Part shown: positions 1 to 64,000 of the stretch, in pieces
How the letters are laid out: the number at the start of each line of letters is the position of its first letter
Position numbering within the stretch: the first letter of the stretch is position 1
Assembly: GCF_006716865.1 (NCBI RefSeq)
Contig: NZ_VFPT01000004.1
Span: forward strand, 62,001-126,000
Direction of reading: 5' to 3'
Source: Roseinatronobacter monicus
Lineage (GTDB): Bacteria; Pseudomonadota; Alphaproteobacteria; Rhodobacterales; Rhodobacteraceae
DNA length: 64,000 nucleotides
The notes under the pieces: generated by a model
Seen by the model: only the letters and a program-made list of their open reading frames with translations
What the model was told of the DNA's origin: nothing
Databases searched by the model: none
Program-made: the position numbers and the translations under genes

Positions 1-1995
1 AAAGACGAAGAAGAGCGGGTGACCGTGCTTTTGTCTTCAACGCTGGATGAAGCCCGCATGACGCGAGAAAATGGCAAGACGGCGGGAACTACCTTCATCA
101 ACCACCTCGAAAATGCGCTTTTGACTCTTAAGGATAAGGGTACTTTGAGCGATTCGGGACGTTTCGCACTCGCATCCTGCTGGATAAGAGCAGGGTTAGT
201 GGCACCAGAGGCCTTGGCAGGGGACTTTGCCATCCCCGACGATATGCAGGATGATTTTGATCTTTCGGACATGCCAGACCTTGGCCCGATCATCGACAAA
301 ATGCTTAGGGAGGTGTCGGGAGGCGATACGGATAGTCTTTCTGCGCTTCATGCAGGTTTTTCCGAACTGATAGCCACCTTGCCCGCGCCCATTAGAAAGG
401 CAGTCACCCACAAGGTTGTAGCGCGGCCAAAACCGATTTTGGGCGAACTCGGGTGCGCCTTATTGCTCGATGGCCGACACGAGATCCGGCAAGGCGCGCT
501 GGACGGACTGAATGAGCGGCTTGATGCCGATGCAGTGCCGTCGGAACTCATCGGACGACTCACCGTTATCCGCAGTTGGGTTGAAGACGACGAAACACAA
601 TCCGGAATAGATGCGATTGTCCGGAAGGCTTTGCGCAAAGGTGCCGTACCTGCACCCACGAAGAAAGAACCAAAGATCCATCGCGCCTTCTCCAGTCTAA
701 TTGACGGCACAGGGGCACAAAGCATTACGGTCGCCTTTCAAATTGGCGGCATGCGCAACGTCGCAGTGGTTCTGATAAAGCAGGGGTTTGGGATTAAGGA
801 CGCCTATGTGATCCCCTGTCAGAGCGCCACCGAACAGCGCCGCCTGATCGATATGATCGCCTCGCAAGTCGAAACACGTGACGTACCAGTCAGTTATGTT
901 GCCAACGCAATTGGGCTTGGCCTGTCAGACGGCCTGCAGAACGGCCATCCGCCCGCAGCCGGGTTGGTAAATGTTGTCCAATCGCTTGGCTTTTCCGAAC
1001 TTCGACCAGTCCCCGCGTCCATAGCAGACATTGTCGCTCTAGCGGATACAGAGGATCAGCTTCGCGAGATGTCCGCGCAAGCCAAGGGGCGCTTGATCAC
1101 TGCAAGTGCCGATTGGGACAGTCAATTTCCCATGATTTCTGAAAGCTGGTACGAGGATAGTGACAGCGTCACTGACGCGATTGAGGGCGCGAAAACCTCT
1201 GTCGCCCTGAAACGCGCCATCTGGAAGGCATTCGAAGACCGGCGTGCCCATTGGAGCAGCGTGATCGCCCGCATGGGACATTTGCTTCATGCTTCCGCTG
1301 ATGACAGAGCGATCCAGTTTGCCGCCGTTGCCAGGGCGCTTGACGAGGGACGGGACTTGAAGAAAACCCCAATAATGGAGACCATCTTTGGCTACTCTTT
1401 CCAGGTTTGGTTACATGAAAACGTGATCGGGGATGGTTCTCAAGATAGCAATGAATTCGCTCCGTTTGAAATAACCAGTGGCCCCGCACCAGCGGGCCTG
1501 AAAATGCCTGACTTGCAACCGGAGAAACCAGACGAACTCGGCAAGCTACTGAAACCTGCGGGGCTGACAGAATGGTGGGTCGACGGCTATTTGATGGGGG
1601 TATGCACGGCGCCCGAATTCGTGCCACCCGGATCATGGGCTCAGGTTTTGATGAATGTCATCGGGCCTGAAATCGATAACGACAAAAAGCTGGAACGAAT
1701 ACTCGAACTGTTGATGCTGCGCTACAACGGGGCGTTGACCATGCTCCGTACGCCAATAGGTGTAAGCCTGATCCCAGAACATGAACCGCTGATCTCGATT
1801 TGGGCAGACGGATACCTAACAGCTTGGGAGGGAAACAAAGTGTACTGGCCAGAGTCACGACTTGGCGGGCAAGACAAAACCTCCAGGATTCTGCTAGAAA
1901 GTGCAGCTGCTTGGCAGGGTGATATAGATAGCTTCAGAAAACACATCCCAAACTGGCTAAGGCAAAGGTTTGCAGCTCAGAAGGGAATATTGTGA
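1..1995 (+). CDS. UPF0149/YecA-type C-terminal domain protein (5' partial)
   Basis: The frame is open from base 1 (codons for K-D-E-E-R precede the GTG at 19), so the true start is probably outside the window; GTG 19 and ATG 58 are only internal candidates. The visible part is about 664 residues. Residues 515-650 resemble the UPF0149 (YgfB/YecA) fold: WWVDGYLMGVCTAPEFVPP matches the LDGYL...PE.(I/V)PP signature, and IWADGYLTAW resembles its second helix pair. The first 500 residues are soluble, mixed alpha/beta, without membrane segments or a motif I can name. It ends just before the serine recombinase. Function is unknown; YecA-like domains often sit on proteins with metal-binding or SEC-C tails, but no such tail is present. 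The family call for the C-terminus is moderately sure; the N-terminus is unrecognised. Confidence 0.6.
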   Translation, partial: KDEEERVTVLLSSTLDEARMTRENGKTAGTTFINHLENALLTLKDKGTLSDSGRFALASCWIRAGLVAPEALAGDFAIPDDMQDDFDLSDMPDLGPIIDKMLREVSGGDTDSLSALHAGFSELIATLPAPIRKAVTHKVVARPKPILGELGCALLLDGRHEIRQGALDGLNERLDADAVPSELIGRLTVIRSWVEDDETQSGIDAIVRKALRKGAVPAPTKKEPKIHRAFSSLIDGTGAQSITVAFQIGGMRNVAVVLIKQGFGIKDAYVIPCQSATEQRRLIDMIASQVETRDVPVSYVANAIGLGLSDGLQNGHPPAAGLVNVVQSLGFSELRPVPASIADIVALADTEDQLREMSAQAKGRLITASADWDSQFPMISESWYEDSDSVTDAIEGAKTSVALKRAIWKAFEDRRAHWSSVIARMGHLLHASADDRAIQFAAVARALDEGRDLKKTPIMETIFGYSFQVWLHENVIGDGSQDSNEFAPFEITSGPAPAGLKMPDLQPEKPDELGKLLKPAGLTEWWVDGYLMGVCTAPEFVPPGSWAQVLMNVIGPEIDNDKKLERILELLMLRYNGALTMLRTPIGVSLIPEHEPLISIWADGYLTAWEGNKVYWPESRLGGQDKTSRILLESAAAWQGDIDSFRKHIPNWLRQRFAAQKGIL

Positions 1996-2074
1996 TTGTC
2001 ACTGCCAGGGCAGCATCAGCGGCTACAAACGGTCGTTTATTGGCAGTATCCGTAACTGCAAAAGGCAGGATTTG

Positions 2075-2956
2075 ATGCCGTTGATAGGGTATGCGCGTGT
2101 ATCTACTGAGGATCAGACCCCCCTGCCCCAGTCGCAGGCGCTGAAATCAGCGGGCTGTGTCGAAATCCATGAGGAACGGGCTTCTGGCGGTGATCGTGCA
2201 CGGCCTGTGCTGACGCGGGTGCTGGAGCGCGTTGGCAAGGGCGACACCCTGGTGGTGGTGCGCATCGACCGGCTGGCGCGGTCACTGTCGCATTTGCTGG
2301 AGGTGATTGAACGGCTGGAGAGTAAGGGCGCGTTCTTTCGGTCAATCCAGGACCCGATCGACACCGCATCCCCGCAGGGCAAGTTCACGCTGCAGGTGCT
2401 GGGCGCCGCGGCCGAGTTCGAACGCGCCCTGATCCGGGAGCGCACCAAGGCTGGGCTTGCCAGCGCGCGAATGAAGGGGCGGGTCGGCGGAAACCCTGGC
2501 CTGCGCGCGCGGGATCCCGCTGCGCTACGCAAGGTGCGGCTTGCACGACAGGACGGCTACATGGAACGCCTGAATGAAACCGCGCAGGACTGGGTGCCCC
2601 ATGTGCGTCGGCTACGCCCCGATCTGGCTTGGGAGGATGTGGTGCGCATCATCAACAGCACCCTGCCCGAGGCCCGGCGCTGGACGCAAAGCCGTCTGCT
2701 GCGCGCTGTGAACGCCTTTGTCCGCGATGGCTTCCTCCCCGCGACCGTGCTTGATCGCGCGGGCCCGCGTGCACGAGATGACCGCCTGCCCGCCATCGTG
2801 GCGGGCATCAAGGGCGCGGATCCAGACATCACGCTTCAGACGATCTGCACCCGGCTGGAGAATATGCGTGAGCGCACACCACGTGGCCGGACAAGCTGGC
2901 AGCCATCATCAGTGAAAATGTTACTGGAGCGGGCCACGAAGCTTGGACTCGTCTAG
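2075..2956 (+). CDS. Serine recombinase (resolvase/invertase family)
   Basis: A 293-residue site-specific recombinase. ATG 2075 is preferred over the longer frame from 1970 because the resolvase fold begins at once with MPLIGYARVSTEDQ, where the Ser of RVST is the catalytic nucleophile, and a GGCAGGA ribosome site lies just upstream. RIDRLARS (about residue 65) and the FERALIRERTKAGL region (helix E) complete the catalytic domain in the first 140 residues. The C-terminal 150 residues are longer than the small HTH of classical Tn3 resolvases and carry two candidate helix-turn-helix regions (around LAWEDVVRIIN and ITLQTICTRLE). Adjacent to repABC, it most likely resolves plasmid multimers or belonged to a transposon; no Tn3-type inverted repeats or transposase were found next to it. 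No res site was recognised in 1996-2074. Confidence 0.85.
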   Translation: MPLIGYARVSTEDQTPLPQSQALKSAGCVEIHEERASGGDRARPVLTRVLERVGKGDTLVVVRIDRLARSLSHLLEVIERLESKGAFFRSIQDPIDTASPQGKFTLQVLGAAAEFERALIRERTKAGLASARMKGRVGGNPGLRARDPAALRKVRLARQDGYMERLNETAQDWVPHVRRLRPDLAWEDVVRIINSTLPEARRWTQSRLLRAVNAFVRDGFLPATVLDRAGPRARDDRLPAIVAGIKGADPDITLQTICTRLENMRERTPRGRTSWQPSSVKMLLERATKLGLV

Positions 2957-3264
2957 CGACAAATGTCGTCTGTGGCGATTCGCTGATAGACTCCACCACG
3001 ACCCTTAGGGGCCGGATGCCACGACACCACAATATGTTCGATCACCTCCATCGCCCAAACTGAATCAATATTACTTATCAAGCACTTAGATTAGAAGAGG
3101 GCACATTGAACCAAGCTGTATTCACATTCACCATCTACGTCTCGAAAAAAAATTGTTGTCTGGAGCTAAGTTGCGTGTCATGTGTCTCATAGTCGCACAA
3201 AAGCGATAATCGCGCGATTTGGCGACGAAACACAATCGACCCGCCAAGAGGTCAAGAGGGCAGC
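2957..3264. promoter_or_regulatory. Leader region of repABC
   Basis: A 308-bp stretch without a gene, between the recombinase and repA. It should hold the repABC promoter and its RepA operator. A perfect 12-bp palindrome, AATCGCGCGATT, lies at 3208-3219, 45 bp before the repA start, a plausible operator position; this is inference from placement. An AAGAGGGCA ribosome site precedes the repA ATG. Confidence 0.4.
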
Positions 3265-4467
3265 ATGAACGGCAAGGCAGAATTCTCTGATACGAAATCC
3301 ATCGCGGCTTCCATTTCGGCCAACGCTGCGCGCCTTTCTGAAGCCCTAGATCACCATATGCGCAATAGCTTTCAACCGGAAAGCAGAAAAAAGCTACGCA
3401 AGTTCCACCCAGCCGAAGTTTCCGAGTTGACAGGCATCAGCATGTCAAACCTTAGAACGCGCCATCAAGAAGGCGACTTTCCCGATGTCGAAACGGACTC
3501 TCGAGGCAGGCGTCTTTATTCTGCAATAGAGATCGATCAAATCCGTCGAGTGATGGCGAGGACTGGTCGCAATGGTGAAGCATATTTGCCGGGTCGGCGC
3601 GATGGCGACGCTCTTCAGATATTTTCTATTGTAAATTTCAAAGGCGGGTCCAGTAAGACGACGACCGCCATTCACCTCGCTCAACGCTACGCTCTCAGAG
3701 GCTATCGCGTGTTGGCCGTCGACATGGACCCCCAAGCCAGTCTCACAACAATGTTCGGATACCGACCAGAGATTGAATTTGCTGAAAGCGGTACGGTTTA
3801 TGATGCTCTCAAGTATGAAGATCCGATACCCATGAGTCAGGTGGTTCGCAAAACTTACTTTCACAACCTTGATCTTGCACCGGCGGGATTACTGTTGTCA
3901 GAGTACGAAACCGAAACGGCCTACGCGCTTCAGCACAAAGTCGATCCGCCCTTTACGCAACGTTTGGCAATTGCGCTCGATGAGATAGAGGCCAACTACG
4001 ATTTGGTGATAATCGATTGCCCGCCCCAGTTGGGCTTCACCACAATGACGGCTCTACTTGCATCGACCGGTCTATTGATCACGGTCGTGCCGAGCATGCT
4101 GGACGTTGCATCAATGGCCCAATTTCTCGAGATGGCCGGCGAAACAGTCAGAACCTTAGAACAAGCGACCGGGCCTATAGACTGGTCGTTCCTTAAATAT
4201 CTCGTCGCCAGATTCGAACCGACCGACGTTCCACAATCACAGATGGCCGGATTCCTGAGGTCAATTCTGCTCGACCAGGTTCTCAACACACCCATGCTAA
4301 AGTCCACCGCAATATCAGATGCTGGGATGACACAACAGACAATCTACGAATTGGAACCTAGCCAAGTGGTCAAGAAGACCTTGGACAGGATCCTTGAGAG
4401 CGTGAACGGCGTCGCTGACGAGTTCGAAAAAACAATTCAACAGGCTTGGGGGAGAAGGGTCGAGTAA
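3265..4467 (+). CDS. repA: RepA, ParA-type plasmid partition ATPase
   Basis: 400 residues, typical for RepA of repABC replicons. Residues 45-100 form a MerR-like winged helix (FHPAEVSELTGISMSNLRTR), used for DNA binding and autorepression. The deviant Walker A is KGGSSKTT at 126-133, Walker A' VDMDPQ at 152-157 and Walker B LVIIDCPP near 245. RepA ATPases move plasmids to daughter cells with RepB bound to parS, and with RepB repress the operon. It is the first gene of repA-repB-repC; its stop codon overlaps the repB start (TAATG). No defects seen. Confidence 0.96.
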   Translation: MNGKAEFSDTKSIAASISANAARLSEALDHHMRNSFQPESRKKLRKFHPAEVSELTGISMSNLRTRHQEGDFPDVETDSRGRRLYSAIEIDQIRRVMARTGRNGEAYLPGRRDGDALQIFSIVNFKGGSSKTTTAIHLAQRYALRGYRVLAVDMDPQASLTTMFGYRPEIEFAESGTVYDALKYEDPIPMSQVVRKTYFHNLDLAPAGLLLSEYETETAYALQHKVDPPFTQRLAIALDEIEANYDLVIIDCPPQLGFTTMTALLASTGLLITVVPSMLDVASMAQFLEMAGETVRTLEQATGPIDWSFLKYLVARFEPTDVPQSQMAGFLRSILLDQVLNTPMLKSTAISDAGMTQQTIYELEPSQVVKKTLDRILESVNGVADEFEKTIQQAWGRRVE

Positions 4468-5432
4468 TGGCACGTAGAAACTTGTTCCAGCCCCCTCCCC
4501 CACCGAGCTCTGCCGACGAGGTGGCTGCAGGTGAATTGAAACCTCGGTTTCCTAACACCGGCGCTATGAGCGGGGTAAAATCAACCTTGAAAGACCTTTC
4601 CAGCAACGCCGTGCGGGAAATACCAGCTGATCTAATCGAAGAAGACGGGCCAAGAGATCGGCTTGCCTTTCCCGACTCCGATGTCGCCTCACTTGCGGCG
4701 AGCATCAAGGAACACGGACAACAGGTGCCAATTATGGTCCGTCCGCTCGCGGACAAGCCTGGCCGCTACAAGATTGTGTACGGCCGTCGCCGTCTGCGCG
4801 CCCTACAATCGATAGGACTGGCCGCCAGAGCACTTGTGCGCACGCTGTCAGACGAGGAGGCGATCCTGGCCCAAGGCCAGGAGAATTCGCATCGATTGGA
4901 CCCAAGCTTCATCGAAAAGGCCTTATTTGCAGCGCAACTCAGCGACAATGGTTATGATCAACCAGTAATCCTCGACGCTCTCGCAATTGACAAGCCAATG
5001 CTATCGCGAATGACCAAGGTTGCCCGTACAATACCCGAGACCGTGATACATATGATCGGCTCGGCGCATGGTGTCGGACGTCGCCGCTGGGAGCACTTGG
5101 CAGACAAGATTAAAGACAGCAATGCTGACTTAGTTCAGATAGCCTCTGACCTGGGTTTGGATAAGATACCCACTTCAGATGACCGCTTTGCGCGCATCGT
5201 CGATGCCATTTCGAGGAGTGACAAAGCTGCAAGTCCCACAAAGTCATCGCCACACATGATCGTTTCAGACGACGGAAAGACGTTTGCGGAGGTCAAGGAT
5301 AGCCCACGTGCTTTGACAGTGAAGATGTCGAAAGTTGACACCCCGGAATTCACTCAATGGATGCTAGACAACGCAGAAGTCGAGTTGAAGGGCCTCTATG
5401 AGGCATGGAAGTCAGACCAGAAGTTCGGCTGA
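4467..5432 (+). CDS. repB: RepB, ParB-type centromere-binding protein
   Basis: 321 residues. The start at 4467 is chosen because the protein then begins MARRNLF, like other RepB proteins, and because it overlaps the repA stop by one base, implying translational coupling; the frame is open from 4446. The ParB/Spo0J N-terminal domain lies at about 40-150, with VPIMVRPL, a KIVYGRRRLRAL segment and AQGQENSHRLDPS corresponding to the arginine-rich and NTP-binding ParB motifs. A helix-turn-helix follows near residue 165 (ILDALAIDKPMLSRMTKVA). RepB loads on parS palindromes and stimulates RepA. Two 16-bp palindromes near repC are the candidate targets. Intact. Confidence 0.95.
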   Translation: MARRNLFQPPPPPSSADEVAAGELKPRFPNTGAMSGVKSTLKDLSSNAVREIPADLIEEDGPRDRLAFPDSDVASLAASIKEHGQQVPIMVRPLADKPGRYKIVYGRRRLRALQSIGLAARALVRTLSDEEAILAQGQENSHRLDPSFIEKALFAAQLSDNGYDQPVILDALAIDKPMLSRMTKVARTIPETVIHMIGSAHGVGRRRWEHLADKIKDSNADLVQIASDLGLDKIPTSDDRFARIVDAISRSDKAASPTKSSPHMIVSDDGKTFAEVKDSPRALTVKMSKVDTPEFTQWMLDNAEVELKGLYEAWKSDQKFG

Positions 5433-5657
5433 CAGACTAACGAGCAGAGCAACAAAAGGAGCACGAGAAACAGCCAGAAAAGAAAGAGCCCCCCAAGGTC
5501 AACCTCGGAGAGCCCAATCTGTTCTTAGCACCATCAGATGTACCAGCTTCTCCGTAACAGTCAACAACAACCAAATCGGTTGAACGATGATTTGTTGCCT
5601 TTTCACAAGAAAATCGGAAGATCTGGGCCTTTCCCGACAGGTTATCGTGGAAAAATA
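5433..5657. promoter_or_regulatory. repB-repC intergenic region with candidate antisense RNA terminator
   Basis: In repABC replicons the repB-repC spacer encodes a small counter-transcribed RNA, antisense to the repC leader, that sets copy number and incompatibility. Here the spacer is 225 bp. Read on the minus strand, 5637-5614 forms a stem (TCGGGAA pairing with TTCCGA, one bulge) followed at once by TTTTCTT, a plausible intrinsic terminator for a leftward RNA. I did not identify its promoter. No protein is expected; the reading frame that enters repC from 5538 has no supporting start. Confidence 0.4.
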
Positions 5658-6752
5658 ATGGCATTCAAGCAGGTATCCGCCTCCATGGGAGAGCGGTCAG
5701 AGAGTCTATTGTCCGCGGACAATCACCGCCCAGAGCGTCACATCGTCATCGACACACTGCGTCAGGCAGCCCCATTGATTGGTCTTAAGGCGCCAGTCAT
5801 CGCGACACTAGATGTGATGCTATCGTGTCTCCCACCAACCAGGCAGCACAATACAGTCTTTGCGTCAAACGCTACGCTTGCGTTTCGCCGAAACGGAATA
5901 TCAGACCGAACAATTAGGCGTCATGCCGCAATTCTCCAAGAACTCGGACTGCTTGAACGCCGCGACAGCGCCAACCGGAAGAGATTCTGCCGTCAAAACT
6001 TAGCCGAGGGCACGGCCCTTAGATTCGGGTTTGACCTTACTCCGTTGTTTGAGCGCTTCGCAGAACTTTCTAAGCTTGCTGCACAGGCCGCTCATGAAAA
6101 CAATCAAAAGTCCTATCTGAAAGCAAAAATTCGAGCCGCGGCAAACGCTATACTGGACGCTGAACCGAGCAACGTAGACGCAACGGCAGCTATACGATCG
6201 CTCCGCAGAAGCCTTTCATTGGAGGATTGCCTCAATCTTCTAAACAGCCTCGACTTTGAAGCCATTGAAGCCGAGCAGCCTTGCGACAAAAGTAGCGTGC
6301 AAAAAGAAAAAATGTCCGGCAACGACGGCCAAAATGTCCGCCACCATCATAACTCACAAAAAGAACATACTGATATAGAAAGTGAGCAAAAATCAACCGC
6401 TCACCCAAAAGACCCCAAACCATTTCAAATTAGTGTTCTGGAGATACTAAGTGCATGTCCAGAGGCCGCACAGTTTTGTGTCGAGCCAGTGAAAACGATG
6501 AAAGACGTTGTAACACACGCTCGAACTCTAGCCCCAATGCTAGGGATCGACTCTAGAAACTACCAAGATGCACAGGAAAACTTGGGTATTGAAAGAGCTG
6601 CTCTTACCGTTTGGGCGATCATGCAGTTTCACGAAAAAATCCGAAAAGTAGGGGCGTACTTCCGTTCAATAACCTCTGGAAAAAAGAGCGAGGGCTTTCA
6701 TCCTGAAGACCTCATACGCAGGCTCTCCAGAGCAGAACCACAACCAGCTTAA
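5658..6752 (+). CDS. repC: RepC, replication initiator
   Basis: 364 residues. The ATG at 5658 (MAFKQVSASMGER) is chosen over an open frame from 5538, because RepC proteins start shortly before the conserved RPERHIVIDTLRQAAPLIGLKAP-type region, seen here near residue 24. Residues 70-120 hold the winged-helix segment (FRRNGISDRTIRRHAAILQELGLLERRDS). RepC initiates replication at an origin that normally lies inside its own coding sequence. The middle (about 230-270) is hydrophilic and low-complexity and the C-terminal 100 residues form the second conserved domain. A 16-bp palindrome is embedded near codons 17-22. Intact. Confidence 0.94.
   Translation: MAFKQVSASMGERSESLLSADNHRPERHIVIDTLRQAAPLIGLKAPVIATLDVMLSCLPPTRQHNTVFASNATLAFRRNGISDRTIRRHAAILQELGLLERRDSANRKRFCRQNLAEGTALRFGFDLTPLFERFAELSKLAAQAAHENNQKSYLKAKIRAAANAILDAEPSNVDATAAIRSLRRSLSLEDCLNLLNSLDFEAIEAEQPCDKSSVQKEKMSGNDGQNVRHHHNSQKEHTDIESEQKSTAHPKDPKPFQISVLEILSACPEAAQFCVEPVKTMKDVVTHARTLAPMLGIDSRNYQDAQENLGIERAALTVWAIMQFHEKIRKVGAYFRSITSGKKSEGFHPEDLIRRLSRAEPQPA
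5708..5723. promoter_or_regulatory. Candidate parS palindrome 1
   Basis: Perfect 16-bp palindrome ATTGTCCGCGGACAAT inside the 5' end of repC. The same 16 bp recur at 6799-6814. repABC replicons of Rhodobacterales carry group-specific perfect palindromes of this length as RepB-binding centromere sites; assigning this one is inference from identity, repetition and position. Confidence 0.7.
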
Positions 6753-6798
6753 GAAAAGAATATGCACTCTTCCGGGTAGCACGCCGCTCAACGGTGTT

Positions 6799-6814
6799 AT
6801 TGTCCGCGGACAAT
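6799..6814. promoter_or_regulatory. Candidate parS palindrome 2
   Basis: Second exact copy of ATTGTCCGCGGACAAT, 47 bp after the repC stop. The two copies bracket repC and probably form the partition site bound by RepB. Confidence 0.7.
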
Positions 6815-6903
6815 TTTCGCAAAGGAAGAGAAGGGCTGTGAAGGGTTTGACGGGAAGTGAGATCAGGAGAGTGGCTTCCGGCGCCCGTTGTGGAGATAAT
6901 CTG

Positions 6904-8580
6904 ATGACGAAATCTGCTATGAGAATTACCCTGACCGCATCCAAGGACGTCCCTTACGACAAGCTGATGCTGAGCCAGTCCAATGTGCGGCGCATCAAGG
7001 CTGGTGTCTCTGTCGAGGAACTGGCCGAGGATATCGCACGGCGCGAGCTGTTACAGGGCTTGAGCGTGCGGGCGGTGCTGCATGTATGAAATCCCCGCAG
7101 GCGGTCGGCGGTTTCAGGCGCTGGCTTTGCTGGTGAAGCAAAAGCGGCTGGCCAGGACGGCACCCATTCCCTGCATCCTGCGTGAGGCTGGGTCGGACAT
7201 TCTGGCAGAGGATGATTCATTGGCCGAGAATATGCAGCGCGTCGCTTCGCATCCGCTTGATCAGTTCCGCGCCTTCGTAGCTTTGCGCGAGAAGGGTCAG
7301 GGCGATGAAGCTATTGCCGCGGCCTTCTTTGTCTCGCCGCAAGTGGTGAAGCAGCGTCTGAAGCTGGCAGCCGTGGCCCCTGCCCTTTTGGATGTCTATG
7401 CCGAGGATGGCATGACACTTGAGCAGCTCATGGCCTTTACAGTCAATCCGGACCACGAGCGTCAGATGCAGGTCTGGGACGTGATCTCATTCTCGTGGAA
7501 CAAGGAGCCGTTTCAGATCCGGCGCATGCTGACGGAAACCTCGGTCCGCTCCTCGGATCGTCGTGCCGTGTTTGTCGGGGCTGAGGCTTATGAAACTGCA
7601 GGCGGCATGGTTCTGCGCGATCTGTTTCAAGGCGATGATGGCGGCTGGCTTGAAGATGTGGCGCTGCTTGATCGCCTTGTCGCGGATCGGCTGCAGGCCG
7701 AGGCCGAGGCGATTTCCTCCGAGGGCTGGAAGTGGATCGAGGTCGCGCTCGACTTGCCCTATGGCTACAGCCACGGTTTGCGGCGGTTGTCCGGTGATCC
7801 GGCGCCAATGAGCGATGAGGAGATTGCGTCCCATGCAGCGCTGCTGGCTGAATACCGCGCGCTCGAGGACGAGTATGCGGGGCAGGATGAAATCCCCGAA
7901 GAGGTTGATGCGCGCCTTGGGGAGCTGGAGCAGGCCATGGAAGCCATCGAGGCGCGACCACTGATCTTCGATCCGGACGAGGTCACGCGGGCAGGGGCCT
8001 TTGTGACCCTTGACCGTTCGGGACAGCTGTCAGTTTACCGCGGTTATGTCCGCCCGGAGGATGAGCCGCGCGCAGAGGCCGCGGTCCAGGATGGCAGCGA
8101 GACTGGCGCTATGCAGATGGGGCAGGGGGGTGATGTCGGGCTTTCGGCTTTGGGTCACGATGTCAATGAAGCCGAGTCGCATGTCGGGACCATCATCACA
8201 TCCGGCAGGCAGCTGCTAGGGGCTGGTCTGCCGGAGGACGAAGATGATGGCGCTTTGAAGCCTTTGCCTGAGCGGCTGGTTCAGGAACTGACTGCACATC
8301 GCACCTTGGCTCTGCGCGAGGCCCTTGGCCGGTCTCCCGATGTTGCGCTGACGCTGCTCCTTATGAAGCTGGTGGGTGACACGTTCCACAGTGCGGGGGC
8401 GGCGTCCGGTGGTTGTCTTGAGGCGTCGGTCCGGCAGGTCTATTTGCCCGCGCAAGCGCCGGATTTGAAAGACAGCGCGGTGGCGCTTGCCGTCGATGAT
8501 CGCCACGCCGCTTGCTAGGTCGACACATGTCTCAGCCGTGTGCTCAACACGCGTGTTCTCGAAGCCGTACGCGAAGTGAA
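6904..8580 (+). pseudogene. Large plasmid ParB-like nuclease-domain protein, decayed
   Basis: This resembles the 650-700-residue ParB/Spo0J-like proteins found beside many alphaproteobacterial plasmid backbones. The first piece (6904-7089) reads MTKSAMRITLTASKDVPYDK and LSQSNVRRIKAGVSVEELAEDIARR, then stops. The second piece (7082-8518) resumes in another frame with YEIPAGGRRFQALALL, DSLAENMQRVASHPLDQF and a ParB helix-turn-helix. The residues normally joining these (after SVRAVL) are missing, so a short deletion plus frameshift broke the gene. The second piece ends early after AVDDRHAAC, and RVLEAVREVKGQ, which I recognise as part of the family's C-terminus, appears at about 8545-8580, consistent with a further deletion of roughly 150-200 codons. 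Non-functional as it stands. Confidence 0.75.
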
Positions 8581-8857
8581 AGGGCAGGGGGCTTGGCCGT
8601 GTCGCGGACAAAGAGCACAGCAAACGGCTCAACAGCTTGTGCAAACGAATAAACCTGCCCGGATCGCAACTCGGCAGAATGACGTGGAGCATATCTCAGC
8701 CTTCATGACTGAAAGTAGGGCAGGGCGCGTGGGCGATATGGATATATACGATTCCGCATACCATATATGGTGCCAGCGCTGCAAAAAGACACAATATCAT
8801 TGAAAACAGCGCGATTTTTTGCCATAAATCAACCACATTAATTTGGGGAGCTCTGTC

Positions 8858-9166
8858 ATGTCTACTACCGAAACGCTGGACCGACCGCAGGCTCTTCCAG
8901 CAACCGAGAAGCAGCTCATTTTCGCGCGCAAACTGGCCCTGAAAAATCAGGTTATCCTGCCTTGGGTGGTCCAGCAGGATCGACGCGCGCTAAGCAAATG
9001 GATTGATGCGCAGTCAAGATTGATGCCCGTAGCATCCGATTACCCCACATCGAAACAGGTCTCATTCGACGAACGGCTCGCGCGGGCCAAGCGGCGGCCC
9101 GTTCCCGATGAATGCTTCCGCAGCCGCGAATTGATGTCGCGCTGGATTGATTCCAATCGGTTTTGA
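8858..9166 (+). CDS. Small conserved hypothetical protein of alphaproteobacterial plasmids
   Basis: 102 residues. ATG 8858 is preferred over a TTG at 8843 because GGGGAG lies 8 bp before it. The protein has an N-terminal block TEKQLIFARKLALKNQVILPW, a QQDRRALSKWIDAQ helix and a C-terminal SRELMSRWIDSNRF that repeats the same K/R-W-I-D pattern. Soluble, basic, no catalytic motif. I recognise the pattern as recurrent next to ParB-like genes on Rhodobacteraceae plasmids but know no function. About 280 bp upstream of it hold only the tail remnant of the parB-like gene. Confidence 0.7.
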   Translation: MSTTETLDRPQALPATEKQLIFARKLALKNQVILPWVVQQDRRALSKWIDAQSRLMPVASDYPTSKQVSFDERLARAKRRPVPDECFRSRELMSRWIDSNRF

Positions 9167-9401
9167 AACTGCGCGAGAGGGCAGGGGGGACGTGCCCGCA
9201 GCCAACCTGCGATGAACACTGTCGGCCTTCAGGAAAATCCTATCACGGCCAAAAAGTTAGGCACACTCGTCATAAAGTTCCTGAAGTTACTATAGCCGCT
9301 CATGCCCGCACCGTACACCATACTGGGCTACAAACATGGTAGAAGCGGGCTCGTCCACCTGATATATTGGACCTCCGCTCGATCATGAACTGGATCATGA
9401 A

Positions 9402-9659
9402 ATGTTTGACACCACTGCCCAGCTCGAGGTGTTCCCGACCGACCTGCAGATGCGTCGGATAGATGTTGCGCGCAATATGCGCCGCTTCTATCGGATGAGC
9501 GTCCAGCCTGACTTGTTCGGTGGAGCCAGCCTTGTGCGCGAATGGGGCCGGATCGGATATCGCGGGCAGATGATGACCGAGCCCTATGCAGATGAAGGGC
9601 AGGCTGTGACCGCACTTATGAAGCTCGCATGCGTGAAAAAGCGGCGGGGATATGCGTGA
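9402..9659 (+). CDS. WGR domain protein
   Basis: 85 residues, almost entirely a WGR domain: RFYRMSVQPDLFGGASLVREWGRIGYRGQ contains the signature W-G-R and the preceding beta strands, followed by a helical tail (GQAVTALMKLACVKKRRGYA). WGR domains occur in PARPs and in small stand-alone bacterial proteins, where they may contact nucleic acid; the role of the stand-alone form is not known. No strong ribosome site is visible. Its neighbours are other small conserved plasmid proteins, suggesting backbone rather than cargo. The 235 bp before it (9167-9401) show no gene. Confidence 0.82.
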   Translation: MFDTTAQLEVFPTDLQMRRIDVARNMRRFYRMSVQPDLFGGASLVREWGRIGYRGQMMTEPYADEGQAVTALMKLACVKKRRGYA

Positions 9660-9703
9660 GCTGCGCATGCCGACTCAACCTGACGCTCAGCTAAGAAACA
9701 ATT

Positions 9704-9940
9704 ATGACGCTCGATACCGACAAAATAGATGATGCGGCCCTCGCGATCCTCAGCCTCACGCTGCATAATGGCGATCGGGTCTGGAAAGGCGTCGCTTGGA
9801 ACATAACTGACAGGCTTTTCGAGAAGGGCCTGATTTATGATCCGAAAAACAAGGCGAAATCACTTTCCCTGACACCTGAAGGCATCGCGCATGCGCGGGC
9901 TGTTCTCGCGCGCGAGTTTAGCAAGGAGAAGCGGGAGTGA
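9704..9940 (+). CDS. DUF6429 family protein
   Basis: 78 residues. The pattern DTDKIDDAALAILSLTLHNGDRVWKG followed by LFEKGLIYDPKNKAKSLSLT is that of DUF6429, a short winged-helix-like family common in plasmids and IS-rich regions of proteobacteria. No catalytic residues are apparent and the function is unknown. Same strand as the WGR gene, 44 bp behind it, possibly cotranscribed. Confidence 0.78.
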   Translation: MTLDTDKIDDAALAILSLTLHNGDRVWKGVAWNITDRLFEKGLIYDPKNKAKSLSLTPEGIAHARAVLAREFSKEKRE

Positions 9941-10420
9941 CAGGCTGCGTTGAGCACGTCACTGGTCGTGCAGCTTTTCGGAAGATCCCGCCGCGATAGG
10001 CCGCCTCTGATAGGCAGCAATCAAGAGCGACCATTCTACCGGGCGCTGCATCGCGCACAGATATTTCGCAGCTGATGTAAGACTGTCTGCCGCGCGACAA
10101 TCAAGATGAGAGGCGAAAAATGGCGTACGAGTTTACGGTATTGCGCAGGCAGCATATCATGAAAGGGCCGGTCTCCATGCGATTCTCGAGCGGCGGCAGT
10201 CGGCCCAAACCTGCCTTTCGGCGTACGATATACCGCTGCGGCGCAGCAGCACCGAACCGGCCATTCATGCATCGCGCAGCATTTTGGAGGAGCGAGTGAC
10301 GCGCTGTGGACCAGGAGGTCATCTTCGCTGTCTTCCACTTCGCCTGCCCAATTCAATCTACCACAAGATGCGTGGGTCGTGCGTTGGCTTGATTTGAGAG
10401 CGGCGTTGTTCGTATCAGGT
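9941..10420. other. Gene-poor stretch
   Basis: No supportable gene. The sequence is GC-rich and contains motifs that recur elsewhere in the window in the same degenerate form (for example GGCCGGT and ATTCATGCATCGCGCAGC near 10255-10280, with similar text at 17140-17180 and 59840-59890), so it probably holds fragments of old chromosomal or intergenic sequence. Confidence 0.4.
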
Positions 10421-10448
10421 GGAGGCGCGCGGACTCCCGCGCGCCTCC
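10421..10448. terminator. Strong GC-rich hairpin, probable terminator
   Basis: An 11-bp perfect stem GGAGGCGCGCG / CGCGCGCCTCC with a 6-base loop, directly after the short minus-strand frame ending at 10453. The plus-strand side is followed by TTCTTT. It could terminate the minus-strand unit (LuxR-like, DUF4242, small frame) or act in both directions. Confidence 0.55.
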
Positions 10449-10452
10449 TTCT

Positions 10453-10545
10453 TTAGACCGCAGACATGTAGATTGAACGAAGCTCGCCGGCGCGTTTCTG
10501 GATTTCGCCAAATTCCTCGCCAGAAAACAACTGTTGCGTCTCCAT
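10453..10545 (-). CDS. Possible 30-residue peptide
   Basis: A short frame METQQLFSGEEFGEIQKRAG... ending SIYMSAV, just before the strong hairpin at 10421-10448. The amphipathic helix is reminiscent of very short peptides annotated in Rhodobacterales, or of the N-terminus of a truncated protein. Evidence is limited to composition and the hairpin at its end. Weak call. Confidence 0.3.
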   Translation of the reverse strand: METQQLFSGEEFGEIQKRAGELRSIYMSAV

Positions 10546-10597
10546 ATGTCCGAACGTCCCTGAACTTGCACCGGCCATAACAACGGGTGCCGTTGTC

Positions 10598-10903
10598 TCA
10601 GGCGGCGGTGGCGTTGGCCGTCTGCGGGCCCGGTCGAATCACCACAGTGTCGGCGATCGCTTCGACCTCGTCGCCCGGCATTCCGACCCTCTCGGCGTGT
10701 TCGCGGATGGCCGCCGGATCCCGCGCCTCGTAGATGCAGATCGTTCCAAGCCGCCCGTTCGTCTCTGCAATCACGTAGGAGCGGATCCAGCGGATGCGGT
10801 CGGGCATCTCGTTGTCGCCGACATCGGCCGACGTCTTTGCAGCGGCTTCCAGTTCCGCGGCATCGGCCCAGGCACTGCGGCGGCGGATTGCGTAAAGTTG
10901 CAT
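10598..10903 (-). CDS. DUF4242 (nickel-binding-like) protein
   Basis: 101 residues. MQLYAIRRRSAWADAAELEAA, IRWIRSYVIAETNGRLGTICIYEA and IREHAERVGMPGDEV are the successive blocks of the DUF4242 ferredoxin-like family; one structurally studied relative (SCO4226) binds nickel. The gene lies 89 bp downstream of the LuxR-like regulator on the same strand. This pairing with LuxR/AAA-type regulators suggests co-regulation, an inference. Full length, no defects. Confidence 0.8.
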   Translation of the reverse strand: MQLYAIRRRSAWADAAELEAAAKTSADVGDNEMPDRIRWIRSYVIAETNGRLGTICIYEARDPAAIREHAERVGMPGDEVEAIADTVVIRPGPQTANATAA

Positions 10904-10992
10904 GGCATTACCTCCTCTTGCGTCAGTGTCTTGATCCTGCCCGCCGCGCTCTTGATGCGCATCGGAGGTGATTACCCATATTGGCGCGCGCG

Positions 10993-13065
10993 TTACCTAT
11001 CTTTGGGTGGATGATCGGCGGCCTGGCGCATCAGCGCTACCGCCTCGCGGCGTCGGCCGACGCTGAGTTTGGCGAGCAAAGCGGAGACATGGTGATCGAC
11101 CGTCTTGACCGACAGGCCAAGCCGGCGGGCGATTTCGCTGTTGGTCAGACCATCCGCGACGAGACGGAAGACTTCCTGTTGACGCGCCGTGAGCCCGTGC
11201 GGATCGGCGCGCGTCTCGAGTCGCGGGCCACGCGGCAGCGACCGGACACCGGCCCGGCGCAGGCGTCTGCGTACCGCAGCGGCGGCCGGACCCGCGCCCA
11301 GTTCGTCAAACATGGCCAGTGCCCTGCGCTGCGCGGCTTCGTCCCCGTCTGCCAGAGCACGGGCCTGTTCGTAGGGGCAGTGCAATGCGTCCCAGGCATC
11401 CGCAGCGGCACGCCAATCGCCGTGAAGTTCCGAGGCGTAAGGCGGTGCGAACCAGCCCTCAGCGCCCGGCGCGTCACCGCCTCGTCGCTGCCAATACGCG
11501 ACCTCGCCGGCGTGCCACTTGTGCCGGTACGCCCGTGCGAGATCGCGCACGGCCGCCGCTTCGCTGCGCATTCGCGCCAGGTCACCCGCCAGCGCGGCCG
11601 CCTCCGCCCTGGCGAGGCGGACCGGCGCGAGGCGCTGCAAAGTGCCGGTCGGCACCGCCAGGGCGAGTGCCTCATCGAACGCCGCCTCTGCGCCATCCTT
11701 GCCGCTTCGCGCCCGCAGGCGCCCGAGCGCCACCAACGCCATGATCCGGCTGACATGCGCCACCTCGTGCTCTCGCAGGAGGTTCGTCGCCATTCGCTCC
11801 GCCTCCTTCCACCGGCCGAGAAGGGCGTCGCCCCAGTCCGCGCCAGGTCGCGGCAGCTGCCTCATAGACCGTGACCGCCTCGTCGAGACGGTCGAGCGCT
11901 GCGCATTCCTGGGCGTGGTCCATCAGCAGGTGGCCGCGTTCTGCCGACGCTTCCGCCTTCGTGAATCGCAGGGCGCGGGCGAACTGAAAGGCCGCTTCGC
12001 GGTGGGAACCGGCGGTGGCCGCATGCCGGGCAGCCGCCACCGCATGGATCCGGACCGCTGCTGCATCGCCCGCCCCTTCGGCATGATGCGCCAGGCGTGC
12101 GGGCTCCTGCTCCCCGCCTCTGTCAGCGCCCGCAGGACATCTGCATGCAGGTCCGCATGCCGGGTCGGAACCAGCGCCTCGAGCACGACCTGTCGTACCA
12201 GTTCGTGGCGAAACCCGACCATCAAACTGTCACCCCGCAGCAGGCCGGCGGCGACGCAGGCTTCGAGTGCCACAGATGCGCCGACCGACATCCGACGCAG
12301 TACGCTCACCTCCACACGCCCCATCACCGCCGCCGTCTCAAGAAGCGCCCGCGCTGACGGAGAAAGCCGCCCCATTCGTTCGAGCACAAGATCGCTGACC
12401 GCTCCGAAGCCTTCACCGACCGCCGCGTTGCCGAGAAGCTCGGTCACAAAGAAGGGATTGCCGCCGGTGCGCCGGTGCAGGGCCTCGGCTTCGACCAGCG
12501 TGCCGGCCGCGAGCCGATGCACGCCTTCCGGCGAAAGCGGTGCCAGCGTCACCCGCGAACCCGCCTCGACGGTTGCCAAGGTACCGAGCAGCCGCCGCAG
12601 CGGATGAACCGGTCCAACCTCGTCGTCGCGGTAGCTCGCGACCAGCAGCAGCGGCAGGAGATGTGCTCGTCGCCCGATCAACCGCAACAACTCCAGGCTT
12701 GCCTCGTCTGCCCAGTGGATGTCCTCGACGATCACCAGGACCGGACGCGGGGAGGTCTCAACCGCGTCGCGAAGCAATGCCAGGAATGCCTGCGGGTCCT
12801 CCTGCTCGCGCAGGGGCGGGACGCCGCGCAACGTGTTCAACACGTCATGAAACGGCGACAGTGGTCGGGGGGCATCAATGGGGTCACACCAGCCCCATGC
12901 GGTCGGTCCGGCCTGCGACCGGTCCTGCGCGAACTGCCGAAGAATGCTGGTCTTACCGATGCCGGCCTCCCCGCAAAGCAGCAAAAAGCGGCCCTCACCG
13001 GCCCGGGCGGCATCATGTGCCCGCTCCAGTGCTTCCAGCGCATCCTGTCGTTCGACGAGTTCCAT
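10993..13065 (-). pseudogene. LuxR-type ATPase regulator with two compensating frameshifts
   Basis: The restored protein would be about 690 residues. The N-terminus has an AAA/NACHT-like ATPase with Walker A CGEAGIGKTS (about residue 32) and Walker B PVLVIVEDIHWADEAS (about 107), then a helical repeat region, and a C-terminal LuxR HTH (LTARQQEVFRLVADGLTNSEIARRLGLSVKTVDHH, starting about 60 residues before the end). Start 13065 (MELVERQDALEAL) is favoured over 13089. The frame breaks near 12103-12110 (one base missing before EPARLAHHAEGAGD) and returns to the original frame near 11838 (one extra G in a GGGG run before DALLGRWKEAERM). The middle 265 bp are clearly coding in the shifted frame. 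Either a recent pseudogene or two sequence errors. Confidence 0.8.
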
Positions 13066-13311
13066 CGCCTCCCAATTCTCGCCTCTCAATTCTGATATGC
13101 GTTAATTCTACCATGAAAGCGCAGATCAGGAAACCGTGCGGGAGACCAAGTGGGCAGAGCAAGGCCGTAGGATCCGCGCATTGCTGAGGCCGCGAGTGCC
13201 GGAGACGACTGCATGGATGAGTGACCGGTCTGGACCAGGCGACCTGACGGAAACCATCCATTCTGTCTCTCCGCCGCACAATCGATGGCGGCGCGGAAGA
13301 TACGTTGGCCT

Positions 13312-13440
13312 TCATCTGGCTGACCATGGACGCATCCACCCGAGCTGATGCAGCGCCTGCGCGTCGTTCCAGATCTTGGTCATGTGCGCGATGCTGTCTC
13401 CGTCGAACCGCATGACATAGGGCGTAGTCTGAGGCGACAG
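13312..13440 (-). pseudogene. C-terminal remnant of a SnoaL-like (NTF2-fold) protein
   Basis: The minus-strand peptide PYVMRFDGDSIAHMTKIWND followed by QALHQLGWM is characteristic of the C-terminus of SnoaL/NTF2-like ester-cyclase family proteins. Its N-terminal part is missing; it is joined in frame to an IS21 transposase start (13441-13530), so the frame read from 13530 is a chimera. Non-functional. Confidence 0.55.
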
Positions 13441-13627
13441 CCTTGCCTGTCCGGCAATTTGGCGGGTCGACCGACCCTCGGCCGACAGCCGCAAAACATC
13501 TCGTATCTTCCGCATCGGCAATCTCTTCATCAGGCTTCCTTCGTGCCAAAAAAGCTGAAAGTAGCCGGTTACAGATTGCCTCGCAGCAGCGCATCACAGG
13601 GGTGGGCGGATACCCCGAAATACGCAA
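13441..13627 (-). mobile_element. IS21-family end fragment with istA 5' end
   Basis: Matches the istA side of the full IS21 copies at 17406-19977 and 38912-41482: terminus TGCGTATTTCGG (reading leftward from 13627), one CCGCCCA-type repeat, the AGGAAGCCTGATG start context, and about 27 codons [19 protein letters not shown]... The three outer terminal repeats of the full copies are missing: the tip joins directly to the innermost repeat. The remainder is replaced by the SnoaL-like remnant. The 170 bp after it (13628-13796) form the leader of the next gene, with a TTGACA at 13749 as a possible -35. Confidence 0.7.
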
Positions 13628-13796
13628 CCAAGTCCTGCACCACCCTTGGAAGTCATCCTGTTTGACCAAAATGCGGCAGGCATGATAGTCAGCAAGAGGA
13701 CACATTCGCAGACTTCCCGCCATTTGTTCTCGATCAAGGTAAATTGCCTTGACAGGTGTTTTAAGGTTGATTTGTGCATCATCCGGAGTGGCGCAA

Positions 13797-16700
13797 ATGA
13801 CAGAAAACGGCAATGCAGGCCAGAACGCAGATACCGCGCCCAAGGTGGGTGACGTCGTCGCCCCCGCTGTGTCAAAACCAACCGCTGTCGCGCCCAAGAA
13901 CACGCTCGTCGTCGGAATAGGTGCATCAGCCGGAGGCATTCAGGCCCTCAAGGCGTTCTTCAGCACGATGCCGGACAATCCGGACATGACGTTCGTCGTG
14001 GTCACCCATCTGAGTCCGGAGCGTGCAAGCCTGCTGCATGAGGTGATCGGACATTTCACGACGCTGCCGGTTTCGGTGATAAAGGATGGGGACGCGGTCA
14101 TGCCGGGTACGGTGCATGTCATGCCCGAGAATGCAATCCTGTCGATCCGTGACGGCAAGCTGCGACTGATCGCGCCCGATCCCTTGCGGCGCGAACGCAA
14201 GCCGGTTGACGTGTTCCTGGCCGCTCTGGCGGCGGATCAGGGCGACAGAGCCATCGGGATCGTCTTGTCAGGGGGCGATGGTGACGGCACGCTCGGCGTC
14301 AAGGCGATCAAGCAGAATGGCGGGTTCACCTTTGCGCAGACGGCAGATGGGGGCGGGCCGAATAATCCTGAAATGCCCGCCAGTGCCATCGCCAGCGGCT
14401 GGGTCGACTTCGCGCTGCCCGCCGACCAAATGCCTGAAAAGTTGGTGCAGATCCAGCGCGATGCACCGAGACTGGTCTCATTGTTGCGGCGTGGCGAAAC
14501 GGGTGCCGCAAACGCTGAAGAAAAGCGTCTGCAAAACGAGATCGCGCAGCTTCTGCGGACCCATTCGCGCCATGATTTCACCGGCTACAAGAGCAAGACC
14601 TTCTTCCGTCGCGTGGCACGGCGCATGCAGGTCACGCATATGACCACGCCGGAGGCCTATCTTGGGTTGCTGCGTCGCGATCCGGCCGAGGTCATGGCGC
14701 TGTTTCGTGACCTGCTGATCAGCGTGACGGATTTTTTTCGCGATGCGGAGGCGTTCGACGCCCTGGCCACCCAGGTGATCCCGAAGCTGCTGCACGGACG
14801 TGGTGCGGATGAAACCGTGCGGATCTGGGTGCCGGGCTGTGCCACCGGCGAAGAGGTCTATTCGCTGGCAATCCTGATGCGCGAACAGATGCACGCTATG
14901 TCCCCGCATCCGCAGGTAAAGATCTTCGCCACCGACATCGACGAGCTGGCACTTTCGGTGGCGAGGGCGGCGCGCTATCCGCAGGAATTGCTGAAGGACC
15001 TGTCGCAAGAACGCAAGGCGCAGTTCTTCCGCAAGGATGGTGCGAGCTACGTGCTGGCGCCCGAGGTCCGCGACATGTGTATCTTCTCGCCGCACAGCAT
15101 CACCAGCGATCCGCCGTTTTCGCGGATGGACCTGATCTCGTGCCGCAACCTGCTGATCTATCTCGGGCGGGCGTTGCAAGAGCAGGTGATCTCGACGTTT
15201 CACTACGCGCTGAAACCCGGCGGCTATCTGTTCCTCGGCATGTCGGAAAGCATCAGCCAGCACGAGGATCTGTTCGCGCCAATCGACAAGAAACAGCGGA
15301 TCTTCCAGAGCCGTGATCTTAGCGACAAGCGGCCCAGAATACCGATCGGAATCCAGAAGATGGAGGGGGCACATCAGCGTTTCGATCGGGAAAAGACGAC
15401 GCCATCGCCGACGCACAGCAACCAGCTGCGCCTGCGGGTCATGAACCAACTGACGGATCGCCACAGTCCCGCGCACGTCGTGATCCGCGCAGAGGGTGAC
15501 ATCGTCTACTATTCGGCACGTACCGGGCGTTATCTCGACATCCCGAGCGGCGCGCCGACCCGGCAACTCTTTGACATCGCCCGGCATGATCTACGTCCCG
15601 ATCTGCGGGCAGCCCTGCGCGACGCGCAGAAGTCGGCACAGTCGGTGACGCGGCAAGCGATGATGTCGGATGGCGAAAAAGGTCAGCTCGTCGCCCTGAC
15701 AGTGGAGCCGCTTGGCGGAGGAAACGGCGACGACGCGCTGTTTCTCGTCCTGTTTCAACCCGGCGGTGTCGCAGGCGAGGACCTGATCGATGCCCGGCGT
15801 TCCGAGGCCGGACAGGCGGATACCAGGGCAACCGAGCGGGAGCTGCGCGAGGTGCGCGACCGGCTTCGCGGGACGGTCGAGGAATATGAAACTGCGCTGG
15901 AAGAACTGAAATCAACGAATGAGGAGCTGGTTTCGGTCGACGAAGAGGCGCAGTCGACGAACGAGGAACTTCAGGCCTCGAAGGAAGAGATGCAGTCGCT
16001 GAACGAGGAGCTCAGCACCGTCAATACCGAGCTAAACGACAAGGTCGATGAGCTTGACCGTGCCAATGTCGATCTGAAGAACCTCTACGAGGCGACCGGC
16101 ATCGCCACGGTGTTTCTCGACAAGGATCTGATGATCCGCAACTTCACGCCGGCCGCATCGACATTCTTCATGCTGCGTCGATCTGACATCGGGCGACCGC
16201 TGACCGAACTGGCCGGTGTTATCGAATATACGCGCCTTAAGGACGACATCAGTGGCGTTTTTGAGAGCGGCGAGATCGTCGAGCACAGGCTGGCCCCGAA
16301 CGACCTTGAGGGGCATTTCCTCGTGAGGTCTACGCCCTATTTCGATGACGACAAAATCACAGGCGTCGTGGTGACTTTTGTCGAAATCACCAATCTTGCC
16401 AAGGCCGAGGAACAGCAGAACATCCTCATTGCCGAACTGAACCACCGGGTCAAGAACATGCTGGCGGTGGTGCTGAGCATCGTGCGGGCGACACAGAAGT
16501 CGGCGACCTCGGTCGCTGGCTTCACCGAGGCGCCTTCTTCTCGTCTTCACAGCATGGCGGGGGCTTATGGGCTTGTTGCGAGCAGGTCATGGGCGGACGT
16601 GCCGCTGTACGATCTGGTCGAACAGGAAATTGCGGCCTTTGATGAAAACCGGATCGAGATCAGGGGGCCGCAGGTTCTGCTGTGCCCGGAGCAGGCGCTT

Positions 16701-16982
16701 GCCTTTGGCATGGTCATCCATGAACTGGCAACCAATGCCGCCAAACACGGTGCGCTTTCCGTGCCGGGCGGCTGTGTCAGCATCGACTGGAGCACATCGG
16801 ATGGGCAACTCCATTTGACGTGGAAAGAATCCGACGGGCCGAAAATCGAGTCACCGAAGCACGGGGGTTTTGGCCTCAAACTGCTGCAAGGACAGATCGA
16901 GGGCCAGCTTGGCGGGACAGCGAGCATCTCATTTCCACCCGGGGGCTTCGTGGCCGAGATGAAATGCGCGATGAAAGCCTGA
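13797..16982 (+). CDS. CheB-CheR-PAS-HWE/HisKA_2 histidine kinase
   Basis: 1061 residues. Start 13797 is preferred over 13749 because GGAG precedes it. The CheB methylesterase domain covers about 35-220, with the Ser of GIGASAGG (44), His of VVTHLSP (71) and Asp of SGGDGDGTLG forming the catalytic triad. The CheR methyltransferase domain covers about 225-500 (SVTDFFRD; SAM site VWVPGCATG-like WVPGCATGEEVYS; NLLIYLG). A coiled coil rich in NEEL repeats lies near 690-770, then PAS (about 770-885) and a kinase with ELNHRVKNMLAVVLSIV, typical of HWE/HisKA_2 kinases, and an ATPase domain. Such proteins couple a receptor-modification-like module to phosphotransfer; the pathway is unknown. Cytoplasmic, no membrane segments. 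It faces a paralogue of the same architecture. Confidence 0.92.
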   Translation: MTENGNAGQNADTAPKVGDVVAPAVSKPTAVAPKNTLVVGIGASAGGIQALKAFFSTMPDNPDMTFVVVTHLSPERASLLHEVIGHFTTLPVSVIKDGDAVMPGTVHVMPENAILSIRDGKLRLIAPDPLRRERKPVDVFLAALAADQGDRAIGIVLSGGDGDGTLGVKAIKQNGGFTFAQTADGGGPNNPEMPASAIASGWVDFALPADQMPEKLVQIQRDAPRLVSLLRRGETGAANAEEKRLQNEIAQLLRTHSRHDFTGYKSKTFFRRVARRMQVTHMTTPEAYLGLLRRDPAEVMALFRDLLISVTDFFRDAEAFDALATQVIPKLLHGRGADETVRIWVPGCATGEEVYSLAILMREQMHAMSPHPQVKIFATDIDELALSVARAARYPQELLKDLSQERKAQFFRKDGASYVLAPEVRDMCIFSPHSITSDPPFSRMDLISCRNLLIYLGRALQEQVISTFHYALKPGGYLFLGMSESISQHEDLFAPIDKKQRIFQSRDLSDKRPRIPIGIQKMEGAHQRFDREKTTPSPTHSNQLRLRVMNQLTDRHSPAHVVIRAEGDIVYYSARTGRYLDIPSGAPTRQLFDIARHDLRPDLRAALRDAQKSAQSVTRQAMMSDGEKGQLVALTVEPLGGGNGDDALFLVLFQPGGVAGEDLIDARRSEAGQADTRATERELREVRDRLRGTVEEYETALEELKSTNEELVSVDEEAQSTNEELQASKEEMQSLNEELSTVNTELNDKVDELDRANVDLKNLYEATGIATVFLDKDLMIRNFTPAASTFFMLRRSDIGRPLTELAGVIEYTRLKDDISGVFESGEIVEHRLAPNDLEGHFLVRSTPYFDDDKITGVVVTFVEITNLAKAEEQQNILIAELNHRVKNMLAVVLSIVRATQKSATSVAGFTEAPSSRLHSMAGAYGLVASRSWADVPLYDLVEQEIAAFDENRIEIRGPQVLLCPEQALAFGMVIHELATNAAKHGALSVPGGCVSIDWSTSDGQLHLTWKESDGPKIESPKHGGFGLKLLQGQIEGQLGGTASISFPPGGFVAEMKCAMKA

Positions 16983-17339
16983 GGCAGCAGGACAGACGGA
17001 AGTGCGGATACATCCCCGTGCAAACGGATGTACCACCAAAGAAGGTGGAAGCCGCAGAGGCAGAAACAGATCACGCACGGGTAGCGAAAGTCCGGAAAGT
17101 CCGCACTGCTGCCCCTCGACCGCTCCAAATGCTGCGTGATTCACGAATGGCCGGTTCGGTGATGCCGCAATGCAGCTTCCGATCATACTGCGAGAGTCCG
17201 CTGTGGGCCGGGCACGTTGCTGCAGCTGCGAAAGGCTTCAGCTCGCTGCTACGAGAAGGGAAGCGGGGATCCGTCAACCACTCGGAACGTTCAAAATCAC
17301 TTGACAGAAAACGCCCCATTACGGAAGTCGCGATCAGGC
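16983..17339. other. Spacer between two convergent kinase genes
   Basis: 357 bp without a supportable gene. It originally separated the 3' ends of the two CheB-CheR kinases. GC-rich text such as ATTCACGAATGGCCGGTTCG (17141-17160) recurs in degenerate form elsewhere in the window. No convincing terminator was found. Confidence 0.4.
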
Positions 17340-17405
17340 CTAATCGGCGCTTGGTTGGTCAGTACCCTCCGACGTACTATCAATTTGCGAGGCAGCCTTG
17401 CTCAT
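17340..17405 (-). pseudogene. Severed 3' end of the second CheB-CheR kinase gene
   Basis: Read leftward from the IS21 target duplication, the frame of the 19938-23999 gene continues here: after LDDAMS come KAASQIDSTSEGTDQPSAD and a TAG at 17340-17342. These 20 or so codons are the native C-terminus, displaced by the 2572-bp insertion at 17406-19977. The 5-bp duplication CTCAT is at 17401-17405 and 19978-19982. Confidence 0.85.
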
Positions 17406-17512
17406 TGCGTATTCCGGCGCATCCGCCCACCCATTCCGACAACATGCGCCCACCTGTTCCGGGGTATTCGCCCACCTGTGACGCGTTGCCGTGAGGCAGC
17501 GTGTTTTGGTTA

Positions 17513-18271
17513 TCAGTCCTGAGGGGTTTCGTCACCCATTTTGGTGATGGTCTTGCGCATGGATTGGCCCTCGAGTTCGAGACGGTAGGCGTTGTGAACG
17601 ATGCGATCGAGGATGGCATCGGCGAATGTGGGTTCGCCGATGACGTCATGCCAGGCTTTGATGGGTAATTGGCTGGTGATCATCGTTGAGCCGCGCCCGT
17701 AACGCTCTTCGACGATCTCCATGAGATCGCGGCGTTGCGGTGATGTCAGCCTGTCTGGGCCCCAGTCGTCCAAGATCAGCAATTGCGCCTTCGTGATGCT
17801 GCGGAACAAGCGGGGGAAGCGTCCGTCACCATGGGACAGCTCCAATTCCTCGAAGAGGCGCGGCATCCGTTTGTAGACCACAGTCACGCCGTCACGACAG
17901 GCTGCCTGGGCCAGTGCGCAGCCAAGCCAGGTCTTGCCGACGCCACAGGGGCCAGTGATGATCAGATTACGCTTGTCGGTGATCCATCTGCCTGTGAGCA
18001 GGCTTTGGAACAGCGCTTTGTCGAGGCCACGGCGTGCGCGGTAATCAACATCTTCCGGGCTGGCGCCAACATGGCGCAGCCTGGCAGTCCGCATGCGAGC
18101 CTCAAACCTCTTTGTTTCTCGGCTTGCGACCTCACGGTCAACGAGCAAGCCAAGCCATTCAGCATGGCCGAGATCGGCAGTTGCATCTTGCATCTGCAGT
18201 TCGGCAAAGGCTTCGGCCATGCCGTCCAGCCTGAGGGCTTTAAGGTGATGAAGGGTTGGATGGTCGAGCAT
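17513..18271 (-). CDS. istB: IstB helper ATPase of IS21 copy A
   Basis: 252 residues. Start 18271 (MLDHPTLHHLKALRL) is chosen over a longer frame because AAAGGAA precedes it and it follows the istA stop by 10 bp. DnaA/IstB-like AAA+ ATPase with Walker A TGPCGVGKTW and Walker B LLILDDWGPD. IstB assembles on target DNA and stimulates IstA. Its sequence is nearly identical to that of copy B. Confidence 0.95.
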   Translation of the reverse strand: MLDHPTLHHLKALRLDGMAEAFAELQMQDATADLGHAEWLGLLVDREVASRETKRFEARMRTARLRHVGASPEDVDYRARRGLDKALFQSLLTGRWITDKRNLIITGPCGVGKTWLGCALAQAACRDGVTVVYKRMPRLFEELELSHGDGRFPRLFRSITKAQLLILDDWGPDRLTSPQRRDLMEIVEERYGRGSTMITSQLPIKAWHDVIGEPTFADAILDRIVHNAYRLELEGQSMRKTITKMGDETPQD

Positions 18272-18281
18272 TGTGTTCCTT

Positions 18282-19811
18282 TCAATGGAAGTAATCGGCG
18301 CCACGGATATTGGGGTGGGTGATGGCAGGCTCGTCCGTGGCGCGGGTGCGGGGCCTGCTCTCAAGCCCATTCTTGAGAATGGACAGGAGTGACGAATAGG
18401 ATCTGGCGTTGATTTCGAGCGCACGGCGACAGGCCGCATCAAGTCGGTCGCGGCCAAACTTGTCGGCCAGCCGGATCACCCCAAGGCAGGTGCGATAGCC
18501 CTGTTCCGGGTGCTTGCGCTCGCGCATCACGACCTCAACGAAGATGGCCACGTTTGGCCCAACGCGAGCCGCACGTGCTTTGATACGCTCTGGCGTCCAG
18601 TCATCGCGGAATTGGTGGTGCGCTGGCATGTGATCGCGCAGCGTAGAGTGCTTCCCGTTGCTGGACGTCCTGACATGAGAGGCGACACGCTGCCCGAGAT
18701 GGAAGACTTCGATGGTGCGGCCTGTGATCCGCGCCCACAGCTCTTTCTTCAGCAGCTGATAGGGCACGGAGTAATAATGCTTGTCGATCGCGACGTGGTA
18801 ATCGAACCCGGCGCGGCACTTCTTCCATTCAGCATAAACATACGATGCTACCGGCAGCGACTTCAGGGCGGGTTTGTCCAGCTGTTCAAAAAGCTGTCTG
18901 CGGCTGGCCCCGAGGTGACGCGAGACCTTGTCGTTGAGCCTGTCAAGCAACGGCTTGATGGCCGCGTTCAACTCAGCAAGGCTGAAGAACTGGCGGTTGC
19001 GCAGCCGTGCCAGTATCCAGCGTTCAGCCAGCAATACCCCACCCTCTGCCTTCGCCTTATCTTTGGGCTTATATGGCCTCGCCGGGACAACGGCCGTGTC
19101 GTAATGCGCGGCCATATCTGCGTAAGTCCGGTTGATTACGGGGTCGTAAAAGCACGCCTTGGTGACCCCTGCCTTCAAATTGTCCGAGACGATCTGGGCG
19201 GTCACACCACCGAAGAAATCCAAAGCGCGGACATGGCTTGCGATCCAATCCGGTAGGGATTGCGTCCAGGTCGCCTCGACAAATGTATAGTTCGATGCCC
19301 CCAGAACAGCGACAAACACCTGTGCCGTGCGCACCTCCCCGGTCTCGGGGTCAATCACATCGATCGTATGGCCGGCATAATCGACGAACAGGCGCTCACC
19401 TGCAGGATGACGCTGTCGCATCACCGGCGACAGCTTGCCTTCCCATCGCGTGTAAAGTTCGCAAAACCGAGAGTATCCATACCCATCAGGATGATCAGCG
19501 CGATATTCTTCCCACAGCAGCGATAACGTCACGCCCTTGCGGCGCAACTCGCGGTGAATGTAGGGCCAATTTGGTTGCGCCGCGATCCGCTGGGTATTCT
19601 GATAAGGACGGTGGAACAGGCAGCGCTCAAGGTCAGTGTCGGACATCTCAATCGGTAGTGGCCAGGCCAGACCCAACTCCCTGGCGCGATCGAGGTAACC
19701 CCGCAGGGTTGTTCGACCAACCCCAAGGCTTGCAGCGATCTGACGGGTCGAAAGCCCCTCGGCTGATAGCCGCAAAACATCTCGTATCTTCCGCATCGGC
19801 AATCTCTTCAT
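18282..19811 (-). CDS. istA: IstA transposase of IS21 copy A
   Basis: 509 residues, a DDE transposase with an N-terminal HTH (about 8-45, [20 protein letters not shown]) and the catalytic core from about 120 ([14 protein letters not shown] supplies the first Asp; [11 protein letters not shown] the second; [10 protein letters not shown] the Glu). From about residue 90 onward it is nearly identical to copy B (39077-40606), but the first 80 residues differ strongly. Frame intact. Confidence 0.95.
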
Positions 19812-19937
19812 CGGGCTTCCTTCGTACCAAAAAAGGCGGAAGGTAGCCGGTTACAGATTGCCTCGCAGCAGCATGTCACAGGGGTGGGCGGATACCCCGG
19901 AATCCCTGGGCGGATAAAATCGGAACGGGTGGGCGCA

Positions 19938-22900
19938 TCAAATCGGAATCGCTGGGCGCATCACCCCGGAATACGCACTCATCGCGTCGTCCAGCGGTTT
20001 CAAGCCCTCCTTCATGGCGTCCAAGTCCCCGGCTTGGATGATATCTTCAAATTTACGCAGTCCTGCAGAAAGCACGACCGCGCCAAGCATATCGCTGAAA
20101 CCAACCAGCTTGTGAACCAGACGACCCGCCGCGACGGCGTCACCTTTACTGATCAACACAGCCAACTCAGTCCGGGTTGCCTCAATCTCGACTGACAAGT
20201 TCTTGAGTGCGCGCGACAGGAGTTCACCGCCATCAAGTGCGTGCAGTTGTGCTAAGGAATTTCGGCTGAAATTCTCTGAAAGTCTTGACGCGGGTCCAGG
20301 CAGGGCATCGCTTTGTGTCAGGGCTGCGAGCTGCTGAACATCGAGCGGCTTGCTAAGACAAGCATTAAGGGAAAGATCGCTTAACATAACAGCAATCTCT
20401 GGGGGTTGGTGGGCGGTCAAGCCGAAAATCCAGGCCCGCGCGGAGGGTCCCCCGCTACGGCGGATGCGCGCAGCCGCTGCAGCACCGTCTGATTTTGGCA
20501 TTTGCAAATCCATCAGGATCATATCAAATTCCTTGGACTCTGCCAGCGCGACCGCTGCCTCGCCATCTGCAGCCTCAATGCACAGCATGCCGAAGCGAGC
20601 AAGGTTCGCGCAGGTAAGTTGCCGAATTGTTTCATGATCCTCTGCGACAAGTACCTTGAGGCCTGATAGAGCTGCTGCGGGGTCATCGCGCTCATGATCA
20701 GAGATAGTTTCCTTAGTGTCTGCCTCAGGAAGCGTCACGTTCAACCAGAAGCGGGAGCCTTTGCCCGGCGTGCTTTCGACACCAACTTCGCCCCCCATAG
20801 CTGTTGCCAGGCGGCGGCAGATGGCGAGGCCCAAACCTGTGCTCCCGTCAGCGATCGTCTCTTGGCGATCCAGCATACCAAAGTCGCGAAAAAGCAACGG
20901 TATATCTTCAGGAGCAATACCGCAGCCGTTGTCACTGACCGAAAGTATTACTGTCACTCCCGTGGGGTTGGCAGCACTTACCGCCCCCGATAACTGGACG
21001 CAACCATTGCGCGTCGCCTTCACAGCGTTGGTGGCGAAATTCAACAGAATACGTCGCAATGATGTCACATCAGCTAGCAGCATGGGCATAGGGTCGCTCT
21101 GCACCTCGACCCGTGTCCCTCTGCGATCCGCTGAGACTCGAACTAGATCGGCCACCTGCGTGAGTAATTGAATCGGCGCAAAGAGCTCTGGCCGCAATCG
21201 TACTTCACCGGCTCCCAGCCGCGCAACTTCCAATACATCATCAATCAGGGTTAGCATTCCGTGGCCTTCCCCCTTGAGACGATGTAACATTATTCCTCGC
21301 GTTTCTTGTCCTGTATCTTCTCGAAACAAATCGAGCGTTCCCAAAATTGCGATCAATGGGATCCGCAAGTCATGTGCTAACGCCGCCATCAACCGCGCTT
21401 TCCGGGCGTCTGCAGCGCTCACCTCTGCTAGGCGCGTCTCATTTTTAGCGGCCTCTACAACTAGCACAGCACGTTCATCCTCGCCTTCGACTATGCTCGT
21501 GATGTCAATAAAAGTGACAACCACCCCTGTAATCACGCCCTGATCAAAATACGGGACCGATCGCACAAGATGATGCCCGGGATATCCATTCGGCGGCAGC
21601 CGATGCTCGATCGCATCGCCGCTGTTGAAAACCTGATGGACGTCCTGTTGCAGGACAGGATATTTTATTGTGCTGGCTAATTCTGTCAGTGGGCGGCCTA
21701 TATCGGACTGACGCAACTTGAAGAACGTCGCTGCAGCCGGGGTGAAGTTCCGGATCATCATGTCCCCGTCCAAGAATACACTGCAAATACCTGTTGCATC
21801 ATACAGGTTACGCAAATCAGTATTGGCCCTAGAGAGTTCATCGACCTTATCGTTCAATTCGGCGTTTACGGTGCTGAGTTCCTCGTTCAATGACTGCATT
21901 TCTTCTTTAGAGGCTTGCAGCTCTTCATTGGATGATTGCGCTTCCTCACAAACTGAGGCTAATTCTTCACTCGAAGCATTCAATTCTTCGAGTGCGGTTT
22001 CATATTCTTCAATCGTCGCGTGCAGACGCTCGTGTAGCTCGCGCAACGCGCTTTCAGAGGCGTCGGCGTCTGCTTGTACGTCATTGGTCTGGCTGGCTGT
22101 GTCTTTTTGACTTTGCATCTCGGCCAGAGGGCGAAAGACAATTAGAAACATCGCCTTCTCGCCCTCGCCATTGTTTAGCGGCTCTACGGTCATGGCAACG
22201 TTCACCGCTGTATCTTCGTCGGACAAAACTGTTTGACGCGTAGCGCGCTTGCCGGTTTCCTGCGCCTCACGAAACGCAAGGCGCAGGTCCTGCCGCAGCT
22301 CGCGGCGGACGATGTCAAACAATTGCCTGCTGGGCGCCCCTCGTGGTGTGTCGAAATACCCACGAGTCCGCGCCGAGAAAAAGACGATGTCTCCTCCACT
22401 GCGCACCACCACATGCGCCGGACTGTGGCGATCAATGATCTGGCGCTCGGCCCGTTGTTGCACTCTGTAATTGGTCATGCGCTGCGGCAGGGTATGTTGT
22501 TCAAAACGCAGCTGTGTCTTGCACAGTTCCTCTAGCGGGATCGGTATACGGGGGCGACGATTGCCGAGATCGAGACTTTGATAAATCCGATTCTTCTTGT
22601 CTATAGCTGTAAAGAGGTTCTCGTGTTGGCTCAGACTTTCTGAACTGCCCAGAAACAGAAACCCGCCTGGTTTGAGCGCATAATGAAACGTTGGGATGAC
22701 CCGCTTCTGAAGCTCTGAACCCAGATAGATCAGAAGATTGCGGCACGACACAAGATCCATCTGGGAAAATGGAGGGTCGGTTGTCAGGCTGTGGGCTGAG
22801 AATATGCACATATCGCGGATCTCGGGAACGAGAACATGGCTTGACCCGTCCTTGCGGAAAAAGCGCGCCTTTCGTTCCTTTGACACAGTCTTGAGCATCG

Positions 22901-23999
22901 TATCCGGATAACGCGCGGACCGGGCAACTGTGAGCGCTGGCTCATCTATGTCTGTTGCGAAAACCAATACCTTCGGATAGGAAGTCATGCCTTGCATGTG
23001 TTCACGGATCAGGATTGCCAATGAATAGGCTTCTTGGCCTGTGGCACAGCCCGGCACCCAGACCCGCACGGAATCATCGGCGTTAAGCTTAGCCAAAAGC
23101 AATGGCATGACGTTCTTGCTCAAGGCGTCAAAGGCACTTTTGTCTCGAAAGAAATCTGTGACGCTGATCATCAGATCTTTAAACAGGGCCAATACTTCGG
23201 CGGGGTCTTCACGCAGTCGCTCCAGGTAGGCTTCAATATTAGGTATCAGCGTAACCTGCATCCGCCGTGCAACCCGACGAAAGAACGTTCTTTTTTTATA
23301 TCCTGCGAAATCTCGGCCAGAATGCTCGCGCAGCAATTTTGAAATCTCACCCTGCAAACGCCGTTCCGCAGCCTCTGGAATGTCCAGTTCCCCCCGCCGT
23401 ATTCCGGCACCAAGCATACTTGCTGCATGTTGCAACTCAAGCAACTTGCCGGGCATTTCTTTCGCAGGCAGGGCAAAATCAACCCACCCACTGGCAATCG
23501 CACTTTTTGGCATTTCTGGATGGTCAAGCCCACTTCCATTTGTAACTTGGGCAAATGTGACCCCCCCGTGCTCCTTGATTGCCTGCACTCCAAGTGTACC
23601 GTCACCATCCCCGCCGGACAGCACGATCCCAACCGCCCGTTCTTCCTGGTCAGTCCCGAGCGCACTAAAAAAAACGTCGATCGGCTTACGTTCGCGCTGC
23701 GCTGGGGCAACCTCCAGGAAGCGCAAGCACCCATCTTTAATAGACAAGGACACATTTGCGGGCATCACATGCACAACCCCGGCCTGCACCGGATCACCAT
23801 CTTTGATGACCTCCACACGCAGCGTGGTAAAATTGCTCAAGACTTCATGCAAAAGGCTTTCGCGGTCAGGGCTGAGATGAGTCACAACCACGAATGCCAT
23901 GTCAGGCTTATCCTGTATTTGGCTGAAAAAAGCCTTCAGTGCGTGTATTCCACCAGCGGATGCGCCGAGCCCGACGACGAGTGTTGAATGTTGTGTCAT
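19938..23999 (-). CDS. CheB-CheR-PAS hybrid histidine kinase with receiver and Hpt, C-terminus replaced by IS sequence
   Basis: 1353 residues as it stands. Start 23999 (MTQHSTLVVG) has GGAG upstream; the frame is open from 24023. CheB domain (Ser of GLGASAGG, His of VVTHLSP, Asp of SGGDGDGTLG), CheR domain (VWVPGCATGQEAYS), a coiled coil of NEEL repeats, PAS, HisKA (MAALAHDLRIPL, phospho-His), HATPase_c (DNGCGIAP, GSTGLGLAI), a receiver (VLVAEDHE; MILMDLQMP phospho-Asp) and an Hpt-like end (RLVHKLVGFSDMLG). This is a full phosphorelay in one chain, unlike the HWE kinase facing it. IS21 copy A replaced the last 20 or so codons with 13 from the IS, leaving all recognised domains intact, so activity may persist. 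Confidence 0.9.
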   Translation of the reverse strand: MTQHSTLVVGLGASAGGIHALKAFFSQIQDKPDMAFVVVTHLSPDRESLLHEVLSNFTTLRVEVIKDGDPVQAGVVHVMPANVSLSIKDGCLRFLEVAPAQRERKPIDVFFSALGTDQEERAVGIVLSGGDGDGTLGVQAIKEHGGVTFAQVTNGSGLDHPEMPKSAIASGWVDFALPAKEMPGKLLELQHAASMLGAGIRRGELDIPEAAERRLQGEISKLLREHSGRDFAGYKKRTFFRRVARRMQVTLIPNIEAYLERLREDPAEVLALFKDLMISVTDFFRDKSAFDALSKNVMPLLLAKLNADDSVRVWVPGCATGQEAYSLAILIREHMQGMTSYPKVLVFATDIDEPALTVARSARYPDTMLKTVSKERKARFFRKDGSSHVLVPEIRDMCIFSAHSLTTDPPFSQMDLVSCRNLLIYLGSELQKRVIPTFHYALKPGGFLFLGSSESLSQHENLFTAIDKKNRIYQSLDLGNRRPRIPIPLEELCKTQLRFEQHTLPQRMTNYRVQQRAERQIIDRHSPAHVVVRSGGDIVFFSARTRGYFDTPRGAPSRQLFDIVRRELRQDLRLAFREAQETGKRATRQTVLSDEDTAVNVAMTVEPLNNGEGEKAMFLIVFRPLAEMQSQKDTASQTNDVQADADASESALRELHERLHATIEEYETALEELNASSEELASVCEEAQSSNEELQASKEEMQSLNEELSTVNAELNDKVDELSRANTDLRNLYDATGICSVFLDGDMMIRNFTPAAATFFKLRQSDIGRPLTELASTIKYPVLQQDVHQVFNSGDAIEHRLPPNGYPGHHLVRSVPYFDQGVITGVVVTFIDITSIVEGEDERAVLVVEAAKNETRLAEVSAADARKARLMAALAHDLRIPLIAILGTLDLFREDTGQETRGIMLHRLKGEGHGMLTLIDDVLEVARLGAGEVRLRPELFAPIQLLTQVADLVRVSADRRGTRVEVQSDPMPMLLADVTSLRRILLNFATNAVKATRNGCVQLSGAVSAANPTGVTVILSVSDNGCGIAPEDIPLLFRDFGMLDRQETIADGSTGLGLAICRRLATAMGGEVGVESTPGKGSRFWLNVTLPEADTKETISDHERDDPAAALSGLKVLVAEDHETIRQLTCANLARFGMLCIEAADGEAAVALAESKEFDMILMDLQMPKSDGAAAAARIRRSGGPSARAWIFGLTAHQPPEIAVMLSDLSLNACLSKPLDVQQLAALTQSDALPGPASRLSENFSRNSLAQLHALDGGELLSRALKNLSVEIEATRTELAVLISKGDAVAAGRLVHKLVGFSDMLGAVVLSAGLRKFEDIIQAGDLDAMKEGLKPLDDAMSAYSGVMRPAIPI

Positions 24000-24289
24000 C
24001 GGCTTTCTCCAGAAATATCTCATCGTTCAAATTGCCACTATAACGTATTTCACCAGCTCTGCTCGGTATCATTCATGAAGGGTTTCCCGCTGCGGTAGTC
24101 GCGCTGAGATCTTGGTTGCGAAAGCTCAATCTATTCGATACCTGAACCGTATCGAAAGTACACCAAGCGGGTCAATAGAACAACTCATCACTCCCGTGCC
24201 ACTCATAACACTGAAACTGAATGGCCCACAACGTGGCACAACCGTGGCAGGTCACTGCCTACGCGAATCGGTCAGTTGTGGCACTATCT

Positions 24290-24428
24290 ACTCCGCTATC
24301 CCGTTGCGTTTGAGGATTTCGCGCAGAACAACCGCGCCTAGGCCACCAGTCAGCCGATCAAACCGATGCTCAAAAGCGATGGGTTGAAGCTCGCCGTGAC
24401 TGGTTGTCGGATTTCACCCATGGTGTGC
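24290..24428 (-). pseudogene. Possible IS1380-type transposase N-terminal remnant
   Basis: On the minus strand MGEIRQPVTASFNPSLL, then in a shifted frame FEHRFDRLTGGLGAVVLREI and LKRNGI, resemble the start of IS1380-family transposases (QPVTASF...RLTGDAGALLLRE...). A frameshift and a stop follow and the rest is absent. Family recognition from memory, moderate to low confidence. The 290 bp between this and the kinase gene show no other gene. Confidence 0.4.
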
Positions 24429-24529
24429 TCCAGGTGATGCTATCGGGCGCTATCTAGCAGCTTGATTCTAGTCACCCGGAACCAAATTTGCGATCATTGA
24501 TGTGAGGCAAATTTGGGGGGGGGTATGGC

Positions 24530-25723
24530 ATGCGGGGTCGGGCATCTATTGCGATTGCACTCAGCGATGAGGAGCGGGGTTTTCTGGAAGCGCAGTTGCG
24601 CAGGCACAAGCCGGCGCGGTCACTGTCCGACAGGTGCCGGATCGTGTTGAGGTGCGCTGACGGTCTGACCAGCAAAGAGATCGCCGCCGAACTCGGCCAT
24701 TCCGAGCATACGGTCGGCAAGTGGCGCCAGCGGTTTGCCAAGCACCGCATCGAAGGCCTTTCTGACGAATATCGCGCGGGCCGCCCGCGAACGATCTCGG
24801 ACGAACAGGTTGCCGATGTGATCAAGCGAACGCTGGAAACGACACCAAAGGATGCAACTCATTGGTCGATCCGATCGATGGCCGAAGAAATCGGTCTGTC
24901 ACACACCACAATCCGCCGCATCTGGAACGCCTTTGGGCTGCAGCCGCACCGCGCGGAAACCTTCAAGCTGTCTACCGACCCGCTGTTCGTGGACAAGGTG
25001 CAGGACGTGGTTGGCCTCTACATGTCGCCCCCGAACCGTGCTATCGTATTGTGTGTAGATGAAAAATCCCAGATCCAGGCACTGGACCGCGAACAGCCGG
25101 TGTTGCCCATGGCCCCCGGCGTGGCCGAGCGCAGAACCCACACCTACATCAGAAACGGCACGACATCGTTGTTTGCCGCCCTCGACATCGCCACCGGAGC
25201 GGTGATCGGGAAGTGCTACACACGCCACCGCGCGACGGAGTTCCTCGACTTCCTCAAGGAACTCGACCGCAGGATGCCCAAGGGGCGGGACGTGCATATC
25301 GTCATGGATAACTACGCCACCCACAAAACGCCGAGGGTCAAGGCATGGCTGGCGCGCCGTCCGCACTGGCACGTGCATTTCACACCAACATCGGCAAGCT
25401 GGCTGAACCAGGTCGAACGGTGGTTTGCCGAGTTAACCCGCAAACAAATCCAGCGCGGAGTTCACCGCTCCGTCGCGGAACTCGAAGCCGATATCGCCGC
25501 TTTCATCGAAGCCCACAACGAGAACCCCAAGCCCTACAAATGGATCAAGTCCGCCGACGAAATCCTGGCCTCCGTCAAAAGGTTCTGCCAGAAAACACTG
25601 GCAGGAACTTCACCGAAGTTCGACAGCAAATCGGGTAAATTCGCTATCTGCAACTTTCTGACGCTATATTTTTCAATGAGTTACTACCCCCTAGCCACCT
25701 GTTTCGCCGAAGATCTGTTGTAA
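24530..25723 (+). pseudogene. IS630 transposase, interrupted at the last codons
   Basis: The first 361 residues equal the intact copy at 43271-44368 with few changes: HTH regions (SKEIAAELGHSEHTVGKWRQ; WSIRSMAEEIGLSHTTIRRIW), DDE core (IVLCVDEKSQIQALDR; HIVMDNYATHKTP; SWLNQVERWFAEL with the final Glu). After KTLAGTS the native end DSGD is cut off by IS1634 and the frame runs 36 codons into that element. All catalytic residues remain, so a slightly altered but possibly active protein could be made; the element's right end is separated by 3.1 kb. Confidence 0.9.
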
Positions 25724-27315
25724 CACGTATTAGTAATATTCTGCTTGCAGATATGACGTATTCGGACTTATTGTTAGTCCAATGTATACGCGCATCTCAA
25801 AATCAGGCGGGCGCAGCTATCTCCAACTGGTGGAGGGGCATCGCGACGCAGACGGAAAGGTCAGGATCAAGGTCGTCGCCAATCTTGGTCGCCTGGACAG
25901 GCTGTCGTCTCAAAAACTGGATCCCCTGATCAATGGGTTGAACAGAGCCGTCGGTCGCCTTGAGAACACTGCACATGAGATCACACATGATCCGGCGCGC
26001 ACCTATGGCACTGTCTTTGCGCTGCATGAATTGTGGAAGGAGCTTGGTTTCGACCGCGCTCTGAACCGTACCCTGCGCTCTGGAAAGCGCAGTATTGATG
26101 TCGAAGCCCTCGTGCGGGCCATGGTGTTCAACCGACTTTGCGATCCGACAAGCAAACTGGGCTGCCTGCGCTGGTTGGAGACTGTGGCGATGCCAGCAAT
26201 GCCTGAGACTGTCACCCATCAGCATTTACTTCGCGCCATGGACGCGTTGATGGACAACGCTGAGATGGTCGAAGAAGCCCTGGCGCGCCAGATCAGGCCG
26301 CTTTTCGATCATGAGCTTACAATGGTCTTCTATGATCTGACGACCGTGCGCATTCATGGCGCGGCCCGGCTGGAAGATGACGTTCGCGCCTTCGGCATGA
26401 ACAAGGAAACAGGCGCCATCGCACGTCAATTCGTGCTTGGCGTGGTGCAGACCGCTGATGGTCTGCCGCTTATGCACACCGTCCACCCAGGCAATGTGTC
26501 AGAGACCAAAACCCTGCAGAGCATGCTCTCTACGGTCCTGCAGCGTTTCCCCATCCAGCGTATCATTCTGGTCGCAGATCGCGGCTTGCTGAGCCTCGAC
26601 AATATCCATCATCTGACGGAGATGGCCGATCAGGATGGGCGCAAGCTTGAGTTCATCCTGGCCGTGCCGGCCCGCCGCTACAGCGATCTTGTGGAAATCT
26701 TTCGGAGCTTCGACTTCAGCGGTGGTGATGGTCTGCGCGAGGCCGGCTTTGAAGGGCACCGCCTGATTGTTGCGCATGATGCCAAGCGTGCCCTTGAGCA
26801 GGGTGAGGCCCGTCGTGCGCGGATCAGGGAGCTGGAAGCCATGGGGGATGCCATGGTGGCAAAGCTTAATCGGCAAGATGAAGGCAAGAGCGAGAAAGGA
26901 CGACGCGCATCGGACCGTGGGGCCTATAGCCGACTTTCCCGCGCCATTGCCGATGCAGAACTCTCCCGCTTCATCAAGGCAGATTTGACGGCAGATCGCT
27001 TCAGCTGGACAGTGGACGAGGACGCCGTCGCCCAGGCGGCCCTCTTCGACGGCAAGCTTGTCCTGCTCACCAATGTTCCCGAGATCACGCCAGCAGACGC
27101 TGTCCTAAAGTACAAGGCGCTGGCAGATATTGAGCGTGGTTTCAAAGTACTGAAATCCGACATCGAGATTGCGCCGGTTCACCACCGGTTGCCAGATCGC
27201 ATCCGCGCCCATGCGCTGATCTGCTTTTTGGCGCTTACCCTCCACCGGGTCATGCGCAAGAGGTTGAAGGCCAAAGGACATCATGCAAGCCCCCAACTCG
27301 CCCTAGTCCCCTGAT

Positions 27316-27978
27316 TCAGGCGATTTGCGGGTAAAGGTAAAGGAGTTTGGTTCTGGCGTCTTTGGTGGTGAAGTGCCAGTTGGTTTTGGCTTGTGCGTTG
27401 TTCCGATTTTGGGTCCAAGCAGCAACCTCTGTTTCCAGAGTAGCGTGATCTGGAATGCGCCGATCGAGGCATTGGCGCGCCAGAACACTAAGTTCGCACT
27501 CCGCGATGTTTAACCAAGACCCGTGTTTGGGCGTGTAATGCCAGTCGAAGCGATCAGCGATGCGTTTAGCTTCGGCCGGGGGAAAGGCTTCGTAAAGAGA
27601 CGCGCGCCTATGGGTGTTCAAGTTGTCTTGAACCAGATCAATCTTGTCAGCCTTCGCAAAGTGGATGTCAGCCAGCTCTTTGAGAACATGAGCATAGTCG
27701 ACGGCGGTGCGTCTGGCCCGAACGGCGACATGGCGCCAGCCCTCATGCGGAGCGAATACCATGAACAAGCTGGCGACGCCGTTGCGTTCGTATTCATAGT
27801 CAGACCGCGCGGGCTGACCCGGTCGCATCGGGATGGGGGCGCGGGTTTCTTTGGTCAATTGTTTGGAAGTCTCGTCCAGGCAGACCAGCGGACGCGCAGG
27901 GTCGTATGGGCGTGTGTAGACGGTGAGCACATCTTCCATGGCCGCGACAAAAGCAGCGCTGGCTTTGGGGGGGATCAC
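27316..27978 (-). CDS. IS630-3 transposase, second frame (DDE domain)
   Basis: 220 residues if read alone. Contains the DDE catalytic core: RPLVCLDETSKQL (Asp), IDLVQDNLNTHRRASLY (Asp) and KHGSWLNIAECELSVLA (Glu). It lacks its own ribosome site and is expected as the C-terminal part of a frameshift product: in the -1 frame the preceding residues are LKKNALKPHKSRYW, followed by VIPPKASAAF. Intact. Confidence 0.9.
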   Translation of the reverse strand: MIPPKASAAFVAAMEDVLTVYTRPYDPARPLVCLDETSKQLTKETRAPIPMRPGQPARSDYEYERNGVASLFMVFAPHEGWRHVAVRARRTAVDYAHVLKELADIHFAKADKIDLVQDNLNTHRRASLYEAFPPAEAKRIADRFDWHYTPKHGSWLNIAECELSVLARQCLDRRIPDHATLETEVAAWTQNRNNAQAKTNWHFTTKDARTKLLYLYPQIA

Positions 27979-28463
27979 CCAATAGCGGCTCTTGTGCGGT
28001 TTGAGAGCGTTTTTTTGAGCGTGCGCCCGATCGTGCTGTCACTGGCCTGATCTACGATACCCAACTCAACCACGCGCTTTTCCAAGAGCCGCAACGACCA
28101 GCGCGCATAGCCTTTGGGAGGTTCGGAGCAAGCCAGAGCGATCAGCTTTGCTTCTTTCTCCCCATCAAAGATCCTCGGTGGCGGTGTTGACTGTGTCTTG
28201 CGTGCAAGAGCAGCCTCAAGCCCTTCTTCCACAAGTTGACGACGGGTGCGATAGACGGTCGAAAGGCTGGTCTCCAACGCCTCAGATATCTGCGCGTCAT
28301 CCCAGCCGCAATTTTCCGTGGACACATCCGCCTTCAACAATATTCGCGCCTTGAGCAGCCGATACGCCGCGCCACGACCCGTGCGGATTATACCTTCCAG
28401 TTGTTGGCGCTCTTCAGCATCCAGACGAACAACATATTTCACAGCGGGTCCACATTTGCCCAT
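27975..28463 (-). CDS. IS630-3 transposase, first frame (DNA-binding domain)
   Basis: 162 residues with HTH motifs (DDAQISEALETSLSTVYRTRRQLVEEG) and a winged-helix-like segment (GYARWSLRLLEKRVVELG). Near its end the coding strand has seven consecutive A (28010-28016 on the plus strand as T7); a -1 slip there joins it to the DDE domain. Without slippage it ends after TLSNRTRAAIG. Confidence 0.9.
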   Translation of the reverse strand: MGKCGPAVKYVVRLDAEERQQLEGIIRTGRGAAYRLLKARILLKADVSTENCGWDDAQISEALETSLSTVYRTRRQLVEEGLEAALARKTQSTPPPRIFDGEKEAKLIALACSEPPKGYARWSLRLLEKRVVELGIVDQASDSTIGRTLKKTLSNRTRAAIG

Positions 28464-29034
28464 TTCAGCCTCCTCTGAAAGTTATCCCAGAGTGATTCAG
28501 AAAACCTCAACGAAGTCAAATACCGTGACACATGGGACTAGATATCTTGTCGCGTATTCACAAACACACGGCCTATGCCGGAAGCCGCAGCTTTCACGGA
28601 ATAAGTAAAACCACACCGGAGCAACTGGACCTCTTCGAAATACTCAACCTGCCAAAGCCAGCCTGACAGCGCTCTTGTTGTAACATTTTTGGCCATTCGG
28701 CCTGAATAAAATCAAACGCTTATCGATTTTGTTGATGAACTTGGGACTTCAGATTCAGGTGACTAGATCTGAGAGCGTCAATGCCTCTGATCAATCGCGC
28801 AAATTCGTTCAAAATCACTCTAAAGCCTGCACCTACTGCGCTTAAAGCGAAAAATAACCCTAAAGATCGCGCATATCGCTATTGCTCACTCACCGACCGC
28901 CTGAGGAAATGATAGCAAATGTGCTGTACTTCATCTCATAAGGCTACACAAATTGTTAGCATGAATCAAAGATTGTGATTGTGGTAGTTTAAATGAAAAT
29001 GGGCTGTATCTTTGGTATGTGTTGATGGGATCTA

Positions 29035-29805
29035 ATGATGTTACCGTTTCGAGAAGATGAAAGTGACAATAATCTAGTTCGCAACAGTTCTAAACTGTAC
29101 GGGTATGACGAAGCTTCAAGCCGACCTAACCTGGCACTCGGCTCACTTCTTGGCAGTATTCCCGTTGCGGTCATTATATTTCTGGTAATGCTGATTGCGA
29201 ACAAGCCTATTTCTCAGGCAGTACTGATAAGCTGGGTCGCTTCACTTATAGCCTTTTTTTTAATCCTAGCCTGGAGCATGTTTCGCCACTCGACGGATGA
29301 GGTCGAACAATCATGCGAAGCAACCAAGTCTCACGACACTATCATGGTTTGGAAAAACTATACGAGATATAATAATGTACAACACCCGCTTTGTATAGCT
29401 CTGGTTGCTTGCGATGGCGATCATAGTCGCGAACTTGCAGACAATCTTCTTGATCTTGGCCATAAAGTTTTTCATTCGAAGCACACTACTAGAGTTCTAA
29501 GGCGCATAGAAGCTCAACCAGAACATTGGGATCTTTTGGTTTTCGACATGGATTTGGTTTCTGATTTGAATGTAGGTTTGGACATCCTAATAGAGTTCAG
29601 ATCACTTAGTCCTTCAGTACCCGTCCTGCTTTTGTCGAGTACGGTGGAGCGTGATGAGTTTTCGGGTCATCGGCGGGTCATTGGAGACGCTACATTGCGC
29701 AAACCCGTTGTTAGCGACCGCCTGCTTGATGGACTTCATGCCACAGGCCATAATTTCCTCTCTTTTCATCAAGCAACGCACGACAACAAGGTTCTTGACC
29801 CATGA
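29035..29805 (+). CDS. Membrane-anchored receiver-like protein
   Basis: 256 residues. Two transmembrane helices at about 33-57 (LLGSIPVAVIIFLVMLIA) and 62-84 (VLISWVASLIAFFLILAW) form a hairpin with a short N-terminal tail. Residues 118-245 look like a response-regulator receiver: ACDGD near the acidic-pocket position, LLVFDMDL with the candidate phospho-Asp, VLLLSSTV at the Ser/Thr position and LRKPV with the Lys-Pro. There is no output domain. A receiver tethered to the membrane is unusual. It may be a phosphate sink or a partner of the kinases or of the NarL-type regulators encoded nearby on the other strand; no direct evidence links them. The 270 bp before it contain no recognised gene. 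Confidence 0.65.
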   Translation: MMLPFREDESDNNLVRNSSKLYGYDEASSRPNLALGSLLGSIPVAVIIFLVMLIANKPISQAVLISWVASLIAFFLILAWSMFRHSTDEVEQSCEATKSHDTIMVWKNYTRYNNVQHPLCIALVACDGDHSRELADNLLDLGHKVFHSKHTTRVLRRIEAQPEHWDLLVFDMDLVSDLNVGLDILIEFRSLSPSVPVLLLSSTVERDEFSGHRRVIGDATLRKPVVSDRLLDGLHATGHNFLSFHQATHDNKVLDP

Positions 29806-29819
29806 GCTATTGTCATCTG

Positions 29820-29866
29820 TCAGGTCTCGTTGTGCGGCATCTAAATCGCCGCACAACGATACCTGA
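29820..29866. terminator. Long near-perfect inverted repeat after the receiver-like gene
   Basis: Arms of 19 bp with one mismatch (29820-29838 against 29848-29866) separated by nine bases, starting 15 bp after the stop codon at 29805. Position fits a terminator, although no clear T-run follows on the plus strand. Confidence 0.5.
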
Positions 29867-29992
29867 CGCAGGAACGCCGGTCATATGGCGCGGCCTCGTC
29901 CGCTCCGCTGACCCTGCTGCAGGCGCTCGTATTGAGCAAGCACCACCAGCAGGAACTTATGGGTAATTGCAAGCCCAACCGGATGTATACTG

Positions 29993-30640
29993 TTAAAATA
30001 CCCCGCGCTTCATAGCAGATATTACCGCTTGCGTACGATTTCTCACACTCAGCTTACGACAAATCGACTTCACATCCATCTTTACGATCGTTTCCTCTAC
30101 TCCGATATTCTTCCCGATTTCTTTGTTCGGCATTCCTTCACATAGAAACCCCAGCACACGCATTTCGCGCGGCTTCAAGCCAATATCCGCAGCTTCAGCG
30201 TTCGGTGTCCGGTACATGAATTCGCCTGGAAGATACAATTCACCTTCTGCAATAATGCGCAGGGCATGTTTCAGTGTCCTGAGAGGCAAGGTCTTGGGAA
30301 TGTACCCGCAGGCACCGGCGCGGATTGCTTGCTCTACGACTGTCCAATTCGCAACGCCTGAAAACAGCGCTACAGAGCCCTCATTCGCGCTGATCAGACG
30401 ACGCATTCCATTCAGGCCATCCATGCCTGGCACTTCATAGTCGAGCAAAATAATGTCGAATCTGCCAGCTTCACCAATCCTGTTGAATGCGGCATCTACC
30501 GAAGATACCGATTCGGCATGAAAGCCTTTTTCTAAGCAGAGTGCTGCCAACAATACATCACAGATCAGGGAGTGGTCATCTACGATGAGAACAATCGAAT
30601 CTCTTACTTGGGTGCTTACATTTTTCTCGTATGTCGCCAT
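29993..30640 (-). CDS. NarL/LuxR-family response regulator, copy 1
   Basis: 215 residues. Receiver domain 15-130: VLIVDDHSLICD, phospho-Asp in DIILLDYEVPGMDGL, Lys in GYIPKTLPL. LuxR HTH at about 150-210 (LKPREMRVLGFLCEGMPNKEIGKNIGVEETIVKMDVKSICRKL). From about residue 47 to the end it is nearly identical to the copy at 37686-38333, while the first 46 residues are only about 60 percent alike. The kinase partner is not adjacent; the two large hybrid kinases are the nearest candidates. Confidence 0.9.
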   Translation of the reverse strand: MATYEKNVSTQVRDSIVLIVDDHSLICDVLLAALCLEKGFHAESVSSVDAAFNRIGEAGRFDIILLDYEVPGMDGLNGMRRLISANEGSVALFSGVANWTVVEQAIRAGACGYIPKTLPLRTLKHALRIIAEGELYLPGEFMYRTPNAEAADIGLKPREMRVLGFLCEGMPNKEIGKNIGVEETIVKMDVKSICRKLSVRNRTQAVISAMKRGVF

Positions 30641-30766
30641 CTCTAGTCGTCAACTTTCTGTGTCAGTGCGCCTTCTAAACGCGATATATGCTGATGATAA
30701 TGTTTGGCGACCCATAGCCGTCGTAATTTGATACAATCCATGACCTGCCCCCCGGTCGTCCCTCAA

Positions 30767-31647
30767 TCATAACGAGAGTCCTTGGGGTTGATAGTTGTCA
30801 TTTTGGGCTTGGGCAAGCGCGCCGTGCGCGGAGCCCTCAGATAGCTCAAGCGCTCGGCGCGCTTCAGCGGGTGTTTTGTTGCCCAGCGATGAGTGTGGCC
30901 TGACGTGGTTGTAATCATAGCGCCACAGGCCCAGTTTTCGCCGTGCATCGTCCAGGCTGTCGAAGATCTCCTCATTCAGGCATTCGTCGCGCAGGCTGCC
31001 ATTGAATGACTCGATGTAGCCATTTTGTTGCGGCTTGCCGGGGTCGAGATAATGCCACTGCACGTCGTTCTTCTGCGCCCATTTCAGAATGGCGGCACTG
31101 GTGAACTCTGTTCGTTGTCGCTGACAATGCTCTCTGGCTTTCCATACACGCGCACCAGCGCATCCAGTTCACGGGCCACGCGCGCGCCTGACAGGCTGGT
31201 GTCGGCAATCAGGCACAGGTTTTTCCGGCAGCAATCATCATTCACTGCCAGAATGCGGAATTTGCGTGATGCACCAAACGTGTCGGACACGAAATCCATC
31301 GACCAACGCTGGTTTGGGCGCAGCGCTGTTGGCATGGGTGTTCGGCTGCCGCGTGCGCGCTTTCGACCGCGTCGTCGGCGCACGGACAGCCCCTCTTCGC
31401 GGTAGATGCGGTAGAGCTTCTTTGCATTCATGATCATACCCTTGCGCTGAAGCAGAATGCCGATACGTCGATATCCAAACCGGCGTCGGCTCGAAGCAAT
31501 CTCATTCATTGCTTTGCGGATGTCCGGACTGTCAGGCGGGCGCTCCCGTCGCACAGTCTTCGGATCGACACCGACCAGGGCGCAGGCCCGGCGTTGCGAG
31601 ATTTGGTGATCCCTCATCGCCTTGAGCGCTGCGTCCCGCCGCTGCAT
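30767..31647 (-). pseudogene. IS3-family OrfB transposase with a 1-base deletion
   Basis: DDE integrase-core transposase. The first part (31084-31647) has the HTH-21-like start RRDAALKAMRDHQISQRRAC, then RWSMDFVSDTF (first Asp) and VYGKPESIVSDN (second Asp region). One base is missing near 31113: GACAACGAACAG should read GACAACGGAACAG, giving DNGTEFTSAAILKW. The second part (30767-31063) continues with GKPQQNGYIESFNGSLRDE, carrying the final Glu. Inactive as read. Confidence 0.9.
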
Positions 31648-31655
31648 CGGTGTCG

Positions 31656-31919
31656 TCAGGGTTTTCCCAGCAAATCCTTCAGCACGACATTGTCCAGCAT
31701 CGTATCCGCCAACAGGCGCTTGAGCTTCGCGTTCTCATCCTCAAGCTGTTTGAGCCGACGGGCATCTGACAATTCCATGCCGCCATACTTGGCTTTCAGC
31801 TTGTAAAATGAGGCCGGACTGAGCCCATGCTTGCGGCAGACCTCTGCCGTGGCCATGCCAGCTTCTTGCTCTTTGATCATCCCGATGATTTGCGCCTCGG
31901 TGAAACGGCTTTTCCTCAT
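31656..31919 (-). CDS. IS3-family OrfA (HTH) protein
   Basis: 87 residues: [20 protein letters not shown], an [27 protein letters not shown] and a leucine-zipper tail ([20 protein letters not shown]). Typical OrfA of the IS407 group. OrfB normally follows by -1 frameshifting. Confidence 0.93.
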
Positions 31920-32064
31920 GTCGTCTGCTCCTTCAAAGGTTCGGCAGACTCTACATCAGATTGAGGGTAACCACCCGATTTGAACCGCCTGCTTCTGGGC
32001 GCTTCGCGATGTTATGAGATGTCTTTAACGACGTCGTTAACGACGTCCCTTATTGGAGGCATTG

Positions 32065-32442
32065 ATGCGCGGAGAAATACTTGGGGCTGAACGGCGGCGA
32101 CGTTGGAGTGATGAGGAGAAGGTGGCAATCGTACGGTCAGTTGGAGTCGGTGGGGCGACAGTGACCCAGATTGCCCAGCGTCATGATGTGACGCGGCAGC
32201 AGATCTATAGCTGGCGATACGATCTGAAGAGGAAGGGCCTTTTGCCATACGACCCTGAAACGGTGTTTTTGCCGGTCGAGTTTTTGGAAATGGACCCTGA
32301 GGCATCGAGACCTTGTGCGGTTAGTGATGAGCAAGACGGGCGGGTTGAGGTTGTTCTGCGCAATGGCCGGAGTTTGCGCATTGATACAGATGTCGATGCG
32401 TCTGCCTTGACCCGGCTGATAAAGGCGGTGGAAGCGGCATGA
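32065..32442 (+). CDS. tnpA: IS66 TnpA (HTH accessory protein)
   Basis: 125 residues. ATG 32065 has TTGGAGG upstream; the frame is open from 32053. RRRRWSDEEKVAIVRSVGV and TQIAQRHDVTRQQIYSWRYDLKRKG form the HTH typical of IS66 OrfA. Its stop overlaps tnpB by 4 bp (ATGA at 32439). Required with TnpB for transposition in this family. Confidence 0.93.
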   Translation: MRGEILGAERRRRWSDEEKVAIVRSVGVGGATVTQIAQRHDVTRQQIYSWRYDLKRKGLLPYDPETVFLPVEFLEMDPEASRPCAVSDEQDGRVEVVLRNGRSLRIDTDVDASALTRLIKAVEAA

Positions 32443-32786
32443 TTGGTCCGGGCACTGGGGTTAGGGTCTATCTGGCTTGCGGCTACACTGATATGCGTAA
32501 GGGGATTGCCGGCCTGTCGGCGATTGCACAGGATGTGCTACGCCAGCGCCCTGCGAGCGGCGCAGTCTTTGCATTCCGTGGGCGTCGGGGAGATAGGATA
32601 AAGCTGCTGTTTTGGGACGGACAGGGATTTTGTCTGTATTATAAAGTTCTCTCGAAGGGGCGTTTCCCATGGCCTTCGGCCTCTGACGGAAGCGCGCGTT
32701 TGACCTCTGCGCAGCTGGCCATGCTGTGGGAAGGAATGGAGTGGCGAAGGCCGGATTGGGGCGCGCCGCCAGCCCGTGTCGGATGA
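32439..32786 (+). CDS. tnpB: IS66 TnpB (accessory protein)
   Basis: 115 residues, the IS66 Orf2 family: VRVYLACGYTDMRKGIAGL, FAFRGRRGDRIKLLFWDGQG and FCLYYKVLSKGRFPWP are the successive family blocks. Translationally coupled to tnpA. Intact. Confidence 0.95.
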   Translation: MIGPGTGVRVYLACGYTDMRKGIAGLSAIAQDVLRQRPASGAVFAFRGRRGDRIKLLFWDGQGFCLYYKVLSKGRFPWPSASDGSARLTSAQLAMLWEGMEWRRPDWGAPPARVG

Positions 32787-32849
32787 TTTATCTTGCTGTA
32801 ATTGCTTGTTTTTAGTGGATATAAGGCTTGGGATATGGTATAAATTTCC

Positions 32850-34202
32850 ATGTCCCAAGCAGCGATTTCTCTCCCCAACGATCCGGCCGCTCTGAAGGTG
32901 ATGATCACCTCTTTGCAGGCAGAGAACCAGAAAATCCTGGCCACTTTGCGCGCGCATGACTTGCTCGTTCAAGCCCTGCGCATCCGGATTGCCAAACTGA
33001 AGAAACAGAAGTCCGGTTCCAGCTCGGAAAAGATCGAGCGTGAGATCGAACAATTGGAACTCGCGCTGGAAGACCTGAATGTCGCTGTTGCCGAGGCACA
33101 AGACACGTCGCCAGATGAGAGTGAGGACGCTGACACGGACGCAGACGCGCGTAATACCACAGCAGATGCGCCAGAAAAGAAGCAACGCCGTCGTCCTAAA
33201 GTGTCGCCTGATACCCCCCGCGAACGCCGTGAGCTTGATCCTGGTGACACATGCCCCGACTGCGGTGGCAATCTGCGGGTGGTAGGTGAGGATGTCAGCG
33301 AGTTGCTTGATATGATCGCAGCGCAGATGAAAATCATCGAAATCGCGCGCATCAAGAAATCTTGCCGGTGCTGCGAGAAGATCGTTCAGCCACCCGCCCC
33401 CAGCAGACCAATCCCGCGCAGCATGGCGGGCCCAAACCTGTTGGCATTCATCCTGGTCTCGAAATACGATGATCAGCTGACTTTGTATCGCCTCAATGAA
33501 ATCTTCGCCCGGATGGGAGCAGATATTTCCGATACAACGATGGCCGACTGGTGCGGCGGGGCAATGAAAGCACTGGCGCCACTGATCAAGATGATCGAGG
33601 ACGCAATCATGGCCAGCGATCTGCTACATGCAGATGATACACCTATCCGGGTCCTTGATCGAAGTCGACGAGACAGAGGGCTTGGAAAAGGTGTGAAAAA
33701 AGGCCGCCTGTGGGCCTATGTTCGCGACCAGCGCCCTTGGGCGGGAGGAGCCCCGCCGGGGGCTGTCTACCAGTTCGCCCCTGACTGGAAAGAAGAGCAT
33801 GTCCTGACCCACCTCGCCAAATCCAGCGGCATTTTGCAGGCCGATGGCTACAAAGGGTATACCAAGCTCTATGCTCCTGATCTCAACGGCAAGAGCCAGT
33901 TCCGAGAGGCTGCATGTTGGGCCCACCTGAGGCGCGACTTCCATGATGTTTGGATTGTGACGAAATCTGAAATCGCGCGCGAAGCGCTCGACCGGATCGG
34001 CGCGCTTTATGATATCGAGCGCCAGATCAACGGTCAGCCCGCAGACATACGCAAAGCAGTGCGCCAGGAAAAAACCAAACCCAAGGTCGAGGCCTTCCGG
34101 GTCTGGGCAGAGCAGCAATTAACACGCATCCCCGGCAAAAGCGATCTGGCCAAAGCGTTCCGGTATGGGCTGAGCCGCTGGAAGGCACTTACGCTGTTTT
34201 GA
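32850..34202 (+). pseudogene. tnpC: IS66 TnpC transposase, N-terminal part
   Basis: 450 residues before a premature stop. Coiled coil (25-80), zinc-ribbon CPDCGGNLRVVG...CRCCEKI, and DDE core with LLHADDTPIRVLD (Asp), LQADGYKGYTKLY (Asp). The frame is interrupted after WKALTLF at 34199 by IS21 copy C. The C-terminal 87 residues lie at 36745-37008; excising 34200-36744 restores a single frame of about 537 residues. Confidence 0.93.
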
Positions 34203-34316
34203 GAACGGCAGTGCAAAAGTGAGCCACGGAAGTGGCGTGATAATCTCGCTGCGGGCAGCGTAAAATGTTGCCACTTTGGCCCTTTCTGTTTGCAGGGAGG
34301 GCGGGAGATTTTAGTC

Positions 34317-35807
34317 GTGGATTTATATCTGAAGGTCCGCCTCGCGCGTCGGGGTGGTATGAGCGAACGGGAGGCCGCTGGCCATTTCGGGATTTCGCGT
34401 GCGAGCGTGAAGAAGATGATGATGTTTTCGGTCCCGCCCGGGTATCAGCGAACGGCGCAGATCAAGCGGCCCAAGCTGGACGGGTTCACCGGCTTCATCG
34501 ATCAATGGATGCAAGACGATCTGAAGCGTCCCCGTAAACAGCGCCACACCGCCAAGCGCATTTTTGAACGGCTATGCGACGAGCACCAGTTTCTAGGCGG
34601 TTACACGACGGTCAAGAATTACGTCCGAGAACAAGGGCGGCGCAGCCGAGAGATGTTTGTCCCGCTGGCGCATGCCCCCGGCCATGCTCAAGCGGATTTC
34701 GGCGAGGCGATGGTCGTGATTGGCGGGGTTGAGCAGAAGGCGCATTTCTTCGCGCTGGATCTGCCTTACAGCGATGCCTGCTTTGTTCGGGCTTATCCTG
34801 CGGCGGTCTCCGAGGCCTGGGTTGATGGTCATGTTCATGCTTTTGCATTCTTCGGCCGGGTTCCACAGTCGGTTCTTTATGACAACGATCGATGCCTGGT
34901 CGCGAAGATTCTGCCGGACGGCTCGCGCAAGCGGACCAAGCTGTTCAGTGGGTTCCTGTCGCATTACTTCATCCACGATCGTTATGGTCGACCGGGTAAG
35001 GGCAACGATAAAGGCGCTGTTGAGGGTCTGGTTGGATATGCGCGGCGCAACTTCATGGTGCCCATCCCACATTTTGCAACATGGGAAGCCTTCAATCTCT
35101 GGCTGGAAGAGCAATGCCGTAAGCGCCAGTCAGATGTCTTGCGCGGACATGACGACAGCATCGGGCAACGACTGGCGCGCGATCTTGAAGCGATGATGGA
35201 TCTGCCGGCGTCTCCATTTGATGCCTGTGATCAGGCCAGTGGCCAGGTAAACTCACAATCCCTGGTGCGCTACAAAACCAATGATTACTCGGTGCCGGTT
35301 GCCTATGGCCACCGTGACGTCTGGATCCGGGGTTATGTCGATCAGGTTGTCATCGGCTGTGGTGGTGATGTGATTGCCCGCCACCCCAGGTGCTGGGACC
35401 GCGAGGATATGGTCTTTGATCCTGTTCATTATCTGCCGCTGCTGGAGCAAAAGACCGGGGCGCTGGATCAGGCTGCCCCATTGGTGGAATGGGAGTTGCC
35501 AGAGGAATTTGCAACCTTGCGCCGCTTGATGGAGGCCCGCATGATCAAGGCAGGTCGGCGCGAGTATGTGCAGGTCTTGCGGTTGTTGGAGACGTTTGAC
35601 ATGGCCGACCTGAATGTCGCTGTCAAAAACGCGCTTCGCATGGGCGCGATTGGGTTTGATGCCGTCAAGCATCTTGTCTTGTGCCAAGTCGAGAAGCGGC
35701 CGCCCAAGCTGGATCTGGATGTCTATCCGTATCTGCCAAAGGCCAATGTCGGCACCACGTCGGCGGCCAGTTATATGTCCCTGATGAAGCGAGGGCAGGC
35801 AGCATGA
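34317..35807 (+). CDS. istA: IstA transposase of IS21 copy C
   Basis: About 496 residues from GTG 34317; chosen because the protein then begins with the usual DLYLKVRLARRGGMSEREAA of this IstA subgroup and a GGGAG site lies upstream (the frame is open from a TTG at 34290). HTH at about 15-45, DDE core with HAQADFGEAMVVIG (Asp), VLYDNDRCLVAKI (Asp) and GNDKGAVEGLVGYARR (Glu). A C-terminal MuA-like beta domain follows. Its stop overlaps istB (ATGA). Confidence 0.92.
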   Translation: MDLYLKVRLARRGGMSEREAAGHFGISRASVKKMMMFSVPPGYQRTAQIKRPKLDGFTGFIDQWMQDDLKRPRKQRHTAKRIFERLCDEHQFLGGYTTVKNYVREQGRRSREMFVPLAHAPGHAQADFGEAMVVIGGVEQKAHFFALDLPYSDACFVRAYPAAVSEAWVDGHVHAFAFFGRVPQSVLYDNDRCLVAKILPDGSRKRTKLFSGFLSHYFIHDRYGRPGKGNDKGAVEGLVGYARRNFMVPIPHFATWEAFNLWLEEQCRKRQSDVLRGHDDSIGQRLARDLEAMMDLPASPFDACDQASGQVNSQSLVRYKTNDYSVPVAYGHRDVWIRGYVDQVVIGCGGDVIARHPRCWDREDMVFDPVHYLPLLEQKTGALDQAAPLVEWELPEEFATLRRLMEARMIKAGRREYVQVLRLLETFDMADLNVAVKNALRMGAIGFDAVKHLVLCQVEKRPPKLDLDVYPYLPKANVGTTSAASYMSLMKRGQAA

Positions 35808-36567
35808 GCGACACTCCTCAAATCCTGCTGGACCATCGCCTCAAATCCCTGCGGCTGCCAACGGTGCTGCGAGAATATGGCAAATTGGCCCGCCAATGCG
35901 CCAAAGAGGGGCATGACCATGTTGAGTTCCTCGCACGTTTGGTTGAATTGGAAATGATCGACCGTGAACGGCGGATGATCGAACGGCGCATCAAGGCCGC
36001 GAAGTTCCCAGCTGTCAAAAGCCTGGATAGCTTCGACTTCAAGGCGATCCCGGCCTTGAACAAGATGCAAGTGCTGGAGTTGGCGCGCTGCGAATGGATT
36101 GACCGGCGCGAGAATGTCATAGCGCTCGGCCCCTCAGGCACGGGCAAGACCCATGTTGCTTTGGGCCTTGGCCTATCTGCCTGTCAAAAAGGCCTGTCGG
36201 TCGGCTTTGTTACGGCTGCAGCGCTGGTTCACGAACTGATGGAGGCCAGAGACGAACGCAGGCTCTTGCGGCTTCAAAAGCAGATGGTGGGTTACAAGCT
36301 GCTCATCATCGACGAATTGGGCTTTGTGCCGCTCAGTAAAACGGGGCTGAATTGCTGTTCGAGTTGATCTCCCAACGCTACGAGCGCGGCTCCACGCTGA
36401 TCACAAGCAACCTGCCATTCGACGAATGGACCGAAACCTTTGGGTCAGAACGCCTGACAGGCGCACTGCTCGATCGCCTGACCCACCATGTCAACATCCT
36501 TGAGATGAATGGCGAAAGCTACCGCCTTGGACAAAGCAAGGCGCGTCAGGCAACACCCAAAACCTAA
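35804..36567 (+). pseudogene. istB: IstB of IS21 copy C, frameshifted
   Basis: AAA+ helper ATPase: Walker A LGPSGTGKTHVALGLG, Walker B LLIIDELGFVPLS. Near 36343-36347 a G-run is one base short (ACGGGGCTGAA, where five G are needed to read KTGAELLFELISQRYERG). The 0-frame ends LSKTGLNCCSS; the rest, FELISQRYERGSTLITSNLP onward, is in the next frame from 36352 to 36567. Likely inactive unless the missing G is a sequence error. Confidence 0.9.
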
Positions 36568-36744
36568 ATCACGATCAGCACAGATTGGCCCTGACGGGCC
36601 AAAGCATCCGGGCAACCGCCAGCTATATGACAAGCGCGGCCGCCCGGATGCTGGCGCTCGTCTGGAAACTGATTACCCCGCCCCCAAAGTGGCAACATTT
36701 TGCGCTGCCCTTTGGCTCACTTTTACTCTGCCGTTGACATGTTT

Positions 36745-37008
36745 CTCGATGACGGGCGCGTGGCCATCGATAACAATGCTGCTGAGCGGGCGCTCAGGCC
36801 GATCGGAGTCGGGAGACGGAACTGGTTATTCGCAGGCTCAGATGCTGGGGGCGAAACTCTTGCGCGTGCCATGACCATTATCGAGTCAGCAAAGATGAGC
36901 GGTCTTGATCCACAAGCCTATCTGGCAGATGTTCTGGATCGCATCCATGATCATATGAACCCCCGCCTTGGGGAACTGCTGCCCTGGAACTGGAAGCCAA
37001 AAACCTGA
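36745..37008 (+). pseudogene. tnpC: IS66 TnpC transposase, C-terminal part
   Basis: LDDGRVAIDNNAAERALRPI contains the final catalytic Glu of the IS66 DDE core, followed by NWLFAGSDAGGETLARAMTI and the C-terminal AYLADVLDRIHDHM...LLPWNWKP. Direct continuation of 32850-34199 once IS21 copy C and one TGTTT are removed. Confidence 0.93.
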
Positions 37009-37017
37009 AGCCGCAGG

Positions 37018-37314
37018 ATGACCACCGTGACTAATCTCTGCACCCTCGAATATGTCGCGGAAATGCTCGGCGAGGACCTCGAGATGTTGGAGGCTGTCAT
37101 TTGGAATGATGACAACCTCAGTTATGGTGCGATCGTCAGCGTCCACACTGGAGCGGACGAATCCATCACGACCTTAACCGACGATGGTATCGAAGAGCTC
37201 AAAGACATGCTCAGCGATGCGCGCATATCACAGGATACATGGCATGCATTCCTCGAAGACTTCGTCGATGACCCCGAAATAATCGCACGCGTCAAGGATA
37301 AATGGCCGCGGTAG
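37018..37314 (+). CDS. Small acidic accessory protein of IS66 element 1
   Basis: 98 residues, strongly acidic, beginning MTTVTNLCTLEYVAEMLGED; it contains YGAIVSVHTGADESITTLTD and ends EIIARVKDKWPR. It follows tnpC by 9 bp and lies inside the IS66 inverted repeats, so it travels with the element. I know no function. Its 3' two-thirds and the IS66 end are repeated immediately downstream. Confidence 0.7.
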   Translation: MTTVTNLCTLEYVAEMLGEDLEMLEAVIWNDDNLSYGAIVSVHTGADESITTLTDDGIEELKDMLSDARISQDTWHAFLEDFVDDPEIIARVKDKWPR

Positions 37315-37538
37315 AAATCGGGCGGTTACGTTATGGTGCGATCGTCAGCGTCCACACTGGAGCGGACGAATCCATCACGACCTTAACCGACGATGGTATC
37401 GAAGAGCTCAAAGACATGCTCAGCGATGCGCGCATATCACAGGATACATGGCATGCATTCCTCGAAGACTTCGTCGATGACCCCGAAATAATCGCACGCG
37501 TCAAGGATAAATGGCCGCGGTAGAAATCGGGCGGTTAC
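37121..37538. repeat. Perfect 209-bp tandem duplication
   Basis: 37121-37329 and 37330-37538 are identical by direct reading. Each unit holds the last 64 codons of the 98-residue gene plus the 15-bp IS66 right tip, so the element has two right ends; the 8-bp target duplication abuts the outer one. Confidence 0.97.
37302..37523 (+). pseudogene. Truncated duplicate of the IS66 accessory gene
   Basis: Created by the 209-bp tandem duplication: an ATG overlapping the end of the first copy opens a 73-residue frame whose last 64 residues equal the C-terminus of the upstream protein; the first nine come from the duplicated IS66 tip. No ribosome site was arranged for it; expression is doubtful. Confidence 0.7.
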
Positions 37539-37590
37539 GATTGAGGGAACTTTCGGGGGGCAGGTCAAATGCCTTGAAGCGCGACCGATA

Positions 37591-37609
37591 AGATTGTTCG
37601 AGACAATCT
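37591..37609. promoter_or_regulatory. Inverted repeat between nest 2 and response regulator copy 2
   Basis: AGATTGT TCGAG ACAATCT: 7-bp arms, 5-bp spacer, 77 bp past the 3' end of the response regulator gene. No T-run follows. Could be an operator or a weak hairpin; no further support. Confidence 0.3.
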
Positions 37610-37685
37610 GGATTCCGCAGTGCTCACCCGCAATAGACACGAAGAGAAGTGGTCAGTCGTGAGAGATCCTCTCCTTTCATGCGGG

Positions 37686-38333
37686 TTAAAATACCCCGCG
37701 CTTCATAGCGGATATTACCGCTTGAGTACGATTTCTCACACCCAGCTTACGACAAATCGACTTCACATCCATCTTTACGATCGTTTCCTCTACTCCGATA
37801 TTTTTCCCGATTTCTTTGTTCGGCATTCCTTCACATAGAAACCCCAGCACACGCATTTCGCGCGGCTTCAAGCCAATATCCGCAGCTTCAGCGTTCGGTG
37901 TCCGGTACATGAATTCGCCTGGAAGATACAATTCACCTTCTGCAATAATGCGCAGGGCATGTTTCAGTGTTCTGAGAGGCAAGGTCTTGGGAATGTACCC
38001 GCAGGCACCGGCGCCGATTGCTTGCTCTACGACTGTCCAATTCGCAACGCCTGAAAACAGCGCTACAGAGCCCTCATTCGCGCTGATCAGACGACGCATT
38101 CCATTCAGGCCATCCATGCCTGGAACTTCATAGTCGAGCAAAATAATGTCGAATCTGCCAGCTTCACCAATCCTGTTATATGCGGCATCTACTGAAGATA
38201 CCGATTCTGCATGAAGCCCGTTTTCTAAGCAAAGTGCTCCCGACAATGTGTCGCAGACTAAGAAATGATCATCTACGAGGAGAATTTTCAACACTTCTGA
38301 TGAGTCGGATGTATTTTTCTCATAAGTGGTCAT
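37686..38333 (-). CDS. NarL/LuxR-family response regulator, copy 2
   Basis: 215 residues, same architecture as copy 1 (receiver with phospho-Asp in DIILLDYEVPGMDGL; LuxR HTH near the C-terminus). The first 46 residues differ from copy 1 at many positions (ILLVDDHFLVCDTLSGALCLE against VLIVDDHSLICDVLLAALCLE), then identity is almost complete (few changes such as AIGAG for AIRAG). Shared identity extends a few bases past the stop (GTTAAAATACCCC). The pair are direct repeats flanking nest 2. The 250 bp upstream (38334-38585) are AT-rich and show no gene. Confidence 0.9.
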   Translation of the reverse strand: MTTYEKNTSDSSEVLKILLVDDHFLVCDTLSGALCLENGLHAESVSSVDAAYNRIGEAGRFDIILLDYEVPGMDGLNGMRRLISANEGSVALFSGVANWTVVEQAIGAGACGYIPKTLPLRTLKHALRIIAEGELYLPGEFMYRTPNAEAADIGLKPREMRVLGFLCEGMPNKEIGKNIGVEETIVKMDVKSICRKLGVRNRTQAVISAMKRGVF

Positions 38334-38605
38334 TTTTATCGCTATCTTCTACATATATGCCTCATCGTTGATATGAAGGGATGTTGATGGATTTCCAACT
38401 AGTGTTTTCTTAATAGTATTAGAGCCATCTAAAGTTGTTTTGGTTTGTGGGTGTATCGTAGATGGACGATTGCTTGTGGGGTGGTAGAGAAAAATGGTAC
38501 TGCGCCGCGTGGAGTGTGAACATGTACGCCCGCCCTATGCATCCAAGACTTTGAAAATGGCTGGTTTGTTCTTAAAAGCTGTGTAGGTTCAGGACTCATT
38601 GAAAT

Positions 38606-38839
38606 TCATAGCCAGAACAGCACTGTTGCGGCGAGCGCGACTGCGGACAAGAAGACCTTCGGGCACCTATCATAGCGGGTTGCAACCCTTCGCCAGTCCT
38701 TCAGCCTCCCAAACATGATCTCGATCCTGTTGCGCCTTTTGTAGCGGCGCTTGTCGTATTTCACGGGGGTCTTGCGCGCTTTTCGGCCAGGGATGCAGGG
38801 CTTTATCCCTTTGTCTTTCAACGCATCTCTGAACCAATC
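38606..38839 (-). pseudogene. IS5-1 transposase, C-terminal part
   Basis: Reads DWFRDALKDKGIKPCIPGRK from the junction, then RRNRIEIMFGRLKDWRRVAT, with the catalytic Glu, and ends ALAATVLFWL. Continues the frame of 42684-43206 after removal of the IS3 element and one ATC. Confidence 0.92.
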
Positions 38840-39076
38840 AGAGGTGGTCGCGGAAATTCGGACCAGTTGCTAAGCTCTGGCAACTGAAGAAGGACGAACA
38901 ATCGATATGGCTGCGTATTCCGGGGTCATCCGGCCAGTGATTCCGAAAGTATCCGGCCACCCATTCCGATTTTATCCGGCCACTGATTCCGGAGCATCCG
39001 GCCACCCTGTGATGTGATGCTGCGAGGCAATCTGTAACTGGCTACCGTCTGGCTTTTTAGTCTGGAAGGAAGCCCG

Positions 39077-40606
39077 ATGAAGAGATTGCCAATGCGGAAG
39101 ATACGAGATGTTTTGCGGCTATCAGCCGAGGGTCTTTCGACCCGTAAAATTGGTGTCAGCCTGACGATTGGGCGGACAACGGTTAAGGCCTATCTGGATC
39201 GCGCTGCCGAGGTTGATCTGAGCTGGCCGCTACCACCAGAGATGTCTGACACCGACCTTGAGCGCCTGATTTACCCACGCACGGCGCGTGATATTGCGAA
39301 CCGCGCGACCGAGCCTAACTGGCCCTGCATTCACCGCGAGTTGCGCCGCAAGGGCGTGACGTTGATGCTGTTGTGGGAAGAATATCGCGCTGATCATCCT
39401 GATGGGTATGGATACTCCCGGTTTTGCGAACTTTACACACGCTGGGAAGGCAAGCTGTCGCCGGTGATGCGACAGCGCCATCCTGCAGGTGAGCGCCTGT
39501 TCGTCGATTATGCCGGCCATACGATCGATGTGATTGACCCCGAGACCGGGGAGGTGCGCACGGCACAGGTGTTTGTCGCTGTTCTGGGGGCATCGAACTA
39601 TACATTTGTCGAGGCGACCTGGACGCAATCCCTACCGGATTGGATCGCAAGCCATGTCCGCGCTTTGGATTTCTTCGGTGGTGTGACCGCCCAGATCGTC
39701 TCGGACAATTTGAAGGCAGGGGTCACCAAGGCGTGCTTTTACGACCCCGTAATCAACCGGACTTACGCAGATATGGCCGCGCATTACGACACGGCCGTTG
39801 TCCCGGCGAGGCCATATAAGCCCAAAGATAAGGCGAAGGCAGAGGGTGGGGTATTGCTGGCTGAACGCTGGATACTGGCACGGCTGCGCAACCGCCAGTT
39901 CTTCAGCCTTGCTGAGTTGAACGCGGCCATCAAGCCGTTGCTTGACAGGCTCAACGACAAGGTCTCTCGCCATCTGGGTGCCAGCCGCAGACAGCTTTTT
40001 GAACAGCTGGACAAACCCGCCCTGAAGTCGCTGCCGGTAGCATCGTATGTTTATGCTGAATGGAAGAAGTGCCGCGCCGGGTTCGATTACCACGTCGCGA
40101 TCGACAAGCATTATTACTCCGTGCCCTATCAGCTGCTGAAGAAAGAGCTGTGGGCGCGGATCACAGGCCGCACCATCGAAGTCTTCCATCTCGGGCAGCG
40201 TGTCGCCTCTCATGTCAGGACGTCCAGCAACGGGAAGCACTCTACGCTGCGCGATCACATGCCAGCGCACCACCAATTCCGCGATGACTGGACGCCAGAG
40301 CGTATCAAAGCACGTGCGGCTCGCGTTGGGCCAAACGTGGCCATCTTCGTTGAGGTCGTGATGCGCGAGCGCAAGCACCCGGAACAGGGCTATCGCACCT
40401 GCCTTGGGGTGATCCGGCTGGCCGACAAGTTTGGCCGCGACCGACTTGATGCGGCCTGTCGCCGTGCGCTCGAAATCAACGCCAGATCCTATTCGTCACT
40501 CCTGTCCATTCTCAAGAATGGGCTTGAGAGCAGGCCCCGCACCCGCGCCACGGACGAGCCTGCCATCACCCACCCCAATATCCGTGGCGCCGATTACTTC
40601 CATTGA
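39077..40606 (+). CDS. istA: IstA transposase of IS21 copy B
   Basis: 509 residues. N-terminal HTH STRKIGVSLTIGRTTVKAYL differs strongly from copy A ([20 protein letters not shown]), as does the region up to [17 protein letters not shown]; beyond that the two proteins are almost the same. DDE core: [35 protein letters not shown]. The start is preceded by GGAAGG. Intact. Confidence 0.95.
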   Translation: MKRLPMRKIRDVLRLSAEGLSTRKIGVSLTIGRTTVKAYLDRAAEVDLSWPLPPEMSDTDLERLIYPRTARDIANRATEPNWPCIHRELRRKGVTLMLLWEEYRADHPDGYGYSRFCELYTRWEGKLSPVMRQRHPAGERLFVDYAGHTIDVIDPETGEVRTAQVFVAVLGASNYTFVEATWTQSLPDWIASHVRALDFFGGVTAQIVSDNLKAGVTKACFYDPVINRTYADMAAHYDTAVVPARPYKPKDKAKAEGGVLLAERWILARLRNRQFFSLAELNAAIKPLLDRLNDKVSRHLGASRRQLFEQLDKPALKSLPVASYVYAEWKKCRAGFDYHVAIDKHYYSVPYQLLKKELWARITGRTIEVFHLGQRVASHVRTSSNGKHSTLRDHMPAHHQFRDDWTPERIKARAARVGPNVAIFVEVVMRERKHPEQGYRTCLGVIRLADKFGRDRLDAACRRALEINARSYSSLLSILKNGLESRPRTRATDEPAITHPNIRGADYFH

Positions 40607-40616
40607 AAGGAACACA

Positions 40617-41375
40617 ATGCTCGACCATCCAACCCTTCATCACCTTAAAGCCCTCAGGCTGGACGGCATGGCCGAAGCCTTTGCCGAACTGCAGATGCAA
40701 GATGCAACTGCCGATCTCGGCCATGCTGAATGGCTTGGCTTGCTCGTTGACCGTGAGGTCGCAAGCCGAGAAACAAAGAGGTTTGAGGCTCGCATGCGGA
40801 CTGCCAGGCTGCGCCATGTTGGCGCCAGCCCAGAAGATGTTGATTACCGCGCACGCCGTGGCCTCGACAAAGCGCTGTTCCAAAGCCTGCTCACAGGCAG
40901 ATGGATCACCGACAAGCGTAATCTGATCATCACGGGCCCCTGTGGCGTCGGCAAGACCTGGCTTGGCTGCGCACTGGCCCAGGCAGCCTGTCGTGACGGC
41001 GTGACTGTGGTCTACAAACGGATGCCGCGCCTCTTCGAGGAATTGGAGCTGTCCCATGGTGACGGACGCTTCCCCCGCTTGTTCCGCAGCATCACGAAGG
41101 CGCAATTGCTGATCTTGGACGACTGGGGACCGGACAGGCTGACATCACCGCAACGCCGCGATCTCATGGAGATCGTCGAAGAGCGTTACGGGCGCGGCTC
41201 AACGATGATCACAAGCCAATTACCCATCAAAGCCTGGCATGACGTCATCGGCGAACCCACATTCGCCGATGCCATCCTCGATCGCATCGTTCACAACGCC
41301 TACCGTCTCGAACTCGAGGGCCAATCCATGCGCAAGACCATCACCAAAATGGGTGACGAAACCCCTCAGGACTGA
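40617..41375 (+). CDS. istB: IstB helper ATPase of IS21 copy B
   Basis: 252 residues from ATG 40617 with GAAAGGAA upstream; 10 bp after the istA stop. Walker A TGPCGVGKTW, Walker B LLILDDWGPD. Nearly identical to IstB of copy A, so this ATPase appears to work with both IstA variants. Confidence 0.95.
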   Translation: MLDHPTLHHLKALRLDGMAEAFAELQMQDATADLGHAEWLGLLVDREVASRETKRFEARMRTARLRHVGASPEDVDYRARRGLDKALFQSLLTGRWITDKRNLIITGPCGVGKTWLGCALAQAACRDGVTVVYKRMPRLFEELELSHGDGRFPRLFRSITKAQLLILDDWGPDRLTSPQRRDLMEIVEERYGRGSTMITSQLPIKAWHDVIGEPTFADAILDRIVHNAYRLELEGQSMRKTITKMGDETPQD

Positions 41376-41485
41376 TAACCAAAACACGCTGCCTCACGGC
41401 AACGCGTCACAGGTGGCCGGATACCCCGGAACAGGTGGCCGGATGTTGTCGGAATGGGTGGCCGGATCCGCCGGAATACGCAGAT

Positions 41486-41794
41486 ATGGCGAAACAGAAG
41501 CGTTACACGGCAGAATTCAAGGCGAAGGTTGCCTTGGAAGCGATCCGTGAAGAGTTGACGACGGCAGAGCTGTCGAAGAAATATGAAGTACATCCGACGA
41601 TGATCAACGGCTGGAAACGCACGGCAATTGCCAAGATGGCGCAGTCGTTTGACGCCAAGCCGGTTGGTGAACCAGTGATTTCCGGCAAGGATGTAGAGAA
41701 GCTGCACGCCAAGATTGGCCAATTGGTAGTGGAACGGGATTTTTTGGCGGATGCCTCCAGGCTCATTCTCGGGACTGGAGGCAAAAAGCCGTGA
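41486..41794 (+). CDS. IS3-2 OrfA
   Basis: 102 residues: MAKQKRYTAEFKAKVALEAI, HTH TTAELSKKYEVHPTMINGWKR and a zipper-like tail. The ATG (41486) lies in the 8-bp duplication made by IS21 copy B, so the coding sequence was preserved but its native promoter and ribosome site were moved 2.6 kb away; expression now depends on IS21 sequence. Confidence 0.92.
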   Translation: MAKQKRYTAEFKAKVALEAIREELTTAELSKKYEVHPTMINGWKRTAIAKMAQSFDAKPVGEPVISGKDVEKLHAKIGQLVVERDFLADASRLILGTGGKKP

Positions 41795-42621
41795 AGAAAG
41801 ATCATCCCAAACTGAGTGTCCGGCGGCAATTCACACTGCTGTCGCTCGCCCGATCGACGCTGTACTATCAGCCCTGCGGTGAAAGCGCGGAAAACCTGAA
41901 ATTCATGAAGATCATCGACGAGCAATTCCTGAAAACGCCATGGTACGGCTCGCGGCAGATGGCGCGTCATATGCAAAGAGAGGGTCACAAATGCGGCCGC
42001 CATCGCGCAAGACGGCTGATGCGGCTCATGCGTTTGGTGCCGATCTATCAGGAACCCAAGACCAGTAAGAAAAACCCCGAACACAAGGTTTATCCATATC
42101 TTCTAAAAGATCTGCCCATCACGCGTCCCAACCAGGTGTGGTGTACGGACATTACCTATATCCGCATGCAGCGCGGGTTTTTGTATCTGGTCGCCATCAT
42201 GGACTGGCACAGCCGCAAGGTGCTGAGCTGGCGGCTGTCCAATACTATGGATGCCGGGTTCTGCGTCGAGGCCTTGAAGGAGGCACTGGCCACCTATGGC
42301 CCGCCCGAAATTTTCAATTCGGACCAGGGCAGCCAGTTCACCAGCACCGATTTCACCGACGTTTTGAAAGACGCAAAGGTGAAGATTTCGATGGATGGGC
42401 GCGGCCGCTGGATCGACAACCGCATGATCGAACGACTGTGGCGGTCCTTGAAATACGAATGCGTCTTCTTGAACACCTTCGAAACTGGCCGGGAGGCGCG
42501 CCAGGGGATCGGCACCTGGATCGCTTATTACAATGAAGAACGCCCGCATTCATCCCACGGCCTGATGACCCCGGACGAAGTTTATGATAATCGCAAACCA
42601 AACATGAAACTTGCCGCGTGA
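41791..42621 (+). CDS. IS3-2 OrfB transposase
   Basis: 276 residues from GTG 41791, overlapping the orfA stop by 4 bp. HTH_21 region (GSRQMARHMQREGHKCGRHR) and DDE core: NQVWCTDITYIRMQRGFLYL (Asp), PPEIFNSDQGSQFTS (Asp), RWIDNRMIERLWRSLKYE (Glu). Complete, no frameshift. Confidence 0.94.
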   Translation: MKKDHPKLSVRRQFTLLSLARSTLYYQPCGESAENLKFMKIIDEQFLKTPWYGSRQMARHMQREGHKCGRHRARRLMRLMRLVPIYQEPKTSKKNPEHKVYPYLLKDLPITRPNQVWCTDITYIRMQRGFLYLVAIMDWHSRKVLSWRLSNTMDAGFCVEALKEALATYGPPEIFNSDQGSQFTSTDFTDVLKDAKVKISMDGRGRWIDNRMIERLWRSLKYECVFLNTFETGREARQGIGTWIAYYNEERPHSSHGLMTPDEVYDNRKPNMKLAA

Positions 42622-42683
42622 TAGGAAACCCATGCCAGAGCGCTGCGCGGCATAAAACTGGTCGAAAAACCAGGACCACCTCT

Positions 42684-43206
42684 ATCAGCGTCATAGCCGC
42701 GATCTGCGAGCAGCCAATCTGCCTTCGGCAGTTCGCTCACCAAGGCCGCTGCGCCCGTGTAGTCGCTGACCTGCCCAGCCGACATGAAGAAATTGATCGG
42801 GCGGCCAATCGCGTCGGTGACAGCATGCAACTTCGTGTTCATCCCGCCTTTCGTGCGTCCGATCAGGCGGCCACACCCCCCTTTTTTGCCCGCAGGCTTG
42901 ATGCCGTGCGGTGCGCCTTGAGATATGTCGCGTCGATCATGATCGTCTTTCTTTCGGTGCCCTTGGCTGCCAGACCGCTCATGATCCGGGCAAATACACC
43001 CATATCGCTCCACGTTTCCAGCGATTGTATAAGGTCTTGTGCGGACCATACTCCTTGGGGGCATCGCACCACCGCAACTCATTGCGATTGATGAAAATAA
43101 TCCCGCTCAATACGCGCCGATCATCAACACGGGGCTTGCCATGACTCTTGGGGAAGAAGGGTTTCAGACGCTCCATCTGCGTGTCGCTCAGCCAGAAAAG
43201 ATTGCT
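42684..43206 (-). pseudogene. IS5-1 transposase, N-terminal part
   Basis: Starts MSNLFWLSDTQMERLKPFFP and has ELRWCDAPKEYGPHKTLYNR; IMIDATYLKAHRT carries the first catalytic Asp and LLADRGYDAD the second. Two frame changes occur: one near 43012 (a base seems missing between RWKR and WSDMG), probably a mutation, and one at A6G6 (C6T6 on the plus strand at 42876-42887), where a canonical A_AAA_AAG slippery heptamer is in the right phase for programmed -1 frameshifting, as in IS427-group elements. Interrupted at 42684 by IS3-2. Confidence 0.88.
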
Positions 43207-43270
43207 CATTGATCGGTCTCCTTGCGGAGCGTGAATCATGACGCGTGGCTGAAATCAATGGGTCCTGAAC

Positions 43271-44368
43271 CTAGTCACCTGAATCTGAAGTTCCTGCCAG
43301 TGTTTTCTGGCAGAACCTTTTGACGGAGGCGAGGATTTCGTCGGCGGACTTGACCCATTTGTAGGGCTTGGGGTTCTCATTGTGGGCGTCGATGAATGCC
43401 GCGATGTCGGCTTCGAGTTCTGCGACGGAGCGGTGAACGCCGCGCTGGATTTGTTTGCGGGTTAACTCGGCAAACCAGCGTTCGACCTGGTTCAGCCAGC
43501 TTGCCGATGTTGGTGTGAAATGCACGTGCCAGTGCGGACGGCGCGCCAGCCATGCCTTGACTCTCGGTGTCTTGTGGGTGGCGTAGTTATCCATGACAAT
43601 ATGCACATCCCGCCCCTCGGGCATTCTGCGGTCGAGTTCCTTGAGGAAGTCGAGGAACTCCGTCGCGCGGTGGCGTTTGTAGCACTTCCCGATCACCGCG
43701 CCGGTGGCGATGTCGAGGGCGGCAAACAACGATGTCGTGCCGTTTCGGGTGTAGGTGTGAGTTCTCCGCTCGGCCACACCGGGGGCCATGGGCAACACCG
43801 GCTGTTCGCGGTCCAGCGCCTGGATCTGAGATTTTTCATCTACACACAACACGATAGCCCGGTTCGGCTGCGACATGTAGAGGCCGACCACGTCCTGCAC
43901 CTTGTCCACGAACAGCGGGTCGGTGGACAGCTTGAAGGTTTCTGCGCGGTGCGGCTGCAGCCCAAAGGCGTTCCAGATGCGGCGGATAGTGGTGTGTGAC
44001 AGTCCGATTTCTTCGGCCATTGACCGGATCGACCAATGGGTTGCATCCTTAGGCGTCGTTTCCAGCGTTCGCTTGATCACATCGGCAACCTGTTCGTCCG
44101 AGATCGTTCGCGGGCGGCCCGCGCGATATTCGTCAGAAAGGCCTTCGATGCGGTGCTTGGCAAACCGCCGCCGCCACTTGCCGACCGTATGCTCGGAATG
44201 GCCGAGTTCGGCGGCGATCTCTTTGCTGGTCAGACCGTCAGCGCACCTTAACACGATCCGGCACCTGTCGGACAGTGACCGTGCCGCCTTGTGCCTGCGC
44301 AACTGCGCTTCCAGAAAACCGCGCTCCTCATCGCTGAGTGCAATCGCAATAGATACCCGACCCCGCAT
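43271..44368 (-). CDS. IS630-2 transposase
   Basis: 365 residues, intact. HTH modules SKEIAAELGHSEHTVGKWRR and EEIGLSHTTIRRIW; DDE core IVLCVDEKSQIQALDR, HIVMDNYATHKTP, SWLNQVERWFAEL. The stop codon TAG is formed partly by the TA target site, so the reading frame ends exactly at the IS boundary. Confidence 0.95.
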   Translation of the reverse strand: MRGRVSIAIALSDEERGFLEAQLRRHKAARSLSDRCRIVLRCADGLTSKEIAAELGHSEHTVGKWRRRFAKHRIEGLSDEYRAGRPRTISDEQVADVIKRTLETTPKDATHWSIRSMAEEIGLSHTTIRRIWNAFGLQPHRAETFKLSTDPLFVDKVQDVVGLYMSQPNRAIVLCVDEKSQIQALDREQPVLPMAPGVAERRTHTYTRNGTTSLFAALDIATGAVIGKCYKRHRATEFLDFLKELDRRMPEGRDVHIVMDNYATHKTPRVKAWLARRPHWHVHFTPTSASWLNQVERWFAELTRKQIQRGVHRSVAELEADIAAFIDAHNENPKPYKWVKSADEILASVKRFCQKTLAGTSDSGD

Positions 44369-44425
44369 GCCATACCCCCCAAAGTTCGCCTCACATCAAT
44401 GATGGCAAATTTGGTTCCGGGTGAC
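43274..44425 (-). mobile_element. IS630-family element 2
   Basis: 1152 bp, tips GTCACC (43274) and GGTGAC (44425), TA on each side (43272-43273, 44426-44427). Uninterrupted sister of IS630-1 and the reference for its reconstruction. IS5-1 sits directly against its left TA. Confidence 0.93.
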
Positions 44426-44572
44426 TAGAACGCTTTCCGCCTGCGCTCTGGCCCGGTGGGGAGGATGGATTTTATGGCTTTCATCTTGACCTGATGCGGC
44501 GGCGGGTCGCAGCGCCTAGAGTGATGCGTCAGTTGTATGCATCCGCCGAAGGCCGTGGCCGTGCGGTGTTGA

Positions 44573-45175
44573 TCAGAGGCGTTTGAGCGCAGCTTTTGGT
44601 TTACGCGGCTTCGGGGCCCACTTTTTGGCGAGACGCTCGAAGTTGTCGAGGATGCGGCCGATTTCGGCCTCATCAGGATCGAACTTCCCCCCATGCCATT
44701 CCAGCATCCGGTTATGTTCTTCGTGCTTGGGGTCTGCCATGGCGTCAACGAAGTCGGCGTAGCCGAGGAACCCACCTACATCTTCAGGGGGGCGGGCCCC
44801 GATAGCCCTGACAAGACGCGGGTAGTCGGCACCCGGGATGGCATCATCGATTTTCTCGACCTTGATCACATGGTGCCAGTTGTCGCCAAAATCATAGATG
44901 TAATGGATGGTCTTGGTGCCGACGTCTTCCAGCACATCGATCAGGCTGGTTTTACTGGCAGGCAGCGGGCCGTCGTAATAGCCGTCAGGATCTGGCACAC
45001 CCCAGCCAACGCCGCCGGCTCGGAACTCGTAAAGGTGGCTGTCGGTCCAGCCCATGGCGGCCTGGATCACATCGTGCAGACGGTTCAGCTTGATCTTCAG
45101 TGGCACATCGAAGCGCCGCAACACCTGAGGCTCGACGTCAGATAATGTCACCTTGAGGCGCGCAACCAGGCTCAT
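44573..45175 (-). CDS. Plasmid pRiA4b ORF-3 family protein
   Basis: 200 residues. LVARLKVTLSDVEPQVLRRF, LHDVIQAAMGWTDSHLYEF and YIYDFGDNWHHVIKVEKI are the hallmark blocks of the pRiA4b ORF-3 family. Its start overlaps the tnpC stop by 4 bp, so it is translationally coupled to an IS66 transposase and lies within that element. The family's molecular function is unknown; it often travels with IS66 elements. Intact. Confidence 0.9.
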   Translation of the reverse strand: MSLVARLKVTLSDVEPQVLRRFDVPLKIKLNRLHDVIQAAMGWTDSHLYEFRAGGVGWGVPDPDGYYDGPLPASKTSLIDVLEDVGTKTIHYIYDFGDNWHHVIKVEKIDDAIPGADYPRLVRAIGARPPEDVGGFLGYADFVDAMADPKHEEHNRMLEWHGGKFDPDEAEIGRILDNFERLAKKWAPKPRKPKAALKRL

Positions 45176-46839
45176 GCAGCAATCCTCTTCAATTCAGTTG
45201 CGGCCTTCCAATGCCAAGGCAGCAATTCATGCACGCGCGATACCGGCATATCCGGCAGGCGGGCGAGGACATCGGCAAGCCATGCCTGCGGGTCGATGTC
45301 ATTCATCTTTGCCGTGACGATAAGGGTATACATGAAGGCCGCCCTGTCGCCACCACGTTCCGACCCTGCAAAAAGCCACGACTTTCTGCCCAATGCGATG
45401 CCTCTGAGAGCGCGCTCGGCGGCATTGTTCGTCATGCACAGGCGCCCATCATCAAGGAATGCAGTAAAGGCGTCCCAGCGACCCGTCCCATTAAGCATGT
45501 AGTTGATCGCCTTGGCGACAGGGTTGTGCTTTGACATCCGGGCCCGCTCGGCCTGCATCCAGTCACGCAGATCGTCGACCAGCGGCGCGACCCGATGCTG
45601 GCGGACTTCGTGGCGCTCTGCGGCGGACAGGCCGGTGATTTCACGCTCGACGGCAAAGATCGCATCGATCCGCATCACAGCGTCCAGCGCGATGGGAGAT
45701 ATCTCCTCTGCTACCTTCTTGCCCTTGCGGGCTGTGGCCTTGATATCTGCCAGCTCGAAGAACTTGCGTCTGGCATGGCTCCAGCACAGTGCTGCGCGCA
45801 CCGGACCCGGGCTTCGATCTGCCAGATAGAGATCATTGTAACCGCCATAGACGTCCGATTGCAGCACACCATGCCACCCGGCCAGGTGCTTATTGGGATG
45901 GATCATCTGACGATCAGGCGAGAACTTGAAGAAAGCAGCAGGCGGCGCGCCCCCATGCCACGGCCGGTCATCGCGCACATAGGTCCACAGCCGCGCGGTC
46001 TTTGTGCCCCCGCGCGCCCAAAGTGGCACGGTCGTGTCATCACCATGCAGACGGCTCCCATCCAGCACATGGCTTTCGATCAGCGCATGGATGGGAGCCA
46101 GTGCCACACAGGCATGACCGATCAGATCAGCCAGAGTGGACAGGCTGAGATCAATGCCTTCTCGCGCAATGCGCTCGGATTGCCGATTGAGGGGTTGGTG
46201 CTGTCCATATTTGTCGAAGGCGATCATGGCGATCAACTGTGGCCCGGCCCAACCGCGCGGAATGGCATGGAACGGGACTGGCGGTTGGCTGATCTTCTCG
46301 CAGGCCCGGCAGGTGAACTTCTCCCGAACCGTCTGGATCACCTTCCACTGGCGGGGGATCACTTCCAGCGTCTCGGTGACATCCTCGCCCATCTTCACGA
46401 TCCGGTCCGAGCCACAGCAGGTGCAACTGGTCGGCGCCTCAACCACCACACGTTCGCGCGGCAGGTGGTCGGGAAAGGGTTTGCGCACGGGCTTGCGCCG
46501 CGTGAAGGCGCGCACGGTGCTGGTCTTGTCCTGCGCTTCGGCCTGTTCAGCCGCCAGCGCATCTTCGGTGGCCGCGGCTTCCAATTCCTCAAGCTGCAAT
46601 TCCAGCTGATCGATCAGTCGCGCGCGGCGCTCGGAGGAGATACCGTATTTGTCGCGCCGCAGTTTGGCGATCTCCAGCTTCAATTCCTGGATCATCGCTT
46701 CCGTGCAGGAGGCAAGGGCGCGGGCCCGGGCCAATTCAGCTTCCGCAGCTTGCGCACGGGCTTGTGCAGCCTCGGCCGAGGCTGTTTGCGCAGCAAGTGC
46801 GGCGCGCAATTCAGCGATTTGCAGGGCGGTATCTGACAT
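45172..46839 (-). CDS. tnpC: IS66 TnpC transposase of element 2
   Basis: 555 residues, intact. N-terminal coiled coil (AQTASAEAAQARAQAAEAEL), zinc ribbon CTCCGSDRIV...CRACEKI, DDE core with LHGDDTTVPLW (Asp), LQSDVYGGYNDLY (Asp), and CMTNNAAERALRGIALG (Glu), then the conserved LLPWHWK tail. Distinct subgroup from TnpC of element 1. Confidence 0.95.
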   Translation of the reverse strand: MSDTALQIAELRAALAAQTASAEAAQARAQAAEAELARARALASCTEAMIQELKLEIAKLRRDKYGISSERRARLIDQLELQLEELEAAATEDALAAEQAEAQDKTSTVRAFTRRKPVRKPFPDHLPRERVVVEAPTSCTCCGSDRIVKMGEDVTETLEVIPRQWKVIQTVREKFTCRACEKISQPPVPFHAIPRGWAGPQLIAMIAFDKYGQHQPLNRQSERIAREGIDLSLSTLADLIGHACVALAPIHALIESHVLDGSRLHGDDTTVPLWARGGTKTARLWTYVRDDRPWHGGAPPAAFFKFSPDRQMIHPNKHLAGWHGVLQSDVYGGYNDLYLADRSPGPVRAALCWSHARRKFFELADIKATARKGKKVAEEISPIALDAVMRIDAIFAVEREITGLSAAERHEVRQHRVAPLVDDLRDWMQAERARMSKHNPVAKAINYMLNGTGRWDAFTAFLDDGRLCMTNNAAERALRGIALGRKSWLFAGSERGGDRAAFMYTLIVTAKMNDIDPQAWLADVLARLPDMPVSRVHELLPWHWKAATELKRIAA

Positions 46840-46898
46840 GGCAAATCTTTACCATAGACGCCAAGAAAGGCCAATAAAAACAGGCGTTTCATCGCAGA

Positions 46899-47438
46899 TT
46901 ATCCAGCCGTTTTGGGCCTCTGCGTCCAGCGTGGATTTCTCCAGTCTATGCCCTCCAGAAGATAACCAAGCTGGGCTGATGATATCGCCACCGCGGTTCC
47001 GTCCTGGCTCACAGGCCAGATGAACTTACCTGCCTCGAGGCGTTTCACATACAGCGACATACCGACGCCATCATGCCACAAAAGTTTCACCAGATCACCT
47101 TTGCGGCCCCGGAAGCAGAAGATTTCTCCACCATGTGTCACGGGCGGTTGCGACGGAGGCACAGGGGGCAGACCTTCAGAAGATGGCCCATCCTCCTGGG
47201 GAACAAGGCGCATGAAGTGCGCGGCGCATCCAAGCATCCCATACTTGTGCCGATAGCGCCAATCGTAGAGCATCGACCGCGAGATATCATGGCGCCGCGC
47301 TACCTCGGCCAATGTCACGCCGTCGCAATGGCTTTCCTCAACGATCCGGATCTTCTCATCATCCGTCCAACGGCGGCGACGGCCAGTGTCAGAAACCGAC
47401 AAAACTTGAATGCGGGGGGTGTTATCGTGTGCGTCCAT
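46899..47438 (-). CDS. Fused IS66 TnpA-TnpB with internal deletion
   Basis: 179 residues from ATG 47438. Residues 1-90 are TnpA-like (GRRRRWTDDEKIRIVEESHC; LAEVARRHDISRSMLYDWRY). After PPVTHGGE the chain passes directly into the middle of TnpB: FCFRGRKGDLVKLLWHDGVG and MSLYVKRLEAGKFIWP, ending WTQRPKTAG. The end of TnpA and the start of TnpB (the VRVWLA...TDMR block) are missing without loss of frame, so a deletion of about 200-250 bp fused the two genes. tnpC follows after 59 bp. Whether the fusion works is unknown. Confidence 0.85.
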   Translation of the reverse strand: MDAHDNTPRIQVLSVSDTGRRRRWTDDEKIRIVEESHCDGVTLAEVARRHDISRSMLYDWRYRHKYGMLGCAAHFMRLVPQEDGPSSEGLPPVPPSQPPVTHGGEIFCFRGRKGDLVKLLWHDGVGMSLYVKRLEAGKFIWPVSQDGTAVAISSAQLGYLLEGIDWRNPRWTQRPKTAG

Positions 47439-47730
47439 AAGGACACTCGATAATCGATCAAACATTGACCAAGCCAGACGGCCCTCGGCGAATGCTTACC
47501 GTCAGTTCGCAACTCAAACCGATTTTCATGTAAAAAGCTTTGGCGCGCACCAGATCCGGTGCTTACCACCCGCCGCACACGCGCGATTCCTTAAGTATTG
47601 CCCGGAAATACGGAATGTTTTGGCATGGCAAAATGAAACCAGTTCTTGACGTTTCGTCGAATGCCGACGCGTGATGGAATGCGCACGTTGCCGGACAACT
47701 CGGTCTACGATCAAAATTGCGCGCCCAACA

Positions 47731-48924
47731 TCAGAGATTGGAGCTTGGTGTCCCGAGTTCTCGCCAAGTCATAGCTGTTCTCTCGATCAGAAATCTGTTC
47801 GCTTCAGTCAGCGCTGCCTTGCTTAGGTTTTCATATTCTTCCTTATCGGACAATATATCGCGTATCTCTTTTTCCCAGTCGTCTATAGGGCCCTTGGGAA
47901 CCCGCGAGGTGTAGCTGCCGGTAACCTTGTCTGACGCCAAGACAGAATCAAAGCGAAGAGTCCGCCCGCCAAGTCCGATCTGCTCCTTGATCCCGCCGAC
48001 ATCATATCCGAGACACGGAACGCCCAAGGCCATAGCCTCAGAAATTACTTTACCCGCAGCTTCGTTCACCAACGATGGCATAACCAAAAGCGCGGAACGC
48101 CTAAGCAACTTTCGAATATCGCTTTGCCAAGGAGCCCAGAGCAGGTTCTCAAAGTGATCCACTTTAATGCCACTCTTTCTCCAGAAGCTTCTCTTACCGC
48201 GACTCTCAATACATAGGAACAGTCGATTCTCGTTTTTGAACCTTTGCGACATGGCCATAAAAATGTGGCCGCCCTTGTCGGGCGTAGGGTTTACCAAGGT
48301 AACAAACCCATAATTTTGCCGTGTCGTATAGTCTATGTCACCAAAACTTACCGGCGTGAATGGCAGAGAAGTGTTTATTTTAACACAAAGCTTACCAAAC
48401 ATTCTCTGATAATGATCACCAATAAATTTTGATGGGACCACCAGATGGTCAGATATTTCGATCAGAGGTTTGTGAGACTCAACAAGGGCCGCACTCCCGA
48501 GGTAGAAAGCAATCTTCGCCCCAATCGCATACGCTGTTTCCAGGATCGGCATCATCTCTTTAGAACCAAAAAAGATAACAAGATCTGGCTTCTCCTGATC
48601 CAAGTAAGCCTTGGTCAACTTGATATAGTTCCGAAGGTCATCAGAGGTCAGATTTCTGGTATCTTTACTTACTCCAACATACAGGTGATGCGAGATACCT
48701 TTACTGATATACTTGAAAACTTGCCCAGGCAAAACTTTCTGGCTTGAGCCTTTTCTAATTTCTTCGTCATGAGTATAGTTCTCACCTACATCGTAACAGT
48801 TTATGCAGTAGCTTGAACAAGTATCACCGTTCGCCGCTAAAAACTCCATTACTGTCTTTAACTCCAGCGCCGCACCGCTATCTCGATCTATGAGAGACTT
48901 GAACGACAAAAAAACTATTTTCAT
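47731..48924 (-). CDS. GT4-type glycosyltransferase
   Basis: 397 residues. The N-terminal Rossmann domain begins MKIVFLSFKSLIDRDSGAAL; the C-terminal half has the GT-B/GT4 donor site: NPTPDKGGHIF, LVMPSLVNEAAGKVISEAMA (E-x7-E motif) and LGVPCLGYDVGGIKEQI. Cytoplasmic, no membrane helix. It transfers a sugar from a nucleotide sugar to an unknown acceptor. Last gene of a minus-strand run, overlapping the sulfotransferase-like gene by 4 bp. By position its acceptor may be the adhesin upstream or a surface glycan. GC content is lower than in the IS region. The 230 bp between it and IS66-2 (47500-47730) show no gene. Confidence 0.85.
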   Translation of the reverse strand: MKIVFLSFKSLIDRDSGAALELKTVMEFLAANGDTCSSYCINCYDVGENYTHDEEIRKGSSQKVLPGQVFKYISKGISHHLYVGVSKDTRNLTSDDLRNYIKLTKAYLDQEKPDLVIFFGSKEMMPILETAYAIGAKIAFYLGSAALVESHKPLIEISDHLVVPSKFIGDHYQRMFGKLCVKINTSLPFTPVSFGDIDYTTRQNYGFVTLVNPTPDKGGHIFMAMSQRFKNENRLFLCIESRGKRSFWRKSGIKVDHFENLLWAPWQSDIRKLLRRSALLVMPSLVNEAAGKVISEAMALGVPCLGYDVGGIKEQIGLGGRTLRFDSVLASDKVTGSYTSRVPKGPIDDWEKEIRDILSDKEEYENLSKAALTEANRFLIERTAMTWRELGTPSSNL

Positions 48925-49553
48925 TTCAGCCAGCTTTCAGCGGCGTGGCACTGCGCGTGCGTTCCTGAAATCCCGAGCGCTTTAAGAATCGTTCTGCGGC
49001 GCGGTAAGGATGTTGTGAAATCTCTGAATGATACTGTACTGTAAGAAGCTTCTATCTCAATCAAGCTTGAAAAAATTGTCGAGTAAAGTTTCTGCGCGCC
49101 CGCTGCCCCATAGCTAGGGTACCACTTCCGTCGCTTGCGCGTCTCCTCGATTTTAATGAAGGGTCGTGTCACAACCAGAAAATCGGGGTTGCAAACGGCA
49201 TTTATCTCTTTGATCAGGTATGCTGACAGCGGGTGCTTGAGAACAATATGCGATGCTCCAGACGCCCTGGCTTCTATTGATCGTTCATTCAACCATGACC
49301 TCAACCAATTACAGAATGCTTCGCGATCTCCATGTTGCTTTAACGTCAATCCACCAATGACTTTTCGGAGCTCAATAGCGAAATCCACAGGCTCGTGACT
49401 ATTTGGAGTTCTTGGATCATTTGTCTGCACATGCGGTGGGCAACTGTATCCCCCTACTCGAGTAAGGTATCCTGTCACGGCGGTCGTCCCAGATGACCAT
49501 GCTCCTAGAACACAGACGACCGGAACAAGAGGCGCGTTATCCACCTCCGTCAT
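48921..49553 (-). CDS. Sulfotransferase-like P-loop protein
   Basis: 210 residues. VVCVLGAWSSGTTAVTGYLTRVGG has the PAPS 5'-phosphosulfate-binding pattern of sulfotransferases (GxxxSGTT), and SHIVLKHPLSAYL plus FLVVTRPFIKIEETRKRRKW resemble the 3'-phosphate loop and following helix. Shorter than most carbohydrate sulfotransferases (about 250-300). No signal peptide, so cytoplasmic. Overlaps both neighbours by 4 bp, which implies translational coupling with a membrane protein and a glycosyltransferase; a role in sulfating a glycan is inferred. Confidence 0.7.
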   Translation of the reverse strand: MTEVDNAPLVPVVCVLGAWSSGTTAVTGYLTRVGGYSCPPHVQTNDPRTPNSHEPVDFAIELRKVIGGLTLKQHGDREAFCNWLRSWLNERSIEARASGASHIVLKHPLSAYLIKEINAVCNPDFLVVTRPFIKIEETRKRRKWYPSYGAAGAQKLYSTIFSSLIEIEASYSTVSFRDFTTSLPRRRTILKALGISGTHAQCHAAESWLK

Positions 49554-50032
49554 TGGAAGCAGCTTTTCGCCGATACTTGAAAAGTTTCAACAACCCTGTC
49601 ATCGATCAAGTATTGATGTTCGAGAACCCCCCCGAGAGCCAGGAAACTGACACGCCGCGCGCCGCTACAAGACGAGGACACCACGAACGACCTGTCTGGA
49701 ATCAGGCTCACGTCACGGACGCTATATAAATTCGCCAGATGCAGGCCATTCCAGCGGATATCGTTCAAAATAAGCCCGTCTTCGATCTCGGTCGGTAGTC
49801 CCGAAACATCAAGTATTGTTTTTACATAGCTCGATAACGCTATCTGATCATCCGCTTTTCTCGACCAGAACACGCTCAGGAAAACTGCTTGCAGAAGAAT
49901 CAAAGCCAAGAGGCTGACTATAACGAGACGGTCCGACCGCAATAAGCCAAAAAAAGCGACAGCGGACATGACCGCGATAAGGATTGATAGAACAAAGAGA
50001 GTAGGGTTGCTGTTGAATAGTTCAATGAGCAC
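49550..50032 (-). CDS. Small membrane protein with extracytoplasmic domain
   Basis: 160 residues. Two N-terminal transmembrane helices at about 12-30 (FVLSILIAVMSAVAFFGLL) and 35-55 (LVIVSLLALILLQAVFLSVF), then a 100-residue polar domain with two Cys (SSSCSGARR and the C-terminal SAKSCFQ) that could pair outside the cytoplasm. No family recognised. It overlaps the sulfotransferase-like gene by 4 bp and follows the next gene by 15 bp, so it belongs to the same transcription unit. Confidence 0.65.
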   Translation of the reverse strand: MLIELFNSNPTLFVLSILIAVMSAVAFFGLLRSDRLVIVSLLALILLQAVFLSVFWSRKADDQIALSSYVKTILDVSGLPTEIEDGLILNDIRWNGLHLANLYSVRDVSLIPDRSFVVSSSCSGARRVSFLALGGVLEHQYLIDDRVVETFQVSAKSCFQ

Positions 50033-50047
50033 TTTGTGAGCCTATTT

Positions 50048-50638
50048 TTAGGGGCGTGTTAAAAGATAAAGAAGCTCTCCGTCAGGTGTCAGCCACGGTT
50101 GCGCTCCGCGTCTTTGATTTATTGCACGGATTGCGTTGGCTGTCTGGTTCCCGAATGCGCCATCAACCTGTAGCCCCGCGCCAAACCGATTGAGCGCTGT
50201 CTGCAATGCTGTACTGGCTTCGCTATAGAACTGCACCGATCGACCGTTGGGATCTTCCAATGTTGTTACAGCAGGAGAGTTTCTGACCCAGAAGGGGCGA
50301 AGGCGACCAATTGCCTCCAGCAAAGCTGTTTCGAATTTTACAGTATTGTTTTCGTCACAGATGAAGTTGACCATTGCCAACAATTCCCAAGTGTCACCAA
50401 TCGGAAAAACGTCTATGAGCGAATTGGAACGCGCGGCCGCAGTTGCGTAGGCTGCGGTCCATTGCAGGAAAGCAGTCTTCTCCAATTGCCGTTGTTCATG
50501 CCTGACGACGGGTTGAAACTCCTGACAGGTAAAGGCACCCGCATTTCTTATATTCACAGGTTGACCGGGTGTCTGTCCAATGGCTTGAACCGTGAAAAGC
50601 ACAAAAGTAGCTGCGGTTAGCGATAGTATTCGGATCAT
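50048..50638 (-). CDS. Exported protein with peptidoglycan-binding-like C-terminus
   Basis: 196 residues. Signal peptide MIRILSLTAATFVLFTVQAIG with likely cleavage after residue 21. The N-terminal mature part has two Cys (FTCQEFQP, NFICDEN) as in small helical periplasmic domains. The C-terminal 65 residues (ALQTALNRFGAGLQVDGAFG, then NQTANAIRAINQRRGAQPWL) match the PG_binding_1 pattern, in which a helical bundle binds cell-wall peptide. It lies 15 nt after the terminator hairpin behind the adhesin gene. Its role could be anchoring or helping the adhesin through the wall; this is inference. Confidence 0.75.
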   Translation of the reverse strand: MIRILSLTAATFVLFTVQAIGQTPGQPVNIRNAGAFTCQEFQPVVRHEQRQLEKTAFLQWTAAYATAAARSNSLIDVFPIGDTWELLAMVNFICDENNTVKFETALLEAIGRLRPFWVRNSPAVTTLEDPNGRSVQFYSEASTALQTALNRFGAGLQVDGAFGNQTANAIRAINQRRGAQPWLTPDGELLYLLTRP

Positions 50639-50652
50639 GTATCACCCAAGAA

Positions 50653-50679
50653 AATGTCGGCTGCACCGCAGCCGACATT
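50653..50679 (-). terminator. Intrinsic terminator after the adhesin gene
   Basis: A 12-bp perfect stem AATGTCGGCTGC / GCAGCCGACATT with a 3-base loop; on the minus strand it is followed by TTTTCTT. It sits 21 bp after the adhesin stop and only 14 bp before the start codon of the next gene, leaving no room for a promoter between them. The four downstream genes therefore probably rely on read-through, so the hairpin would set their level below that of the adhesin. Confidence 0.85.
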
Positions 50680-50700
50680 CTTTAACATAAGCGGGTTTGA

Positions 50701-53700
50701 TTACCAAGACCAACCCATACCAACCGCAGCCCCAAGTCCACCTGTTCCGGAGTATTGAAGGGCACCATTCAGCAAGAAGTCATCGCCAATCCGCGCGCTA
50801 CCACCCAATGCAAATGCGGCCTGGCCATTATAGGCACCAACAGCCATCCCGAATGAGTAGTTGTCGTTGCGCTGGAGCTGTGGAAGCTGTGTCATTGCCA
50901 TCGTACCTGCAATGGCACTGCTCAGCTTCCCTTCCAAGGCCCCCAATTGACGAACGTTCACAGCGTCGAAGTCATCAACACCATCCGCGACGCCGGACAG
51001 TCTGACTGGCGCGCCGCCAGCACCCGAGAAGTTCACACCACCATTGGTCAGCGACATATTGGTCGTCCCACCAGTCACGACGGTCTCGGTTGTACCTGTA
51101 ACTGTTGTGGTTCCCCCCTGTGATACCATCCCAGAGCCGTTTTGCTGAAGCTCCACACGTGTCGATGTGACTTCAAGCATAGAAGCGTTTCCGGCACCGT
51201 CATCAACAACAAGGTTCATTCCAGTTCCGTTGACGTTCAGCAAGGTTTCGCCAACTTCAACTGTCAGCCTGTTGGTAATGTCAACTGTCCCTTGGAAAAC
51301 ACTGTTCCCAGATACTCCAAGATTGCTCTGCAGCGTCGTGTCGCCCGCAACATTCAGCGTGTCGTTCAGCTGCGTCGCGCCATCAACTTCCAGCGCGCCA
51401 GAGACATCAACATTGTCCTGGAACGTTGCAACACCGCTCACATTCAGCGTGTCGTTCAGCTCCGTCGCGCCTTCAACTGTCAGCGTGTCGTTCAGCTGCG
51501 TCGCGCCGGAGACAGCCAGATTGCCCGAGACATTCACGTCATCCTCGAAAGTCGCAACACCCGCCACATCCAGATCACCGTTCAGCGCGGTATCGCCGGA
51601 GACAGCCAGATTGCCCGAGACATTCACGTCATCCTCGAAAGTCGCAACACCCGCCACATCCAGATCACCGTTCAGCGCGGTATCGCCGGAGACAGCCAGA
51701 TTGCCCGAGACATTCACGTCATCCTCGAAAGTCGCAACACCCGCCACATCCAGATCACCGTTCAGCGCGGTATCGCCGGAGACAGCCAGATTGCCCGAGA
51801 CATTCACGTCATCCTCGAAAGTCGCAACACCCGCCACATCCAGATCACCGTTCAGCGCGGTATCGCCGGAGACAGCCAGATTGCCCGAGACATTCACGTC
51901 ATCCTCGAAAGTCGCAACACCCGCCACATCCAGATCACCGTTCAGCGCGGTATCGCCGGAGACAGCCAGATTGCCCGAGACATTCACGTCATCCTCGAAA
52001 GTCGCAACACCCGCCACATCCAGATCACCGTTCAGCGCGGTATCGCCGGAGACAGCCAGATTGCCCGAGACATTCACGTCATCCTCGAAAGTCGCAACAC
52101 CCGCCACATCCAGATCACCATTCAGCGCGGTATCGCCGGAGACAGCCAGGTTGCCCGAGACATTCACGTCATCCTCGAAAGTCGCAACACCCGCCACATC
52201 CAGATCACCGTTCAGCGCGGTATCGCCGGAGACAGCCAGATTGCCCGAGACATTCACGTCATCCTCGAAAGTCGCAACACCCGCCACATCCAGATCACCA
52301 TTCAGCGCGGTATCGCCGGAGACAGCCAGGTTGCCCGAGACATTCACGTCATCCTCGAAAGTCGCAACACCCGCCACATCCAGATCGCCATTCAGCGCGG
52401 TATCGCCGGAGACAGCCAGATTGCCCGAGACATTCACGTCATCCTCGAAAGTCGCAACACCCGCCACATCCAGATCACCGTTCAGCGCGGTATCGCCGGA
52501 GACAGCCAGATTGCCCGAGACATTCACGTCATCCTCGAAAGTCGCAACACCCGCCACATCCAGATCACCGTTCAGCGCGGTATCGCCGGAGACAGCCAGA
52601 TTGCCCGAGACATTCACGTCATCCTCGAAAGTCGCAACACCCGCCACATCCAGATCACCGTTCAGCGCGGTATCGCCGGAGACAGCCAGATTGCCCGAGA
52701 CATTCACGTCATCCTCGAAAGTCGCAACACCCGCCACATCCAGATCACCGTTCAGCGCGGTATCGCCGGAGACAGCCAGGTTGCCCGAGACATTCACGTC
52801 ATCCTCGAAAGTCGCAACACCCGCCACATCCAGATCACCGTTCAGCGCGGTATCGCCGGAGACAGCCAGATTGCCCGAGACATTCACGTCATCCTCGAAA
52901 GTCGCAACACCCGCCACATCCAGATCGCCATTCAGCGCGGTATCGCCGGAGACAGCCAGATTGCCCGAGACATTCACGTCATCCTCGAAAGTCGCAACAC
53001 CCGCCACATCCAGATCACCATTCAGCGCGGTATCGCCGGAGACAGCCAGATTGCCCGAGACATTCACGTCATCCTCGAAAGTCGCAACACCCGCCACATC
53101 CAGATCACCGTTCAGCGCGGTATCGCCGGAGACAGCCAGATTGCCCGAGACATTCACGTCATCCTCGAAAGTCGCAACACCCGCCACATCCAGATCACCG
53201 TTCAGCGCGGTATCGCCGGAGACAGCCAGATTGCCCGAGACATTCACGTCATCCTCGAAAGTCGCAACACCCGCCACATCCAGATCACCGTTCAGCGCGG
53301 TATCGCCGGAGACAGCCAGATTGCCCGAGACATTCACGTCATCCTCGAAAGTCGCAACACCCGCCACATCCAGATCACCGTTCAGCGCGGTATCGCCGGA
53401 GACAGCCAGGTTGCCCGAGACATTCACGTCATCCTCGAAAGTCGCAACACCCGCCACATCCAGATCACCGTTCAGCGCGGTATCGCCGGAGACAGCCAGA
53501 TTGCCCGAGACATTCACGTCATCCTCGAAAGTCGCAACACCCGCCGCATCCAGATCGCCATTCAGCGCGGTATCGCCGGAGACAGCCAGGTTGCCCGAGA
53601 CATTCACGTCATCCTCGAAAGTCGCAACACCCGCCACATCCAGATCACCGTTCAGCGCGGTATCGCCGGAGACAGCCAGATTGCCCGAGACATTCACGTC

Positions 53701-55329
53701 ATCCTCGAAAGTCGCAACACCCGCCACATCCAGATCACCGTTCAGCGCGGTATCGCCGGAGACAGCCAGATTGCCCGAGACATTCACGTCATCCTCGAAA
53801 GTCGCAACACCCGCCACATCCAGATCACCGTTCAGCGCGGTATCGCCGGAGACAGCCAGATTGCCCGAGACATTCACGTCATCCTCGAAAGTCGCAACAC
53901 CCGCCACATCCAGATCACCGTTCAGCGCGGTATCGCCGGAGACAGCCAGATTGCCCGAGACATTCACGTCATCCTCGAAAGTCGCAACACCCGCCACATC
54001 CAGATCACCGTTCAGCGCGGTATCGCCGGAGACAGCCAGATTGCCCGAGACATTCACGTCATCCTCGAAAGTCGCAACACCCGCCACATCCAGATCACCG
54101 TTCAGCGCGGTATCGCCGGAGACAGCCAGATTGCCCGAGACATTCACGTCATCCTCGAAAGTCGCAACACCCGCCACATCCAGATCACCGTTCAGCGCGG
54201 TATCGCCGGAGACAGCCAGATTGCCCGAGACATTCACGTCATCCTCGAAAGTCGCAACACCCGCCACATCCAGATCACCGTTCAGCGCGGTATCGCCGGA
54301 GACAGCCAGATTGCCCGAGACATTCACGTCATCCTCGAAAGTCGCAACACCCGCCACATCCAGATCACCATTCAGCGCGGTATCGCCGGAGACAGCCAGA
54401 TTGCCCGAGACATTCACGTCATCCTCGAAAGTCGCAACACCCGCCACATCCAGATCACCGTTCAGCGCGGTATCGCCGGAGACAGCCAGATTGCCCGAGA
54501 CATTCACGTCATCCTCGAAAGTCGCAACACCCGCCACATCCAGATCACCGTTCAGCGCGGTATCGCCGGAGACAGCCAGATTGCCCGAGACATTCACGTC
54601 ATCCTCGAAAGTCGCAACACCCGCCACATCCAGTGTGCCGTCAACTTCGAGATCACCGACATCCAGTGTGTCGAAGGATATTGTGTCCACCGATTTGAGA
54701 TTGCCATCTGCATCGACGACAACCAAGCGTTCTGCGCTGGTTCCGACCTGCAGGACGTCCTGACCATCGATTTCGTCGCCACCGGCAGCGAGAACGCCCG
54801 CAGCGGTGATCATGTCTGCGCTGGTGCCGAGAACGATCTGGTTATCATCGGTTGTAGCTGCTCCGAACCCAATAGCTGTAGAAAAATTATGCGCAACGTT
54901 AACCTGGTTGCCAAAAGCTGCAGAGTTGTCCCCAGTCACGGTAGAATTGGCCCCAATCGCCGTCGAGAGCCTACCCGACACGTCGTTGCGCCGACCAAAC
55001 GTCGCCGAGAAATCTCCGGACACTGTGTTACCGACCCCAACCGCCGTCGAGCTGTTCGATGTAACACTATTATCGCGACCAATCGCCGTCGTATTATCCT
55101 GCTGCGCTGCATTATTTCTACCTATCGCCACCGCTGTAGTGGAACCGGTGGTGTTGTTCACTCCAATGTTTACCTGAGCAAACGCAGGCAATGCTCCGCC
55201 AATCGCCACCGAAAGCGCGATTACCGAACAAAAGGCCGGTGATGTCAAAACGTGTTTGTTGCGTTTGAATATCCGACCACCGCGATAATCCCGCTCTTGC
55301 ATGATCTCGAAACTTGTCTTGTTGTTCAT
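50701..55329 (-). CDS. YadA-like trimeric autotransporter adhesin with about 35 stalk repeats
   Basis: 1542 residues from ATG 55329, chosen for GAGGAAA 8-10 bp upstream (the frame is open from 55356). Long signal peptide of about 51 residues (HVLTSPAFCSVIALSVAIGG, then ALPAFAQ). Residues 53-190 are a YadA-type head of SxAIG/TAIG repeats (STAVGVGNTVSGDFSATFG; LSTAIGANSTVTGDNSAAFG). Residues 233-1273 are about 35 copies of a 30-residue unit containing GDLDVAGVATFEDDVNVSG and NLAVSGDTALN, then degenerate units. The end has SGVADGVDDFDAVNVRQLG and a YadA anchor (SSAIAGTMAMTQLPQL...NYSFGMAVGAYNGQAAFALG) finishing GMGWSW with a terminal aromatic residue. It should trimerise, form a 12-strand barrel in the outer membrane and display a long rod. 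Confidence 0.92.
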   Translation of the reverse strand: MNNKTSFEIMQERDYRGGRIFKRNKHVLTSPAFCSVIALSVAIGGALPAFAQVNIGVNNTTGSTTAVAIGRNNAAQQDNTTAIGRDNSVTSNSSTAVGVGNTVSGDFSATFGRRNDVSGRLSTAIGANSTVTGDNSAAFGNQVNVAHNFSTAIGFGAATTDDNQIVLGTSADMITAAGVLAAGGDEIDGQDVLQVGTSAERLVVVDADGNLKSVDTISFDTLDVGDLEVDGTLDVAGVATFEDDVNVSGNLAVSGDTALNGDLDVAGVATFEDDVNVSGNLAVSGDTALNGDLDVAGVATFEDDVNVSGNLAVSGDTALNGDLDVAGVATFEDDVNVSGNLAVSGDTALNGDLDVAGVATFEDDVNVSGNLAVSGDTALNGDLDVAGVATFEDDVNVSGNLAVSGDTALNGDLDVAGVATFEDDVNVSGNLAVSGDTALNGDLDVAGVATFEDDVNVSGNLAVSGDTALNGDLDVAGVATFEDDVNVSGNLAVSGDTALNGDLDVAGVATFEDDVNVSGNLAVSGDTALNGDLDVAGVATFEDDVNVSGNLAVSGDTALNGDLDVAGVATFEDDVNVSGNLAVSGDTALNGDLDAAGVATFEDDVNVSGNLAVSGDTALNGDLDVAGVATFEDDVNVSGNLAVSGDTALNGDLDVAGVATFEDDVNVSGNLAVSGDTALNGDLDVAGVATFEDDVNVSGNLAVSGDTALNGDLDVAGVATFEDDVNVSGNLAVSGDTALNGDLDVAGVATFEDDVNVSGNLAVSGDTALNGDLDVAGVATFEDDVNVSGNLAVSGDTALNGDLDVAGVATFEDDVNVSGNLAVSGDTALNGDLDVAGVATFEDDVNVSGNLAVSGDTALNGDLDVAGVATFEDDVNVSGNLAVSGDTALNGDLDVAGVATFEDDVNVSGNLAVSGDTALNGDLDVAGVATFEDDVNVSGNLAVSGDTALNGDLDVAGVATFEDDVNVSGNLAVSGDTALNGDLDVAGVATFEDDVNVSGNLAVSGDTALNGDLDVAGVATFEDDVNVSGNLAVSGDTALNGDLDVAGVATFEDDVNVSGNLAVSGDTALNGDLDVAGVATFEDDVNVSGNLAVSGDTALNGDLDVAGVATFEDDVNVSGNLAVSGDTALNGDLDVAGVATFEDDVNVSGNLAVSGDTALNGDLDVAGVATFEDDVNVSGNLAVSGDTALNGDLDVAGVATFEDDVNVSGNLAVSGDTALNGDLDVAGVATFEDDVNVSGNLAVSGDTALNGDLDVAGVATFEDDVNVSGNLAVSGATQLNDTLTVEGATELNDTLNVSGVATFQDNVDVSGALEVDGATQLNDTLNVAGDTTLQSNLGVSGNSVFQGTVDITNRLTVEVGETLLNVNGTGMNLVVDDGAGNASMLEVTSTRVELQQNGSGMVSQGGTTTVTGTTETVVTGGTTNMSLTNGGVNFSGAGGAPVRLSGVADGVDDFDAVNVRQLGALEGKLSSAIAGTMAMTQLPQLQRNDNYSFGMAVGAYNGQAAFALGGSARIGDDFLLNGALQYSGTGGLGAAVGMGWSW
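51511..54633. repeat. Tandem array of 34.7 units of 90 bp
   Basis: Unit length 90 bp by direct reading (for example ATCCTCGAAA every 90 bp from 51541 to 54601, 35 occurrences). Units are almost identical; only a few silent or near-silent sites vary (CAGATTGCC or CAGGTTGCC, GATCACCG, GATCACCA or GATCGCCA, one GCCGCATCC for GCCACATCC). The variants recur in separate, non-adjacent units, a sign of recent unequal exchange. The array is in frame with the adhesin. Confidence 0.97.
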
Positions 55330-55380
55330 TGCCTGTTTCCTCGATTGCAGCCGCACTATGGCTTTTTGTTTTCCTGAATC

Positions 55381-55887
55381 TTACGAGCCGTCCACGCCGG
55401 AGCGCGTGTGCGGCGGACAGTCAGCGACCAAGACGATGACATGCCGCCCCGTCATCGAATTCTTTGTGCTGTCGTGTGTCGCGTGACAACGCTCAGACAC
55501 AGGTTTCGTACGCTCCATGGACTCTGTTCCCATGGAAACAATTGCGAAATCCGCCAGCTTCGTGATGTCGGGTTTGCCGCGAAAGCCGTATCCGCCTTGC
55601 GCAATACCAGTGGTCGATACAAGACCGTTATCTGTTTCGGTGGATATGTCAGACCTAATGCCAAAAAATCCACGATTGGATGTGCGCGCGACAATTTCGA
55701 CCTGGGGCGCGCGCTCTTGGCTGTTCAGCGAATGCCCACGGTCTGCTGAAGCATTGTCAAACTTTGTCGCACCCGCATGAGAGGCCAGAGCGCATGCTAC
55801 GACAAAAGCCAATACGCTTCTTGTGCGCCGTCGGTTGCCCAAAGTTTCTATTGCCGGAATATTCATTATTACTTCGCGTCTTTTCAT
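55381..55887 (-). CDS. Small exported protein preceding the adhesin
   Basis: 168 residues from ATG 55887; an internal ATG at 55866 is equally possible, as neither has a strong ribosome site. Signal peptide TRSVLAFVVACALASHAGAT, cleaved near residue 40. The mature part has VEIVARTSNRGFFGIRSDIS and GIAQGGYGFRGKPDITKLAD, and a C-terminal half with two Cys (SERCHATHD, VLVADCPPH). No family recognised. It ends 51 bp before the adhesin start on the same strand, so it is probably the first gene of the unit and could be an export or assembly partner. Confidence 0.65.
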   Translation of the reverse strand: MKRREVIMNIPAIETLGNRRRTRSVLAFVVACALASHAGATKFDNASADRGHSLNSQERAPQVEIVARTSNRGFFGIRSDISTETDNGLVSTTGIAQGGYGFRGKPDITKLADFAIVSMGTESMERTKPVSERCHATHDSTKNSMTGRHVIVLVADCPPHTRSGVDGS

Positions 55888-56483
55888 TTAGATCAAGCGC
55901 TGGTCCACACTTGACCAATTTACCAATTTCGCTTGAGGGGAGTCTTTTTGTTCAATCGCAACAAAACATTTGGAAATCACACCATGTCTTGGTTAACCGA
56001 TCACAATATAATGTCTCGCCCATACGATTCTTAAACCCCCTTAGGGTGGATTAATCTCAATTAGCTAGAGGATTGATTTTGCTGTTTTAATTTTCATCGT
56101 CATAGCTTCACCTCGCCACCGCTTCATGCTTCTTAATCTTCGCGTTTCATTAAAACTTCATCACTACCAGATACACTCTGACGATTAAGCACTCGCCCCC
56201 GAAACTCATATGCGCGCTCCATCATGCGCATGCACAAAACCGTCACAAACTTTCAACCGCCTCACACGGATTTCGCCCGAACCTGTACACACAGCTTTTG
56301 CTGTTTTGCCAATTTTGAACTGCTCAGCATCAAGGACCACTAACCGTGGCGCAAGAGCCGCATTATCAGATTTGATTATCACGCAAGCTTGAAGTTATCT
56401 TTTGCCCATAAGTCGTTGAGTAATATCTTTAGTTATTAAATTATCTTTATCGAATCTTTTAATATTATTGGTGCGCTTGAAAC
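55888..56483. other. AT-rich upstream region of the adhesin unit
   Basis: About 600 bp, clearly lower in GC than its surroundings. It should contain the promoter of the adhesin unit (minus strand, 55890-56060), but no convincing -35/-10 pair was fixed. A minus-strand frame at 56206-56382 (GTG start, 58 codons, containing LVVLDAEQFKIGKTAKAVCT and ending VHAHDGARI) has a protein-like composition and may be a gene remnant; no family recognised. The right boundary is the tip of IS5-2. Confidence 0.4.
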
Positions 56484-57583
56484 GGCGTTGTTGCATGGAC
56501 CCTACGGTTTCTGTTAGGAGGCCGTTTCCCTGATCGATTGGATAGCGTTGATGCCGCATAAATTCAATGACGGCCGCCGGCACAAATTCGAGAAGAAGCG
56601 GTACCGCATTACGAACTGGGCTGACTATAACGAAAGCCTGCGTCGGCGGGGCGATGTAACAATTTGGCTAAGCCCCGAGGTTGAAGCTGCATGGCGTGCA
56701 GAGCGCCGCAAGACACGGGGTGGCCAGCCAGTTTATTCTGACCTGTCTATTGTGACCTGCCTGACACTTGGCATCGTTTACAACCAGCCGCTGCGCCAGA
56801 CCGAAGGGTTTGTAGGCAGCCTTGTGAAGCTGATGGGGCTGGATTTGCTGGTGCCCGACTACTCGACCCTGTCACGTCGCGGGGCCGGTTTGATCTTGCC
56901 GATGAAAGCGCGCGCGTCGACGGATGGCCCGATTCATCTTGTCGTAGATAGCACGGGCCTGAAGATATTTGGCGAAGGCGAGTGGCTGGAAAACAAGCAC
57001 AAAACAAAGGCCAAACGCAAATCCTGGCGCAAGCTGCATCTTGGGCTGGACCTTGTCACCGGCGAAATTGCCTGCTCTGAACTGACCACCGATGATGTGG
57101 GTGATCCGACCGCCTTGCCAGAGCTTCTGGATCAGATTGACGGGGACGTGACACGCTTCATCGCCGACGGCGCCTATGACGGCGACCCGACCAGCGACTT
57201 GCTCGTGAAGCTGTTTGGGGTTGATGTCGAGATCACTATTCCGCCTCCCAAGACTGCGGTTCTCAGCGCCGAGGCTGTGGGCAATCCAACGCTGCGCGAC
57301 CAGCGCATTGCCGCAATACGCACAGGCGGGCGTATGGCCTGGCAGGTGAGCAGCGGATACAATCAGCGCAGCCGCGGTGAAACACAAATGGGTCGCTGGA
57401 AGATGGTCATCGGCCCCAAACTGAAAGCGCGCAGCTTTCCCAACCAGAAAACAGAAGCCAAGATCGGCACCCACATTCTGAACAAGATGACCGAACTTGG
57501 CCGTGCCAAGTTCGAGGTCGTCGCTTGACCAAATGAGCGGGTAAGGGCAAACTCAAACCATCGTAGGTCCGTGCAACAACGCC
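56484..57583 (+). mobile_element. IS5-family (IS903-like) element 2
   Basis: 1100 bp. Tips GGCGTTGTTGCATGGACC (56484) and GGCGTTGTTGCACGGACC read leftward from 57583. No target duplication: 9 bp outside are GCTTGAAAC on the left and CCCTCGAAT on the right. The right flank is exonuclease I coding sequence, the left flank is unrelated AT-rich DNA, so an adjacent deletion or rearrangement is likely. Confidence 0.93.
56551..57528 (+). CDS. IS5-2 transposase (IS903 group)
   Basis: 325 residues from ATG 56551 (an open frame begins at TTG 56548). DDE core of the IS903 type: PIHLVVDSTGLKIFGEGEW (Asp), TRFIADGAYDGDPT (Asp), and YNQRSRGETQMGRWKMVIG with the Glu. N-terminal KFEKKRYRITNWADYNESLR is typical. 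Frame intact, so the element may be active. Confidence 0.95.
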   Translation: MPHKFNDGRRHKFEKKRYRITNWADYNESLRRRGDVTIWLSPEVEAAWRAERRKTRGGQPVYSDLSIVTCLTLGIVYNQPLRQTEGFVGSLVKLMGLDLLVPDYSTLSRRGAGLILPMKARASTDGPIHLVVDSTGLKIFGEGEWLENKHKTKAKRKSWRKLHLGLDLVTGEIACSELTTDDVGDPTALPELLDQIDGDVTRFIADGAYDGDPTSDLLVKLFGVDVEITIPPPKTAVLSAEAVGNPTLRDQRIAAIRTGGRMAWQVSSGYNQRSRGETQMGRWKMVIGPKLKARSFPNQKTEAKIGTHILNKMTELGRAKFEVVA

Positions 57584-58617
57584 CCCTCGAATATTCTTTT
57601 TTCAACCTGTGGCGCGGACGTGTCAGGATCTTTTGGAAACCGTGCTGCGAGCGCATGGGAGACCCTTACGCGAAATTCTGGCGTTTTTGCGATGACCTCT
57701 GCACGCTGCATCTGCAAAGGGCTGAGGTCGCTGACTTCCAGCAGTGCAGGGGCTTTGTTCACAGCGACAGTCTGAATCGCCTTGGGGGAAGTAGTGATCG
57801 CAGCCAAAAGCGTGTTATCATCGGCACAAATCAGCTCTGTCGGGTCGGCGGCATCGAGATCGAAAAATGCAGCCTCATTCTGGTTACCCTTCGAATATCC
57901 ACAAAAGCAGCCATGAGTGACGCGCGGCCCTCCGCTGCGTGACCCCTCAACCAACGCCATCGGCTGGAATGTCTCGAGCCGCGTTTGAACCTTTGACTTA
58001 GTACAGTTGCCCAACAGCTCCGCCCATAATTCTGGCGCGCGCCCGGCGATCAACTTTGCAAGATGGAGTGTCGCCTCGACATCTCCAAGCGCGTCATGCG
58101 CATTATGTGCAGTAAAGCCGTTCTGGGGCGCGACCATATCCAGTTTGAAGCGCACGCGGCCGGCTTCATCCACGGGCCATTTGAGAAGGTCAGGTTGTTT
58201 ATGCCAGGTCGCGTAAAGCGCGGTTAGGATATCAAATCGGGTATTACCATTGAACTGGGTGGCGAAAATATCGGCCTGCAGGTTCTGATAAAAAGCCTGG
58301 CGCAGCATCTCCTCGTCAAAGCGGATACTGTTGAAGCCAGTCCAGGTTGAAGGCGACCATCGTTCGATCAGCGCAGCAATCTCTTGTGTGAACTCAAAAA
58401 GGCTCGGCAGACTTGGGTCGATCAGCTGGGCCGGGCGCACCCCCGTTACTGCCAGCGCCCAGGGCGATGGGATAATGTGAGGGGCTATGCGACAGCGCAG
58501 ATTGACCCGCTCGATCTCCCTGAATTCACCATCCGTCAGAATGGCTGCAAACTGCAGGGGCTGGTCAAATGCGGGTGAGATGCCAGTGGTCTCAAGATCG
58601 TAGAATGCAAAGGTCAT
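57553..58617 (-). pseudogene. sbcB: Exodeoxyribonuclease I-like gene truncated by IS5-2
   Basis: 354 residues, of which the last 10 (ALLHGPTMV region) come from the IS end. DEDD exonuclease domain: FAFYDLETTGISPAFDQPLQ (Asp-x-Glu), TGFNSIRFDEEMLRQAFY, NAHDALGDVEATLHLAKLI (Asp with the HxAxxD pattern). SH3-like and C-terminal helical regions of exonuclease I follow, but the protein stops after VEKRIFEG, about 120 residues short of the usual 470. The 3'-5' ssDNA exonuclease active site is present; missing C-terminal helices make loss of function likely. Gene symbol by family resemblance only. Confidence 0.85.
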
Positions 58618-58799
58618 ACGACACTATAGCTTGAGGCAGCACCCGCGTCAGTAACCTCGATTGGTCCATCGCATATTTCTTTTGGCATGGGCACTGACTC
58701 CGAACCACCTGACCAGCGGATTTGATGATACGCCCTTTGACGCAACCGATGGTCGCAAACAGGATAGACGCGGGCGGGGCGAGCCCCTAAGCGGATTTT

Positions 58800-59747
58800 A
58801 TGACCAGTGCCGCTTCCGAAATTGCGTCTACCGATCGCATCCTAGCCGGTGTTGCGTTGATGTTGGGCTTCTGTGTGACTGCCCCTTTACTGGACGTTGC
58901 GGCCAAGCTGGCATCGAGCAGCGTGCCAGTGGGCCAGATCACGGCCGCCCGCTTTATCATTCAATGTATGTTAATGGCACCCTTTGTCTGGGTCATGGGT
59001 CTTTCTTTGAGGGTGCCGCGAAAGCATTTGCCTGCCCTGCTGCTGCGCGCGGTTCTCTTGTTGGTCTCTACCTTTTGTTTCATTGCAGCGATCCGGGTCA
59101 TGCCTCTGGCTGACGCCCTGGCAATCGTGTTTGTCGCTCCGTTTATCGTGCTTCTGGTGGGAAAATTCTACTTAGGCGAAGATGTTGGTCCGCGCCGCGT
59201 TGCAGCGGCAATTGTGGGTTTTGTGGGGGTCCTGTTCGTAATCCAGCCCAGCTTCGTCGCCTTTGGCGCAGTGGCGTTATTTCCATTGGGCACTGCGATT
59301 GCCTTCGCGTTTTATATCCTTGTGACAAGAGGACTGTCGCGTCGTGTCCATCCCGTGGCATTACAGTTTCACACTGGCCTGATCGCCAGTCTACTCTGCC
59401 TGCCATTCATTTTGCTGGCCCAAGGCACAGGATCGGTGTTTCTGGATCCTGTCTGGCCGGAAGGAATTGTGTGGTTGTGGCTTCTGGGCGTAGGGTTTTT
59501 CGCCACGATGAGCCATATGATGATGACCTATGCGCTGTCTCTGGCGCCCTCGGCTACGCTGGCGCCTTTGCAATATCTTGAGCTGCCGGTGGCAACCTTA
59601 TTGGGCTACTGGGTATTCAGCGATTTCCCCAATGCGCTTACGCTAACCGGCATCGCTATCATCATCAGCGCCGGACTATACATGATACACCGCGAAAGGG
59701 TTACTGCACGTGCGCTGATCACAGAGCGTGCGGCCCCTCCATTCTAA
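58800..59747 (+). CDS. EamA/DMT-family transporter
   Basis: 315 residues with about ten hydrophobic helices and two EamA halves. The first half contains VPVGQITAARFIIQCMLMAP and MPLADALAIVFVAPFIVLLV; the second has LFPLGTAIAFAFYILVTRGL and APLQYLELPVATLLGYWVFS. This is the drug/metabolite transporter fold of the inner membrane, exporting small metabolites; the substrate cannot be predicted. Monocistronic, divergent from the exonuclease gene with a 180-bp gap. Intact. The 280 bp after it (59748-60029) show no gene. Confidence 0.92.
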   Translation: MTSAASEIASTDRILAGVALMLGFCVTAPLLDVAAKLASSSVPVGQITAARFIIQCMLMAPFVWVMGLSLRVPRKHLPALLLRAVLLLVSTFCFIAAIRVMPLADALAIVFVAPFIVLLVGKFYLGEDVGPRRVAAAIVGFVGVLFVIQPSFVAFGAVALFPLGTAIAFAFYILVTRGLSRRVHPVALQFHTGLIASLLCLPFILLAQGTGSVFLDPVWPEGIVWLWLLGVGFFATMSHMMMTYALSLAPSATLAPLQYLELPVATLLGYWVFSDFPNALTLTGIAIIISAGLYMIHRERVTARALITERAAPPF

Positions 59748-60029
59748 CGTTTCAGCTCACTCGCGTGTCGCGCAGCATTCACGGATAATCCAACGCAATG
59801 CGCTACAGCCGCCTGCCATGTTGCGGTATGGCATCAGAAGCCTCTGATGAAAGCGGCCGGTCGCCATGCCATCGTCGAGCGGCGGCTGTTGGCAGAAAGC
59901 GGTCTTTGCAAAGTCGTGGTGACAAGACACAAAAAGGTCGTTGACCTAGCGGTTTTCTGATACCCGGTTAGTGGTGCGTGGGTTATGAATTGCGCGTCAC
60001 GGCAAGAGTTAGAGGCTGAAAAATAACTC

Positions 60030-61025
60030 CTACTCTACAGAAGTTTTTACGACGTTTTCTCTAAGCATTCTGGCCACTCCTTCATTCGTCAATTTATGAA
60101 AGATAGCACTGCCGCCTCCCTTTAGGTTGTAAGTTCCTGCTGTCATTAGCCCAAGTGCTTCCATTTGCATCAGGATACGTTCCTTGTCCTCCATATCGAC
60201 TGAAATCGACACATGGTTGCCTAGATCGCATTTTCGAATGATAGCACGCTGTAGCCCTGACGAGAGACCAGACGTGTTTGATGCCGTACGATAGCTTGCG
60301 CCGACAGCAGCCAGAATTTCGCGCCATGTAAGCGACACAACTCCGCTGCTTTGACGGTTACCGCCCCATTTTCTTTTATATTTGAACTCATAGCCTTCAT
60401 CTAAACCTGCCAAAGGAATATCATCAAAAATCGCAGGTCTTCGGTTCTCCGCCACCTCTTTTTTCAACGCGGAATTCTCTTTGCGTAGGTCATTAACCTC
60501 ATTCAGAACATCAAGCCCCGCCGCTTGATCGGCTCTAATCCACCCAACACCTTCGTGAGAGATACGCGCTTGCGCTAGCGCCGCCAAAGCCTTTGTGGAC
60601 AACTCATCAGGGTTCAACCAAAAATCCACCAGTGCATTTGACTTCAAATCGGTGACCAACTTATCGAGCTTCAATTGGTTTTCAGCATCAGATTCCGTTT
60701 TTGCCTTCGGTAACTCATCTACTTTGCCTCGCAAGAATGCGAGGACCGGAATGCCTTTCGATTTTGCATAGCGAAACTCCTTCTCGGTATAACTCAAGCC
60801 GTCCTCTGAGACTGAGCCATACCGTCCCGCAACAATCAGTATGTAGTAGTCACAGCGGTCGATAACTCTCTCGATGAAGTCCATCTGCTTTTGGCTAGAC
60901 GCAGGAAAAATCTCCATACCTTCTGCAACAAAGCCCGCTTTCGCGACTGCTTCGCTTACCTTTTTTCGTTCATCGATGAGATCGCTGTAAGTAGAACTTA
61001 CGAATACGTGAAAAATTTTTTCCAT
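60030..61025 (-). CDS. DUF4062 domain protein
   Basis: 331 residues. Residues 4-90 are a DUF4062 domain: FHVFVSSTYSDLIDERKKV is its signature, followed by IDRCDYYILIVAGRYGS and YTEKEFRYAKSKGIPVLAFL. DUF4062 has a TIR-like/Rossmann fold and caps many STAND NTPases. Here it is followed not by an NTPase but by a coiled coil (LNEVNDLRKENSALKKEVAE, about 180-200) and a C-terminal winged-helix-like domain (LTWREILAAVGASY; MEALGLMTAGTYNLKGGGSA). Cytoplasmic. A defence or signalling role is possible but unproven. Lower GC than neighbours and no partner gene. Confidence 0.8.
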   Translation of the reverse strand: MEKIFHVFVSSTYSDLIDERKKVSEAVAKAGFVAEGMEIFPASSQKQMDFIERVIDRCDYYILIVAGRYGSVSEDGLSYTEKEFRYAKSKGIPVLAFLRGKVDELPKAKTESDAENQLKLDKLVTDLKSNALVDFWLNPDELSTKALAALAQARISHEGVGWIRADQAAGLDVLNEVNDLRKENSALKKEVAENRRPAIFDDIPLAGLDEGYEFKYKRKWGGNRQSSGVVSLTWREILAAVGASYRTASNTSGLSSGLQRAIIRKCDLGNHVSISVDMEDKERILMQMEALGLMTAGTYNLKGGGSAIFHKLTNEGVARMLRENVVKTSVE

Positions 61026-61563
61026 CTATTTATGGGTATCCGTATTTATCAACCATCAAGAAATCGCTGAGCTCCCCAAATGAGCCACCTGAGAAGCACA
61101 GTCCCTTTATGTGGTGGTTTGAGCGCCGTTGCAATGACTGCTCCGAGGCTGGCTGCTGCCCACTGCACCTGCAGCATTCAGAGTGGGGGCGACCGTCCGC
61201 TGAGGGCGGACAGCCGCCTGTGATCTTGCGGCATTGTATCTGCAGCATACTGCCAAAGCTGCCGGTCGTTCACCAAGTTCGGTGCTTGTCGCGTCAATCC
61301 AACGCGGTAGCGGCACAAATAATGAAGGGAGGGTTACCTGCCCGATTGTGCGCTCGCACTCGAGCCTTCTTCTGCCACCGTCAAGCATCACTCACTCGCT
61401 GCGTATGGCGCCGATCCCGGCCCGATCCGCCCGCCGCCGGGCACGTTCGCCACCTCCCGCAGCACGGAGGCAGAAAAACGCTTGATCAACGGCCTAATTT
61501 AGGCAATTTTGACCTCAGATCGCATGCCGCTTGGGGAATGTCGGATTAAGTCTTGGGGAAGAA
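61026..61563. other. Gene-poor stretch
   Basis: About 540 bp without a supportable gene. GC-rich fragments near 61130-61210 and 61380-61480 have no clear frame on either strand. CTTGGGGAAG at 61552-61561 is the ribosome site of the next gene. Confidence 0.4.
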
Positions 61564-64000
61564 ATGAAATTGAAGATCAAACCAATTTTTGTTTTCTGTA
61601 TATCTTTATACATCAGCGTTGCTCCTTCTTCGTCTCACAGCGAAATCGCCTTCCGATCAAGCACCGAAACTGGAGCTCAGTTTGCGGCGGTGACTGCTGG
61701 AGGCGGTGTGAATGCGTTCGTCGAGAATGGAAAGATCGTCTTTAACACACAAAGGCGAGAAGCTGTAATTGCCTACATTCATGACGCATCAGGCGCTGTT
61801 GTTGATCAGATTATAATTCCACCAAGAACTCAAGCCGATTTTGGGTCGACGCAAGGGGCTATCCTCGGCCTTCTAGGACCTAGTCATATCAGGGCGATTG
61901 TTGACGAAGGGTCGTATAGCTCAAATATGACATCTAGCATATCAGGTATTTTTAACAATACCAGGGAGGCAACATACGAAAGTTCCTATTTTGCTCAGAC
62001 ATTTCCAGCGGGAGGGTCAATAAGTTATGCAATAGGGACACCAGAAACTATTTTCCACACGCATCTATCAGTTGCAGCACAAGTATTTGTTTTGAAATTG
62101 AAGGCTGCGCTTGGTAACGATTCGGCAGATGATATTTTTGACAAAGCCCTTAAATCAGTCACAGAAAAACTTGTTACAAGTGATAATATTTCAAGGTTTG
62201 CGACAACAGACTCTCTGGGTGACAAGCTAATGTTTGTCGCGGGCTTGATGGTTGAAGAAATGCCGAAAGCATTAAAGGATTTTGGTATTGATACTATAGT
62301 CGATATGTCAGGAGCAGGTCTTCTTGAACAAATTCTTGAAAAACCAACAAAAATTTTGACTTCAACAGAGAGCGTCTTAAATGCAGCTGCAACGGGTCGG
62401 AACGCTTTGCTACAGCAGTATTTTGATCCCGCGATCATAAAATATGATTTATCATATGACGCTCAAAACGAATATCTTTTCCGTGAATACAGACTGAACT
62501 GGAACGGGACTAGCTTGTCAGATCGAGCGCCTCGCAGATACGACGCAGTAGCATCAGATAATGATCAAATCAAATATTTCTTTGGAATTCCATGGAATGT
62601 AAAGAGCGTGTGGGAGGCTGATAGGGACAGGTGGAGCATTGACAACAATTTCTATGTCGCTGTCCCTGTAATTGACCTACCAGACTTCAACCCGCCACCG
62701 CCACCGCAAATATCACGCGGCGCGATTTCAGGCGTCGCGAGCAACTTAAATTCAACGTTCACTCTCACGTCGTCAGCGAGCGGAAATCGTTCAGTCGATC
62801 GAGTAAGATTATTATCTGATGATGGCAATTTCGATTTCACTGTCGCGGGTCCATTTTCAGAAATGAGTCATCTATCATATTCTGCGACGCGCGCTTTGGG
62901 CCGACAAATTACTGACACTAGCACCGGCGAAGTACATACTTTCCAGCATCGCTGGTGGGTGATGGGTGATGCCACACCAAGTGATCATTTTGCAAATCGC
63001 ACTGGGTCTGCATCTTGGTCGGGTAACATATTCGGCGATTATGCAATTAGCGAGACCGGAACGGTATACCACAATGCTGTGTCAGGCGATATTAACCTCA
63101 AAGCAGATTTTTCGTCTGGGTCTGTAATTGGTGAATTTTTCCCGGTTATCCGTTATGGCCTGAATGACCGACACAGCAGAACTTTGTTTTACAATATGAC
63201 ACTTCAAGGAAATTTTCAGTCAGGGAGCCTTAACGCAGATATTCGCGACCTTTTGGGAACAGAGCCCATCGGCGAGGTGAATGTGCTCTTGTTCGGACCC
63301 ACAGCGAATGAATTTGGCGGGACGTTTTGGTTTTCAGATTTCCAGGGCGCCGCTGCTGGTATTGTGGTCGGTGAACAAGGTGAGTGGACCCCGCGGTTCA
63401 CGTTTCCTAATGATGGGGATGCTGGAGACTCGCCATCCTTCGGCGGGGGACCAGGCGTAGGCGATGGCGTCGGCGGGGGACCAGGCGTAGGCGATGCAGA
63501 CGGAGGATCGCCCTCTATAGGCGGGACCCCTGGAGAATCAGGCGTCGGCGGCGGTTTAGGCGCTCAAGCTGGCGTAGCAGCTGGGGGCCAAGGTGTTGGA
63601 ATAATTCGAAGTAGTGCTGTAAGTGATCATGATGCGTCCGCCACATTTAGCTATATGGACTGGGGGACATGGGATCGTGCGATTGACCCAGCAGCTCTTG
63701 CGGTTGATAGAAACCTGGTGGAGATGGACGAAAATTGGCTGGCCTACGAGCCAACCGCAAATCTGCCCGCCTCAGGAAGAGCATCTTATCGCGGGTCTGT
63801 CGCCGGTGCGGGTGATGGAATGGCGGATGGTCGAGTTACGGGCGATATCAATCTTAGCGCAGACTTCGGGAATGACCGTGTTACAGGTTCAATGAACCTG
63901 CGCGATGGGAACAATGCGTCATGGGCCGATGCAGCGTTTGATGCTCCGATAAACCGCAGCGGTGATAACCCAAACAGCTTCAGAAGCGGGCTCTCCGGTG
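61564..64000 (+). CDS. Large exported protein with two TbpB-like barrel domains (3' partial)
   Basis: The frame is open from ATG 61564 (GGGGAAG just upstream) to the window edge, 812 codons. Signal peptide MKLKIKPIFVFCISLYISVA, no lipobox. Residues 30-370 are mostly polar and unrecognised; a proline stretch FNPPPPPQIS (about 378) separates it from two similar modules. Module 1 (about 455-615) has GSASWSGNIFGDY, SGDINLKADFSSGSVIGEF and EFGGTFWF. Module 2 (from about 690) has GRASYRGSVAGAG and TGDINLSADFGNDRVTGSM. These are the beta-hairpin patterns of TbpB-like barrel domains. A Gly-rich linker (about 621-680) joins them. Probably surface-exposed or periplasmic; ligand unknown. Confidence 0.8.
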   Translation, partial: MKLKIKPIFVFCISLYISVAPSSSHSEIAFRSSTETGAQFAAVTAGGGVNAFVENGKIVFNTQRREAVIAYIHDASGAVVDQIIIPPRTQADFGSTQGAILGLLGPSHIRAIVDEGSYSSNMTSSISGIFNNTREATYESSYFAQTFPAGGSISYAIGTPETIFHTHLSVAAQVFVLKLKAALGNDSADDIFDKALKSVTEKLVTSDNISRFATTDSLGDKLMFVAGLMVEEMPKALKDFGIDTIVDMSGAGLLEQILEKPTKILTSTESVLNAAATGRNALLQQYFDPAIIKYDLSYDAQNEYLFREYRLNWNGTSLSDRAPRRYDAVASDNDQIKYFFGIPWNVKSVWEADRDRWSIDNNFYVAVPVIDLPDFNPPPPPQISRGAISGVASNLNSTFTLTSSASGNRSVDRVRLLSDDGNFDFTVAGPFSEMSHLSYSATRALGRQITDTSTGEVHTFQHRWWVMGDATPSDHFANRTGSASWSGNIFGDYAISETGTVYHNAVSGDINLKADFSSGSVIGEFFPVIRYGLNDRHSRTLFYNMTLQGNFQSGSLNADIRDLLGTEPIGEVNVLLFGPTANEFGGTFWFSDFQGAAAGIVVGEQGEWTPRFTFPNDGDAGDSPSFGGGPGVGDGVGGGPGVGDADGGSPSIGGTPGESGVGGGLGAQAGVAAGGQGVGIIRSSAVSDHDASATFSYMDWGTWDRAIDPAALAVDRNLVEMDENWLAYEPTANLPASGRASYRGSVAGAGDGMADGRVTGDINLSADFGNDRVTGSMNLRDGNNASWADAAFDAPINRSGDNPNSFRSGLSG
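63441..63496. repeat. 30-bp tandem repeat in the Gly-rich linker
   Basis: CGGCGGGGGACCAGGCGTAG followed by GCGATG occurs at 63441 and again at 63471, encoding GGGPGVGD twice. It lies between the two barrel modules of the exported protein. Confidence 0.9.

Follow-up and report, generated by a model that had tools for sequence, protein, structure and literature searches.

A conserved trimeric autotransporter operon of Roseinatronobacter monicus with a predicted sulfotransferase and a GT4 glycosyltransferase

Systems described for adhesin modification

Dedicated cytoplasmic glycosyltransferases of type V adhesins are described in two forms, HMW1C/NGT and BAHT (Aah/TibC); they are often co-transcribed with the adhesin, their substrates include trimeric autotransporters, and the parts of the account at hand make no mention of sulfation (PMC8151025). 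As far as the excerpts go, AtaA is co-transcribed with the periplasmic peptidoglycan-binding protein TpgA, and SadA is helped by the inner-membrane protein SadB (PMC8151025; PMC13082670). The locus reported here lies in the window, i.e. the whole stretch of 64,000 nucleotides that was analysed. It differs from the HMW1C/NGT and BAHT forms, which are GT41 enzymes or heptosyltransferases, in possessing a GT4 enzyme whose gene is overlapped by that of a predicted sulfotransferase. The heptosyltransferase domain of the BAHT form is GT9-type.

Gram-positive GtfA and SdgA/SdgB are GT4 O-glycosyltransferases of adhesins, encoded next to Ser-rich repeat adhesins; we know of no sulfotransferase in these systems. 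The window GT4 is like them in type and in its place beside a repeat adhesin, but reaches only 16.2 bits against the NCBIfam model of SdgA (NF047880, cut-off 800). The S-layer glycoproteins of haloarchaea are likewise prokaryotic surface proteins with sulfated sugar, but are archaeal and made by a lipid-linked pathway with different enzymes. RaxST of Xanthomonas is also a bacterial PAPS sulfotransferase for an exported product, but acts on tyrosine, which the window passenger lacks. Among the literature matches listed, judged by title and the start of the abstract, none connects a bacterial sulfotransferase with an autotransporter or HMW1C-type system. Sulfation would be the new element, dedicated glycosylation of type V adhesins being already known (PMC8151025).

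The locus and its proteins

Six open reading frames of the - strand lie within 47731-55887 (ORF list). The first-pass annotation had read them, in order, as a small exported protein, a YadA-like adhesin, a peptidoglycan-binding-like exported protein, a two-TM protein, a sulfotransferase-like protein and a GT4 glycosyltransferase; coordinates, strand and order are all borne out. The features of the window are:

55381..55887, - strand: small basic exported protein, 168 aa (ORF)
50701..55356, - strand: predicted trimeric autotransporter adhesin, 1551 aa (YadA_anchor and composition)
51580..54549, - strand: 33 contiguous 30-aa repeat units of the adhesin (residues 270-1259)
50704..50883, - strand: YadA-like outer-membrane anchor of the adhesin (YadA_anchor)
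50048..50638, - strand: exported, predicted peptidoglycan-binding protein, 196 aa (PG_binding_1)
49550..50032, - strand: two-TM protein, 160 aa (hydropathy)
48921..49553, - strand: predicted PAPS-type sulfotransferase, 210 aa (family, fold and motifs)
47731..48924, - strand: GT4 glycosyltransferase, 397 aa (Glycos_transf_1)
45172..47465, - strand: IS66 transposase genes directly downstream, cargo boundary
56548..57528, + strand: DDE transposase upstream, cargo boundary
3265-4467, + strand: repA (ParA-type)
5538-6752, + strand: repC (RP-C)

Successive genes are separated by 24, 62 and 15 bp and then joined by two 4-bp overlaps, at 49550-49553 (two-TM/sulfotransferase) and 48921-48924 (sulfotransferase/GT4), which agrees with the earlier observation on the last three genes; this spacing suggests that the six genes form one transcript. 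The contig of 223,839 bp carries repA- and repC-type genes and, judged from these two, is probably a repABC plasmid. Downstream of the block lie a DDE_3 transposase (presumably IS630-like), a PRiA4_ORF3 gene and the IS66 genes, upstream a DDE transposase; to have called the locus self-contained was fair, since transposase genes bound it on both sides. Neither the block nor its proteins have a match among 72,556 plasmid records.

The adhesin has 1551 aa, 153 kDa and a pI of 4.05. Its residues 1492-1551 match YadA_anchor in Pfam with 43.1 bits (cut-off 22.7, E 4.6e-11) and with 49.9 bits in the genome search; from this C-terminal anchor it is predicted to be a type Vc trimeric autotransporter. 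The initial reading as a giant, YadA-like trimeric autotransporter is right as to the type and generous as to the size. YadA_head remains just under its Pfam cut-off of 25 bits in the window protein (23 bits, E 1e-4) and exceeds it in the relative L074:2-880 (44.6 bits). The hydropathy scan places a hydrophobic segment at residues 35-64, and residues 62 to 1470 contain zero Tyr and one Lys. TRF detects a tandem array at 51489-54633 with a period of 90, 34.9 copies and 98% matches. The repeat unit is GDLDVAGVATFEDDVNVSGNLAVSGDTALN, identical in 32 of the 33 units, the remaining one carrying V5A. The DNA shows 7 distinct units, and 15 of the 16 substitutions are silent; the array thus looks recent or homogenised, with selection acting on the protein. 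Candidate acceptors in the repeat are Ser/Thr and an NVS sequon, one in each 30-aa unit, over 33 units; by eye, the N-sequon varies among relatives and is not fixed.

The small 168-aa protein has, by eye, a signal segment and a possible lipobox (VVAC); no segment rises above threshold in the hydropathy scan, and Pfam yields no match. A stretch of 37 aa near its C-terminus is 40.5% identical to a 171-aa Loktanella protein (L074:927-1439; E 8.5e-6 in a two-sequence comparison), which stands before the adhesin N-terminus there.

The peptidoglycan-binding-like protein deserves its earlier name: PG_binding_1, from which peptidoglycan binding is predicted, matches C-terminally with 25.9 bits (Pfam cut-off 23). 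A helical domain, in which Cys 38 and Cys 94 are invariant, follows an N-terminal hydrophobic segment, and the weak HdeA likeness of this domain, together with the Cys pair, fits a periplasmic helper. Its gene directly follows the adhesin gene, as for a TpgA-type partner, and the protein resembles TpgA, as the excerpts describe it, in position and in the predicted cell-wall-binding domain. It differs in combining a helical, weakly HdeA-like domain with PG_binding_1, the domains of TpgA being others. The C-terminal domain of the two-TM protein would lie on the periplasmic side and has two Cys kept in L003, L029 and L048; a two-TM helper differs from SadB, which the excerpts describe as a lipoprotein.

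The assignment to GT4 holds: Glycos_transf_1 matches with 51.6 bits (Pfam cut-off 26.4), and E288 and E296 of the E-x7-E motif of the GT4 family are invariant in 4 of 4. Besides a sub-threshold DUF2625, the enzyme matches GT4-type domains only in Pfam, with no GT41 match at E <= 1 and no heptosyltransferase match at E <= 1 in Pfam or NCBIfam. The sulfotransferase-like reading is weak by the protein's own Pfam score (Sulfotransfer_3, E 0.0093, 16.7 bits, cut-off 27) and is backed by family and fold. Sulfotransfer_3 is matched at E <= 0.01 by 18 of 32 family members (best 7.7e-14), and the family conforms to the sulfotransferase fold. G22, K106, R130 and T/S138 are each kept in 32 of 32 aligned sequences and correspond to the PAPS sulfotransferase motifs (5'-PSB loop, catalytic Lys, 3'-PB Arg and the Ser/Thr eight residues on). 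Family, fold and motifs support the prediction of a PAPS-type sulfotransferase, and the host genome encodes APS kinase. The hydropathy scan finds no hydrophobic segment in either the 210-aa or the 397-aa transferase.

Conservation and genomic neighbours

Adhesin C-terminus, peptidoglycan-binding protein, two-TM protein, sulfotransferase and GT4 follow each other in the same order in L003, a 6.2-kb 'Erythrobacter' MAG contig with an N run in the adhesin repeats, and in L029 (genome G215). The order is seen from the adhesin C-terminus on, as both contigs stop inside the adhesin. Identities to the window (L003/L029) are 70/75% for the last 110 aa of the adhesin, 61/62% for the peptidoglycan-binding protein, 34/28% for the two-TM protein, 52/44% for the sulfotransferase and 49/45% for GT4. 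That five of the six genes are kept in order in two other genomes shows the gene set to be more than chance. Three other loci combine an adhesin anchor with the peptidoglycan-binding protein, and the transferases are linked to them in two (L003, L029), so the earlier reservation that relatives might never link transferases and adhesin does not apply. The third belongs to Loktanella (G337), where one contig ends with the adhesin C-terminus and the peptidoglycan-binding protein and a second carries the adhesin N-terminus, the relative of the small exported protein and a divergent GT4. The sulfotransferase HMM has no match in the Loktanella stretches fetched; other sulfotransferase genes are present elsewhere in that genome.

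A search of 390 genomes of the order finds YadA anchors at 24 places in 22 of them; three of these places are the window, L029 and L045. None of the 20 other autotransporter loci (21 places) has an HMM match to the sulfotransferase, GT4 or peptidoglycan-binding families, so autotransporters as such would need none of the three; a two-TM relative directly follows the adhesin in one of the 20 (L048, E 1.3e-6). A search of 147 relatives finds the sulfotransferase in one, which is the own genome. The alignment search matches 12 of the 390 genomes, five strongly (own genome, G215, G224, G315, G505) and seven weakly (E 2e-6 to 5e-4, dropped). The GT4 subfamily occurs in 5/390 genomes at E <= 1e-35 (in a separate draw in 1/271, the own one), the peptidoglycan-binding family in 5/390 at E <= 1e-10. 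They share 4 genomes (2.6e-8 if independent), with models partly built from these genomes and the GT4 of G337 as the only fresh match.

Sulfotransferase neighbours were compared in 18 loci (the window, 14 from genome contigs, and G215, G224 and G505; G315 is taken as the same locus as L007). A glycosyltransferase gene adjoins the sulfotransferase in ten. It is GT4 in the window, L003, L029, L004, L005 and L015 (in L015 the sulfotransferase frame is broken), and GT41 in L013, L014, L030 and L031, where L031 has GT41 and sulfotransferase fused into a single 895-aa protein. L004 possesses two GT4 genes, plus GT41 on the other strand 2.8 kb off, and a large secreted-looking protein 3.6 kb before the first GT4 gene. 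For the GT41s of L014 and L030, the matches to O-GlcNAc transferases reach E values of about 1e-61 and 1e-66, those to HMW1C-like enzymes only about 1e-7 to 1e-11. L014, L030 and L031 have an adjoining large repetitive protein of 1253 to 2110 aa, secreted-looking by eye; ABC and HlyD genes lie downstream in L030, and HlyD upstream in L031. No glycosyltransferase adjoins the sulfotransferase in the remaining eight, according to tblastn with the window GT4 alone for L010-L012, and to tblastn plus Pfam scans of 1-4 neighbours each for L006-L009 and L016. L009-L012 are near-copies in the sulfotransferase tree, and in L008 an APS kinase gene follows the sulfotransferase, a relative from Rhizobium. 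In the tree of 17 rows (L015 left out), where two long branches meet, loci with GT41 neighbours fall into two separated groups, so the sulfotransferase-GT41 coupling would have arisen or been exchanged more than once.

Seen from the GT4 subfamily (window, L003, L029, G390, G228, G337), a sulfotransferase lies within 2.5 kb in 5/6 loci and belongs to three different Pfam-type families; G337 has none near GT4 in the stretches fetched. G390 carries in sequence a 1.6-kaa exported protein (no Pfam match, no autotransporter anchor), a peptidoglycan-binding relative, GT4, a possible second glycosyltransferase (a sub-threshold match) and, 1.8 kb from GT4, a Sulfotransfer_2 protein. In G228 a Sulfotransfer_1 gene lies 2.4 kb from GT4, with a P450 and a protein that is barrel-like by eye in between. 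With 3 (G390) and 5 (G228) distinct sulfotransferase genes of three Pfam families, the chance of one within 5 kb of GT4 is, by our own arithmetic, about 0.7% and 1.6%. The recurrence in five of six loci points to a shared task of this GT4 subfamily and varied sulfotransferases, namely a sugar that gets sulfated.

Proposed function and alternatives

The operon is real and conserved, and its function can be proposed with moderate confidence. We give a probability of about 0.56 to a dedicated adhesin-modification operon, in which GT4 glycosylates, the sulfotransferase sulfates the sugar, the peptidoglycan-binding protein anchors and the two-TM protein aids export. In the cytoplasm, GT4 would glycosylate Ser/Thr (or Asn) residues of the repetitive adhesin, the PAPS sulfotransferase would then sulfate this sugar, and the modified chain would pass through Sec export into a type Vc trimer. 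By analogy, the peptidoglycan-binding protein may link the adhesin anchor with the cell wall as TpgA does for AtaA, and the two-TM protein with its conserved Cys may help export like SadB. The sequences show which genes are present, their order and its conservation in two other genomes, the fold and motifs of the sulfotransferase and the repeated coupling of its family to glycosyltransferases; we infer the adhesin as acceptor, the sulfate on sugar, the succession of the reactions and what the peptidoglycan-binding and two-TM proteins do. Since PAPS and nucleotide sugars are found in the cytoplasm and both transferases are free of hydrophobic segments, the chain would most simply be modified before Sec export. 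Both known routes of adhesin glycosylation, in the parts of the account at hand, likewise modify before export (PMC8151025).

The gene order kept in L003/L029, the genomes shared by the GT4 and peptidoglycan-binding families, the sulfotransferase genes near GT4 in G390 and G228 and the repeated sulfotransferase-glycosyltransferase coupling, some of it of protein-modifying type, support the modification operon. On the other side, GT4 is a huge superfamily with many acceptors, 8/18 sulfotransferase loci lack a neighbouring glycosyltransferase, and Loktanella combines adhesin, peptidoglycan-binding protein and GT4 with no such sulfotransferase in view. The first-pass annotation had proposed sulfated sugars on the adhesin or on a surface glycan. 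The link of both transferases to the adhesin stands in two of the three other loci, and GT41 transferases of protein type within the sulfotransferase family's loci, including the fusion, tilt the choice towards protein; the acceptor itself is the proposed part.

We consider it unlikely that the targets of GT4 and sulfotransferase are LPS, capsule or a glycolipid, the enzymes being inherited together with the adhesin because both serve surface attachment. Many GT4 enzymes take part in LPS or exopolysaccharide synthesis, EpsE and two LPS core transferases are among the weak NCBIfam matches of the window GT4, and some sulfotransferase relatives are solitary; the 13 solved GT4 relatives listed include N-acetylglucosaminyl-malate synthases and RfaG, none being named a protein glycosyltransferase. 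However, the Pfam scan finds no polymerase, flippase or sugar-nucleotide domains among the six genes. The 4-bp overlaps, the kept order behind the adhesin, and the GT41s of protein O-GlcNAc transferase type that sulfotransferase relatives have as neighbours or fusion partners also speak against this reading.

That the transferases act on peptidoglycan or on another protein of the operon (peptidoglycan-binding, two-TM or small exported) appears improbable. GT4 and peptidoglycan-binding families do co-occur, and in G390 GT4, the possible second glycosyltransferase and the sulfotransferase follow a peptidoglycan-binding relative although the large exported protein has no autotransporter anchor; yet this 1.6-kaa exported protein heads that set too, and a large repetitive, apparently secreted neighbour is present in the GT41-type loci L014, L030 and L031. 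With a passenger devoid of Tyr, the sulfate most likely goes on sugar, and a tyrosylprotein sulfotransferase acting directly on the adhesin is very improbable. Least probable and already disfavoured are unrelated cargo genes gathered between insertion sequences on the plasmid: transposase genes stand on both flanks and the G+C of the GT4 gene is 0.459 versus 0.558 in the whole window, but two other contigs carry the same five genes in unchanged order, with identities of 28-75%.

Extending the modification operon to its relatives, we tentatively suggest, at slightly less than even odds, that one PAPS sulfotransferase family serves an undescribed class of systems. These would pair it with a protein glycosyltransferase (OGT-type GT41, even fused, or GT4) and a large repetitive protein exported via type Vc or type I secretion, forming a surface fibre or layer coated with sulfated sugars. 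If true, sulfate added before export would represent a further chemistry and make the surface fibre strongly anionic, which would be relevant to biofilms and to bacterial sulfated glycoproteins in general. The GT41-sulfotransferase fusion would then be a candidate for the enzymatic synthesis of sulfated glycopeptides. Database rows with sulfotransferase and peptidoglycan-binding matches on contigs of equal size number 5 beyond the own one, with about 0.7 expected and a maximum of 5 in 2000 simulations, a hint that further linked copies exist in databases.

Comparable sets with other components

A set of the same kind as the adhesin operon, built from different components, occurs in genome G390:
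L046:3381-12680, 1.6-kaa exported repeat protein, PG-binding relative, GT4 of the window GT4's subfamily, second possible glycosyltransferase and Sulfotransfer_2 protein

Genome G475 possesses a PG-binding relative with the two-domain layout of the window protein (L047:8441-8953), located after a 525-aa exported protein, and contains no GT4 of the window subfamily at E <= 1e-35.

Sulfotransferases in other settings

A Rhizobium MAG has an APS kinase gene downstream of its sulfotransferase (L008:10001-11319). In G505, a GT41 domain and a sulfotransferase form one 895-aa polypeptide (L031:13724-16411), adjoined by a 2110-aa, apparently secreted protein (L031:7199-13531) and by an HlyD gene.

The protein following other Rhodobacterales autotransporters

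An exported-looking protein of 157-181 aa immediately follows the adhesin gene in at least 7 of the 20 other Rhodobacterales autotransporter loci (L052, L053, L054, L055, L057, L058 and L060). These seven proteins carry a AVNHGNWTGNYTVLRDYAS-like motif and are perhaps another accessory partner.

Repeats and reading frames in the window

Owing to the adhesin repeat array, long open frames are present opposite it in all three frames of the (+) strand, a pitfall for gene callers:
51142-55242, +, open frame
51167-54763, +, open frame
51426-54698, +, open frame

Elsewhere in the window, 37121-37539 comprises a 209-bp tandem duplication with perfect copies.
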